DNA of 40,818 bases, from NCBI RefSeq assembly GCF_009767945.1, contig NZ_WSRS01000003.1, forward strand, positions 1 through 40,818, written 5' to 3'. The DNA is from Streptococcus danieliae. Its GTDB lineage: Bacteria > Bacillota > Bacilli > Lactobacillales > Streptococcaceae. A program made the position numbers and the translations under genes. Below, one piece after another: positions 1 to 40,818 of the stretch (its first letter is position 1; the number at the start of each line of letters is the position of its first letter). The notes beneath the pieces were generated by a model, which was not told the origin of the DNA, did not search any database, and saw only the letters and a list, made by a program, of their open reading frames with translations.

Positions 1-11
1 TACAATATTTG

Positions 12-157
12 TCGTTTTGAACAGATCAAACGACTGAATTTGAATACATGGGCTTAGTGCGCCCAAAAATCAGAATTCTCCCGATAATCGGGATAGAAAA
101 GTAGGAAATACAGGGACTCTTGCTGGAAATTAAAGGGCAAGAGTCCCTTCTTTTTTA
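12..157 (+). ncRNA. Candidate structured small RNA with intrinsic terminator
   Basis: A TACAAT -10-like box lies at 1-6; any -35 is outside the window. It is followed by a chain of perfect stems: 11-17 with 28-34, 49-53 with 61-65, and the palindrome 79-93. A 12-bp perfect stem (112-123 with 137-148) then runs into a T-rich tract at 149-156, a textbook plus-strand terminator. No open reading frame fills the interval. It is transcribed against the minus-strand early operon. I do not recognise the family. It could instead be the 3' part of a longer RNA that begins left of the window. Confidence 0.5.
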
Positions 158-229
158 TATGATGGAATACTTCTGGTTTTTAGAAGTGCCCTTAAAGACT
201 TTTGCAAGAGCTAATAGAGAATCCGTCAT
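155..229 (-). CDS. Possible 24-aa phage microprotein
   Basis: ATG at 229, stop at 155-157, read as a short peptide MTDSLLALAKVFKG plus ten residues. It follows the 21-aa gene in the same direction. No good Shine-Dalgarno sequence is visible, and the 3' end overlaps the T tract of the plus-strand terminator. It may be chance. Confidence 0.2.
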   Translation of the reverse strand: MTDSLLALAKVFKGTSKNQKYSII

Positions 230-245
230 ATTTCAAGATTCTTTT

Positions 246-311
246 TTATAGGCTCTTTTGTAGTGAATGATTAGCCTTTGCAATGGCTCTTTTCCGTGGT
301 TTAGCTGTCAT
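246..311 (-). CDS. Putative 21-aa basic phage microprotein
   Basis: A strong Shine-Dalgarno sequence (AAGGAGG, complement of 318-324) sits six bases before an ATG at 311. The reading frame is 21 codons, starts MTAKPRKRAIAKANHS, and is rich in Lys/Arg. The stop of the upstream gene (323-325) overlaps the Shine-Dalgarno, as expected in a tightly packed phage operon. Function is unknown. The call rests only on the ribosome binding site and the spacing. Confidence 0.4.
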   Translation of the reverse strand: MTAKPRKRAIAKANHSLQKSL

Positions 312-322
312 TTTCCGCCTCC

Positions 323-511
323 TTAGTCTCCAATTATTTCGTATGTCTTTTTAAAAATATCTGGTTTAACAGGATATTTTTCACCATCTACTCCAGTAAT
401 AATCCAATCACCAGCAGAGGCTTTCATAGTCCCCTCTAAAGTCTCTATATATCGGTCTGATTTTGTACGCTCAGCGTCAACCACTACTGGAATTTTCCGA
501 ACTTTAACCAT
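323..511 (-). CDS. Small phage protein, PGDYG-like
   Basis: 62-aa early-operon protein. The second half carries a GDWIITGVDGEKYPVKPDIF stretch followed by KKTYE, the layout of the PGDYG small-domain family found in many phages; its function is unknown. I chose the ATG at 511 because GAGGTGG lies directly before it. An upstream ATG at 523 would add four residues but has no ribosome binding site. The start overlaps the stop of the YopX-like gene by a few bases, so the two are probably translationally coupled. Confidence 0.6.
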   Translation of the reverse strand: MVKVRKIPVVVDAERTKSDRYIETLEGTMKASAGDWIITGVDGEKYPVKPDIFKKTYEIIGD

Positions 512-872
512 TCCCCACCTCATCTAGCAATTCTGGATTCTCGTAGATGTTTCCAACAACTTCTCCAACTAACCAAAGATTATAGGGTAAATAATCGAAA
601 GCTGTTTCCAATACAAATGCGAGAGATTCTTTCTGCCAAACAACAATCCCATACTTCTCACCTTCTGGATTTTCTGGGTAATAGAGAACATCCCCCTCAA
701 ATACTTCAACCCCTTTCGGGTCAGTCAGTCCTGTGGACTGCATGAGGATGATGTCTTTGTAAGTACGCCCATCTTCAAAATCTCGCCAGTCAAGATAAAC
801 TTTTCCATCACAAATTACGGGTTCATTATACATTTTCGCATTAAACCAAGCCCTGAACTTTGGTACTACCAT
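504..872 (-). CDS. YopX family protein
   Basis: 122 aa. It opens with the family signature KFRAWF and has the central LMQSTGLTDPKGVEVFEGD motif of YopX proteins, which are widespread in phages of Firmicutes and have a beta-rich fold. Their biochemical role is not established. It is preceded by GTGGGGAAGA next to the ATG, overlaps the end of the upstream 43-aa gene by seven bases, and overlaps the start of the next gene. It belongs to the accessory end of the minus-strand early operon. Confidence 0.85.
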   Translation of the reverse strand: MVVPKFRAWFNAKMYNEPVICDGKVYLDWRDFEDGRTYKDIILMQSTGLTDPKGVEVFEGDVLYYPENPEGEKYGIVVWQKESLAFVLETAFDYLPYNLWLVGEVVGNIYENPELLDEVGNG

Positions 873-997
873 TCTTCCCCACTTTCAACTCGCTTTAGCA
901 AGCAATCACCGCAATAACCTGTCTGATAGATACTGTCACCATCTCCAGACTCTATCGAAAACCAGTATCCACACTCTTTACAACACAAAAACTCCAT
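866..997 (-). CDS. 43-aa zinc-ribbon-like phage microprotein
   Basis: ATG at 997 follows AGGAGGTTAATT. The product begins MEFLCCKECGYWF and later has GYCGDCLLK, so it has two CxxC pairs about 28 residues apart. That is a likely treble-clef or zinc-ribbon metal site. The start is two bases after the stop of the preceding gene and the end overlaps the YopX start. Many phage early operons carry such mini zinc fingers without known function. Confidence 0.7.
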   Translation of the reverse strand: MEFLCCKECGYWFSIESGDGDSIYQTGYCGDCLLKRVESGEEW

Positions 998-999
998 AA

Positions 1000-1347
1000 T
1001 TAACCTCCTACTCCATTCTTCACTTCCACACGCTCCTTGATTTCCTCCGGCATATCAGTACCTAGAATAGCTTCCTTGTAAGTCTTCTCGCTTACCAAGA
1101 AATTCCCATAGCCAGATACCGTCAGCGTGTACTTGCCATCTTTTTCTTGCTTGTCGACCACTTTTCCGACAGTCAGACCTGTGTATGCCTGTCTAAGCTG
1201 TGTCTGGCTCATCTCTAAGCGTTCTACCTTCTGCTCCAGCTCGTGCAGCTGAATTCCAAAATGGATTTGAATGACGAAAATAAGCATAGCGAAGACCCAC
1301 ACACCAAAAAGAGCCGATTCTAAAATTCCTTTTTCTCGATTAGTCAC
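1000..1347 (-). CDS. DUF1372-like phage membrane protein
   Basis: 115 aa starting at a GTG (1345-1347) immediately after the previous stop, with GAGGAGG upstream. Residues about 10-30 form one hydrophobic transmembrane segment (ALFGVWVFAMLIFVIQI). A short coiled coil rich in Glu/Leu follows, and then a beta-rich C-terminal domain (VGKVVDKQEKDGKYTL onward). This matches the DUF1372 family of streptococcal phages; function is unknown. The topology predicts a membrane-anchored protein with the C-terminal domain on one face. Confidence 0.7.
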   Translation of the reverse strand: MTNREKGILESALFGVWVFAMLIFVIQIHFGIQLHELEQKVERLEMSQTQLRQAYTGLTVGKVVDKQEKDGKYTLTVSGYGNFLVSEKTYKEAILGTDMPEEIKERVEVKNGVGG

Positions 1348-1488
1348 TCAATCATCCTCCTCATCTTCTTCAAACAGTGCGAAGGAACATTCATGACAAA
1401 GTCCCACGAATCCTCCTCCTGGTCCGCAAGCAATACCTCTAGCTGCAATTTCTTTTTCTTGTTTACAAAAATGACATGGTCCAATCAT
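1348..1488 (-). CDS. 46-aa Cys-rich phage microprotein
   Basis: The ATG overlaps the previous stop as ATGA. The peptide starts MIGPCHFCKQEKEIAARG, has a second pair LCHECS, and ends in an acidic tail EEDEEDD. The two CxxC pairs, about 23 residues apart, suggest a zinc-binding knuckle. Its stop is directly followed by the GTG start of the DUF1372-like gene. Function is unknown. Confidence 0.65.
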   Translation of the reverse strand: MIGPCHFCKQEKEIAARGIACGPGGGFVGLCHECSFALFEEDEEDD

Positions 1489-1637
1489 AAATATTTCGCC
1501 CTTTCTAGCACATACTGCGGGACTTTATCCCCGACATGATAACAGTGAAAATCGTAGGGGCTTACAGAAATCCACTTGCCATCTACTAAAAACATATACT
1601 GTCCAAAGAAATTGACTCGCTTATCATCAATCTTCAT
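1485..1637 (-). CDS. 50-aa phage hypothetical protein
   Basis: ATG at 1637 with GAGGAGC upstream. The product (MKIDDKRVNFFGQYMF...) has an aromatic, beta-strand-like composition with a WISVSPYDFHCYHVGDKVP core. The start overlaps the end of the upstream gene and the stop overlaps the next start. I do not recognise the family. Tight packing on both sides is the main support. Confidence 0.6.
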   Translation of the reverse strand: MKIDDKRVNFFGQYMFLVDGKWISVSPYDFHCYHVGDKVPQYVLERAKYL

Positions 1638-1809
1638 GATCCAGCTCCTCGTATTCTAGAATGCCGACAAATAGAGGTAATGTTTCTAAAGCAGGCGGAA
1701 TTAAGGTATATCTCAAAACTTCAATCTTATTTTCTCTAATGAAATCATTCACCTCTTCATCAAGGTACTCAACTAAATTCTCAAAATGCTTAACTCTGTA
1801 ATTGCTCAT
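1627..1809 (-). CDS. 60-aa phage hypothetical protein
   Basis: The start is placed at the ATG at 1809 (MSNYRVKHFENL); a TTG six codons upstream would extend it but is a worse initiator. A GGAG lies upstream inside the end of the DUF3310 gene, which overlaps by about 20 bases. The composition is acidic with a predicted helix at LVEYLDEEVNDFIRENK and a hydrophobic stretch around LPLFVGILEY. No recognisable family. Confidence 0.55.
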   Translation of the reverse strand: MSNYRVKHFENLVEYLDEEVNDFIRENKIEVLRYTLIPPALETLPLFVGILEYEELDHED

Positions 1810-2029
1810 TTTTCTCCATCTCCTCAATCAACCAATCTAAATTTTTACGGGCTTTTTTCACATCCTCAAGTCCGTTCTTGTTCTGAAAACGAGTAAGATA
1901 CTTGATTGCGTTCCCCCAGGACCAGGCTGCCTTACCTTCTAGGTCTCCAATGAAATTATCAATAATTTCAATAGCTTCTAAACCGTACTTGCCTTGATAG
2001 TGCTTTGGTTTATTCACGTTATCTGTCAT
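1790..2029 (-). CDS. DUF3310 family phage protein
   Basis: 79 aa with the DUF3310 signature: NKPKHYQGKYGLEAIEIIDN near the N-terminus, then AWSWGNAIKYLTRFQNKNG and a closing amphipathic helix KKARKNLDWLIEEME. The family is common in phages; it has sometimes been labelled nucleotide kinase, but that activity is not shown by these motifs (there is no P-loop). GGTGGAGGTT precedes the ATG, and the previous 48-aa gene stops right at its start. Confidence 0.85.
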   Translation of the reverse strand: MTDNVNKPKHYQGKYGLEAIEIIDNFIGDLEGKAAWSWGNAIKYLTRFQNKNGLEDVKKARKNLDWLIEEMEKNEQLQS

Positions 2030-2176
2030 CTAAACCTCCACCATCTTGAAATCATAGACAGACGATTTGTTCTCATCCATCCACTCCATTGCTTCTTTTC
2101 TGGTTTCAAAATACTTCGAATCTCGATACTCACCTTGAAACCAGTATTCGACTATATAACTCTTTTTTTCTGTCAT
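2030..2176 (-). CDS. 48-aa phage hypothetical protein
   Basis: The ATG at 2176 overlaps the stop of the VRR-NUC gene as ATGA, so translation is likely coupled. The peptide MTEKKSYIVEYWFQGEY then RDSKYFETRKEAMEWM resembles short phage proteins with a beta hairpin and one helix that adapt host proteins, but I cannot name a family. It ends one base before the DUF3310 ATG. Confidence 0.6.
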   Translation of the reverse strand: MTEKKSYIVEYWFQGEYRDSKYFETRKEAMEWMDENKSSVYDFKMVEV

Positions 2177-2502
2177 TTTGAACCTCTTACAATCTTTAAA
2201 GCATCATCAACGCTCCTAGCCACACCAGCTAAGGCACCTTGTTGTCTTGCTCTCCTTATGAATAATTCCTGTTCGGGTCTAACCTTCCCTTTTTGATTTT
2301 TGACTTCAATAAAGAATATCTGTCCGTCTAGTCTAAAACCAAACAAATCAGGAAAACCTTTTGGCAAACCTGTATCAAAATACCGACCATCAGTCGTCCT
2401 AACCTTACCGACATTCGCTCGATAAACTGGAATTCCAATTCTTGCTAGCTCCATGCGAATCAAGTTCTGAATGTCATGTTCCGATAATGGTGTATCCGCC
2501 AC
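2173..2502 (-). CDS. VRR-NUC domain nuclease
   Basis: About 109 aa. It has the restriction-endonuclease-like core of the VRR-NUC family: HDIQNLIRMELA helix, YRANVGKVRTTDG, the catalytic PDLFGF followed by FFIEVKNQKGKVRPEQELFI (Asp and ExK catalytic residues), and a C-terminal helix. In phage replication modules this enzyme follows the prim-pol gene and is thought to process branched DNA. The frame stays open upstream to 2583 inside the primase gene. I placed the start at a GTG (2502) because the domain begins at SEHDIQN; no clear ribosome binding site decides it, so the start is uncertain. Confidence 0.8.
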   Translation of the reverse strand: MADTPLSEHDIQNLIRMELARIGIPVYRANVGKVRTTDGRYFDTGLPKGFPDLFGFRLDGQIFFIEVKNQKGKVRPEQELFIRRARQQGALAGVARSVDDALKIVRGSK

Positions 2503-3349
2503 TTGCGACTTTTCTTCTTGCCGATTCAATGGTTCTCTCAAACTCCTCCCTTGTAAACTCATCACGACCTTTGACGCTGCCAATTAAAATTTCCAGCGAG
2601 GTTAAATCGTGCCCACCTTCTATCGCCCAACAAGCTGCTTTGAATAGATCATCATTCCGATTCATCCAAGTTCCCTCTAAGATTCGATTGTAGGCATCTC
2701 TGCCTTCATGATTTCCATTTCCTTGAATTGTCGGCAATGACTGTTGAAAATAATTCGTTACGATCTTTGGTTTTGATTTAAAAATATCTTTCTCAAATTC
2801 TCCCTCATAAACAGGAAGGTTCTTAACTGCTTGCAGAACCTCCCGGCCTTTTGAAGGAAATATCTTCACATAGTTATTTTCATTTGCTTTAATGTCAATA
2901 CCCGGTAGAGGCCCAATCTTTTGCGAATAAGGTATCTCTTCTCTCTTCTTGAACAAAACATGCATACCACCAGAATCTGTCAGTTCAAAAAATGTATTCT
3001 TGAAATTACGAATAAGCTCCTCTTTGTACTCACTTCGAAGAATTGAAGAATAGCCATCTAAACCAAAATTATTTTGGTCTGTAGACAGAATAGTGAACAA
3101 ATCTGCCTTCTGAGACTTGAGTAGAAACTTCAATCCTTGAGCAATAATTGGATCCATGGAATGCGTGTCAATATCAATCGCCCAAACACCACGCATGAGT
3201 AATGCATAATCGCAGTTGTTCCAGTTGATTGATTTGATTAGTTCTTCAGTAATCGGAATATCCTTGAATTTAATAACAGGACTTCCAGTCCTTCTGCTAA
3301 GTGGTATGACTTGATAGCCTTTTTTTAAGAATGCTAGTGCTGTTTTCAT
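2474..3349 (-). CDS. Bifunctional primase-polymerase (prim-pol) protein
   Basis: About 291 aa. The N-terminal prim-pol (AEP) domain starts with ALAFLKKGYQVIPLS. The catalytic acidic pair is WAIDIDTH near residue 60, and the histidine motif is SGGMHVLFKK near residue 130. The C-terminal helical primase region has NDDLFKAACWAIEGGHDL and FERTIESARRKV. It makes primers for phage replication. Start at 3349 (MKTALAF) is favoured by GGAG six bases upstream; the ATG at 3361 adds four residues with no proper spacing. It lies immediately downstream of the candidate origin, as in Sfi21-type modules. Confidence 0.9.
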   Translation of the reverse strand: MKTALAFLKKGYQVIPLSRRTGSPVIKFKDIPITEELIKSINWNNCDYALLMRGVWAIDIDTHSMDPIIAQGLKFLLKSQKADLFTILSTDQNNFGLDGYSSILRSEYKEELIRNFKNTFFELTDSGGMHVLFKKREEIPYSQKIGPLPGIDIKANENNYVKIFPSKGREVLQAVKNLPVYEGEFEKDIFKSKPKIVTNYFQQSLPTIQGNGNHEGRDAYNRILEGTWMNRNDDLFKAACWAIEGGHDLTSLEILIGSVKGRDEFTREEFERTIESARRKVASGGYTIIGT

Positions 3350-3361
3350 TGTTGACTCCAT

Positions 3362-3607
3362 ACACCTTGATACACCCTGTGACAGAAAAATCCATCAACC
3401 ATGCGGATTTAGAAGATTTTGTAACAGAGTAACAGGGTTGAGACCGACCCATACCTTATATATAAATAAAATATAAATCATCATATCTTAGATTGACCTT
3501 GATACCTTGTTACATTATCTATTTTAGACCTTATAAATGCTTTAGTACCAAGGCTTTAGGTATGTAACAGGGTCACCCTGTTACACCCCCGAACACCCTG
3601 ATACAAA
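3362..3607. other. Candidate phage replication origin with iterons
   Basis: This 246-bp noncoding gap lies between the prim-pol and helicase genes. It holds nine copies, in both orientations, of an 11-mer close to ACCCTGTTACA: 3364-3374, 3374-3384, 3420-3430 (inverted), 3428-3438 (inverted), 3496-3506, 3504-3514, 3563-3573 (inverted), 3575-3585 and 3594-3604. Between the clusters is an AT-only-like tract at about 3457-3490. Iterons around an easily melted core, next to primase and helicase genes, are the established hallmarks of an origin, and streptococcal Sfi21-type phages carry their noncoding origin at this same place. No promoter or ORF explains the repeats. Confidence 0.8.
3563..3585. 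repeat. 23-bp perfect palindrome of two iterons
   Basis: The 11-mer TGTAACAGGGT (3563-3573) and its exact complement (3575-3585) face each other around a single C at 3574. This is the only perfect dyad in the candidate origin and the best site for a dimeric initiator or for hairpin extrusion. Confidence 0.85.
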
Positions 3608-5146
3608 TTAAACGATATGCATATCAAACCGTTTTTTGTTATCGATGACATATCCTCGGACCACTTGACCGTTAACTCGTTTAGATACGGTCCTCACTCC
3701 AATTTCAGACAAAGCTTTTCCAAGTTTTGATCCGTTTTTGCCATAAACTACATTTGATAAATCAATCACTTCTTTGTTGTCCGTCCGCTGGACAAAATCA
3801 ACTTCTTGCAAAGCGTTGATTAAAGCTAACTGAAAATCATCCAAATCAATGTCATTAAACACCTCAACATTTCTCCAGAAGAACTTACAATCCTGCTCTT
3901 TAAAATACTTCATGGCATGAAGTAAAAATCCAACGCTTGCTGCAACCTTTGGTGACTTATCTCGATAAGTAAATGATTTCCAGTAAGGTGCAAAAAACTC
4001 CTCACGTTCAAAGTCCGTCTCCTCTTTCGGTCTGTCTTTATACTGAATTAGTACAGAACGAGAATTCATCTCATCAGACAAGGCAACAGTTCGGTTGGTA
4101 TCGATACACAAAACACTGGTCAACTCAACCAAAGACTGGTTCTGCTGGATTGCCCTAGCAACGTGTGTGCGCTCCGTTGCGATAATCTTTAAGACTCGCT
4201 CCATTGCAAATCCTTGGATATCACCCTGCTCTGTCGCAAGAGCCATCTCACCGCCTGAAAACATGGCCCAGGCTTGTAGACCTTCAAACCCGCCGGATTT
4301 CAGGAGATCCAACTCCACATCAATTTTCTTGAACAAGCCAGATAAAGCGATATGTCGCAACCCCTTCCCAGTCCGCACCCCTGATTTAGAGATGAAGAAA
4401 TTGGTTTTAGGACGGATGCCACAAGCGACGTGCGCCATATAGTACGGCTGCAGTGTGGCATTATGGAGTGAGTCTGGATCAGCAATAACTTTGTTTAAGA
4501 AATCCTCAGCAACTAACATCCCAGCTTTAGCCAGTTTGCGAGTGACTGGATAATACTTGAAGTATGAGATGTTCTGTTTTGGAACCTCATTCAAGAGTTC
4601 GTTGCTTTCAAGATCAATCACGAAATCCTCACAAGCAATTTTATAAAGTTCTATACCTTTCGCTGGTGGAACATCTAAGAAATGATGGATCCCCTCAAGG
4701 ATTTCAAGAATATGGTTTAAGTCCTTGAATCCGTACCTAGTTGCAATAGCGAAATCATCCAGTGATTTGAACTGCCGCCCACTGACATCGTAGAGTTTAC
4801 CTTCAATGAAAGCATAGCGTCCAATCAGATAATCGCAGACCAATTTTGCGAAAGGTTGGAATCCCCTGTTTGCTGTAAATGTAATCTCATTGGTTTGATT
4901 ATGAGTTGAGAATGTACCAGATACAAAACGGTAATTAGTTCGTCCATTCGATGTGTAGTAGCCAATATCATCTGCATCAATTTGAACAGTCTCAAACAAG
5001 TACTTAGCAACGCCATTTTTATCTACGGGCTTTATATCGTGTAATTGTTTTTTTAGTTCAGCTTTTAAAATCGATTCCCCAAACAGACTGGAAGCCCAGT
5101 CCGCTTGGTTAATCAATTTTGCGAGCCGTTCAGAAAATTGCTCCAT
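3608..5146 (-). CDS. SF3-like replicative helicase/primase
   Basis: 512 aa. The central ATPase domain has a Walker A-like motif FISKSGVRTGKGLRH near residue 255, a Walker B-like GGEMALATEQGDI near 295, and a sensor-like VLCIDTNRTVALSDE near 345, an order that fits SF3/D5-type phage helicases. The C-terminal winged region ends RVNGQVVRGYVIDNKKRF. It corresponds to the orf504-type protein of Sfi21-like streptococcal phages, expected to unwind DNA at the adjacent origin, which starts right after its stop. The ATG is 12 bases downstream of the DUF669 stop, in the same operon. Confidence 0.8.
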   Translation of the reverse strand: MEQFSERLAKLINQADWASSLFGESILKAELKKQLHDIKPVDKNGVAKYLFETVQIDADDIGYYTSNGRTNYRFVSGTFSTHNQTNEITFTANRGFQPFAKLVCDYLIGRYAFIEGKLYDVSGRQFKSLDDFAIATRYGFKDLNHILEILEGIHHFLDVPPAKGIELYKIACEDFVIDLESNELLNEVPKQNISYFKYYPVTRKLAKAGMLVAEDFLNKVIADPDSLHNATLQPYYMAHVACGIRPKTNFFISKSGVRTGKGLRHIALSGLFKKIDVELDLLKSGGFEGLQAWAMFSGGEMALATEQGDIQGFAMERVLKIIATERTHVARAIQQNQSLVELTSVLCIDTNRTVALSDEMNSRSVLIQYKDRPKEETDFEREEFFAPYWKSFTYRDKSPKVAASVGFLLHAMKYFKEQDCKFFWRNVEVFNDIDLDDFQLALINALQEVDFVQRTDNKEVIDLSNVVYGKNGSKLGKALSEIGVRTVSKRVNGQVVRGYVIDNKKRFDMHIV

Positions 5147-5158
5147 AGACTACCTCTC

Positions 5159-5635
5159 TTAGAATGGTAGATCGTCATCCTGAATGTCTAGTCCAGTAGT
5201 AGCTGGTGCTTCCTTCCATTCATGATTAATTTGAGGGAATGCAGTTGCATTTGTATATTGCACTCGTGGATATTCTTGACCGTTATATTCCTCAAGTTTT
5301 ACCTTAATCTTGGCTGCACGCCCCTTGAAGTCAGCTAGGAATTCCTCCATATTGTTGTATTTCTTACCTTCTGGAATCCCGAGAGCTTTCGCTTTCCCCA
5401 TCAAGAATCCCATATGGTATTTTCCTGTTTCTTTGCTGCGCCATTGACGATCCCAAAGGTGGGCGTTTTGTTTGTCCTGGTCCACATCGTTACGAACCAC
5501 ATAATCAATCACGACTGCTTTATTGGTTCCATCTTTGTTCTCTTCTTCATAAGCATCAAATACAATCATCTCGTATTCTTTTGCTTTAAAATCTGCAAAT
5601 TCTTGTACTTCTGAAAAATCTGTTGTAAATGCCAT
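5159..5635 (-). CDS. DUF669 protein, single-strand DNA-binding-like
   Basis: 158 aa. The body matches DUF669 (FKAKEYEMIVFDAYEEE, then VVIDYVVRNDV). The last residues DIQDDDLPF form an acidic tip identical in style to the C-terminal tail of bacterial SSB, which recruits replication and repair proteins. It is expected to coat single-stranded DNA during phage replication. It sits between the SF2 helicase (stop three bases upstream of its ATG) and the SF3-like helicase, the standard module order. Confidence 0.85.
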   Translation of the reverse strand: MAFTTDFSEVQEFADFKAKEYEMIVFDAYEEENKDGTNKAVVIDYVVRNDVDQDKQNAHLWDRQWRSKETGKYHMGFLMGKAKALGIPEGKKYNNMEEFLADFKGRAAKIKVKLEEYNGQEYPRVQYTNATAFPQINHEWKEAPATTGLDIQDDDLPF

Positions 5636-5638
5636 TGT

Positions 5639-7090
5639 TTAATACCTCGTCGTAATCTTTCGTTTTTGTTTTTCTACCCATTCACGGGCAATTCTGTAGT
5701 TCTGTGGACTAGCACCAGTGATTCGGATAAGTTCCTCGTCACTAATTTGGTAATTTTGATTATCCACGTAGAAAAAGAGTAATTTGTAAAGTGCGCGACC
5801 TTTTCCAGCCACCTTAGTTTTTGCTTTTGCAATTTTCCAGTTCATTTCTGGATCAGAACCATAACGGTGACTAGCTAGGCGTTTGTTATTCAATTCTTCT
5901 TGTCGAATTTCTTCAAGAACCGCATCAATCCGAGCCTTTGCTTTTCGCTCCTGTTCTCCGAAATCATATTGACAAATTTCACAAATCACTTGAGCAAGGG
6001 GCCAGAGAGCTCCGCAATTAGGGCACTCCTTTGCTTGGACTGTATTTTTCTTTTTCTTTCGTTTCCATCCACCCTTAAAGTACTTAGACCAGTCATGAGG
6101 CGTATAAGGAAGCCCATGAAGTCGCCAATTAGCTACACAATCAAGAATGATAGCTGTCTTCCCCGGTTGGTATCTCATAGACCGCATAGACTGCTGGAGG
6201 AATAACACCAAGGACCGTGTTGGGCGACAAAGAATAGTAACCGTACAATCTGGAACATCGAATCCTTCGCTGATTAAGTCCACATTGCAGAGTACCTGTA
6301 TTTCTCCGTCACGAAAGGCTTGCATGATAGCCTCACGTTTCGCCTGTGGCGTTTTAGAATCAACGTGGACTGATTGTATCCCTGCTTGTTTAAACTCGCT
6401 AGAGAAGCTTTTAGAGGCCTCTAACGAATGGGCATATAAAATAGCCTTCTGACCATCAGCATGTTTGCGGTATTCTTCAACAATATTGCCATAGATAGCC
6501 TTTCCAAACGCCTCATCAATAGACTGGTTGGTGTACTCGCCGTTCCTGGTTTTTAATTTATTAGTGTCAATCGATAGTGCACTATAATACCTGCAGGGAG
6601 CAAGCCTCTGATTCTCAATCAACCACTGCACCGACTTGCCTTCCACCATGACCTCATAAGTATCTGTGTACCCATCTCCCGACATACGCCACGGGGTTGC
6701 GGTAAGCCCAACTCGTGTGACATCAGAATAGTAATCGTAGATAGCTTGATAGGTTGAAGCCTTACTGTGGTGACTCTCATCGGTGATAATAAGCATTGGT
6801 TTCTGTAAAGTATCCAAGCGATTCTTGGCTTTCCCAACCGTCAGCAAGTCAACCATGGATAGATCAACACCATGCTTAGTAAGACTTCCCGTTATCTGTT
6901 CAATCAGTTCTTTTCTGTGAACTAAGAATAAAACTCGTCCTCCCTTAGTGGTAGCTAGACGGATAATCTCTGAAATAACTACGGACTTACCACTCCCAGG
7001 AGGACTGACGATTAGAACATTCTTGCCGTCAGCAACCTGTTTGCGTGCCTGATCAATCAAATTTCGTTGGTAGTCGTATAGCTTAAACAT
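5639..7090 (-). CDS. DEAD/DEAH-box SF2 helicase
   Basis: 483 aa. Motif I is SPPGSGKS (about residue 30), motif Ia LFLVHRKELI, motif II DESHH (about 105), motif III GLTATPWR, and the C-terminal RecA-like domain has LCNVDLISEGFDVPDC and QQSMRSMRY (motifs V-VI). A four-Cys zinc site follows (ECPNCGALW then CEICQYDF). The C-terminus carries a small helical region that may bind DNA. It remodels DNA in phage replication or recombination. The ATG overlaps the end of the RecA-like ATPase gene by eight bases. Confidence 0.9.
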   Translation of the reverse strand: MFKLYDYQRNLIDQARKQVADGKNVLIVSPPGSGKSVVISEIIRLATTKGGRVLFLVHRKELIEQITGSLTKHGVDLSMVDLLTVGKAKNRLDTLQKPMLIITDESHHSKASTYQAIYDYYSDVTRVGLTATPWRMSGDGYTDTYEVMVEGKSVQWLIENQRLAPCRYYSALSIDTNKLKTRNGEYTNQSIDEAFGKAIYGNIVEEYRKHADGQKAILYAHSLEASKSFSSEFKQAGIQSVHVDSKTPQAKREAIMQAFRDGEIQVLCNVDLISEGFDVPDCTVTILCRPTRSLVLFLQQSMRSMRYQPGKTAIILDCVANWRLHGLPYTPHDWSKYFKGGWKRKKKKNTVQAKECPNCGALWPLAQVICEICQYDFGEQERKAKARIDAVLEEIRQEELNNKRLASHRYGSDPEMNWKIAKAKTKVAGKGRALYKLLFFYVDNQNYQISDEELIRITGASPQNYRIAREWVEKQKRKITTRY

Positions 7091-7769
7091 TTTGAATCAG
7101 TTCCTCCACCTTGCATCCTTTGCGATCATCTAAACGGTTCTTAGCATAAACTGAGTTTGTAGGTTGAAGAATAAATCCACGTTTTACCTCTCCATCATCA
7201 CCCTTATGAACCGTTAAACGAGCAGTAACGTCGGTCAACCCCATGAAGTTGTTCAAAATCTTTGGTCGAATATCAGGCATTGCCCGATTGAATGACTGAC
7301 CACTCTCTGACGTCCAAACATCACTGGTTTCCCAGGCAGTGAAGATAATCCGCTTATTGATCTGTAAGAGTGCTCGTAAGGAATCAAGTATAGTGAAGTC
7401 AACCCGTTGATAGTCAGCCTGCGATGGAACACGGTTGTTCTTCCCTTCACGACCAAGATTTGCAAGAGTAGCACGAAATAGCTCTGATACATTGTCAATA
7501 ACGATGGTGTCATAATCTTTAGCAGCACCGTTTAAAAGCTCTTTGACCAAATCCATCCATTCATTCCAAATTTCACGGGTATTGATGTCCACGATATCGA
7601 TGTTCTCAGCACCTTTTAAAACCCCGGCTGATTTATCGATATTGACAACTAATGTCTTCCCTGGAATATATTTAAGCGATGTAGTCTTTCCACTTCCTGG
7701 ATTCGCATAGATTAGGTAGCAAGCATTGTTGGTGTTAAGTTCAGTAGCTGGTGTAATATTTAAACTCAT
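7083..7769 (-). CDS. RecA-like AAA family phage ATPase
   Basis: 228 aa. Walker A is NPGSGKTTSLKYI near residue 25. Walker B is DTIVIDNVSEL near residue 95. The family (AAA_24-like, Sak4-type phage nucleotide-binding proteins) assists single-strand annealing or recombination together with the SSB-like protein two genes on. The ATG overlaps the Gp157 stop by four bases (ATGA). No frameshift or truncation is seen. Confidence 0.85.
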   Translation of the reverse strand: MSLNITPATELNTNNACYLIYANPGSGKTTSLKYIPGKTLVVNIDKSAGVLKGAENIDIVDINTREIWNEWMDLVKELLNGAAKDYDTIVIDNVSELFRATLANLGREGKNNRVPSQADYQRVDFTILDSLRALLQINKRIIFTAWETSDVWTSESGQSFNRAMPDIRPKILNNFMGLTDVTARLTVHKGDDGEVKRGFILQPTNSVYAKNRLDDRKGCKVEELIQNV

Positions 7770-8251
7770 CGAATCACCAGACTTTCTGTCCGCTGAAGTG
7801 ATACGCCGTCAACGATTAGTCCTTCTTTCACGTCAGCAAGTAGCTCTCGTTTGTCTAGTTTGATTTCAGTTTTTTCTTTGAAGTATTCATCTGGAATATT
7901 CTCTTCTGATTCAACTAACAATGACGGCGCATTTTTACGAATGTTGAAAGAGAATAATTCCGTCTTGAATTTACGTTTGTCTGACCGCTCCATAGCATCT
8001 TGGAGATAGGATTTAAGTCGTTTGATTTTGTTTTCATCAATACGATTAGCCATCTTTAAACGCTCCATCTCTTTCTTGCGAGCTTCCATCATTCCCTCAA
8101 TATCCAAAATTAGGCGAGCGATATTGTCCGCTTTTAGTTCAATGGCATCATCTAAAACTTCAAGCTGGGCCATCCATAAATCTTCCTCTTCCTCTGAAAA
8201 GTCAAAGTCATAGAGAAATTTGTATTGTTCTGCTAGTTCGTATAGATTCAT
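7766..8251 (-). CDS. Siphovirus Gp157 family protein
   Basis: 161 aa, close to the family length. It starts MNLYELAEQYKFLYDF, continues as a long helical coiled-coil segment (residues about 35-100, rich in Glu/Lys), and ends in a beta-rich part with PDEYFKEKTEIKLDKRELL and GVSLQRTESLVIR, all typical of Gp157. The Sfi21 homologue is known to give phage resistance when expressed from the prophage or a plasmid. It is first in the replication cassette and overlaps both neighbours by four bases. Confidence 0.9.
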   Translation of the reverse strand: MNLYELAEQYKFLYDFDFSEEEEDLWMAQLEVLDDAIELKADNIARLILDIEGMMEARKKEMERLKMANRIDENKIKRLKSYLQDAMERSDKRKFKTELFSFNIRKNAPSLLVESEENIPDEYFKEKTEIKLDKRELLADVKEGLIVDGVSLQRTESLVIR

Positions 8252-8589
8252 TCTGTAATCTCCTTCAATAATCGATCAACTTTGTCGGAGAGTTTTGATA
8301 ACTTATCTCCGTCTGTTTCTTTTCTCATCGCTGCAAGCAGCAATTCCACCATCTCCCAACGAATTTCGTTCTTGGAGTCCATTAAGGCTTTTTTCGCCGT
8401 GTTTGTATTAAAATAATGCGAATAGTCAACGCCATTGTTTTCGATATAAACGGCTTTTCCTTGTTTAACATCTCGTGAGATACTGGCTTTAATTACTGCT
8501 TTTGATGTTCCTAATTTTTCAGCAACTTCATCCCGTGAGATATGTGGGTTATCTCGATAAAGTTCCCTAATTTTTTCTGCATTTGACAT
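8248..8589 (-). CDS. Winged/helix-turn-helix phage regulator-like protein
   Basis: 113 aa. Residues 1-50 read as a helix-turn-helix (KIRELYRDNPHISRDEVAEK, then LGTSKAVIKASISRDVKQG), likely DNA binding. The C-terminal half is a helical region that could form a coiled coil. It lies upstream of the replication cassette and overlaps Gp157 as ATGA. It may help control early transcription, but no operator can be assigned. Confidence 0.6.
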   Translation of the reverse strand: MSNAEKIRELYRDNPHISRDEVAEKLGTSKAVIKASISRDVKQGKAVYIENNGVDYSHYFNTNTAKKALMDSKNEIRWEMVELLLAAMRKETDGDKLSKLSDKVDRLLKEITE

Positions 8590-8603
8590 TTATTGACTCT
8601 CCT

Positions 8604-8885
8604 TTAATACATCTCAATCACATTAGCCGGCTTAGCCATGGCAGCACGATCATAATCTACATCCAGCATTTTGTAGTTCCGTTTGTATTCTTCACGAACC
8701 TGGATTCGTTCTTGTTCTAGGTCTCGCTTAGCCTGTTCGTAAGCTTTCGCTTCTACCGCTTTTAGTTCAGCGTCTCGTTTCCGTTTGCGTTTCAAACGTG
8801 CTGCCTTAATCATGAGGTGAATTGCAGATACTGATGCAACGTTTAGTGCGAAAATAATTGATAAGTTTTTAATTGTTTCTAGCAT
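8604..8885 (-). CDS. Small membrane-anchored coiled-coil phage protein
   Basis: 93 aa from the ATG at 8885, chosen because AAGGAG lies six bases upstream; the longer frame to 8930 overlaps the previous gene without a ribosome binding site. Residues 2-28 form a transmembrane helix (IKNLSIIFALNVASVSAIHLMI). A highly charged Lys/Arg/Glu coiled coil follows (RLKRKRKRDAEL...). The tail is MAKPANVIEMY. No family is recognised; similar proteins are frequent in streptococcal phage early regions. Confidence 0.65.
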   Translation of the reverse strand: MLETIKNLSIIFALNVASVSAIHLMIKAARLKRKRKRDAELKAVEAKAYEQAKRDLEQERIQVREEYKRNYKMLDVDYDRAAMAKPANVIEMY

Positions 8886-8899
8886 GGTTAACTCCTTTT

Positions 8900-9178
8900 T
8901 TACAGTAATTCCCAATTTTCTTTCATCCATTCCACGATTGCATCTCTCGGAAAGCGAACATGGGAACCTTTACCTTTGTCAATCTTTGGAAAACCAGGAA
9001 TGGAAACTATTTCTTGGAAACGTTCATAGTTACTAACACCAAGCAACTTCTTACATTGCTCACTGTTTAAAATCAAAGGTAGAGCAAGTTCAATGTTGAA
9101 GGTTTCAAAAACTTCAGCAATCGCCACCTTTAACTTCGAAATAAAACGTTTTATCAAACTATCTGCTATATCGTCCAT
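8900..9178 (-). CDS. Excisionase-like DNA-binding protein
   Basis: 92 aa. The C-terminal 55 residues look like a winged helix of the MerR/Xis type: LNSEQCKKLLGVSNYERF, then IPGFPKIDKGKGSHVRFPRD and AIVEWMKENW. This layout is shared by phage helix-turn-helix proteins that bind att arms or early promoters. It is far from the integrase, so a control role is as likely as excision. AAAGGAG precedes the ATG. Confidence 0.6.
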   Translation of the reverse strand: MDDIADSLIKRFISKLKVAIAEVFETFNIELALPLILNSEQCKKLLGVSNYERFQEIVSIPGFPKIDKGKGSHVRFPRDAIVEWMKENWELL

Positions 9179-9193
9179 AAAAACTCCTTTCTG

Positions 9194-9202
9194 TGGTATA
9201 AT
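9194..9202 (+). promoter_or_regulatory. Extended -10 promoter for short RNA
   Basis: TGGTATAAT (TGn plus consensus -10). The 13-mer GGTATAATTAAAG at 9195-9207 occurs identically at 11276-11288, where it drives the 144/102-aa pair. No good -35 is seen, which is usual for extended -10 promoters. Confidence 0.55.
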
Positions 9203-9208
9203 TAAAGT

Positions 9209-9260
9209 GATTTATTTTAGTTAGCCCCTGACAAATTGCCGTTTGTTGGGGCTTTTTTTT
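9209..9260 (+). ncRNA. Candidate ~50-nt terminated RNA
   Basis: The promoter at 9194-9202 would start RNA near 9209. Only about 14 bases later comes a strong terminator: AGCCCC (9223-9228) pairs with GGGGCT (9247-9252), extended by ACAAA with TTTGT, then eight Ts. No ORF fits, so it would yield a tiny RNA or act as an attenuator or insulator upstream of the next plus-strand promoter. Confidence 0.4.
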
Positions 9261-9295
9261 CATTAGCGGGTAACATTATCCATACTCCCCTAGCG

Positions 9296-9304
9296 TGATA
9301 TAAT
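9296..9304 (+). promoter_or_regulatory. Extended -10 promoter of the 69-aa gene
   Basis: TGATATAAT lies 62 bases before the ATG at 9366. The leader can fold a small hairpin (GAGTA 9311-9315 with TACTC 9336-9340) before the Shine-Dalgarno AAAGGAGG. Upstream readthrough is blocked by the terminator at 9223-9260. Confidence 0.6.
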
Positions 9305-9365
9305 GATTTTGAGTAGAAAGCGTTCATTATTTTTACTCAAAAATTCACGGAAAGGAGGAAAAATT

Positions 9366-9575
9366 ATGCCTTATTACTGGTACAACGACAAAATCGATTC
9401 GCATGGAAATCATGAAGTTCATAGATCAAATTGTAAATACATGCCTAATCTTCATAATGCTTCATACATTGGGGAGTTCACCTATGACTTTCAAGCAATG
9501 CAGAATGCTAGAAAATTATCTTGGAAAAAATTTGATGGTTGTTTTTTCTGCATGCCTACAGAACATCATGGTTGA
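9366..9575 (+). CDS. 69-aa Cys/His-rich protein in a free-standing unit
   Basis: The ATG follows AAAGGAGGAAAAATT. The product begins MPYYWYNDKIDSHGNHEVH and has CKYMPNLHN, a middle helix FQAMQNARKL and DGCFFCMPTEHH at the end. The His, CxxC and HH residues suggest a metal site. I recall the general layout from small bacterial proteins of unknown function but cannot name a family. It lies on the strand opposite to the surrounding early operon, with its own promoter (9296) and terminator (9585), which is the definition of a phage moron. It may be expressed in the lysogen. Confidence 0.8.
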   Translation: MPYYWYNDKIDSHGNHEVHRSNCKYMPNLHNASYIGEFTYDFQAMQNARKLSWKKFDGCFFCMPTEHHG

Positions 9576-9579
9576 TTTT

Positions 9580-9801
9580 TTAGGGTTGCACTGAGCAACT
9601 CTTTTTTGCATGATCCAGATTCATACGACGAACTTTTCTGTACTCTTCAACCGAATTATATTTTAGTACCCGTAGAAAGAAGTTACGTTCATCATCAATC
9701 ATCTTTCTCAAGAAGTGGCATTCAGATCGTAAGGCTTCATTCTCCACCTCTAACCTTTCAACTGTGTTCTTTAAAGATTGGTTGGTTTTATTTTTAAACA
9801 T
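9580..9801 (-). CDS. 73-aa coiled-coil phage protein
   Basis: Begins MFKNKTNQSLKNTVERLEVE; a leucine-zipper-like helix runs to about residue 45, and a basic tail (EEYRKVRRMNLDHAKK) follows. It could dimerise and bind nucleic acid, but no family is recognised. It runs convergent with the 69-aa gene and overlaps its terminator. AGGAGGTGGGATAA precedes the ATG. Confidence 0.6.
   Translation of the reverse strand: MFKNKTNQSLKNTVERLEVENEALRSECHFLRKMIDDERNFFLRVLKYNSVEEYRKVRRMNLDHAKKSCSVQP
9583..9606 (+). terminator. Intrinsic terminator after the 69-aa gene
   Basis: GTTGC (9585-9589) pairs with GCAAC (9595-9599) and is followed by TCTTTTTT. It begins ten bases after the stop, so the unit is monocistronic. 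It overlaps the 3' end of the minus-strand gene. Confidence 0.75.
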
Positions 9802-9813
9802 TTATCCCACCTC

Positions 9814-10002
9814 CTAATCAGAGAATTTATACGTTTCTTCAACTTCCATTTGTTCAAAAACACGATAATAATCACTTACTGCAATAGTCAGCGTCACTTG
9901 TCCATTCTCCTTATCAAAGACAACAGAGTCTTTTAGCACAAAAGGCACTCGGTAATCATTGATAAATAAAGCATTATCGTACTCTGTGATGATATTAATC
10001 AT
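9814..10002 (-). CDS. 62-aa phage hypothetical protein
   Basis: Reads MINIITEYDNALFINDYRVP and continues as alternating beta-strand patterns (VVFDKENGQVTLTIAV). This suggests a small beta barrel. GAAGGGAGAGAAGTC lies just before the ATG. No family is recognised. Neighbours on both sides are in the same operon. Confidence 0.55.
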   Translation of the reverse strand: MINIITEYDNALFINDYRVPFVLKDSVVFDKENGQVTLTIAVSDYYRVFEQMEVEETYKFSD

Positions 10003-10021
10003 GACTTCTCTCCCTTCTGAT

Positions 10022-10321
10022 TCAAGTCATTAAACCTTGATTATCTTGTAAAACCTGATGAAGAATAATGGAAAAGCGATTGACCATATCCTCATCTTGT
10101 TCTGGATATCCAGCTTCGTGCAAGACGGCATGTGTTAATTCATGGATTAGCACTTGCCTTTTCTTTTGTTCCGACAACGATTCTCTAATGTATATCGTTT
10201 GACTTTCATGGTCACAATATCCCCAAAGATTTCTGTCATCATCTCCTGCTTTAAAATACTCAGTCACAAGGACTGTATAAATCAGACCACAAACTTTAAT
10301 GGTTTTCTTGTTCAATGCCAT
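10022..10321 (-). CDS. ImmA/IrrE-like zinc metallopeptidase
   Basis: 99 aa. The zinc motif is VLIHELTHAVLHEAG (HExxH) near residue 70, with acidic residues following (EDMVNRFS) that may supply the third ligand. The first half is beta-rich (IKVCGLIYTVLVTEYF, then WGYCDHESQTIYIRE). It resembles the compact phage metallopeptidases placed near Cro in many streptococcal phages. In the ImmA/IrrE group such enzymes cleave repressors, so a role in induction is possible but unproven; short length and no helix-turn-helix leave this open. Confidence 0.75.
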   Translation of the reverse strand: MALNKKTIKVCGLIYTVLVTEYFKAGDDDRNLWGYCDHESQTIYIRESLSEQKKRQVLIHELTHAVLHEAGYPEQDEDMVNRFSIILHQVLQDNQGLMT

Positions 10322-10338
10322 TCTCCATCACTACCTCT

Positions 10339-10470
10339 CTATATCCCTTTCCTAATTTTTCCGAGAGCCAGAACCGTCTCCCAAACATCCAAGCCTTCTA
10401 GGCTATCAATCATCAGTTGACTTAACTGATGATTTTTCCTTTCCCAATTATGAATTAGTTTTTCTGTCAT
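10339..10470 (-). CDS. 43-aa phage hypothetical protein
   Basis: ATG at 10470 preceded by GAGGTAAGTA. The peptide MTEKLIHNWERKNHQLSQLM then IDSLEGLDVWETVLALGKIR is helical. It ends 17 bases before the metallopeptidase ATG in the same direction. No family recognised; support is from the ribosome binding site, spacing and codon pattern. Confidence 0.5.
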   Translation of the reverse strand: MTEKLIHNWERKNHQLSQLMIDSLEGLDVWETVLALGKIRKGI

Positions 10471-10488
10471 TACTTACCTCTTTTCCTT

Positions 10489-10516
10489 TTGCCTACCTCC
10501 TCTCCAGTGCTATAAT
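10489..10516 (+). promoter_or_regulatory. Promoter of the 57-aa plus-strand gene
   Basis: -35 TTGCCT (10489-10494), 16-bp spacer, extended -10 TGCTATAAT with TATAAT at 10511-10516. It lies 33 bases before the ATG. Confidence 0.6.
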
Positions 10517-10548
10517 CGAGTTATCAAGATAGAAAGGAGGGAAAAGTT

Positions 10549-10722
10549 ATGGATAAATTAACAAATGAACAGAGAGCGCATGATTTAGCTCTCTTAGCCA
10601 CAAAAATCGAAGCGTCGAATATTCGTTCTGGTAAATACGATAAACAAAACCCCTTTGATATATACGCTATCTATCGAAATGCCTATTCAGCAGCGCTAAA
10701 GGCTATAAATAACGATTTTTGA
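10549..10722 (+). CDS. 57-aa phage protein on the lysogenic strand
   Basis: AGAAAGGAGGGAAAAGTT precedes the ATG. The product starts MDKLTNEQRAHDLALLATK and ends with a helix NAYSAALKAINNDF. The EQRAHDLA opening is familiar from small proteins of lactic and streptococcal phages of unknown function. It is antisense to the early operon, has its own promoter at 10489, and meets the next minus-strand gene tail to tail with a 20-bp overlap. No clear terminator follows. Confidence 0.7.
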   Translation: MDKLTNEQRAHDLALLATKIEASNIRSGKYDKQNPFDIYAIYRNAYSAALKAINNDF

Positions 10723-10945
10723 TTATTTCCCCGACTTTTTTCGAGTCTATTGTAATTGCAATAGACTCTCTGTTCAGTTCGGTAGATAAAACACCTGCAT
10801 TATCTAGGAAATCGCCTAAAACTAAGTACCCTTTTGCAAGTTCGCACCTTGCAAGGGGGTCTTTTTCGTTTTCATAGGCTTCTTCAATATCCCTGAACAT
10901 TTTTTGGATGTTCGATAAAAAAATCAAAGTTTGGTTTTCCATCAT
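10703..10945 (-). CDS. 80-aa phage hypothetical protein
   Basis: Helical protein MMENQTLIFLSNIQKMFRDI, then EAYENEKDPLARCELAKGYL. AAGGAGG lies six bases before the first of two ATGs (10945). It follows the Cro-like gene by 19 bases, so it is probably co-transcribed. No family is recognised. Confidence 0.6.
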   Translation of the reverse strand: MMENQTLIFLSNIQKMFRDIEEAYENEKDPLARCELAKGYLVLGDFLDNAGVLSTELNRESIAITIDSKKVGEIIKNRYL

Positions 10946-10964
10946 TCTGCGCCTCCTTTATCAC

Positions 10965-11174
10965 CTACTCCACTTTTCGTGAAGTTCGTTCTGTAAAAAT
11001 ATAGCCAATATCCTTCTCGAATAATTTGGCTATTTTAAAAACTTCAGAAAGTTTAAAATCAGTTTGGTCTAACTCTTTACTTCTATATGACGCTTCCGAA
11101 ATGTTTAGAAAATTACCCATTTGAGCTTGAGTTAGCCCTCTTTCCTTTCTAAGTTCATATAATCTTACTTGCAA
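10965..11174 (-). CDS. Cro-like XRE-family regulator
   Basis: 69 aa, one XRE helix-turn-helix: LYELRKERGLTQAQMGNFLN, then ISEASYRSKELDQTDFKLSE, with a short C-terminal tail. The size and place fit a Cro repressor for the lytic operon. The start is a TTG (11172-11174) seven bases after GGAGGTG; there is no alternative ATG upstream. Unusually, it is separated from the CI promoter by more than 1.4 kb holding an antisense gene pair and three small genes. Confidence 0.8.
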   Translation of the reverse strand: MQVRLYELRKERGLTQAQMGNFLNISEASYRSKELDQTDFKLSEVFKIAKLFEKDIGYIFTERTSRKVE

Positions 11175-11193
11175 TGATAGCCACCTCCCTTCC

Positions 11194-11225
11194 TATAAAT
11201 TTTTATTCGCCCTGTTGGGCAACAG
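11194..11225 (-). promoter_or_regulatory. Candidate promoter/operator of the Cro-like gene
   Basis: On the minus strand, -35 TTGCCC (11222-11217), 17-bp spacer and -10 TTTATA (11199-11194). A 14-bp palindrome, CTGTTG-GG-CAACAG (11212-11225), covers the -35 box and is a plausible repressor site. Confidence 0.5.
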
Positions 11226-11266
11226 CCAGCCGTGGAATCGAACCACGATAAAGACCAATTCTGGCT
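11224..11266 (-). other. tRNA-like acceptor/T-arm element
   Basis: Read on the minus strand, AGCCAG (11266-11261) pairs with CTGGCT (11229-11224), and inside it CGTGG-TTCGATT-CCACG (11247-11231) forms a canonical T arm: 5-bp stem and 7-nt loop with the TTCGA sequence found in tRNAs. Only about 13 nt replace the D, anticodon and variable arms, so this is not a functional tRNA, and no CCA follows. It may be a decayed tRNA or a minihelix that recruits tRNA-processing enzymes. Confidence 0.6.
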
Positions 11267-11274
11267 TATGAGTT

Positions 11275-11283
11275 TGGTATAAT
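11275..11283 (+). promoter_or_regulatory. Extended -10 promoter of the 144/102-aa pair
   Basis: TGGTATAAT, 27 bases before the ATG at 11311. Shares the 13-mer GGTATAATTAAAG with 9195-9207. Confidence 0.6.
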
Positions 11284-11310
11284 TAAAGAAAAACGATTGG
11301 AGAATAGACT

Positions 11311-11745
11311 ATGCTGGGAATTCCATGGCTAGAATGGTTAGAAATTTTCAACACAATTACAACACCCATAGCTTTTATAATAACCATATACACTTTTAAT
11401 GTAGCTAGAGCCACCAGTGATAAATTAGAAGAGACAAGGGAAATTAGTCGATTAAACGCAGAGTCCAACCTCTTTTTAGGTCACTTAGATGCTATAAAGA
11501 TTGTTATTGATAAAAATGATAATCTAAAAAACGAAGTTCCAAAAAATATATTAGCTAGTTTATACAATACCTTAACTGATATAGAAACTCGCTATCCACG
11601 GGCTACTCAAAATAATACAACTCTCAACGAGAATCTACAGAAGCTTACTGATCTTTGTAAACAAGAACATACTACTTTTGAGGAAGTAACTAAGCCTTTT
11701 AAGTCAATTTACAATATCATTTCTATTAGAAAGGATGGAATCTAA
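11311..11745 (+). CDS. 144-aa membrane-anchored prophage accessory protein
   Basis: ATG eight bases after GGAG. The first 30 residues carry one transmembrane helix (IFNTITTPIAFIITIYTFNV). A soluble helical domain follows (about 35-140) with ATSDKLEETREISRL, an Asn-rich middle and a charged C-terminus. No family is recognised. The stop and the next ATG share TAATG, so the two proteins are made together. The pair lies between the Cro-like and CI genes on the lysogenic strand with its own promoter, a layout typical of superinfection-exclusion or defence genes. Role is inferred from position only. Confidence 0.8.
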   Translation: MLGIPWLEWLEIFNTITTPIAFIITIYTFNVARATSDKLEETREISRLNAESNLFLGHLDAIKIVIDKNDNLKNEVPKNILASLYNTLTDIETRYPRATQNNTTLNENLQKLTDLCKQEHTTFEEVTKPFKSIYNIISIRKDGI

Positions 11746-12053
11746 TGAAAGATATTATTGATTCTTTGGTTAATCTAACCTTAGACCACGAGATAGAATG
11801 GAACACTATTGATAAACTGATAGTTAATGGTGAACCCTATGTTCATTTCCGACATATCCTCATAGACCAATCCTACTTCACAAAGTACAACGATAAGACT
11901 TTTGTTATTCTATACGGAGAAGCATTAAACTGGATTGACCAAAGCACAATACGTCAATTCTTTTTTCAGCAAATTGAAGATAATGCTATAACTGATATAG
12001 ATTTCCCGATTAAAGATATAGTAAAACTTCATACCATTATTCAAATAGCTTAA
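11745..12053 (+). CDS. 102-aa soluble partner of the membrane protein
   Basis: Starts at the A of TAATG, with GGATGG upstream. The sequence (MKDIIDSLVNLTLDHEIEWN, IDKLIVNGEPYVHFRHILID, then a C-terminal IVKLHTIIQIA) has alternating helix/strand pattern, no membrane segment and no recognised motif. Strict coupling to the upstream membrane protein suggests they act together. The stop lies right against the end of a minus-strand gene (12054), so a terminator is not visible between convergent units. Confidence 0.75.
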   Translation: MKDIIDSLVNLTLDHEIEWNTIDKLIVNGEPYVHFRHILIDQSYFTKYNDKTFVILYGEALNWIDQSTIRQFFFQQIEDNAITDIDFPIKDIVKLHTIIQIA

Positions 12054-12188
12054 TTACTTATCTTCAAAGTATAGATCTATGTACTTTTGGTGCATCCTAT
12101 ATCTTTCGCGTAACTTCTTAAGTTTTACCAGACACCTCGCGATAGCCCAAAAATTCACAAGGAATAATAGAAGGTGAAAGTACAACAT
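12054..12188 (-). CDS. 44-aa single-pass membrane microprotein
   Basis: ATG at 12188 follows AAGGAGTTGAT. MLYFHLLLFLVNFWAIARCL forms a transmembrane helix; a basic tail (KLKKLRERYRMHQKY) would lie in the cytosol. It is the last gene of the first segment of the lytic operon, just before the antisense pair. A longer frame to 12245 lacks a ribosome binding site. Function unknown. Confidence 0.6.
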   Translation of the reverse strand: MLYFHLLLFLVNFWAIARCLVKLKKLRERYRMHQKYIDLYFEDK

Positions 12189-12201
12189 ATCAACTCCTTT
12201 T

Positions 12202-12360
12202 CTACCCAAACACCAACCGATAAACACCGTAAGCAATTGCTCCAAGAATCAATACACTTGGAAGCAATCCACCTCTGATGGAAATCTTAGTTTTTTCTAC
12301 TCCATCAGAAACCATCTGAGATTTCTCAAAACTACCAATTAAAACTTTTTCCCAGTCCAT
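12202..12360 (-). CDS. 52-aa membrane microprotein
   Basis: ATG at 12360 preceded by AAAGGAGAGTAATA. The N-terminal 28 residues are charged (MDWEKVLIGSFEKSQMVSDG...), and GGLLPSVLILGAIAYGVYRL is a C-terminal transmembrane helix. It is 13 bases upstream of the 44-aa membrane protein. The two could form a small membrane complex, expressed early after induction from the promoter at 12607. No family recognised. Confidence 0.6.
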   Translation of the reverse strand: MDWEKVLIGSFEKSQMVSDGVEKTKISIRGGLLPSVLILGAIAYGVYRLVFG

Positions 12361-12381
12361 TATTACTCTCCTTTTTCTTGC

Positions 12382-12450
12382 GGAGGTACAAGCTATGTGT
12401 TAGACTAAATATATCCCCCTAAGGGGAGGAGGCTTTCGCCTCCCTCTTAA
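12382..12450 (-). other. Structured spacer in the lytic leader region
   Basis: Between the 33-aa and 52-aa genes the minus-strand RNA has a GAAA-capped hairpin (GGAGGC with GCCTCC, 12445-12430) and a second CCCC/GGGG hairpin directly after (about 12429-12415). No T tract follows, so neither is a terminator. At 12390-12382 the RNA reads TGTACCTCC, a perfect 9-nt complement of the Shine-Dalgarno region of the 33-aa gene (12570-12562). Confidence 0.45.
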
Positions 12451-12455
12451 CCAAG

Positions 12456-12557
12456 TTACCACTTGATTAAGAATTTGAATTTGAGCTTAAGCCCTAGGAA
12501 ACTGATTTCGAAAGCTAGTTCCTTGTGCTTAGGCTTTTTATTTAGCCTTGACTCCAT
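12456..12557 (-). CDS. 33-aa basic amphipathic peptide, first lytic gene
   Basis: ATG at 12557 follows AAAGGAGGTACAGGAT. The product is MESRLNKKPKHKELAFEISF followed by LGLKLKFKFLIKW, strongly basic with alternating hydrophobic and Lys residues. It is the first ORF after the near-perfect promoter at 12607-12635. The coding RNA can fold (AAGCC...GGAACT with AGTTTCC...GGCTT). It may be a regulatory leader peptide or a membrane-active peptide; neither is proven. Confidence 0.55.
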   Translation of the reverse strand: MESRLNKKPKHKELAFEISFLGLKLKFKFLIKW

Positions 12558-12606
12558 ATCCTGTACCTCCTTTCTTTTTGCTAGGTCATTCCCTGACCTT
12601 GATTAT

Positions 12607-12635
12607 ATTATACTTCACGATAAGTGAGGTGTCAA
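12607..12635 (-). promoter_or_regulatory. Lytic promoter with repressor operator
   Basis: On the minus strand, TTGACA (12635-12630), exactly 17 bp, then TATAAT (12612-12607): a full consensus promoter for the early operon. The spacer holds a dyad TCAC-GATAA-GTGA (12615-12627), the likely CI operator. Further TCACGA-type half-sites lie at 12669-12677 and a variant at 12679-12687, in front of the cI gene. Confidence 0.8.
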
Positions 12636-12683
12636 GAGTTTTTTTGCTAAAACACAAAAAAACTTTCGTTTCGTGAGTTTTCG

Positions 12684-12692
12684 TGCTATAAT
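12684..12692 (+). promoter_or_regulatory. cI promoter (extended -10)
   Basis: TGCTATAAT lies 37 bases before the cI ATG and overlaps or abuts the repeated TTTCGTG half-sites (12669-12685), so CI can control its own gene. The Shine-Dalgarno is AAAAGGAAG at about 12714-12722. Confidence 0.65.
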
Positions 12693-12728
12693 CTACTTAA
12701 GATAATCAAGTAAAAAGGAAGTAAGATT

Positions 12729-13514
12729 ATGAATGAGAAAGACTTAGCCAAATATATTGGTTCGAAAATAAAAGAGTATCGTAAATTAAGGGGATTGACA
12801 CAAAAAGAGTTAGCTCAAAAAATCAAAATGGGAGATACTACTATTGCGAATTATGAAAAAGGGTTTCGTTCTCCAAAAAAAGATACCATGTTTGCATTAG
12901 CGAATGCGTTTGATATTTCCATTGATGATCTATTTCCTCCTATCAACTCTATTTCGCAAGATTCGACAACTCCCCAAGAAATACCCTCTTCCGTCAGTAA
13001 ACTCAATTCTGAACTTAATACAGAAAATCACAGCAAGTGGATTGATTACGGAAACGAACTACTAGAAGAACAGAATACCGTCCAAGAAGAATCTGCTGAA
13101 TACAGTAGCGATAAAGTGGTCTCAATAAAGAAAAAACTATTCAAATACCATGTCTACGAAAAGCTTTCGGCTGGAACCGGAGAATCTTATTTCAACGACT
13201 GGAATTACGACGAAGTCTACTACGATGAAGAAATCGACCATGATTTTGCCTCTTGGATTTTTGGTGATTCCATGGAACCTCGTTTCTTAAACGGTGAGGT
13301 CGCACTCATTAAAGATACTGGATTCGATTACGACGGTGCCATCTATGCTGTTGAATGGGACGGACAAACCTATATCAAAAAAGTCAAACGTGAAAAAGAT
13401 GGTCTCCGTCTTATTTCTCTAAACTCAAAATATAAAGATAAGTTTGCCCCTTACGACGAAGATCCACGGATCATCGGAAAGATTGTTGGTAGTTTCCAAC
13501 CTATTTCAATTTAG
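12729..13514 (+). CDS. CI-type repressor, XRE plus S24 LexA-like peptidase
   Basis: 261 aa. Residues about 10-65 form an XRE helix-turn-helix (KIKEYRKLRGLTQKELAQKI onward). Residues about 140-261 are the S24 autoprotease: cleavage site A148-G149, serine nucleophile in FGDSMEP (S181) and general-base lysine in YIKKVKRE (K217). It maintains lysogeny by binding the operators at 12615-12687 and is cleaved upon RecA activation after DNA damage, so the prophage looks SOS-inducible and its key repressor residues are intact. Confidence 0.95.
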   Translation: MNEKDLAKYIGSKIKEYRKLRGLTQKELAQKIKMGDTTIANYEKGFRSPKKDTMFALANAFDISIDDLFPPINSISQDSTTPQEIPSSVSKLNSELNTENHSKWIDYGNELLEEQNTVQEESAEYSSDKVVSIKKKLFKYHVYEKLSAGTGESYFNDWNYDEVYYDEEIDHDFASWIFGDSMEPRFLNGEVALIKDTGFDYDGAIYAVEWDGQTYIKKVKREKDGLRLISLNSKYKDKFAPYDEDPRIIGKIVGSFQPISI

Positions 13515-13532
13515 ACTGAAAGAATTGACGCC

Positions 13533-13964
13533 ATGAAACATTTCCTTGAAAGAATACAAAAAATTGAGATACTATCTGTTGATAAATTCGGAAATTTGCA
13601 AAAAGGAGTAGCTTACGACCTAGAAACCTACCCTACAGAATTTAAACTTGTATTTCAAATTCATTTCCTAAATATCCAACCTGATACTGATTACTCAATA
13701 AGCTTAGAGTGGTTCTACGGTCAAGCCCCAGATAACGTGAATGTATCTCTCGTTATGTTAAATATCCCCGAGATAGATATGATAAAAATAAAGGATGGCT
13801 ATGGTCTAGCATTTGGAAGTTTTGATGTTAATCTACCCTTATCCAACCCAGATGAAATAAAATTTAATCTAATGCTTTATCGACATGACTCAGATACACC
13901 TAAATTACTATCAACATTTGAATCATATCTTGTTTTCGGGGAGGTAAACCATGCCGGAAAATAA
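13533..13964 (+). CDS. 143-aa hypothetical protein between cI and int
   Basis: A beta-rich soluble protein: MKHFLERIQKIEILSVDKFG, then EFKLVFQIHFLNIQPDTDYS and a C-terminal FESYLVFGEV. The pattern suggests a beta sandwich, like small proteins of the same size found beside repressors. The ATG is 18 bases after the cI stop with a weak ribosome binding site, so it is probably co-transcribed with cI and made in the lysogen. It overlaps the next gene by 14 bases. No family is recognised. Confidence 0.7.
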   Translation: MKHFLERIQKIEILSVDKFGNLQKGVAYDLETYPTEFKLVFQIHFLNIQPDTDYSISLEWFYGQAPDNVNVSLVMLNIPEIDMIKIKDGYGLAFGSFDVNLPLSNPDEIKFNLMLYRHDSDTPKLLSTFESYLVFGEVNHAGK

Positions 13965-14307
13965 CATAATACCTTTTCACCCTCAAAAACCAACTGTCCA
14001 AAGTGGTACAATGGAGACAACCACAAAAACGGAGGTCAGGGACATGAACAAAGATACTTACTCAAAAAGCGAGATTGACTTGAAGTTGCAGAATTTAGAA
14101 AACAAGGTAGATAGTCAGTTTACTTTGCTAAATGAACGTCTAGAATCTAGTACAAAACACATTTTATCAGAAACAAAGAACATGCTTAACGAGCTTCAGC
14201 TAGCGCAATATAAAGAACGAGAAACCGAAAGAAAAGCAACTAATAAATGGTTTATCGGGCTATTGGTTACAATCGGTATCGCTTTGTTTAAACTGTTCTT
14301 TCCGTAG
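13951..14307 (+). CDS. 118-aa tail-anchored coiled-coil protein
   Basis: Start ATG after GGGGAGGTAAACC. The body is a long coiled coil (KSEIDLKLQNLENKVDSQFT onward) and the end is a transmembrane helix KWFIGLLVTIGIALFKLFF, so the protein hangs from the membrane with the coil in the cytosol. A second strong site, GGAGGTCAGGGAC before an ATG at 14044, would give an 87-aa form. Coupled to the 143-aa gene. The location between cI and int is where temperate phages often keep superinfection-exclusion genes; this role is inferred. Confidence 0.75.
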   Translation: MPENNIIPFHPQKPTVQSGTMETTTKTEVRDMNKDTYSKSEIDLKLQNLENKVDSQFTLLNERLESSTKHILSETKNMLNELQLAQYKERETERKATNKWFIGLLVTIGIALFKLFFP

Positions 14308-14313
14308 TATTCA

Positions 14314-14343
14314 TAGTGTAAAATCAGGTAAAAATTTACACTA
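14314..14343. repeat. 9-bp inverted repeat near the integrase
   Basis: TAGTGTAAA (14314-14322) and TTTACACTA (14335-14343) are perfect complements 12 bp apart. With no T tract on either side it is more likely a protein site than a terminator. Confidence 0.5.
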
Positions 14344-14350
14344 ACAAAAA

Positions 14351-14389
14351 ACTCCCCACACTTCCGCCGCCAAGCACAGTGTGAGGAGT
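14351..14389 (-). terminator. Leftward intrinsic terminator
   Basis: ACTCCCCACAC (14351-14361) pairs with GTGTGAGGAGT (14379-14389), with one mismatch; the run of As at 14345-14351 gives a T tract on the minus strand only. No minus-strand gene lies directly upstream, so it would end antisense transcription coming through int. Confidence 0.65.
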
Positions 14390-14408
14390 AAAACGATTGT
14401 ATGAGAAT

Positions 14409-14425
14409 CAGCCTTACGGCTTTTT
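14409..14425 (+). terminator. Weak terminator before int
   Basis: AGCC-TTAC-GGCT followed by TTTTCTT. The stem is only four to five base pairs; it may attenuate readthrough from the cI operon into the integrase. Confidence 0.4.
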
Positions 14426-14460
14426 CTTATACCCATTTTATCATAAAATGAGGTGAGTTT

Positions 14461-15555
14461 ATGGCATATTTTCGAAAACGAACCAACGGATGGGAATATC
14501 GCATCTCCTACAAGACTCCCGATGGGAAGTACAAGCAGAAATCTAAGTCTGGTTTTCGAACAAAAAGCGAAGCTGTTCGCGCTGCATCCGAAGCGGAACT
14601 TGAATTAGAACCAGGTTTACGGATTGAAAAAGAGATTACCTTTGCGGATTACTTCAAAAAGTGGTATCTAATACATAAACAACCCCATATTTCTACTGGG
14701 ACAATTAAGCACTACCAAACGGCGCATGCTGCTATTCTAAAATATTTCGGAAACATACAATTGAAATCGCTCACCCCGTCCATATATCAAGAAACACTGA
14801 ATGAAATGGGAAAGCATTATCGAAAAGGTACACTTCGGCTGCTAAATTCCAAATACAGATCGTGTGCCAAATATGCGGTTATGGATAGAATTATCTCTGT
14901 CAATTTTGCAGAAGTTGCTAAAGTCCATTCTTCTGTTCCTCCTAAAAATTTAGATGAAAAATTTTTATCGGAATCAGAATATAAACTGCTTATTGAAGAG
15001 ACTAAGAACAATCCCTTTAAACTCCGAAACCTACAACTTTATCTTTTGGCAGTAACTGGAATGCGTGTAGGAGAAAGCTTGGGATTGACCTGGGATGATG
15101 TTGACTTCGAAAAAGGTGAGTTGAATATCAATAAGACTTGGGATATTTATACTCGCGATAAGTTCGCAAAGACAAAAAACGATCAATCAATACGGACTAT
15201 TCCAATCGATGATGATACAATTAAATTACTGCGTGAATACAAACAAGGCTACTGGAAGCAAAATGAACATAATCGCCTGTTTACTTCAGACGCTCACGCT
15301 TTTCTCAATAAACGGATAAAATCCTTAGTAGGCAGAACTGTCCATGTACATTCGTTGAGACATACATACGTCAGTTATTTACTTTCAAGCGGAATTGAGG
15401 TTCTGACTATCTCTAAATTGATTGGTCACAAAGACCCAACAATTACACTGAACACTTACTCTCACCTTTTGAGAGAAAGAGAAATTGAGGATTACCAAAA
15501 GATAAAAAAACTTTTTGGGGCAGATTTGGGTCAATATACCAAACAAAGCCTTTAA
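14461..15555 (+). CDS. Tyrosine recombinase, phage integrase
   Basis: 364 aa, full length. The N-terminal arm-binding domain ([19 protein letters not shown]...) is followed by a SAM-like core-binding domain (about 60-150) and the catalytic domain. Catalytic residues are visible: R202 in TGMRVGES, H297 and R300 in HSLRH, H323 in IGHKD and nucleophile Y333 in NTYSHLL. It integrates and excises the prophage by site-specific recombination. GAGGTGAGTTT precedes the ATG. The stop is 23 bp before mnmE in the same direction, so read-through into mnmE is possible. Confidence 0.97.
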
Positions 15556-15600
15556 AACAAGGATTTAGAAAGATAATTATGATTACCAAAGAATTCGATA
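15540..15600. other. Probable attR region
   Basis: The phage/host junction should lie between the end of int and the first codons of mnmE. The exact core cannot be set because attL is outside the window. Integration keeps the mnmE ORF whole from its ATG at 15579. Confidence 0.5.
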
Positions 15601-16952
15601 CCATTACTGCTATCTCAACTCCCTTAGGGGAAGGGGCTATCGGAATTGTCCGACTTTCAGGGTCCGATAGTTTAACCATTTTGAAAAAAGTGTTTAAGGG
15701 GAAAAATCTGGACCAGGTAGAAAGCCACACTCTTAATTACGGCCATATCATCGATCCCGATAAGGATGAGATTTTGGACGAGGTTATGGTGGGAATTATG
15801 CTGGCTCCCAAGACCTTTACCCGTGAGAATGTGGTTGAAATTAACACACATGGAGGGGTGGCTGTCACAAACGAGATTCTCCAGCTCCTCATCCGGCAAG
15901 GGGCACGTTTGGCTGAACCGGGTGAATTCACCAAACGCGCTTTTTTAAATGGCAGGGTCGACCTGACACAAGCCGAAGCGATTATGGATTTAATCCGTGC
16001 CAAAACCGATAAGGCCATGAATATCGCGGTTAAACAATTGGATGGCTCCCTCTCGCAATTGATCAATGACACGCGCCAGGAAATTCTCAATACGCTAGCC
16101 CAGGTTGAGGTGAACATTGATTATCCTGAATACGATGATGTCGAGGAAATGACGACCCAGCTCTTGCGGGAAAAAACAGCGGACTTCGAGCAGTTACTAG
16201 CTTCACTACTTCAGACAGCACGCCGTGGTAAAATTCTACGAGAAGGGATTACCACTGCCATTATCGGACGTCCCAATGTTGGGAAATCCAGTCTACTCAA
16301 CAGTCTACTAAGGGAAGATAAAGCTATCGTTACGGATATTGCTGGGACCACTCGGGACGTCATCGAGGAATATGTCAACATCCAGGGGATTCCACTCAAA
16401 CTGATTGACACAGCTGGGATTCGCGAAACAGAAGATATCGTGGAACAGATTGGTGTGGAACGATCCCGCAAGGCCTTGCAAGAGGCTGACCTGGTTCTCC
16501 TCGTTTTAAACTCTAGCCAGGCCTTGACAGATCAAGATCGGCAACTCTTGGAGTTGACCCAGGATATGAATCGAATTGTCCTTCTCAATAAAACCGACTT
16601 GGAAAGCCAGATTGAAAAAGATCAGCTGCCTACTGATGCCATCCCTATCTCGGTTTTAAAACAAGACAATCTTGAAGCCATTGAAGAACGGATCAACCAG
16701 CTCTTCTTTGAAAATGCTGGTTTGGTGGAACAGGATGCCACCTACCTGTCTAATTCACGGCACATCAGTCTAATTGAAAAAGCCCTAGCGAGCCTGCAGG
16801 CAGTCAACGAAGGCCTAGCTCTCGGAATGCCAGTTGACCTGCTCCAGGTTGACCTCACCCGTACCTGGGAAATTCTAGGAGAGATTACCGGAGACGCTGC
16901 TCCTGATGAACTGATTACCCAACTCTTCTCCCAATTCTGTTTAGGAAAATAG
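15579..16952 (+). CDS. mnmE: tRNA modification GTPase MnmE
   Basis: 457 aa, full length. The N-terminal tetrahydrofolate-binding domain has [16 protein letters not shown]; the G domain has [12 protein letters not shown] (G1), DIAGTTRD (G2), DTAGIR (G3) and LLNKTDL (G4); the C-terminal CLGK carries the conserved cysteine. With MnmG it makes the carboxymethylaminomethyl group at wobble U34 of several tRNAs. It converges with parC and ends at a bidirectional terminator. Its native promoter has been displaced by the prophage unless the core lies upstream of it, so expression may depend on int-region transcription. Confidence 0.98.
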
Positions 16953-16974
16953 ATCATCTTTTCTTTTATAAAAC

Positions 16975-17024
16975 AAAATGCATCAAATCACGGGACTTTC
17001 TCCCACTTGATTTGATGCATTTTT
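16975..17024. terminator. Bidirectional terminator between mnmE and parC
   Basis: AAAATGCATCAAATCA (16975-16990) pairs with its complement at 17008-17023, with T/A tracts on both flanks. It serves both convergent genes. Confidence 0.85.
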
Positions 17025-17035
17025 AAATTCAGAAA

Positions 17036-19465
17036 CTATTTATCAGTTCCTACTTCTACTTTCAGATAGGCTTCTGCTAAACCAGCTTCGGATAGCTGCT
17101 CGTCGATAAAGCTACCATTAGAGGTCCGCTCCATGAGACGTAGCTGGTCCAACTCAACTGAATAAGCACGGCCGGCTTGGTCCAAAACTTCCAAAAGACC
17201 TGCTCCATCGGCCGCAATAGCTCCCGCCATGAAGACTCGGTGCGGTGCTTTTTTCAATTCTTTCAAGATTTGCAAGCCGCGGCCGGCACGACCAGCCAGT
17301 GGGAAATCAGCAAGGCGATTGGCCTTGATGGCACCGCGTTGTGTCAAGAGGTAGAAGGTCTCAGAAGTCACTGGGAAGGTAGCCACCAGCCAATCGTCCG
17401 CCTTCAAGTTCATGGCCTTAACCCCGGCCGCCTTGGCTCCAACCTGTGGCACATCCTCACCCGCAAAATGCAGGGCATAACCCAGGTGACTGATCGCCAG
17501 GATCGACTCTTGGCCAATTGGGGCCACCGTGATCACCTGATCATCCGCCCCCTTCAACTTCATATAGACCGTTGCCTTAGACTTGTAGGTCCGCCAAGGT
17601 TTGAGATCCGCCAGCGCCAGACGTTTGATTTGACCAGATCGGCTAGCCACCAAATAGGTTCCCAGCTCAAAATCCGACACCACCTGCGCAAACACAATCT
17701 CTTCGTCTTGGGCAAAGTTACTGATCGACTGGCTCAGATGCTCCCCTAGATCCTTCCACCGAATGTCCGTTAGCTCATGGACTGGGCGATAGATGACATT
17801 TCCCTTATTGGTAAAAAGGAAGAGGTGCTGGGTTGTTTGACAGGCTGCCAACAGGATCAAATGGTCGTCCTCCCGCTTGCCCATCTCTTCCAGATTGGAA
17901 GCAGAGAAGGAACGAGGACTGGTCCGCTTGATGTAGCCAGCCTTTGTCACTGACACATAGGTATCTTCCGCCACAATCAGGCTGGCACTATCAATCTCAA
18001 TCGTCTGAGCCTGGTCCTGTAATTCTGATAAACGGGGATTGGCAAAGGTCTTCTTGACCTGGCGCAATTCCTTTTTCATGAGGTTAAAGAGGGTACCCTC
18101 ATCACCAATAATGGCTTGCAGGGTCTGGATCGTTTCTTCCAGCTCTGCTTGCTCGGCAAGGAGGATTTGGACGTCCGTATTGGTCAGACGATAGAGTTGC
18201 AAGGTGACAATCGCTTCCGCCTGCTCCGGCGTGAAGTCATAGGTCACCTCCAAGTTCTTCTTAGCATCCGCCTTATTTTCCGATTGGCGAATCAGGGAAA
18301 TGACCTCATCCAAGATGGACACCACTCGGATCAAGCCTTCAACAATATGCAGCCGTTTTTCCGCCTTGGCTTTTTCAAAACGACTGCGGGCCAAAATCAC
18401 TTCTTGACGGTGTTGAATATAGCTAGTCAAAATCCGGTGGAGACCAACCTGCCTTGGTGTTGAGTGATCAATCGCCACCATGTTAAAGTTGTAGTTGATT
18501 TGCAGGTCACTGTATTTAAACAGGTAGTTCAGAATCAAGTCAGCCTTGGCGTCCTTCTTCAACTCAATCGCAATCCGCAAACCAGTCCGGTCACTTTCAT
18601 CCCGAACCTCCGCAATCCCGGCAACCTTATTGGCCACCCGAATATCGTCAATCTTCTTAACGAGACTAGCCTTGTTGACCTCATAGGGCAACTCTGTCAC
18701 CACAATCTGTTGCTTGCCCCCCTTGAGGGATTCAATCGCTGTTCTAGCACGAACAACCACCCGGCCCTTACCGGTCTCATAAGCCTTACGGATCTCATCC
18801 TTGCCTTGAACAATCCCGCCCGTCGGGAAATCCGGCCCAGGCAGGAAGCTCATCAACTTATCCAGCTTGGCATTGGGATGATCAATCAAATAGATCGTGG
18901 CATCAATCACTTCCGCCAAATTGTGCGGAGGAATATCGGTCGCATAGCCGGCCGATATTCCAGTCGCCCCATTAACCAGCAGATTGGGGAAGGCGGCGGG
19001 TAAAACCGTTGGCTCTTTTTCCGTATCATCAAAATTCCAAGCAAACGGCACAGTCTCCTTGTCTATATCCAACAAGAGATAATCGGAAATCTCTGACAAA
19101 CGGGACTCGGTGTACCGCATGGCCGCCGGTGGATCCCCATCCATGGAACCGTTATTCCCGTGCATCTCCACCAGGATCTCCCGATTCTTCCAGTCCTGGC
19201 TCATCCGCACCATGGCATCATAAATCGAGCTATCTCCATGAGGGTGGAAATTCCCCATGATATTCCCCACAGCCTTGGCCGACTTCCGATAGCCCTTCTC
19301 AAACGTATTGCCATCCTTATTCATGGAATAAAGAATTCGGCGCTGGACCGGCTTCAAGCCATCCCGAATATCCGGCAGGGCCCGATCCTGAATTACATAT
19401 TTGGAGTAACGCCCAAAACGCTCTCCCATGATGTCCTCAAGGGACATGGTTTGAATGTTTGACAT
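17036..19465 (-). CDS. parC: DNA topoisomerase IV subunit A
   Basis: 809 aa. The N-terminal breakage-reunion domain has the quinolone-determining region HPHGDSSIYDAMV with S79 and D83 in the wild-type state, and the active-site tyrosine in AAMRYTE (Y118). The C-terminal part holds the beta-pinwheel repeats (for example VTKAGYIKRTS, TNKGNVIYR, TQRGAIKANR). It decatenates chromosomes with ParE. In this locus parE and parC are separated by a Fic gene and a 210-bp gap, which shows no clear promoter. No fluoroquinolone resistance change is seen at the two classic positions. Confidence 0.98.
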   Translation of the reverse strand: MSNIQTMSLEDIMGERFGRYSKYVIQDRALPDIRDGLKPVQRRILYSMNKDGNTFEKGYRKSAKAVGNIMGNFHPHGDSSIYDAMVRMSQDWKNREILVEMHGNNGSMDGDPPAAMRYTESRLSEISDYLLLDIDKETVPFAWNFDDTEKEPTVLPAAFPNLLVNGATGISAGYATDIPPHNLAEVIDATIYLIDHPNAKLDKLMSFLPGPDFPTGGIVQGKDEIRKAYETGKGRVVVRARTAIESLKGGKQQIVVTELPYEVNKASLVKKIDDIRVANKVAGIAEVRDESDRTGLRIAIELKKDAKADLILNYLFKYSDLQINYNFNMVAIDHSTPRQVGLHRILTSYIQHRQEVILARSRFEKAKAEKRLHIVEGLIRVVSILDEVISLIRQSENKADAKKNLEVTYDFTPEQAEAIVTLQLYRLTNTDVQILLAEQAELEETIQTLQAIIGDEGTLFNLMKKELRQVKKTFANPRLSELQDQAQTIEIDSASLIVAEDTYVSVTKAGYIKRTSPRSFSASNLEEMGKREDDHLILLAACQTTQHLFLFTNKGNVIYRPVHELTDIRWKDLGEHLSQSISNFAQDEEIVFAQVVSDFELGTYLVASRSGQIKRLALADLKPWRTYKSKATVYMKLKGADDQVITVAPIGQESILAISHLGYALHFAGEDVPQVGAKAAGVKAMNLKADDWLVATFPVTSETFYLLTQRGAIKANRLADFPLAGRAGRGLQILKELKKAPHRVFMAGAIAADGAGLLEVLDQAGRAYSVELDQLRLMERTSNGSFIDEQLSEAGLAEAYLKVEVGTDK

Positions 19466-19675
19466 AAATTAAGATACAAAGGGACAGTTCACTTGCGAAA
19501 ATTTTTCGTAGAAACATCGTCCCGTGTTCAGTTAGATCAACTAACCAACACAATCCTTTCTTATTTCTTAGGCGAGGTCAAAACCAATGTTAAGCCTCTT
19601 TTTTAATTGCTAGCACAAAAGGAGCTCGCAATCGATCGATCTCTTCGTTTGTTCTTCAAACTCAGAGAAATCCAA

Positions 19676-20305
19676 TCACTCCCTGCCTTCATCCCCTATT
19701 CCTGTAAACATTTCTGCTTGGTAGTAGTTATAGCCCTCATAATAATAAGAATGGTCCAGCCCTTTGAAGAAAGTTGCTCTTCCAAGATCATCTGTTAAAG
19801 CCTGGAGCAGGAGGTACTTGAGTTCTCCGGTTGAGACATGGCTTCTGACCATGGCATTAAAATAGGCATCCTTATCGACAGCATTCCAGTCAACCACCTG
19901 TCCCAGACTAGCCCGAAGCATACAGTCCAACCAAATGCGCATACTTCTGCCATTTCCTTCACGAAAGGGATGAGCCACATTCATATCGGCATACTTATCA
20001 ATAATTTCATCAAAGGTTTGATGGGGAAGCTTATCGATATAAAGGAGCGATTGTTCTAAGAAAATACGGGGGGCAAACTGAAAATCATCCTTGGCGATAT
20101 TCACATCCCGAATTTTTCCAGCAAAATCATAGATTTCTTCAAAAAGAAGCTCATGAATCTGAGTCAGACCCTTGAAGCTACCGACTTCTAAGGCAAACAG
20201 CTGGCCACTCTCAAAGAGTTGGACCGCTTTTTTCTTGCTTAATTCTTCTTCTTTGCGAGCCAGCTCGGCAGCATTGTCAATTCCTAACTTATTGGCTAAA
20301 ACCAT
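19676..20305 (-). CDS. Fic family adenylyltransferase, class III-like
   Basis: 209 aa. The Fic core motif HPFREGNGR spans residues 112-120 with catalytic H112. Near the C-terminus SYYYEG (186-191) fits the inhibitory motif S/T-xxx-E-G/N, so the enzyme is probably self-inhibited (class III). Fic enzymes transfer AMP to target hydroxyls, and several bacterial Fic toxins are known to modify GyrB and ParE. Here the gene lies between parE (31 bp upstream) and parC, in the same direction. GGGAGGA precedes the ATG. The target is not shown by the sequence. Confidence 0.9.
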   Translation of the reverse strand: MVLANKLGIDNAAELARKEEELSKKKAVQLFESGQLFALEVGSFKGLTQIHELLFEEIYDFAGKIRDVNIAKDDFQFAPRIFLEQSLLYIDKLPHQTFDEIIDKYADMNVAHPFREGNGRSMRIWLDCMLRASLGQVVDWNAVDKDAYFNAMVRSHVSTGELKYLLLQALTDDLGRATFFKGLDHSYYYEGYNYYQAEMFTGIGDEGRE

Positions 20306-20336
20306 TTCTGTCCTCCCTCACTAGGAACCGTTCCTT

Positions 20337-22277
20337 TTAAAAGACTGTTGATTCTTCCAAGGTAAAAGTCACATTCTCTTCAATCCACTTGCGGCGAGGT
20401 TCGACCTTGTCCCCCATGAGGGTGGACACGCGCCGTTCTGCGCGGGCGACATCATCGATGGAGACCCGAATCAGGGTGCGGGTGTCTGGGTCCATGGTGG
20501 TTTCCCAGAGCTGGTCGGCGTTCATTTCCCCTAGTCCTTTGTAGCGTTGGACAGTGGCGCCTTTACCGAAGCTTTGCCGGAGGGCTGTTAGTTCCTGGTC
20601 GGTCCAGGCGTAAGCGATTTCTTCTTTTTTGCCGCGCCCCTTAGACATCTTATAGAGGGGTGGGAGGGCGATGTAGACGCGACCGGCTTCAACGAGTGGA
20701 CGCATGTAACGGTAGAAGAAGGTCAAGAGAAGGGTTTGAATGTGGGCACCGTCTGTGTCCGCATCGGTCATAATAATGACCTTATCGTAGTTGGCATCAT
20801 CTAGATTAAAGTCTGCCCCGACTCCTGCACCGATGGTATAAATCATGGTGTTGATTTCTTCATTTTTCAAAATATCGGTCATCTTGGCCTTGGCTGTATT
20901 GATGACCTTCCCACGTAGGGGCAGGATGGCCTGGAATTTCCGATCCCGGCCTTGCTTGGCCGAACCACCAGCAGAATCCCCTTCGACGAGGAAGAGCTCA
21001 TTCTTGGCAGCATTCTTGGATTGAGCAGGGGTTAACTTGCCCGATAGGAGACCCTTGTCCTTTTTCTTCTTACCAGACCGGCTGGCATCACGCGCCTTTC
21101 TTGCCGCCTCCCGAGCGTCACGCGCACGAATGGCCTTGCGAATCAAGTTGGCGGCCAATTCCCCATTTTCCATTAGAAAATAGGTTAATTGCTCACTCAT
21201 GACCCCTTCCACAAAAGGCCGAGCCAGAGGGCTTCCCAGCTTATCCTTGGTTTGCCCTTCAAACTGCAAGTGCTCTTCGGGCACCAGCAGGGACAGCACT
21301 GCCGTCAGCCCCTCGCGGTAGTCGGAACCATCGAGGTTCTTCTCCTTCTCCTTGAGGAGGCCGGTCTTCCTTGCATAATCATTCATGGCCTTGGTCAGGG
21401 CCGTCTTGAGGCCGGTCTCATGGGTTCCCCCATCCTTGGTACGAACATTGTTCACAAAGGATAAAATATGGTCGGAATAACCATCATTGTATTGGAGCGC
21501 GACCTCAACTTGGAAGCCTTGATCTTCCCCTGTAAAATCTAAAATCGGTGTCAAGACCTCCTTCCCTTCGTTGAGGTAGGCCACAAAGTCTTGGACCCCA
21601 TTCTCGTAATGGAAAGAAACTGCATCCCCAGTCCGCTCATCCTCCAGGCTTAAGGTGACATCCTTGAGCAAAAAGGCTGACTCATTCAAACGATCGGCAA
21701 TGGTGCCAAACTTAAACTGAGTGGTCGAGAAGATAGCTGGATCCGGCATAAAATGCACCTTGGTCCCGGATTGGGACTTGGGAGCCTTACCAATCTTCAT
21801 AAGCCCCGTTACAGGTGTCCCACCCTCTTCAAACCGCTGGCGGTACACCGCCCCGTCACGGGTAATCTCAACCTCCAACCACAGCGAGAGGGCATTAACA
21901 ACCGATGAACCAACCCCGTGAAGACCCCCAGAAGTCTTATAACCACCCTGGCCAAATTTACCACCAGCATGAAGCACTGTAAAAATGACTTCAACCGTTG
22001 GCTTGCCCATGGCGTGCATTCCGACAGGCATCCCCCGTCCCTGGTCCGCAACAGAAATGGAGCCATCCTCGTGGATTCGTACATCAATGCGGTCTCCGAA
22101 ACCAGACAGGGCCTCATCCACTGCATTGTCAACAATCTCCCAGACTAGGTGGTGCAAGCCCACTCCATCGGTTGAACCGATATACATCCCTGGACGCTTG
22201 CGAACAGCGTCCAAGCCTTCTAAGACCTGAATGGCATCATCATTATAGGCTGTCAAACTGACCTCTTTTTTTGCCAT
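20337..22277 (-). CDS. parE: DNA topoisomerase IV subunit B
   Basis: 646 aa. The GHKL ATPase domain shows VDNAVDEALSGF, the ATP-lid DQGRGMPVGMH and GLHGVGSSVVNALS. The TOPRIM domain has LVEGDSAGGSAKQGRDRKFQ, PLRGKVINTAK and TDADTDGAHI. The quinolone-linked PLRGKVINTAK stretch appears unaltered. It supplies ATP-driven strand passage to ParC. The promoter is at 22306-22333 on the minus strand, and AAGGAGGACACT precedes the ATG. The Fic gene follows directly. Confidence 0.98.
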   Translation of the reverse strand: MAKKEVSLTAYNDDAIQVLEGLDAVRKRPGMYIGSTDGVGLHHLVWEIVDNAVDEALSGFGDRIDVRIHEDGSISVADQGRGMPVGMHAMGKPTVEVIFTVLHAGGKFGQGGYKTSGGLHGVGSSVVNALSLWLEVEITRDGAVYRQRFEEGGTPVTGLMKIGKAPKSQSGTKVHFMPDPAIFSTTQFKFGTIADRLNESAFLLKDVTLSLEDERTGDAVSFHYENGVQDFVAYLNEGKEVLTPILDFTGEDQGFQVEVALQYNDGYSDHILSFVNNVRTKDGGTHETGLKTALTKAMNDYARKTGLLKEKEKNLDGSDYREGLTAVLSLLVPEEHLQFEGQTKDKLGSPLARPFVEGVMSEQLTYFLMENGELAANLIRKAIRARDAREAARKARDASRSGKKKKDKGLLSGKLTPAQSKNAAKNELFLVEGDSAGGSAKQGRDRKFQAILPLRGKVINTAKAKMTDILKNEEINTMIYTIGAGVGADFNLDDANYDKVIIMTDADTDGAHIQTLLLTFFYRYMRPLVEAGRVYIALPPLYKMSKGRGKKEEIAYAWTDQELTALRQSFGKGATVQRYKGLGEMNADQLWETTMDPDTRTLIRVSIDDVARAERRVSTLMGDKVEPRRKWIEENVTFTLEESTVF

Positions 22278-22305
22278 AGTGTCCTCCTTGTTTTCAGTAC
22301 TTTCT

Positions 22306-22333
22306 ATCTTACCAATTTTTCCTAGAATTGCAA
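22306..22333 (-). promoter_or_regulatory. parE promoter
   Basis: Minus strand TTGCAA (22333-22328), 16 bp, TAAGAT (22311-22306) preceded by TGG. It lies about 30 bp upstream of the ATG. The remaining 22334-22529 between parE and plsY is AT-rich with no ORF. Confidence 0.6.
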
Positions 22334-22529
22334 ATAAGGCTATTCTAAATCACAATAGAAATCCTAAACCGTTCCGCTTTTCAAAAACATCCCAAAATCA
22401 GAACAGGGACAAAATTTCTATCTAAACAGAAGTTATTTCATCTCAAAATCAAACCTCTATTTGAAAGGATGCGAATGGTCTGCTTGTGATTTTTAGACGG
22501 TATAAAACTCTTCATTTGGGTCATCTTTT

Positions 22530-22560
22530 TTGCCTGCCTCCTGCCCAACTGTGCTATACT
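22530..22560 (+). promoter_or_regulatory. plsY promoter, leaderless-like
   Basis: TTGCCT (22530-22535), 19-bp spacer, extended -10 TGCTATACT ending at 22560. Only six bases separate the -10 from the ATG at 22567, so transcription would begin at or near the start codon and no Shine-Dalgarno fits. Confidence 0.55.
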
Positions 22561-22566
22561 ATTCCT

Positions 22567-23226
22567 ATGATTATCTTTTGCTTTCTTATCGCCTATCTGC
22601 TAGGCTCCATACCGACAGGATTTTGGATTGGCCAATACTTTTTTAACATTGATCTACGAACCGAAGGATCTGGTAATACCGGGACCACCAATACCTTCCG
22701 CGTGCTAGGTAAACAGGCGGGGATCATTACCTTTTTGGTGGATTTTTTTAAAGGGGCGCTCGCAACCTACTTGCCCATGCTCCTAGGACTCCCTGTTTCC
22801 CCTATTTTATTCGGTCTGGCAGCCGTTTTAGGCCACGTTTTTCCAGTGTTTGCCCAATTTAAGGGCGGAAAAGCCGTAGCGACCAGTGCTGGAGCTGTTT
22901 TCGCCTACTCCTTTGGCTTCTTTATCTACCTCGCCATTATTTTCTTTGGCATCCTCTACCTCTTCAGCATGATTTCCCTATCCAGCATGGCTGCAGCCAT
23001 CTCAGCCATTCTCGGCGTGCTGATTTTCCCTGCCATTCATTTCCTCATTCCTCAATCCGATACAGCCTTCACCTTAACCATTATTGGCATCTCGCTTTTA
23101 ATTTTGGTGCGCCACCGCAGCAATGTTGTTCGAATTATGGAAAAAACTGAAAATATTGTTCCCTGGGGAATCAATATTAGCCAGCAGAAACCCAAAAAGA
23201 CTTCCTCAGAGAGCGAGGAAGAGTAA
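22567..23226 (+). CDS. plsY: Glycerol-3-phosphate acyltransferase PlsY
   Basis: 219 aa from the ATG at 22567. It is an integral membrane enzyme with five or so hydrophobic segments. PlsY motifs are present: [15 protein letters not shown] (motif 1), [15 protein letters not shown] (phosphate-binding), [18 protein letters not shown] (catalytic) and a late [18 protein letters not shown]. It transfers acyl groups from acyl-phosphate to glycerol-3-phosphate, the first step of phospholipid synthesis. The longer frame from 22486 adds a non-family N-terminus and is rejected. Divergent from parE, a common streptococcal arrangement. Confidence 0.95.
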
Positions 23227-23250
23227 TTTCTTCTTGACCCAGCTAAGATA

Positions 23251-23300
23251 AAACCACACTGTCATTTCAAGATTGGAAATGACAGTGTGGTTTTCATTTT
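23251..23300 (+). terminator. plsY terminator
   Basis: AAACCACACTGTCATTTC (23251-23268) pairs with its complement at 23276-23293, followed by a T-rich stretch; the A flank also allows leftward use. Confidence 0.9.
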
Positions 23301-23329
23301 TCCTCATACTACTTCCAAGCTAAAATCAT

Positions 23330-23431
23330 TACTCAAACTATTTTGAATTCAAACTAAGTAGCAAGACGCAGGCATAGCTGAAGTTAGGCAAGTCCAAGCT
23401 AATGATCTTTGAAGAAAAATAGAAAGAGTAT
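23330..23431 (-). repeat. BOX-like streptococcal intergenic repeat
   Basis: About 100 bp of noncoding sequence whose minus strand opens ATACTCTTTCTATTTTTC and closes TTTGAGTA, with an internal GCTTGGACTTGCCTAACTTC part. The flanks and middle resemble the boxA/boxC layout of pneumococcal BOX elements, but I could not verify a match. Confidence 0.3.
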
Positions 23432-23464
23432 CAGCTTCTATCTTGGCAAAATCATCCCCATAGA

Positions 23465-25126
23465 CTAACCCAGTTTCTTAATCCACTGGACCAGATGCGG
23501 ATTTAAGGATTGATAAAAATCAACATCCGCAGCAGAAATCCAATCCCAATTGTCAAATTCGCTTCGGTCAATGGCCAAATCAGAGATATCTTCAACCTCT
23601 GCATAATAGAGATAAACAATTCGTTGATGGGCTTTATTGATAAAAATAGAATCTAAATAGTGAAAATGAACCACATCCAAATTCGTTTCTTCCTTGCATT
23701 CTCTGATCAGAGCCTCTTCAATTCCCTCATGGTATTTGACCTTGCCTCCGGGAATATTCCAAATATTGGGGGCAATTTTAGCAGTTGAGCTTCTCTTACA
23801 AAGCAGATAATCCCCCTTATAGTTTAGGAGCAACTCAACAGCAAACCGGAAATTCTCCTGTTTAAATCTCTGGGACCTGTTCAGCTGTAACTCAGCTAGT
23901 AAGGAAAGAGCTTCCTTCTGCTTCCGAATGCTGGAAGAAGAATCCTTATCTAAAAAATAATCCCTTAACTGGTCAAACTCAGCTACCTCAGCTTGTCCGA
24001 ACTCGAAAACCTCAACAGGTTTACCGCCTATAATGGCAGTATTGCGGAAGACGCGGATTTGGAACTGATCAAATCCTCCTAGCTGATTCTTGTCTGTCCC
24101 TTCAGACGCCTGAAAGCCAAAGGCTTTGATGGTTATCAAGGGACCAACCGATATATCCAGCAATTCCTGTCTAACCTCCCTGTCTCCTTGATAGACATCC
24201 TCCGGTAGGTCAAACCAAGGCTCCGTCAACAAACCAGACTGAGCTAGTTCTAGACGGGCCCTTGTTAAACTATTTTCATCTGGATCTTGATAATCAATAA
24301 TTGCTGAAATAGCCATTGCTTCAAGGTTTTTAAGGAGCTCTAAGTTATCATAGTGCTCCTCCTTCTCATAAACACCCACTTTTTCATGAAAAACCTTGCC
24401 AAAATACCGATAAAAATCATTAGGTCTGTAATCGGTTGACAGGAGAGATCTTTTTGAATAAGAAAAGCCATGCTCTTCGTTAATTTCGGTAAAAAATGCT
24501 AGCAGATCGAAAAACGGATAGCCACTGTGCAGCAGTTTTCCATAGCCATATTTGGAGGGAGCATTTTCTTGCACAAAGCTCTCACTGGGCATATTCCAGA
24601 TTCCACCAGAATACGAAATGTCTATCTTGGTAATTGGAACCTGAAACTCTCCAACAACTTCACTGAGCAGTTCACGAATTTTCTGATAACCTTTGTGGGC
24701 TCGCTTTGGGGCTTGAATCTCAAACATTTTTGCTGAACTCTGTTCAAACTGTTCTAAGATTTCTTGGTACTCATCCATGATTGGACGATCACACATCACA
24801 TCGATACCGTTTTTTAAACAGAAATCAAGATAGAGTTTAGAACCAGCGACATCTGTTGAGATCAGTGCCTTTTTAATAGCATTCTGAGTTACTTTTTCTT
24901 GTAACATCTGTTCATATTTTGAGAGTAAGATGTTTGAAGGTCCCATTAAACGATCAAGGAGTAGCAATTCATATTGAAGGCTTGTCTTGGATAATAGACT
25001 CTCTAATCGTGCTTTTTCCGTCAGAGAATCAACAATGATAACCTTATCAATCCACTTTTCTTTTGCCAAAAACTCCAAATACAGTCTTTGAGCATGACAA
25101 CCTAGGCCAAACAAGATGCAATTCAT
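23465..25126 (-). CDS. Dehydrogenase-like/NUDIX fusion protein
   Basis: 553 aa. The N-terminus has a nucleotide-binding Rossmann opening (ILFGLGCHAQRLYLEFLAKE) and a Gfo/Idh/MocA-type layout: ALISTDVAGSKLYLDFCLKN, then IDVMCDRPI. The C-terminal about 150 residues are a NUDIX hydrolase with the box GGKVKYHEG and ECKEETNLDV at roughly 460-485; the usual Gly after EExx is Asn. This suggests a sugar-nucleotide or cofactor enzyme coupled to nucleotide clean-up, but the substrate is unknown. It stands alone, with promoter-like AT-rich sequence upstream. A true fusion, since one frame runs through both parts. Confidence 0.75.
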   Translation of the reverse strand: MNCILFGLGCHAQRLYLEFLAKEKWIDKVIIVDSLTEKARLESLLSKTSLQYELLLLDRLMGPSNILLSKYEQMLQEKVTQNAIKKALISTDVAGSKLYLDFCLKNGIDVMCDRPIMDEYQEILEQFEQSSAKMFEIQAPKRAHKGYQKIRELLSEVVGEFQVPITKIDISYSGGIWNMPSESFVQENAPSKYGYGKLLHSGYPFFDLLAFFTEINEEHGFSYSKRSLLSTDYRPNDFYRYFGKVFHEKVGVYEKEEHYDNLELLKNLEAMAISAIIDYQDPDENSLTRARLELAQSGLLTEPWFDLPEDVYQGDREVRQELLDISVGPLITIKAFGFQASEGTDKNQLGGFDQFQIRVFRNTAIIGGKPVEVFEFGQAEVAEFDQLRDYFLDKDSSSSIRKQKEALSLLAELQLNRSQRFKQENFRFAVELLLNYKGDYLLCKRSSTAKIAPNIWNIPGGKVKYHEGIEEALIRECKEETNLDVVHFHYLDSIFINKAHQRIVYLYYAEVEDISDLAIDRSEFDNWDWISAADVDFYQSLNPHLVQWIKKLG

Positions 25127-25247
25127 ATCTCAACCTACCTGAAAATTAATGAAACACTCATAAATATTTATTCATATGTGTTTATAGTATACCACAAAAT
25201 CCAACGATTTTAGATTTTCTGCATATATTACCAAAAAGACCAAAAGA

Positions 25248-25280
25248 TTCCAGAGTCAATCAAAACTCTGGAACCTTTTA
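25248..25280. terminator. Hairpin with T tracts on both strands
   Basis: TTCCAGAGT (25248-25256) pairs with ACTCTGGAA (25265-25273). A T-rich tail follows on the plus strand and a T-rich stretch on the minus. Confidence 0.6.
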
Positions 25281-25293
25281 TATTCTAAATGAC

Positions 25294-25329
25294 AAAAAAG
25301 TTGCGTGGAGCACAAGCCTTCCACACAAC
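25294..25329 (-). terminator. fbp terminator
   Basis: GTTGCGTGGA (25300-25309) pairs with TCCACACAAC (25320-25329) with one mismatch; six As at 25294-25299 give a T tract on the minus strand. It is about 105 bp past the fbp stop. Confidence 0.75.
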
Positions 25330-25434
25330 TATTCTAACAAGCTAGTCTAGGAAACAAGTGACAGACAGGACTAGAGCTATGGCAAAGCCAGTTGACAAGG
25401 TCAACTCAATGAAGCTTAGTTCTGTCCTACTCCC

Positions 25435-27354
25435 TTAATAGTCCTCATAGTGGGTGTACAACCACTCCAAATCCTGAATTTCCTCGGCCAATTGCTTGCC
25501 AATACTTGTATCTTTAACACGTTTACGTTCAGTCGCTCGTTCAATGAGCCGGTTTCTCGAAATAATGCCAGAATCACCTTTCAAGATACTTGTAACATTT
25601 TTAAAGGCCTTATGGGCAACCAACTCCAAACCGTAGCTGTTTGAAACCAGGGTATAGCCAGCTAAACCCGTTTGCTTCTGGTAACCTTTGGCAAAACCGC
25701 CATCGATTACCAAAAGTTTTCCTTCTGCTTTGATGGGATTTTCACCGTCAATTTCACGAACGGGAGTATGGCCATTTACGATATGGCTTTCCTTTTCTAA
25801 GCCAAATTCCTCCAAAATCCCTTCACAGATATCTGCTCGTTGGCGTAGCCTGTAATAAGCATTTTTTTCTTCCTTATGAGTCCCTTTATCTTCAATATAA
25901 TAGCGTTCAAACGTTGTCATAGCTGCTTTACCAAACAGAGACGAACATTCCCCCACCCAAAGATACCAAAATAAATCTGTTGCCAAATCATTATCAACCG
26001 TAGGATTTCGGTAAGCTTGACGAATCTGTTCCTCATAAAAATCTAATAGGCTTTTACCTCGATAGAGGGCCTGTCCAATCCGTAAGGATTTAAAATCACC
26101 GTTATCATGCATTGGAATACATCCGTGATAGAGCAACATGTTATTATAGCTCAAGTACATAGAACCATGTTCAAACAGAAAGTCAACATGCCTCTTCAAT
26201 CGCTCTGAGGCTAAAAAATTACGCCTTAACTGTTCAAGAATTTCCATCTCCTCGGATGTCAGTTGATCCGGTTTTTCAGGGTTGATACAAGTAACGTTAA
26301 AATCCCGCAGAGGATACATCTTTTCTCCAAGATGGATCCTTGTTTCCTTAAAATCGATTTTTCTAAACAAACGGCGATGGTCTAATTGGAAATCTGGTCG
26401 TCTTTCGATTAAAGCATCTTCCAATTTAAACTGCAAAACGGCAGTCGCCTGCTGCAGCTGGTTTAAGAGATTGCTCTCCTCTTCCGTAATATTCCCCTCA
26501 TCAAGAATCGGTACAAAGGCTGGTTTTGGCTGATAATAGGCTTGGCTATAAGCGATGAGTGGTCTAAGGTTAATCCCATAGCTCTCCTCGATCAACCGTA
26601 AATTATTATATCTAGCTGAAATTCGAACAATGTTGATCATACAGATGAGAGAGCCCGACATGGCTCCCATCCAGGTTACATCGTGATTCCCCCACTGAAC
26701 ATCGACCGATCGCAAACTTGCCAGACGATCTAAAATCAAATCAGGTTCGGGTCCCCTATCAAAAATATCGCCAACAACATGTAGGTGATCAACAGCTAAA
26801 CTTTGGATGACTTTCGATAGAGCCTCAACAAGATTTTCGAGCTGATCCAGTTGTACAATTTTATCAATCATCACTTGAAAATACTGCTCTTTATAGGCTG
26901 ATCGCTCAATCTCAGCTACCAATTCTTCAATAATATAGCTAAACTGACTTGGAAGCAGCTTTCGTACCTTGGAGCGCGTGTATTTACTCCCCATGTACTG
27001 AAGTAATTTCACCAAGTTCGGCAAAACCTGCTCCAGATACTGCTCTACATAAATACTCCCACGGTATTCTCTCATAAGAGCTATTTGCTTTGTCGGATAA
27101 TAGATCAGCAAGGCCATCTCATCTTTGTCAGAATCGGAAAGATCGTCGCCAAAATATTCATCAATTTTCTTCCGGATGATTCCCGAACCATTTCTTAAAA
27201 GATAGTCAAAAGCACCATACTCACCATGTAAATCACTCACAAAAAATTCTGTACCTTTTGGCAGATGTTGAATCGCTTCGAGGTTTATAATTTCCGTCAT
27301 GACTGAGCTTTTATCCTTCAAGGATGATTTTAAAAGGCTGTAATATTTTTCCAT
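25435..27354 (-). CDS. fbp: Class 3 fructose-1,6-bisphosphatase
   Basis: 639 aa, the usual length of the Firmicutes class 3 enzyme. Metallophosphatase motifs are clear: FVSDLHGEYGAFDYLL near residue 40, VVGDIFDRGPEPD near 195 and WGNHDVTWMG near 220, with a late HIVNGHTPVRE. It converts fructose-1,6-bisphosphate to fructose-6-phosphate in gluconeogenesis. Start ATG at 27354 follows AGGTAACCT. It is monocistronic with terminators at 25294 and 25248. Confidence 0.97.
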   Translation of the reverse strand: MEKYYSLLKSSLKDKSSVMTEIINLEAIQHLPKGTEFFVSDLHGEYGAFDYLLRNGSGIIRKKIDEYFGDDLSDSDKDEMALLIYYPTKQIALMREYRGSIYVEQYLEQVLPNLVKLLQYMGSKYTRSKVRKLLPSQFSYIIEELVAEIERSAYKEQYFQVMIDKIVQLDQLENLVEALSKVIQSLAVDHLHVVGDIFDRGPEPDLILDRLASLRSVDVQWGNHDVTWMGAMSGSLICMINIVRISARYNNLRLIEESYGINLRPLIAYSQAYYQPKPAFVPILDEGNITEEESNLLNQLQQATAVLQFKLEDALIERRPDFQLDHRRLFRKIDFKETRIHLGEKMYPLRDFNVTCINPEKPDQLTSEEMEILEQLRRNFLASERLKRHVDFLFEHGSMYLSYNNMLLYHGCIPMHDNGDFKSLRIGQALYRGKSLLDFYEEQIRQAYRNPTVDNDLATDLFWYLWVGECSSLFGKAAMTTFERYYIEDKGTHKEEKNAYYRLRQRADICEGILEEFGLEKESHIVNGHTPVREIDGENPIKAEGKLLVIDGGFAKGYQKQTGLAGYTLVSNSYGLELVAHKAFKNVTSILKGDSGIISRNRLIERATERKRVKDTSIGKQLAEEIQDLEWLYTHYEDY

Positions 27355-27385
27355 AGGTTACCTCCATCTAATTCGCATCCATCGT

Positions 27386-27424
27386 AAAAAAGGTCTAGCC
27401 TAAACGATGAGACTAGACCTTTTC
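27386..27424 (-). terminator. Terminator of the surface nucleotidase gene
   Basis: AAAGGTCTAG (27389-27398) with CTAGACCTTT (27413-27422), and a six-T tract on the minus strand. Confidence 0.8.
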
Positions 27425-27522
27425 AATTGTGTGCCGTAATCAATATCATTTTTAGCTGGAAAAGGCGACAAGTACACGCTCCAGAGCTATAAATGAAGTA
27501 TCATTATTTTCCTAGTTGAGGT

Positions 27523-29793
27523 CTAGTTCTTCCGACGCTTGCGTTGAACCATTCCCAGAGTTGCTAGGAAACCAAGTCCAAGAACTGCAGCTCCTGATGC
27601 ATCTTCAGTACCAGTGTTTGGCAAGGACTTAGCTGCTGAGCTAGCCTTAGCTGTAGCTTGAACCTTAGCAGGTGCCTGGTAACTTGGGTTGTAACCCAAG
27701 GATACCCGTTTGGTAGCAGGTTTCCCTTGCTTTTGCGCAACTTGATCCTGTTTGGCTGGCTCTTCTGGTTTAGCTGGCTCTTCCGGCTTCGCTGGCTGCT
27801 CTGGTTTAGCCGGTTGTTCTGGCTTCGCTGACTGCTCTGGTTTAGCTGGCTCTTCTGGTTTCACTGGCTCTTCTGGTTTAGCGACTTCCTGCCAGTCTGG
27901 GATTCCATTGGCATTACTATCCAAAACGCTGGATGTAGCTACAATCCGTGAATTTGGATTCACTACAGTGTATTGATTGAGGTCAGCTGTTTTCAAAAAT
28001 TCAGCAAAGACAGCGTCCATGGATGGTCCTTCTTCACGGGCACCACCGAGCATGTCATAACCATCACCACCTGCTGCAACGAAGTCATTGGTTGCAAGGT
28101 AGTAGGTTTTTTCCAAATCAAGATCTTGGTAAGTTTGTGTTTCTGGATCCAAGATTTGGATTTTCAGAATCCGTTCAGATGCTTCAAGGGTTGGGTCAAA
28201 GAAGACACGCGCACCAGAAACATGGAGGAAGAAACCGCTTGGCTCTAGCAATGGCAAACCATTCTCATCCAAGACAGGATTGCCATCGGCACCTTTCTGG
28301 TGAATCGCAGACAGCGAACGCTTGAACATGTCCTGAATTTGTTGACCCTTAACGGTGATTTGGGAAATCAAGTTTCCGAATGGGAGCACCGCAATCACAT
28401 CACCCTTGGTAATGTCCTTATCTTTAGCGATGGTTTCACGCAGTCCACCCCCGTTGGTTACCGCTAGGTGACTTGGATTTTGGAAACCAGTTTGACCGTA
28501 AGCATAAAGGGCATCTGTGACAATGTTTCCAAGGTTGGTTTCACGAACCCGGACATTTTCCCGATTTCCTTTTAGTTCAACGGTATTATTGGCCCGAACG
28601 ACTACAGCATTATCGGCGTCATAGGCCTCTTTGATCCGGCTCACCACTGCTGCAATTTCTGGATCTGCTTCAGCATTTTTCAAATCGGCTGCAGAAATCA
28701 AGCTGGTCTGACCAAGCAATTGATCGGATTTCAAAACGATTTTACCAATATTGTTGAGGTAAGAACCAGTTTGGTTATAGGTTACATTGCTACCGTAGGT
28801 CGCTGTTGCAACAGTATGGGAATGACCATCAATCAAGATGATACGCTTATCTTTCAAACTTTCATTTTTTGAAAGGGCTTCGGCCAAGCTATCGCCACGC
28901 CATTCCAGTGGTGTTGTTGCATCCACCCCAAGGTGGGCTAAGATTACATAGTTTTTATAAGACTTACCTTCAGCCTTAGCCTTGGCTTCGATCTCTGCGA
29001 TTACATTTTGAACTTCTGCAATCGGCTCAGTAAAGGTTACACCGACCACATTATTCGGATGTGTTTTGGTTGCTGTTTCAGGTGTTGTGACCCCGATAAC
29101 TACAAACTCATCTCCAGCAAGGTCTGGAGTTTTGTCCACAATGGTAGATGCCTTGAAGAGACGCGCTCCATCGATGTAGGTATTGGCAGAAAGGATTGGA
29201 AACTCAAGCAATTGCTCATAACGACGAAGTTGATCCAAACCAAAGTCGAACTCATGGTTTCCAACTGCAATCGCATCGTAGCCAACCATGTTAAGAATCT
29301 TCAAGCGTTCCTCACCCTTGCTAGAGTTAGAAATTGGGAGCCCTTGAAAGGCATCTCCAGCATCAACCACCAAGGTTGGCTGTTGCGCTTTTTCAGCCTT
29401 GATGACAGCGGCTGCTTTGGCATCACCGATAACATTCCGGTCTTCGACAATCCGCCCGTGAACATCATTCGTATGGAGAATTACTAAATCCTGAGCTGTT
29501 TGAGCAGGTTCAGCCTCCGCACTAGCAGCACGCGCTGTCACATCTTTTGGCTCAGCTTGAGCTTGCGCTTCGGCGACTTCCACTGCAGCTGTTTCAGGAA
29601 CCTCCACGACTGGGGGTTGGGCAGCCAAACTTGCTGCAGGAGCAAAAGCTGGTTCAGCAGCAGGACTTTCAACCTGACTAACCGCTTCCGCTGGTTGTTC
29701 GGCGCTGACTTCGTCAGCAGCAACTCCTGTTGAGAGGAAGAGTGGGGCCAGGAGGCCAGCAGATACAAGTGGCAGCAATGCTTCTTTTTTCAT
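27523..29793 (-). CDS. LPxTG-anchored surface 5'-nucleotidase
   Basis: 756 aa from the ATG at 29793 (AAAGGATTGTATCA upstream; the ATG at 29811 is rejected). An N-terminal signal peptide (MKKEALLPLVSAGLLAPLFL) and Ala/Glu-rich spacer lead to a metallophosphatase domain (VILHTNDVHGR, AVGNHEFDFG, DGHSH) and a 5'-nucleotidase C-terminal domain with TNGGGLRE. A Pro-Lys-Glu spacer and sorting signal LPNTG, hydrophobic stretch and KRRKN tail follow. Sortase would fix it to the wall. Relatives in streptococci make adenosine from AMP and dampen immunity. Confidence 0.93.
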   Translation of the reverse strand: MKKEALLPLVSAGLLAPLFLSTGVAADEVSAEQPAEAVSQVESPAAEPAFAPAASLAAQPPVVEVPETAAVEVAEAQAQAEPKDVTARAASAEAEPAQTAQDLVILHTNDVHGRIVEDRNVIGDAKAAAVIKAEKAQQPTLVVDAGDAFQGLPISNSSKGEERLKILNMVGYDAIAVGNHEFDFGLDQLRRYEQLLEFPILSANTYIDGARLFKASTIVDKTPDLAGDEFVVIGVTTPETATKTHPNNVVGVTFTEPIAEVQNVIAEIEAKAKAEGKSYKNYVILAHLGVDATTPLEWRGDSLAEALSKNESLKDKRIILIDGHSHTVATATYGSNVTYNQTGSYLNNIGKIVLKSDQLLGQTSLISAADLKNAEADPEIAAVVSRIKEAYDADNAVVVRANNTVELKGNRENVRVRETNLGNIVTDALYAYGQTGFQNPSHLAVTNGGGLRETIAKDKDITKGDVIAVLPFGNLISQITVKGQQIQDMFKRSLSAIHQKGADGNPVLDENGLPLLEPSGFFLHVSGARVFFDPTLEASERILKIQILDPETQTYQDLDLEKTYYLATNDFVAAGGDGYDMLGGAREEGPSMDAVFAEFLKTADLNQYTVVNPNSRIVATSSVLDSNANGIPDWQEVAKPEEPVKPEEPAKPEQSAKPEQPAKPEQPAKPEEPAKPEEPAKQDQVAQKQGKPATKRVSLGYNPSYQAPAKVQATAKASSAAKSLPNTGTEDASGAAVLGLGFLATLGMVQRKRRKN
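27745..27890 (-). repeat. Proline-rich codon repeat in the wall spacer
   Basis: Eight or more copies of a KPEEPA/KPEQPA hexapeptide coded by near-identical 18-bp units (EPVKPEEPAKPEQSAKPEQP and on). Such repeats change number by slippage, giving strain length variation. Confidence 0.85.
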
Positions 29794-29843
29794 TGATACA
29801 ATCCTTTCCATTTTCTACACCTTATTATAGCACAAGAAAGAAA

Positions 29844-29902
29844 AAAAGCCGAACAAAATCAACATAACTTTTCCAAAAAAAGATGAACGTTCGGCTTTTA
29901 TA
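29844..29902 (-). terminator. Terminator of the ung-mutX operon
   Basis: AAAAGCCGAAC (29844-29854) pairs with GTTCGGCTTTT (29889-29899). The T tract on the minus strand is long (seven), with a shorter one on the plus strand. Confidence 0.75.
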
Positions 29903-29937
29903 AACAAAAACAGAAATAGAACTACTTATTCTTCGTC

Positions 29938-30408
29938 CTACTGATAAAAATGAACAGACCAATCCGTGAGTTCCTGTCCTTCATAGGCCATTTTGGCTGA
30001 GAACAGAGGTTTCTGGTCTAAAATCCACTGGAGAAAAAGATGATCTCCCTCCCAACTTGGTTTAGCGAGAACCTGATCATAGGGCACCCAGGCCAAAGTT
30101 CCTTCCGGACTCTCAATTTGCTCACCCGTAAAATCATGAACCCGATAAACATAGGTGTACCAGTCCGTCCCAGGCGTAAAAGACGGAAACGTGATCAGCC
30201 CAACCAGGTCCATGGCCTCGACCACATACCCAGTCTCCTCAAAGACCTCACGCTTGGCACACTCTTCCGGACTCTCACCCGCCTCGACCTTGCCACCAAC
30301 ACCAATCCACTTGCCCTCATGCACATCATTAGGCTTCTTATTCCGATACAGAAGCAAAAACTCCTGCCCATTATCCAAATAACAAATCGTTGCCAACTGC
30401 TGCTTCAT
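29938..30408 (-). CDS. mutX: NUDIX hydrolase, MutX-type 8-oxo-dGTP diphosphatase
   Basis: 156 aa from the ATG at 30408 (GGAGGGAAATC upstream). The full Nudix box is GGKVEAGESPEECAKREVFE followed by ETGYVV. Length and opening (QLATICYLDNGQEFLLLYRN) fit the streptococcal MutX. It removes oxidised dGTP from the pool, a partner function to Ung just upstream. The ATG overlaps the ung stop (ATGA), so the two are coupled. Confidence 0.9.
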   Translation of the reverse strand: MKQQLATICYLDNGQEFLLLYRNKKPNDVHEGKWIGVGGKVEAGESPEECAKREVFEETGYVVEAMDLVGLITFPSFTPGTDWYTYVYRVHDFTGEQIESPEGTLAWVPYDQVLAKPSWEGDHLFLQWILDQKPLFSAKMAYEGQELTDWSVHFYQ

Positions 30409-31070
30409 GATTTCCCTCCTAACCAATCAATCGGCTCTGCCAAGAATGCATTCGCCTGGGAAAAAGGCCGACTTCCGAAGAAACCTCGATAGGCTGACAG
30501 AGGACTGGGATGGACCGCTTCCAAGACACCATGTCCCGGCCCAATTAAAGACTTTTTCCTTTGAGCAGACTTGCCCCATAGTATAAAAACCGCTACTTCT
30601 GTTTTCCGTCCCACAAGCGAAATCACGGCATCTGTTAAAGATTCCCAGATACGCCCTTGATGACTGTTAGCCTGACCAGCTGCGACCGTCAAAACGGTAT
30701 TTAACAAAAGCACACCAGACCGAGCCCAGTCAGACAAGTCCGTCTCTTGCCGCACCCCCAGATCGGCTTCCAACTCCTTAAAAATATTGCGCAGAGAAGG
30801 CGGAGCCTTGATCCCAGCCGGAACCGAGAAACTCAAGCCATCTGCCTGCCCCTCCCCATGGTAGGGATCCTGACCCAAAATCACCACCCGCGTCTGAGCC
30901 AGACTGGTCAACTCAAAAGCCCGAAAAACAGCCTCCCGTTCTGGGAAAACACGATTATCTGCATAAACCTCATCCAGAAAAGTCTGAATCTGGTCAAAAT
31001 AATCACTTCCCAGTTCCGCTAGCAAAGCGGGGTACCAGTCTGTTTGCTTCAATCTATCCATGCTTGTCAT
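30405..31070 (-). CDS. ung: Uracil-DNA glycosylase
   Basis: 221 aa. Motifs: water-activating GQDPYHGEGQADGLSFS near residue 65, and the DNA-probing HPSPLSAYRGFFG near 190; LLLNTVLTVAAGQANSH is between. It removes uracil from DNA for base-excision repair. The start overlaps the end of the membrane glycosyltransferase-like gene; the ATG at 31061 is an alternative that would drop three residues. Confidence 0.97.
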   Translation of the reverse strand: MTSMDRLKQTDWYPALLAELGSDYFDQIQTFLDEVYADNRVFPEREAVFRAFELTSLAQTRVVILGQDPYHGEGQADGLSFSVPAGIKAPPSLRNIFKELEADLGVRQETDLSDWARSGVLLLNTVLTVAAGQANSHQGRIWESLTDAVISLVGRKTEVAVFILWGKSAQRKKSLIGPGHGVLEAVHPSPLSAYRGFFGSRPFSQANAFLAEPIDWLGGKS

Positions 31071-32556
31071 TTCGAATCCATCCCATACTTGATAAGGCTA
31101 AAATTTGTGGTAAAAACTGAATTAGATAACGAGTCTTACCCCCTTCAAAGACTTGTAAGAAGAGAAAACCACCCAAAACTGCCAGCATCACAAACTGCAG
31201 CTCCACCCGATCTCCAGCATAAGGCCGGCTAGCTCGCAACACTCCCCAGGCCAGGGCTAACCAGACCAGCTGTTTGACCCAAGCATAGAGCTGAAACTCA
31301 GGCCGATCATAGGAGATAAAATGCCGGCGGATCCAGGTGAAAAAGGCTTGCTGGCCAATTTCCTCATAGAGGGGAGACACATAAGGCGTTTTTTCCTTGG
31401 CCAAGTCTTCATAATAGATCCAATTCATCGTTCCGTTTTTCACAGTTCCTGCCTGTTTGACCTGGGTGTGTTCCAGGAAGGTCCAGGGAGTATAGGCTTG
31501 GAGGCGACGAACAATTTCCTTTTTGACATTCTCCTTAGCAAACATGCCATTATTATACTTCTCCCGCTCCTCCGGCTCCAAGTAGGCCAGCAAGCCTTCC
31601 TTCATGTCCTCTTGATCTGTCCCGGAATAGGTCAAGCCCAGATTGATGAAGAGGAGGGGCGTTTTTGCCAAACCTTCTCCTTCAATTAATTGCACCTCAT
31701 CTTGATGCGCCATCATCTGTTGCACCGGAAAGCTCAGCAAGGCAAAGCCCAAACCAAAGAAACTAAGGCCCAAAAGACATTTCTTCCATTCTTTGGTAAA
31801 AAATAACATTAAAAAGAGGGCTAGAATCGTCACTAAAACGGTTGGTCTGAGAAAATAGGCTAGGGCCGTCAACAGGCCTAGTTGCAAGGCCAAACGAATA
31901 ATCAGCGGGGTCATCTGTCGCGCCTTCAGCAGGCCTAAAGCAAAGAAAAATTGCAGGCTAATCAGGGGCAGTGCCAGCATATCTGTATACATGGCCATAA
32001 AGAAAGGCGACGCCACCAGCAAGGCTGTATAAAAGAGAAAAACCAGATCTGCCCGCTTGCGTCCCCAAAAGCTCTCGACTCCCTTAAAGAGAATCAAGGC
32101 TGTACCATTGGTCGCCAGTAGATTGATCCCCTGTAAGACCCAAAGGGCATTCATCCCAAAGACCTTAAAAAAACAACGCTCATAGAGAAACAAGGGAAGG
32201 TTATTGGGGTTGCGCGTGAGGTAACTGGCAATCGAGAGCGGCTTGGAGAGCTCAAAGGCTCCTAAAAAGACAACCGCTGCATCCCGCCGAATCAAGAGCT
32301 GGGCTGACAAGAGCAATAGGATTTGAAAAGCCGTCAAAATCAAAATCACTGCAAGCTTATGCCGGTCTAAAAAATCATAGATCCGCTTCCAAAAAGCCGG
32401 TTGCTTATAGATCCAAAAAAATAGACCCAGGGCAGCCGGCATGGTCAGCCACCAAGGCTGGCTCAAATTGACAAAAGCAATCAACACCCAATGCACCGCT
32501 AGAATCAGTAAAAAAATCTGCAATAGTCTCGTTAAGACCTGATAAAGTTTGGACAT
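31054..32556 (-). CDS. GT-C-type polytopic membrane protein
   Basis: 500 aa from the ATG at 32556 (GGACGGAAGGAC upstream). About ten transmembrane segments and a large loop in the C-terminal half resemble membrane glycosyltransferases of the GT-C/GT39-like class; an LTRNPNNLPLFLYERCFF stretch after the third helix lies at the position of the acceptor loop. It may be the XrtG-associated glycosyltransferase-like family seen in streptococci, but I am not certain. It heads the operon with ung and mutX. Confidence 0.6.
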   Translation of the reverse strand: MSKLYQVLTRLLQIFLLILAVHWVLIAFVNLSQPWWLTMPAALGLFFWIYKQPAFWKRIYDFLDRHKLAVILILTAFQILLLLSAQLLIRRDAAVVFLGAFELSKPLSIASYLTRNPNNLPLFLYERCFFKVFGMNALWVLQGINLLATNGTALILFKGVESFWGRKRADLVFLFYTALLVASPFFMAMYTDMLALPLISLQFFFALGLLKARQMTPLIIRLALQLGLLTALAYFLRPTVLVTILALFLMLFFTKEWKKCLLGLSFFGLGFALLSFPVQQMMAHQDEVQLIEGEGLAKTPLLFINLGLTYSGTDQEDMKEGLLAYLEPEEREKYNNGMFAKENVKKEIVRRLQAYTPWTFLEHTQVKQAGTVKNGTMNWIYYEDLAKEKTPYVSPLYEEIGQQAFFTWIRRHFISYDRPEFQLYAWVKQLVWLALAWGVLRASRPYAGDRVELQFVMLAVLGGFLFLQVFEGGKTRYLIQFLPQILALSSMGWIRNDKHG

Positions 32557-32661
32557 GTCCTTCCGTCCTTTCCACACTAAGAGGGATTATCGGGGGCAGC
32601 AAGGAATAGGAAAAGAATCTTCCCCTTTGAACTGCCTCCAGTCTTCTCGACAATACACTTC

Positions 32662-32684
32662 GAGGCCGGGCATGGCCCAGCCTC
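32662..32684. repeat. GC-rich hairpin downstream of flavodoxin
   Basis: GAGGCCGGGC with GCCCAGCCTC (one mismatch), loop ATG. A short T-rich run follows on the plus side only; it may be a weak terminator or mRNA stabiliser. Confidence 0.45.
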
Positions 32685-32692
32685 TTGTTTCA

Positions 32693-33136
32693 TTAAGCCA
32701 ACTTCGCAGCAATCTCTTCGGCAAATTTTTCGAGATTTTCAATATCTTCGTCTTCGGCAGCCAAATCAACTTTAACACTTTCGGAAATCTTTTCAGCACC
32801 AATTTCAGCAAAAACCTGATCAAAATCATCAACTGCTTTACAGAACTCATCGTAGAAGGTATCCCCAGAGCCAACTACTCCATAATATTTGCCTTCAAGG
32901 TTTACATCTTTAAGATCCTCATAGAAGTCCACAATCTCATCTGGCAACTCACCATCCCCGTAAGTATAGGAAGCCACGATAGCCACATCAGCCTCGAGAA
33001 AACCCTCTGCTTCAACCATTGTACACTCATCAATAGCCACATCCACACCAAGATCTCGTAATTTATCGGCAACAATGTCCGCAATTTCTTCTGTATTTCC
33101 TGTCATACTTGCGTAGACAATTTTTGCTAATGCCAT
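32693..33136 (-). CDS. Flavodoxin
   Basis: 147 aa from the ATG at 33136 (GAGGAGGAACTT upstream; the longer frame is rejected). The FMN phosphate loop is ASMTGNTEEIAD near residue 10; SYTYGDGELPDE and GVVGSGDTFYDEFC form the isoalloxazine loops. It is a small electron carrier. It is divergent from the Pde2-like gene, as in other streptococci where flavodoxin, DHH protein and L31 are neighbours. Confidence 0.95.
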   Translation of the reverse strand: MALAKIVYASMTGNTEEIADIVADKLRDLGVDVAIDECTMVEAEGFLEADVAIVASYTYGDGELPDEIVDFYEDLKDVNLEGKYYGVVGSGDTFYDEFCKAVDDFDQVFAEIGAEKISESVKVDLAAEDEDIENLEKFAEEIAAKLA

Positions 33137-33239
33137 AAGTTCCTCCTCTTTATACCTAATCAGAATACTCCACAAACTCAATTTTTGAAAATGAGCATTC
33201 CTCGTTCGCTTTACATTATATCACAAGTAATCTGAAAGT

Positions 33240-33267
33240 TTGCATTGCTCCTCCCTTATGTTAAAAT
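33240..33267 (+). promoter_or_regulatory. Promoter of the DHH phosphoesterase gene
   Basis: TTGCAT (33240-33245), 16 bp, TAAAAT (33262-33267) preceded by TGT. Confidence 0.55.
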
Positions 33268-33292
33268 GGAAAAAAAGCAAAAAGGAATCACT

Positions 33293-34240
33293 ATGGAAGC
33301 AATTGTTGAAAAAATACTGGAAAAGATTACCCAGTACGAGAAAATTATCATCCACCGGCATATCCGCCCAGACCTCGATGCTATCGGTAGCCAGGTTGGC
33401 CTGCAGAACCTCCTCCTCCTCAACTATCCCGAGAAAAAAATCCTAGTAACCGGCTACGACGAACCCAACCTCCACTGGCTAGCCGGTATGAACTATGTCG
33501 CCGACGAGGACTACCAAGACGCCCTCGTTATTGTCTGTGACACCGCCAACCGGGAACGAATTGATGACCAGCGCTATCAAAACGGAAAAGAGCTGATTAA
33601 AATCGACCACCACCCGGATGATGCCCCCTACGGCGATATTTCCTGGGTCGATCCCCAAGCCTCATCCACCAGTGAAATGATCACGCGCTTCTCCCGTGAA
33701 GCCAAGCTTCTCATGGACGTTCAAACCGCTCGTCTACTCTATGCGGGGATCGTCGGCGACACCGGCCGTTTCCTCTTCCCTTCAACCTCCAGCTTGACCT
33801 TTGAAATGGCTGCCTACCTGCGCCAATTCTCTATTGACTTCAGCGACCTGTCTCGCCAAATGGACACCATCAGCCTTGAAATTGCCAAACTCCAGGGCTA
33901 TGTCTATGACAACCTTGAAATCGACGAAAACGGAGCTGCGCGTGTGACCATCCGGCAGGATCTCCTCAAACAACTCAAGCTCAAAGAAACCGACACCTCT
34001 ACGGTAGTCGGAGCTCCTGGACGAATTAAAGATGTCCAAAGCTGGGGCGTCTTTGTCGAGCAAGAAGATGGCGGCTACCGAGTTCGCCTCCGCTCCAAAA
34101 GGATCCCTATCAATGACATTGCCAAACAGCATGACGGAGGGGGCCATCCCCTCGCCAGCGGAGCCAACTCCGCTAATCTAGCCGAAAATGATCAAATCTA
34201 CTCTGAAATTCAAGATTTACTGAAAAAAAGTCAGAAATAA
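33293..34240 (+). CDS. DHH/DHHA1 phosphodiesterase, Pde2/NrnA-like
   Basis: 315 aa from the ATG at 33293 (AAAGGAATCACT upstream; earlier in-frame Met has no ribosome site). DHH motifs: HRHIRPDLDAIGS, VCDTANRER, KIDHHPDDAPYG; DHHA1 C-terminus with GGGHPLASGA. Enzymes of this group cleave pApA (Pde2, in c-di-AMP turnover) or short oligoribonucleotides. Synteny with flavodoxin and L31 type B favours the Pde2 of streptococci. A product controlling c-di-AMP levels would affect potassium and wall stress. Confidence 0.88.
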   Translation: MEAIVEKILEKITQYEKIIIHRHIRPDLDAIGSQVGLQNLLLLNYPEKKILVTGYDEPNLHWLAGMNYVADEDYQDALVIVCDTANRERIDDQRYQNGKELIKIDHHPDDAPYGDISWVDPQASSTSEMITRFSREAKLLMDVQTARLLYAGIVGDTGRFLFPSTSSLTFEMAAYLRQFSIDFSDLSRQMDTISLEIAKLQGYVYDNLEIDENGAARVTIRQDLLKQLKLKETDTSTVVGAPGRIKDVQSWGVFVEQEDGGYRVRLRSKRIPINDIAKQHDGGGHPLASGANSANLAENDQIYSEIQDLLKKSQK

Positions 34241-34251
34241 ATCAAAAAAAC

Positions 34252-34280
34252 TTGCCAAAGCCCATCACATTTGGTAAACT
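34252..34280 (+). promoter_or_regulatory. rpmE2 promoter and leader
   Basis: TTGCCA (34252-34257), 17 bp, TAAACT (34275-34280). The leader to the ATG is about 50 nt and includes paired ATGG (34299-34302) and CCAT (34314-34317); it may be an autoregulatory L31 leader, but the fold is weak. Confidence 0.6.
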
Positions 34281-34339
34281 AGCTAGGTAATAATCTATGG
34301 CTCGCAAAGAGACCATGGCAGAAAGGATTTTTTAACATC

Positions 34340-34582
34340 ATGAAAAAAGATATCCATCCAGAATATCGCCCTGTTGTCTTCATGGACACATCTACTGGTT
34401 ACAAGTTCCTTAGCGGTTCTACAAAGAGCTCTAACGAAACTGTTGAATTTGAAGGTGAAACTTACCCAATGATCCGTGTTGAGATTTCATCAGACTCACA
34501 CCCATTCTACACTGGACGCCAAAAGTTCACACAAGCAGATGGACGTGTGGATCGTTTCAACAAAAAATACGGTCTCAAATAA
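34340..34582 (+). CDS. rpmE2: 50S ribosomal protein L31 type B
   Basis: 80 aa. Starts [20 protein letters not shown] and lacks the CxxC zinc residues, the mark of type B. It ends FNKKYGLK. The zinc-free L31 replaces the zinc form when zinc is low. Own promoter upstream and strong terminator at 34588. Confidence 0.97.
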
Positions 34583-34587
34583 GTCTC

Positions 34588-34616
34588 AAAAACCAGCCAA
34601 AATGGCTGGTTTTTTT
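34588..34616 (+). terminator. rpmE2 terminator
   Basis: AAAACCAGCC with GGCTGGTTTT and a seven-T tract. Confidence 0.9.
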
Positions 34617-34640
34617 GCTTCTCTAACAAAAGTATTTAGC

Positions 34641-34662
34641 AAAAAAGAGGCCTAACGACCTC
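34641..34662 (-). terminator. ylbF terminator
   Basis: GAGG (34647-34650) pairs with CCTC (34659-34662) with an extra internal pair; six As upstream give a minus-strand T tract. Confidence 0.55.
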
Positions 34663-34673
34663 CTTCTCACAGC

Positions 34674-35012
34674 TTACTGCAGCAATTCTTGAACAGGCTC
34701 GAACACAATCCGCTCAAGATCACTGAGGTAAACTCCCAATTGCTGTTCCTTAGCAAAGAAATTGGATACAAGCTCATTACTTTGAATTTTCTCAGAGAAC
34801 TCGCGCATCCGCCCTTCGAAATCCCCTTCAGGAGCTTGCCCCATTTGCGCCATCCGTTGCAATTCATTTTGAAATTGAATGTACTCCTCAAAAATAGCTT
34901 GGGCTTCCGGATTTTGGCCAATCTCTTTCTTAGCCTGAACGACCGCTTGGTATTCAGGTAAACCACGAAGACGACGATTCAACTCATTTGCGACATCATA
35001 AATATTAGACAT
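34674..35012 (-). CDS. YlbF/YmcA family regulator
   Basis: 112 aa, wholly helical, starting MSNIYDVANELNRRLRGLPE. NPEAQAIFEEYIQFQNELQR and the C-terminal LSDLERIVFEPVQELLQ fit the YlbF (DUF964) family. In Bacillus, related proteins form a complex that tunes RNase Y processing; streptococci carry paralogues of unknown role. Last gene of the minus-strand cluster from the methyltransferase. Confidence 0.88.
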   Translation of the reverse strand: MSNIYDVANELNRRLRGLPEYQAVVQAKKEIGQNPEAQAIFEEYIQFQNELQRMAQMGQAPEGDFEGRMREFSEKIQSNELVSNFFAKEQQLGVYLSDLERIVFEPVQELLQ

Positions 35013-35065
35013 ATGATTTTCTCCTTTTTATACATCATAAACTAGTTTCCTAAAAGAAAACTTGA

Positions 35066-35338
35066 TTAGGCAAAGACAATTGACAGGCCAATAATGGCTA
35101 AAACCAAAAGGGTAATCGCCAGATACAGGCGGTCTTTTTCCTGGTAGAAAAAGATCAGGGAAATCAGCACCCGGAGGATAGGCGTTAGCAGCAAGGTCCA
35201 AGCACCAAGCAAGAGAGTCAGCTGACTGACTTGCTCCAAGCCCAGGACATGTAAGAAACTACCCAGAGCCAAGAGAATCACTGTTAACACCAAACCGATC
35301 CGTAGCAAGGCTTGAATACTCGTTTTGATGGACTGCAT
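35066..35338 (-). CDS. DUF1634 membrane protein
   Basis: 90 aa with three hydrophobic helices (ALLRIGLVLTVILLALGSFL, LLLGAWTLLLTPILRVLISL and LYLAITLLVLAIIGLSIVF). DUF1634 proteins are nearly always next to a TauE/SafE exporter, as here, where its ATG begins one base after the exporter stop. Likely an accessory subunit. Confidence 0.85.
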   Translation of the reverse strand: MQSIKTSIQALLRIGLVLTVILLALGSFLHVLGLEQVSQLTLLLGAWTLLLTPILRVLISLIFFYQEKDRLYLAITLLVLAIIGLSIVFA

Positions 35339-35339
35339 C

Positions 35340-36182
35340 TTATCCTCCTAATCCCCTGAGAAACATTTGGACCCCTGTCACCAACAGTACCAAGACAAAC
35401 AAGACCCGTAGAAAGGCCACCGGAATTCGAGGCATCAACCGGCTTCCCAAGGTCGAACCAGCAATGACTCCAAGAACAATCGGTGCCACAATGGGCAACT
35501 CAACCGAACCTTGACTAAAGTAGAAGATGGCGGAAGAAACTCCCGTAACCCCCATCATGAAATTAGCGGTTGCGGATGATACTTTCAGGGGTAGGCCCAT
35601 CACATTATCCATCGCCAAAACCTTAAAGGCTCCTGCTCCAATCCCCAAGAGGGCGGACGCAACACCGGCTAAAAACATAATAAAGGATCCCAGAGGAATA
35701 TTGGCTGCCTGGTAATCGACCTGGGTCTTACTTTGCAAATCCTGGTAAGAACCACTGAGGGACTTTTGCAGGAGATTTGGTTCTTTTTGAACAGCACTCT
35801 GCAAATGGTGGGTCTCCCCACCCCTTATTTTTTTCCACATGGTATAGGCTTGATAAAACATCAGCAAACCATAGAGGATAAAAAGGAATTGACCTTGCAC
35901 CAGCCTCGACAAAAGCGCACCGACAAAGGCTCCAATGGTCGTAAAAATCTCCAAGTACATGGCCAATCGCAGGTTGAGCAAGTCATCCTCCAAGTAAGCC
36001 AGGGCGGATCCCGCACTGGTCCCGAGGACTGCAAAGATGGAGACGACAACCGCCACCTTAATGTCATAACCCAGGGCAATGGTCAAGATTGGCGTTAAAA
36101 TGATACCACCACCCAAACCCAAAAGAGAGCCTAGCAGACCTGCCAAGATACCGATACTGATAAAGATTCCAAACTCAAGCAT
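35340..36182 (-). CDS. TauE/SafE family sulfite/anion exporter-like permease
   Basis: 280 aa, about eight membrane helices in two repeats. The first (GILAGLLGSLLGLGGGIILT) and second (ASALLGIGAGAFKVLAMDNV) halves carry the glycine-rich GLGGG/GIGAG family motif. Such permeases move sulfite, sulfoacetate or other organic anions; the substrate is unknown. Same operon as aroD (23-bp gap) and DUF1634. Confidence 0.9.
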   Translation of the reverse strand: MLEFGIFISIGILAGLLGSLLGLGGGIILTPILTIALGYDIKVAVVVSIFAVLGTSAGSALAYLEDDLLNLRLAMYLEIFTTIGAFVGALLSRLVQGQFLFILYGLLMFYQAYTMWKKIRGGETHHLQSAVQKEPNLLQKSLSGSYQDLQSKTQVDYQAANIPLGSFIMFLAGVASALLGIGAGAFKVLAMDNVMGLPLKVSSATANFMMGVTGVSSAIFYFSQGSVELPIVAPIVLGVIAGSTLGSRLMPRIPVAFLRVLFVLVLLVTGVQMFLRGLGG

Positions 36183-36205
36183 GAGTCACCTCCCTTGAGC
36201 CCGAA

Positions 36206-36895
36206 CTACTCAGAATCCGCATCATCGATGGCTTCCAGAATCTGTCGTGTTTTATGCAGGGATAACTGCCCCAAAGCACTTGGAGTCTCCAGCGCTGCAA
36301 AAGTCCAGGCAGATCCCGTTAAATCACCCGTTAACCGTGTCCAAACCCCTAATTTTCCAGTCGCAATCGTCACATACTCCTGCTCTGGATTCAAGGTCTT
36401 AAAACCACGCGTATAATTCATAAGATCCAGCACATCTTGTTCATGCTGGGGCTGAACTGCAACCTTGACAATTCGAGGATTCAGAGCCGTCAACTCGGAT
36501 AAAATTTCCATTAAATTATCAGGAGTTTCCTCATAGTTATGATAGGTCAAGACCAAATTTGAAAAATCCAATACCTGCTCAAATTCTTCACGATAGGCAT
36601 AGAACTCAAAATCAATATACTCTGGTTGGTACAAGGTCTGAATCTCCCGTAGAATAGACACATACTCCGGTCCACTCAACTCCATCTTTCCACCCTGACG
36701 CGTCGTTCGCAAAGTGAAAATAATTTCGCGACCTGCAAATTTTTCAAAAATAGCTGGAGCTAGGGCGATAATATCCTCCTTCTTGGGACTATAATCTGCC
36801 CGCCACTCAATAATATCCACCGAATCAAAGCGGTCGGTGTCCAATGCCTGTACATCTTCTAGGCTGGTCGGCATGATTGGTACAACTAACTTCAT
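36206..36895 (-). CDS. aroD: Type I 3-dehydroquinate dehydratase
   Basis: 229 aa. Active-site histidine in [11 protein letters not shown] near residue 120 and the Schiff-base lysine in RIVKVAVQP near 147; early EWRADY and TLRTTRQGG are also family marks. It makes 3-dehydroshikimate in aromatic amino acid synthesis. The ATG overlaps the stop of the methyltransferase gene (ATGA). Confidence 0.96.
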
Positions 36896-38055
36896 TCATC
36901 CACCCTTATCTGTATAACTTTTAAATAATTACTTGTCGGCTCCTCGGCATAACTTGGGAAATCCTGCGGTAGACGGTAAACCTTCTCAATTGTATAAGAA
37001 GTCTCCCCCATTCCTTTTTGAATCTCCTGCTTGAATTTGTCCAAAGACAACTGAGCAGCATTTGTGCTGAGTAGCATTTTTCCTTGCGGAGCTAAAATTT
37101 TAAGTGACTCTTCCACCAAACGATGGTAATCCTTGCTGACAGAAAAGACTTGTTTTTTATTCCGGGCAAAACTTGGAGGGTCAATAATAATGACATCAAA
37201 GGTCAAACCCTTCCGCGCCGCATAACGCAGGTACTCAAAAGTATCCATCACCACCAAGGCATGAGAGTCAAGTCCCATCCCATTTGCCTGAAAATGCGCC
37301 TGGGACAACTCCCGACTGCGCTTGGCAAGGTCGACCGAAACTGTTTCAACCGCTCCGCCAGCTATAGCTGCCACTGAAAAGGCAGCTGTATAGGAAAAGA
37401 GATTTAACACACGCTGCCCCTGCGCCAAGCCCTGAGCCAGATCCTTGCGAACCTCATGCTGGTCCAAAAAAATCCCCGTCATCCAGCCATCATCAAGAAA
37501 AACCTGATAGCGGACACCATTTTCAGCAATCAAAAAGTGATCAGGAGCCGTCTCCCCATAGAGATGGGCCGTTTCATAACCAGGCCCCTGGAAGCGCACC
37601 TTTTCATAGGCACCCAGACACTCGGGATAAATCGCTTGAAAACAAGCAATAATATCCTCTTTCTGTTGGAAAACAAAAGCGTTATACCAAGAAAAGAGCA
37701 GATAGTCTCCGTACAAGTCAACCGTCAGACCCGGGAGACCATCTCCCTCCTGGTTAAAAACCCGAAAGGCTGTGGTCCCTGTGTCCTGCAAATAGGCTTG
37801 TCGCTTCTCCTTTGCAGCTGCGACTAGAGCCTGTAACCCAAAGTCCGCCCAGGTCACGGACTCCCGTGATAAAACCCAGCCAAGACCCTTATTTTGTTTA
37901 GCAAGGTAGCCTGAAGCCAAAAACTCGCCATGTTGATTGTAGAAATGTACAAACTCATTGTCTAAATCAGTTGGTTTTAGGTCCTTCTCATTCAGAAGAA
38001 TTCTTCCCCGTTCAACCTCTAGTTGACACTTCTTTGATAGAACTGCTTGTTTCAT
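36892..38055 (-). CDS. RlmI-like class I SAM-dependent rRNA methyltransferase
   Basis: 387 aa from the ATG at 38055 (the frame to 38094 is rejected: family alignment starts [10 protein letters not shown]). N-terminal PUA domain, a middle domain, then the Rossmann methyltransferase with [20 protein letters not shown] (SAM site), [13 protein letters not shown] and catalytic [14 protein letters not shown]. By analogy it makes 5-methylcytosine in 23S rRNA; the site in streptococci is not shown. First gene of the aroD/exporter operon. Confidence 0.9.
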
Positions 38056-38062
38056 ATCTTCA

Positions 38063-38071
38063 ATTATAACA
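38063..38071 (-). promoter_or_regulatory. Extended -10 with almost no leader
   Basis: Minus strand TGTTATAAT; TATAAT ends seven bases before the ATG at 38055, so the mRNA would be leaderless or nearly so. Confidence 0.5.
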
Positions 38072-38211
38072 AAATTTACAGAACAATTGGACAAAATTCT
38101 CTTTTTCGAGTAGTCCTATTCCCTATTTCCTCCATCTCCAGCCTGCAAACTTAACCGATTCTTAAAAATAAACCACCCTTATCTTGATTCTGGTTTCCCT
38201 CTTTCATTTTG

Positions 38212-38220
38212 TGATATAAT
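38212..38220 (+). promoter_or_regulatory. ltaS promoter (extended -10)
   Basis: TGATATAAT at 38212-38220, giving a leader of about 80 nt before the GTG at 38306. Confidence 0.55.
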
Positions 38221-38305
38221 CAAGTTTGAAACAAAATTGGGAGGATTCCCAAAAATAACTGTCTCATCCATAATGGATACATGGACAAAGTAAGGAAATT
38301 ATTCC

Positions 38306-40495
38306 GTGAGAAAACTAACACAAACACTTCTAACAACCATGAGTAGTCGATTGGGCTTAGTCTTTATTCTCCTAATCCTCTACTGGTTCAAAAGCATCGT
38401 TGCCTATTTCCTCAATTTTAATCTGGATATTCAGCTCGGAAATATGCAAGGGTTTTACCAATTGGCCCTGGCCATTCTCAACCCACTACCGCTGGGACTC
38501 CTGTTATTAGGACTTCCTTTTTATGCCAAACCGACCAAAGTCTACTACCCGCTCTTAGCCATTATGTACCTAGTACTCTTCTCTTGGCTTTTCTCCAATG
38601 TTATTTACTACAGGGAATTCTCAGACTTTATTACGCTCAATACCATGCTCGCTTCCAGCAGTGTTTCCGCAGGTTTGGGAGATGCAGCGGCCAAGCTCTT
38701 TCGACCATTCGACCTGCTCTATTTGTTGGATATTCCACTTATTGTTTACCTTTTCTGGAAGAAAAAGGTCACTTTTGATGATCGTCCGCTCAGCCTCAAT
38801 GCTAGCTTTGCGATCACCTCTTTATCCACCATGCTCTTCTCGGCCAATCTGTTCTTTGCCGAAGTTGATCGTCCGGAGCTATTGAGCCGTGGCTTCTCCA
38901 ACTATTATGTAGTCCGTGCATTGGGACTTCCAGCCTTCTTTGGTTATAGTGCCAACCAGACCTACCAGGCGGATAAGGAACGGGCCAAGGCTTCCGAAAC
39001 CGATTTAGAACCTGTTTTGGAGTATATCAAGGAGCACAATGCAGAACCGAACCCCGCAACCTTCGGAATTGCCAAGGGGCGGAATGTGATTTATCTCCAT
39101 TTGGAGTCTTTCCAACAATTTTTAATAGATTACAAACTCAAGTCTGATAATCAAGAATACGAAGTGACTCCTTTTATTAACTCACTCTATCATTCAAACG
39201 AAAGTTTCGCCTTCTCCAATATTTTCAACCAAGTTAAGGCTGGAAAAACATCTGATGCTGAAACCATGATTGAATCGGGCTTATTTGGACTCAACCAAGG
39301 ATCCTTCATGGTCAACTACGGAGGAACCAATACCCAGCAAGCGGCACCGCATATTCTGGCTCAAACTGGCGATTATACTTCTGCTGTTTTCCATGGAAAC
39401 ATTGGAAGTTTCTGGAACCGAAACACAACTTACAAACAATGGGGCTACAACTATTTCTTCGATCAATCCTATATGAGTAAGGCCACTAGTGAAAATTCCT
39501 TCCAGTACGGCTTGAATGATAAAATCATGTTCAAGGACTCTATTAAGTACCTCGAACATATGCAACAACCCTTCTATGTAAAATACTTAACGGTTTCCAA
39601 CCATTACCCTTATACCACCAGCTTGATTGGCGATGAACAAGGATTCCCCTTGGCAGAAACCAAGGATGAAACCATCAATGGTTATTTCGCCACAGCTAAC
39701 TACCTTGACTCAGCCATTAAATCCTTCTTTGACTATCTCAAAGAAACTGGCTTATATGAAAATTCAGTCATTGTCCTCTATGGTGACCACTATGGAATTT
39801 CCAATTCACGGAACCCATCCTTGGCTCCCCTATTAGACAAAAATCCTGAAACCTGGTCTTCTTATGACAATGCCATGTTGCAACGGATTCCCTACATTGT
39901 TGTCGTACCCGGCATGCAAGATGGAGCTGTCATCGACACCTATGGTGGCCAAATCGATATGTTACCAACCCTGGAACACCTGCTTGGAATCAACTCCAGC
40001 AACTTCCTCCAAGTTGGACAGGATCTCTTATCACCTGACCACGAGCAGATTGTAGCCTTCCGCTCCAGTAACTACTTTGTAACTCCAGAGTACACGTCCT
40101 ATTCCGGTCGGACCTACTACACTGCTACTGGAGAAGAGATTACCACTCCTGACGACTCCACCCAGAAAGCTATTGATGATGCCAGAGATAAGGCCAATAA
40201 ACAGCTCTCTATCTCAGACATGATTCAAACAGGGGACCTCCTCCGCTTCTATAGTGAGAACCGCCTGGGCAAACCAGATGTAAGTAAGATCAATTACAAT
40301 AAGGCCATGGATCAACTGCTAAAAATTGAAAAAGAAAAAGGCCAAACATCCAGCAGCTTGTTTAGCCAACGTCAATCCAGCACCATTGATCTCTTTGATT
40401 CCCCAACATACAAGGCCCTACACCCGGAACAATTCCTGGAAGATAGCGATTCAAGTAGCTCATCCAGTTCCAGCCAAGAAGAGGCAGAAGAATAA
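38306..40495 (+). CDS. ltaS: Lipoteichoic acid synthase LtaS
   Basis: 729 aa starting at a GTG after AAGGAAATTATTCC. Five N-terminal membrane helices (to about 205) precede the extracellular sulfatase-fold domain: VIYLHLESFQQFL, the catalytic threonine in KTSDAETMIESGLFG, VKYLTVSNHYPYTT and VLYGDHYGISNSRN. It polymerises glycerol-phosphate from phosphatidylglycerol to make lipoteichoic acid. The C-terminal end is a Ser-rich tail (DSDSSSSSSSSQEE), longer than in many homologues. Own promoter and terminator. Confidence 0.96.
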   Translation: MRKLTQTLLTTMSSRLGLVFILLILYWFKSIVAYFLNFNLDIQLGNMQGFYQLALAILNPLPLGLLLLGLPFYAKPTKVYYPLLAIMYLVLFSWLFSNVIYYREFSDFITLNTMLASSSVSAGLGDAAAKLFRPFDLLYLLDIPLIVYLFWKKKVTFDDRPLSLNASFAITSLSTMLFSANLFFAEVDRPELLSRGFSNYYVVRALGLPAFFGYSANQTYQADKERAKASETDLEPVLEYIKEHNAEPNPATFGIAKGRNVIYLHLESFQQFLIDYKLKSDNQEYEVTPFINSLYHSNESFAFSNIFNQVKAGKTSDAETMIESGLFGLNQGSFMVNYGGTNTQQAAPHILAQTGDYTSAVFHGNIGSFWNRNTTYKQWGYNYFFDQSYMSKATSENSFQYGLNDKIMFKDSIKYLEHMQQPFYVKYLTVSNHYPYTTSLIGDEQGFPLAETKDETINGYFATANYLDSAIKSFFDYLKETGLYENSVIVLYGDHYGISNSRNPSLAPLLDKNPETWSSYDNAMLQRIPYIVVVPGMQDGAVIDTYGGQIDMLPTLEHLLGINSSNFLQVGQDLLSPDHEQIVAFRSSNYFVTPEYTSYSGRTYYTATGEEITTPDDSTQKAIDDARDKANKQLSISDMIQTGDLLRFYSENRLGKPDVSKINYNKAMDQLLKIEKEKGQTSSSLFSQRQSSTIDLFDSPTYKALHPEQFLEDSDSSSSSSSSQEEAEE

Positions 40496-40505
40496 CCAAA
40501 ACTGA

Positions 40506-40537
40506 AAGGACTTAGCCAATAGCGTTAAGTCCTTTTA
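40506..40537 (+). terminator. ltaS terminator
   Basis: AAGGACTTA (40506-40514) pairs with TAAGTCCTT (40525-40533), followed by TTAT. Confidence 0.8.
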
Positions 40538-40605
40538 TCAGGTTCTTTGTCAAGTTGTGTGGAATCCCTGAAAACTGACAATATAGAATAAAGACAATCT
40601 TCCTT

Positions 40606-40634
40606 CCTCCCCTCCTTAGAGGGGAGGGATTTTT
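40606..40634 (+). terminator. Hairpin near the IS end
   Basis: CCTCCCCTC (40606-40614) with GAGGGGAGG (40619-40627) and GATTTTTAG after. Blocks outside transcripts from entering the transposase antisense. Confidence 0.6.
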
Positions 40635-40818
40635 AGATAGAGTGGACAGCAGGAGTCTGCATCCAGTAAATTCTGGCAAATAGATGCTCATGTTTTCGAA
40701 ATCCGAAAGCAGAACGTTTCAACAACTTAATCTTATTATTGGTTCCTTCAACGAGACCGTTATTGTAGGGTACCGATAAAGCCAAGCGTATACTTTCTTC
40801 CTTTTTCAAAAGAAAAGC
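40633..40818 (-). CDS. ISL3-family transposase C-terminus (partial)
   Basis: 61 codons, open to the window edge, with stop TAA at 40635-40633. The stretch SVPYNNGLVEGTNNKIKLLK followed by RSAFGFRKHEHLFARI is the conserved C-terminal end of the DDE domain of ISL3 transposases, with the catalytic Glu in VEGTNNK. Nothing in this part suggests decay. Confidence 0.88.
   Translation of the reverse strand, partial: AFLLKKEESIRLALSVPYNNGLVEGTNNKIKLLKRSAFGFRKHEHLFARIYWMQTPAVHSI

What the first reader, a model, noticed from the sequence alone, without database searches (positions are those of the whole stretch)
11224..11266. tRNA-like acceptor/T-arm mini-element between Cro and the accessory pair
The minus strand carries a 6-bp acceptor-like stem and a canonical T arm (5-bp stem, TTCGATT loop) joined by 13 nt instead of D and anticodon arms. 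Acceptor plus T arm is the minimal substrate known for RNase P. The long lytic transcript passes through this point just before cro, so it could be a processing site, or a relic of a tRNA carried by the phage.
Basis: partly seen in the sequence, partly recalled or inferred. Interest (0 to 1): 0.62.

Follow-up and report, generated by a model that had tools for sequence, protein, structure and literature searches.

The report
Armless tRNA mimics in phage operons
The small hairpin beside this prophage's cro-like gene belongs to a family of stripped-down tRNA look-alikes (the end of a tRNA that processing enzymes grip, without the part that reads codons) found in phages of several bacterial groups, probably a signal that makes the host's tRNA-processing enzymes cut phage messages.

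Summary
Confirmed, and larger than reported. Window 11266-11224 (minus strand) folds into a 6-bp acceptor stem, a 12-nt linker and a 6-bp T arm with a UUCGAUU loop. A covariance model built only from other loci hits it at 38.1 bits (E 3e-8; next best in the window 11.9). Both stems covary (score 1.14 against 0.26 shuffled). The linker nearly always holds GG (52 of 54 sequence clusters), like the tRNA D-loop, so I read it as a tRNA without D stem and anticodon arm that keeps the elbow. It occurs in 26 of 284 Streptococcus genomes, 12 of 80 sampled Lactobacillales genera, Bacteroidetes genomes and environmental phage contigs. In 10 annotated streptococcal phages, 12 of 12 strong matches lie on the lytic strand: in the early region near cI/cro or next to late regulators and terminase. 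In the Lactobacillales set U follows at N74 in 38 of 38 clusters and a purine at N73 in 36 of 38, as expected for CCA-less pre-tRNAs cut by RNase Z. Best reading: a t-element-like cis signal for RNase P/RNase Z (0.55). Rivals: put-like antiterminator, decoy RNA. No cleavage was shown. No Rfam 15 family matched it.

The parts
11224..11266 (-). armless tRNA-like element (whole): acceptor stem, linker with GGU, T arm
   Evidence: R1 38.1 bits; R2 46.4 bits
11261..11266 (-). acceptor 5' strand AGCCAG
   Evidence: pairs with 11224-11229; stem covaries in relatives
11249..11260 (-). linker AATTGGTCTTTA; the GG is read as a mimic of D-loop G18G19
   Evidence: GG in 52 of 54 clusters
11243..11248 (-). 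T stem 5' strand TCGTGG
   Evidence: pairs with 11230-11235
11236..11242 (-). T loop TTCGATT
   Evidence: fits UUCRANY (consensus recalled); TTCGATT is the commonest loop, 40 of 79
11230..11235 (-). T stem 3' strand CCACGG
11224..11229 (-). acceptor 3' strand CTGGCT, followed by G (N73-like) and U (N74-like)
11207..11222 (-). second small hairpin TTGCCC-AACA-GGGCGA, one nt after the element
   Evidence: MFE; by eye similar short hairpins followed by AATAAAAA stand after the element in EJ-1 and phiGBSVK-D
10965..11174 (-). cro-like HTH gene 49 nt downstream of the element
   Evidence: (HTH_3 1.3e-7)
12607..12635 (-). lytic promoter-like site TTGACA-17-TATAAT, upstream of the element on the same strand
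   Evidence: 12 of 12 matches; a consensus match only
11275..11283 (+). extended -10 promoter-like TGGTATAAT of the accessory pair; not part of the element
   Evidence: the same stretch recurs in streptococcal phages; in EJ-1 it is annotated 'extended -10 promoter'
11311..12053 (+). accessory gene pair (144 and 102 aa), function unknown; not part of the element
12729..13514 (+). CI-like repressor with S24 peptidase domain

Best explanation
The element is one member of a phage-borne RNA family: a tRNA reduced to acceptor stem plus T arm, with a short linker that carries GG so that a D-loop/T-loop elbow can still form (the elbow is inferred). It sits in the lytic-strand leaders of the early operon and of the late region. 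Most likely it is a cis processing signal: host RNase P cuts at the 5' side of the acceptor stem and RNase Z after the discriminator-like nucleotide, releasing a roughly 44-nt tRNA-like piece and setting new ends on the phage transcript; in this window that would give cro a fresh 5' end about 48 nt before its start codon. Shown: structure, covariation, conserved GG and T loop, flanking R73-U74 in the Lactobacillales set, lytic strand, operon-leader position. Inferred: elbow docking, cleavage by RNase P and RNase Z, and the purpose of the cut.
For: Covariation: R1 alignment, 13 sequences, 98.7% of cells paired, score 1.136 against 0.255 +- 0.046 shuffled and at most 0.313 slid; R2 alignment, 22 sequences, 98.1%, 1.146 against 0.214, slid at most 0.247. 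R1, made without the window, finds it. GG in 52 of 54 clusters against 29% of random stretches of the same loci. Lactobacillales set: N74 is U in 38 of 38 clusters, N73 a purine in 36 of 38, also where position 13 is unpaired (13 of 20 such clusters of the whole set have R-U). None of the 52 GG-bearing clusters is followed by an encoded CCA (list). Streptococcaceae tRNAs are all CCA-less and cut by RNase Z right after the discriminator (passages of PMC8549757); C just after the discriminator suppresses B. subtilis RNase Z (passages of PMC7479834). Acceptor + T stem-loop is an efficient RNase P model substrate, and the phage RNAs M3 and C4 are known RNase P substrates (passages of PMC11143913). 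RNase P and RNase Z both grip the tRNA elbow (passages of PMC4810234). Plant mitochondrial t-elements are the working precedent (passages of PMC11658184). 12 of 12 strong matches in 10 annotated phages are on the lytic strand.
Against: No RNA-end or cleavage data. No encoded CCA, which the described RNase P model substrates carry or whose contact (RPR GGU) they use. Coaxial helix length varies from 11 to 15 bp. Outside Lactobacillales N74 is C in 12 of 14 clusters, which would disfavour a B. subtilis-type RNase Z. Distance to the next SD-preceded start is not different from random overall (median 440 against 380 nt), so 'making a new mRNA 5' end' is not a general rule. Several streptococcal phages lack it: MM1, IPP11 and Javan278 gave no match, so it is dispensable. 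Loci were often fetched with patterns or models that contain GG, which inflates the GG count.
Confidence: 0.55

Rival explanations
1. Put-like antiterminator: the folded leader RNA stays on RNA polymerase and lets it pass terminators, as HK022 put RNA does (recalled), and the tRNA shape is only a stable fold.
For: Placement at starts of long phage operons; in the window a second hairpin follows after one nt; terminator-like hairpins stand after the units in late leaders, seen by eye; copies are often multiple.
Against: T loop, linker GG and R73-U74 conservation are tRNA features that an antiterminator has no reason to keep; R2 finds nothing in the HK022 record; the terminators were judged by eye and the terminator scan, limited to loops of 3-8, did not list them.
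Confidence: 0.18
2. Decoy or stable small RNA: the armless tRNA is matured and acts in trans, for example occupying RNase P, CCA enzyme or a tRNA-sensing defence protein.
For: Arrays of 2-3 divergent copies in one leader; top-half tRNA features only; phages of several phyla.
Against: Many phages carry one copy, in an mRNA leader close to a gene; nothing shows accumulation or a target.
Confidence: 0.12
3. 5'-end stabiliser or structural insulator of phage mRNAs (protection from 5' exonucleases or RNase Y), with no cleavage.
For: In three early-region members (L054, L240/Javan133, phiGBSVK-D) the element follows a -10-like TATTATA sequence within about 20 nt (by eye), so it may lie at the very 5' end of the transcript.
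Against: Any hairpin would do; the specific T loop and GG are unexplained; the promoter scan found no such promoter at the window element.
Confidence: 0.08
4. Decaying relic of a phage tRNA, or an integrase attachment remnant.
For: One late-leader slot holds a 68-nt unit that Rfam scores as tRNA (30.2 bits, gathering 29) in Javan169 and minimal versions with the same acceptor/T arm in other phages.
Against: Compensatory change in both stems, fixed linker motif across phyla, several divergent copies per phage; in the window the integrase gene (14461-15555) is 3.2 kb away with cI in between.
Confidence: 0.05

Closest known systems
Plant mitochondrial t-elements (seen in passages of PMC11658184)
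   Same: tRNA-like structures without translation role, next to mRNAs, no encoded CCA
   Different: Plant t-elements are cleaved, CCA-tailed and base-modified by experiment; here no experiment. The present family is smaller (about 42-50 nt), phage-borne, has a conserved GG linker and sits in operon leaders.
RNase P minimal model substrate AT1 (seen in passages of PMC11143913)
   Different: AT1 is synthetic, derived from tRNA-Phe, with C74-type 3' residues; the natural elements have no encoded CCA and a 7-14 nt linker with GG.
Phage RNAs cleaved by RNase P: phi80 M3 RNA, P1/P7 C4 RNA, P4 CI RNA (M3 and C4 named in PMC11143913; P4 CI recalled)
   Same: small structured phage transcripts handled by host RNase P
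   Different: Whole-record R2 searches of phi80 and P4 found no member. P1 was fetched in part but not searched.
HK022 put antiterminator RNA (recalled)
   Same: structured leader at the start of phage operons, two hairpins in tandem in the window
   Different: No R2 match in HK022; no T loop known in put (recalled).
Viral tRNA-like structures with elbow mimicry, e.g. TYMV (passages of PMC4810234)
   Same: elbow mimicry to recruit tRNA-binding factors
   Different: Those are RNA viruses of plants, with 3' genomic ends and pseudoknots; here dsDNA phages, leader position, no pseudoknot.

Membership tests
canonical tRNA gene | D arm and anticodon arm present | tested here: not met
   12-nt linker in their place; ARAGORN 0 genes in the window; no Rfam tRNA match
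canonical tRNA gene | T arm with G53-C61 and UUCRANY loop | tested here: met
   CGTGG UUCGAUU CCACG
the phage family defined here (models R1/R2) | acceptor stem, GG linker and T arm with covarying stems | tested here: met
   R1 38.1 bits with the window left out of the model; R2 46.4 bits, window also not among its 22 sequences
t-element-like processing signal | tRNA-like acceptor/T arm in a polycistronic transcript | tested here: met
   structure and lytic-strand operon-leader position
t-element-like processing signal | cleaved by RNase P and RNase Z in vivo | not testable with these tools
   no RNA data at hand
RNase P minimal substrate | acceptor plus T stem stacked over about 12 bp | tested here: met
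   window 6+6 bp; 31 of 79 distinct elements have 12 pairs, range 11-15
RNase P minimal substrate | 3' RCCA | tested here: not met
   window is followed by GTTG; none of the 52 GG-bearing clusters has an encoded CCA
CCA-less pre-tRNA cut by RNase Z | discriminator followed by a non-C nucleotide, no CCA | tested here: met
   window G-U; Lactobacillales set U74 38 of 38. Not met by the non-Lactobacillales members: C in 12 of 14
HK022 put RNA | sequence/structure similarity to put in the HK022 record | tested here: not met
   R2 0 matches in AF069308 at E 1 or better
HK022 put RNA | antitermination in cis | not testable with these tools
   needs a reporter assay
any Rfam 15 family | reaches a gathering score | tested here: not met
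   window 0 matches; 12 loci with members: only 3 tRNA matches, none on a minimal element
tRNA-borne attachment site | next to integrase and attP | tested here: not met
   integrase 14461-15555, 3.2 kb away beyond cI

The most novel reading that the evidence does not exclude
Double-stranded DNA phages of Firmicutes, Bacteroidetes and other bacteria share a dedicated class of armless tRNAs, arranged singly or in arrays in early and late operon leaders, that work as 'tRNA punctuation' for phage genomes: each is matured by the host's RNase P and RNase Z (its flanking nucleotides tuned to the host's CCA-less or other pre-tRNA chemistry), and the released mini-tRNAs then also act in trans on a tRNA-binding host factor.
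Probability: 0.2. Interest if true: 0.9.

Novelty: new variant of a known kind. Interest (0 to 1): 0.76.

Why it matters
A natural, recurrent RNA that keeps only the tRNA top half and an elbow-like GG would show that phages use the host's tRNA maturation enzymes as a control point for their own transcripts. It gives a defined, testable handle on how early and late phage leaders are processed in Gram-positive hosts, natural minimal substrates for RNase P and RNase Z, and a covariance model with which annotation could find it. If the released pieces act in trans, they would be a new sort of phage small RNA.

Tried and rejected
Conserved-neighbour lead: the first BLAST matched mainly the extended -10 promoter of the accessory pair (element's neighbour), not the element; set aside. 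Accessory-pair and cro protein scans of viral contigs gave no relatives by tblastn. G125 and G218 blastn matches were read and show no element. Of 25 contigs matching the relaxed pattern, 7 (L074, L075, L076, L078, L084, L087, L088) lack the stems and were dropped; 18 have them. The pattern did not ask for any pairing, so dropping 7 cannot make the pairing of the 18, but percentages 'paired' are for selected rows. In one search (37 contigs) matches of other lengths than 23-24 nt were mostly left aside as tRNA-like or unpaired and not examined one by one; L057 (23 nt) lies in an ARAGORN tRNA-Met. The recurrent 22.4-bit, 30-nt streptococcal matches of R1 are tRNA-Arg where checked (2). One measure does not separate structure from shuffles: 'pairs with a change on both sides' is reached by 40 of 500 and 125 of 500. 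Distance to the next gene start: no rule. A pseudoknot GGUC::GAYU between linker and loop was considered and left, because linkers such as ACGGUACUA keep only GGU. PADLOC gave nothing for the accessory pair.

Literature: searches; in the listings shown no paper describes this family. Papers seen in passages only: PMC11143913, PMC11658184, PMC4810234, PMC8549757, PMC7479834.

Full report
1. The observation. At window 11266-11224, minus strand, the sequence is AGCCAG / AATTGGTCTTTA / TCGTGG / TTCGATT / CCACGG / CTGGCT: six acceptor pairs, a 12-nt linker, six T-stem pairs counting a U.G, a T loop, and no nucleotide between the T stem and the acceptor 3' strand. The 86-nt fold has this structure and a further small hairpin one nt on (z -2.56). 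It is no tRNA gene. A scan for the architecture finds one site in the window and two in 60 resampled windows.

2. It has relatives. A blastn of the region in 284 Streptococcus genomes mostly matched the neighbouring promoter, but two weak matches (L027, S. caballi; L028, S. vicugnae; names) hold the same architecture with a different acceptor stem. The linker-plus-T-arm pattern, which says nothing about the acceptor stem, hits 3 of 284 genomes, and all three have the acceptor stem. In viral contigs the relaxed pattern gave 25 contigs, 18 with both stems. Thirteen of these sequences make model R1: 98.7% of cells paired, 11 of 12 pairs with changes on both sides, covariation 1.136 against 0.255 for shuffles and at most 0.313 for slid partners; RNAalifold finds the same structure unaided. 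R1 does not contain the window and hits it at 38.1 bits, with 11.9 for the next site.

3. The wider family. Divergent copies keep only GG(U) of the linker. Model R2 (22 sequences, window not among them) has covariation 1.146 against 0.214. At E 0.001 it matches 26 of 284 Streptococcus genomes, 38 places, six of them in one genome, and 19 of 395 Lactobacillales genomes in 12 of 80 genera. Members with R1 scores of 36-59 bits occur in Mesonia, a Marinilabiliaceae MAG and Phocaeicola, and in environmental phage contigs. Copies come singly or in arrays: L083 two, L064 two, L238 three, L269 three, L271 three, L288 three, L297 three.

4. Where it lies. In 19 named phage records searched whole with R2, 10 have a full-length match of 30 bits or more, 12 matches in all, 12 of 12 on the strand of the lytic genes: EJ-1, Javan53, Javan5, phiGBSVK-D (two), Javan133, Javan414, Javan169, Javan503, Javan157 (two), Javan128. 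No such match: MM1, IPP11, Javan278, Javan253, PP766232, TP901-1 (19 bits), HK022, P4, phi80. Early places: EJ-1 4777-4817, overlapping the stop of ORF5 and 38 nt before ORF6; Javan133 3571-3612, 35 nt before a repressor-like gene; S. caballi L054, 34 nt before an HTH gene; window, 49 nt before its HTH gene; a Mu-like phage (L043) between a divergent repressor and a transposase gene. Late places: beside phrog_36/phrog_248 late regulators in 10 loci (L028, L062, L259; L260, L268, L269, L271, L297; L294, L276) and before terminase in Javan169, Javan157, Javan503. Of 20 neighbouring proteins from 18 genome loci, 17 match a PHROG at E 0.001 or better, so these are prophage places in the main.

5. 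tRNA features. Of 54 clusters (differing in more than six positions) 52 have GG in the linker; random stretches of the same loci have GG in 29%. The loci were partly fetched with GG-containing patterns, so this number is inflated, but it also holds for second copies that no search had asked for, for example EJ-1, fetched for its promoter. After GG comes U in 62 of 77. Loops are UUCGAUU 40, UUCGACU 17, UUCGAAU 11 of 79. In tRNA, G18 and G19 of the D loop dock in the T loop, and the G19-C56 face is what RNase P and others read (passages of PMC4810234). I infer the same docking here; it was not modelled.

6. Flanks. In the frame of 12 stacked pairs, 38 of 38 clusters of the Lactobacillales set have U as second nucleotide after the helix and 36 of 38 a purine as first; of the other 14 clusters 12 have C as second. 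The grouping was by source genome or named phage; one contig, L062, was put in by similarity to S. vicugnae. Among the 20 clusters of the whole set in which position 13 cannot pair, 13 still have R-U. Streptococcaceae tRNAs are all CCA-less and depend on RNase Z, which cuts right after the discriminator (passages of PMC8549757), and C there suppresses B. subtilis RNase Z (passages of PMC7479834).

7. Relation to tRNA. In aligned streptococcal late leaders one slot holds the same acceptor and T arm with different middles: a 68-nt unit in Javan169 that Rfam calls tRNA at 30.2 bits, minimal units with a 12- or 14-nt linker in L246, L241, Javan503, Javan128 and Javan157, and a near-continuous hairpin with a 1-nt linker in PP766232 and Javan5. 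A second slot is minimal in five of the eight leaders with the same T arm, while PP766232 has a 102-nt unit ending in that T arm and acceptor. The constant part is the top half of tRNA. The direction of change is not known.

8. Mechanism. The features that stay constant are those RNase P and RNase Z read, in a position where a cut would separate parts of long phage transcripts. This is the t-element principle (passages of PMC11658184) in a phage. I give 0.55 to the cis processing signal, 0.18 to a put-like antiterminator, 0.12 to a decoy RNA. Against processing: no encoded CCA, helix lengths of 11-15 bp, C at N74 outside Lactobacillales, no constant distance to the next gene, and no RNA data at all.

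9. Novelty. No Rfam 15 family matches and the paper searches listed under Tried and rejected showed no description. The kind, tRNA-like elements that borrow tRNA enzymes, is known; an armless phage version with a conserved GG linker is a new variant.

Noticed in passing
window 11275-11304 (+): An extended -10 promoter stretch (TTTGGTATAATTAAAGAAAAACGATTGG) shared with many streptococcal phages (79 of 115 matched records are Streptococcus phages); in IPP11 and EJ-1 it stands before a gene on the strand opposite to its neighbours. It looks like a common promoter of lysogeny-expressed accessory genes.
   Followed up: partly
window 11311-12053 (+): Accessory gene pair of unknown function. Homologues of the second protein in S. 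caballi L054 (45% identity) and Javan278 (53%), of the first in Javan278 (36%), in different positions relative to cro; no PADLOC match.
   Followed up: partly
L256 2819-2893 (PP766232.1 17160-17234): A tRNA-His gene (GTG anticodon) in the late leader of a S. agalactiae phage, between two tRNA-like slots.
   Followed up: partly
L254 13313-13374 (TP901-1): A 62-nt tRNA-like fold between alt and terS of the lactococcal phage TP901-1, larger than the minimal element.
   Followed up: no
L251 17683-17741 (EJ-1): A longer acceptor/T-arm fold without short linker in the leader before the late genes of EJ-1.
   Followed up: no
L028 1107-1177 (-): Rfam reports a second tRNA (30.0 bits) next to a tRNA-Lys in the S. 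vicugnae prophage; ARAGORN reported only the tRNA-Lys.
   Followed up: no
L259 2861-2877 and homologous leaders: A conserved hairpin CAAGG-GTCGCAA-CCTTG inside a longer stem stands directly before the second tRNA-like slot in the late leaders.
   Followed up: no
L267 1501-1541: A member lies 78 nt before an integrase gene, unlike the other places.
   Followed up: no
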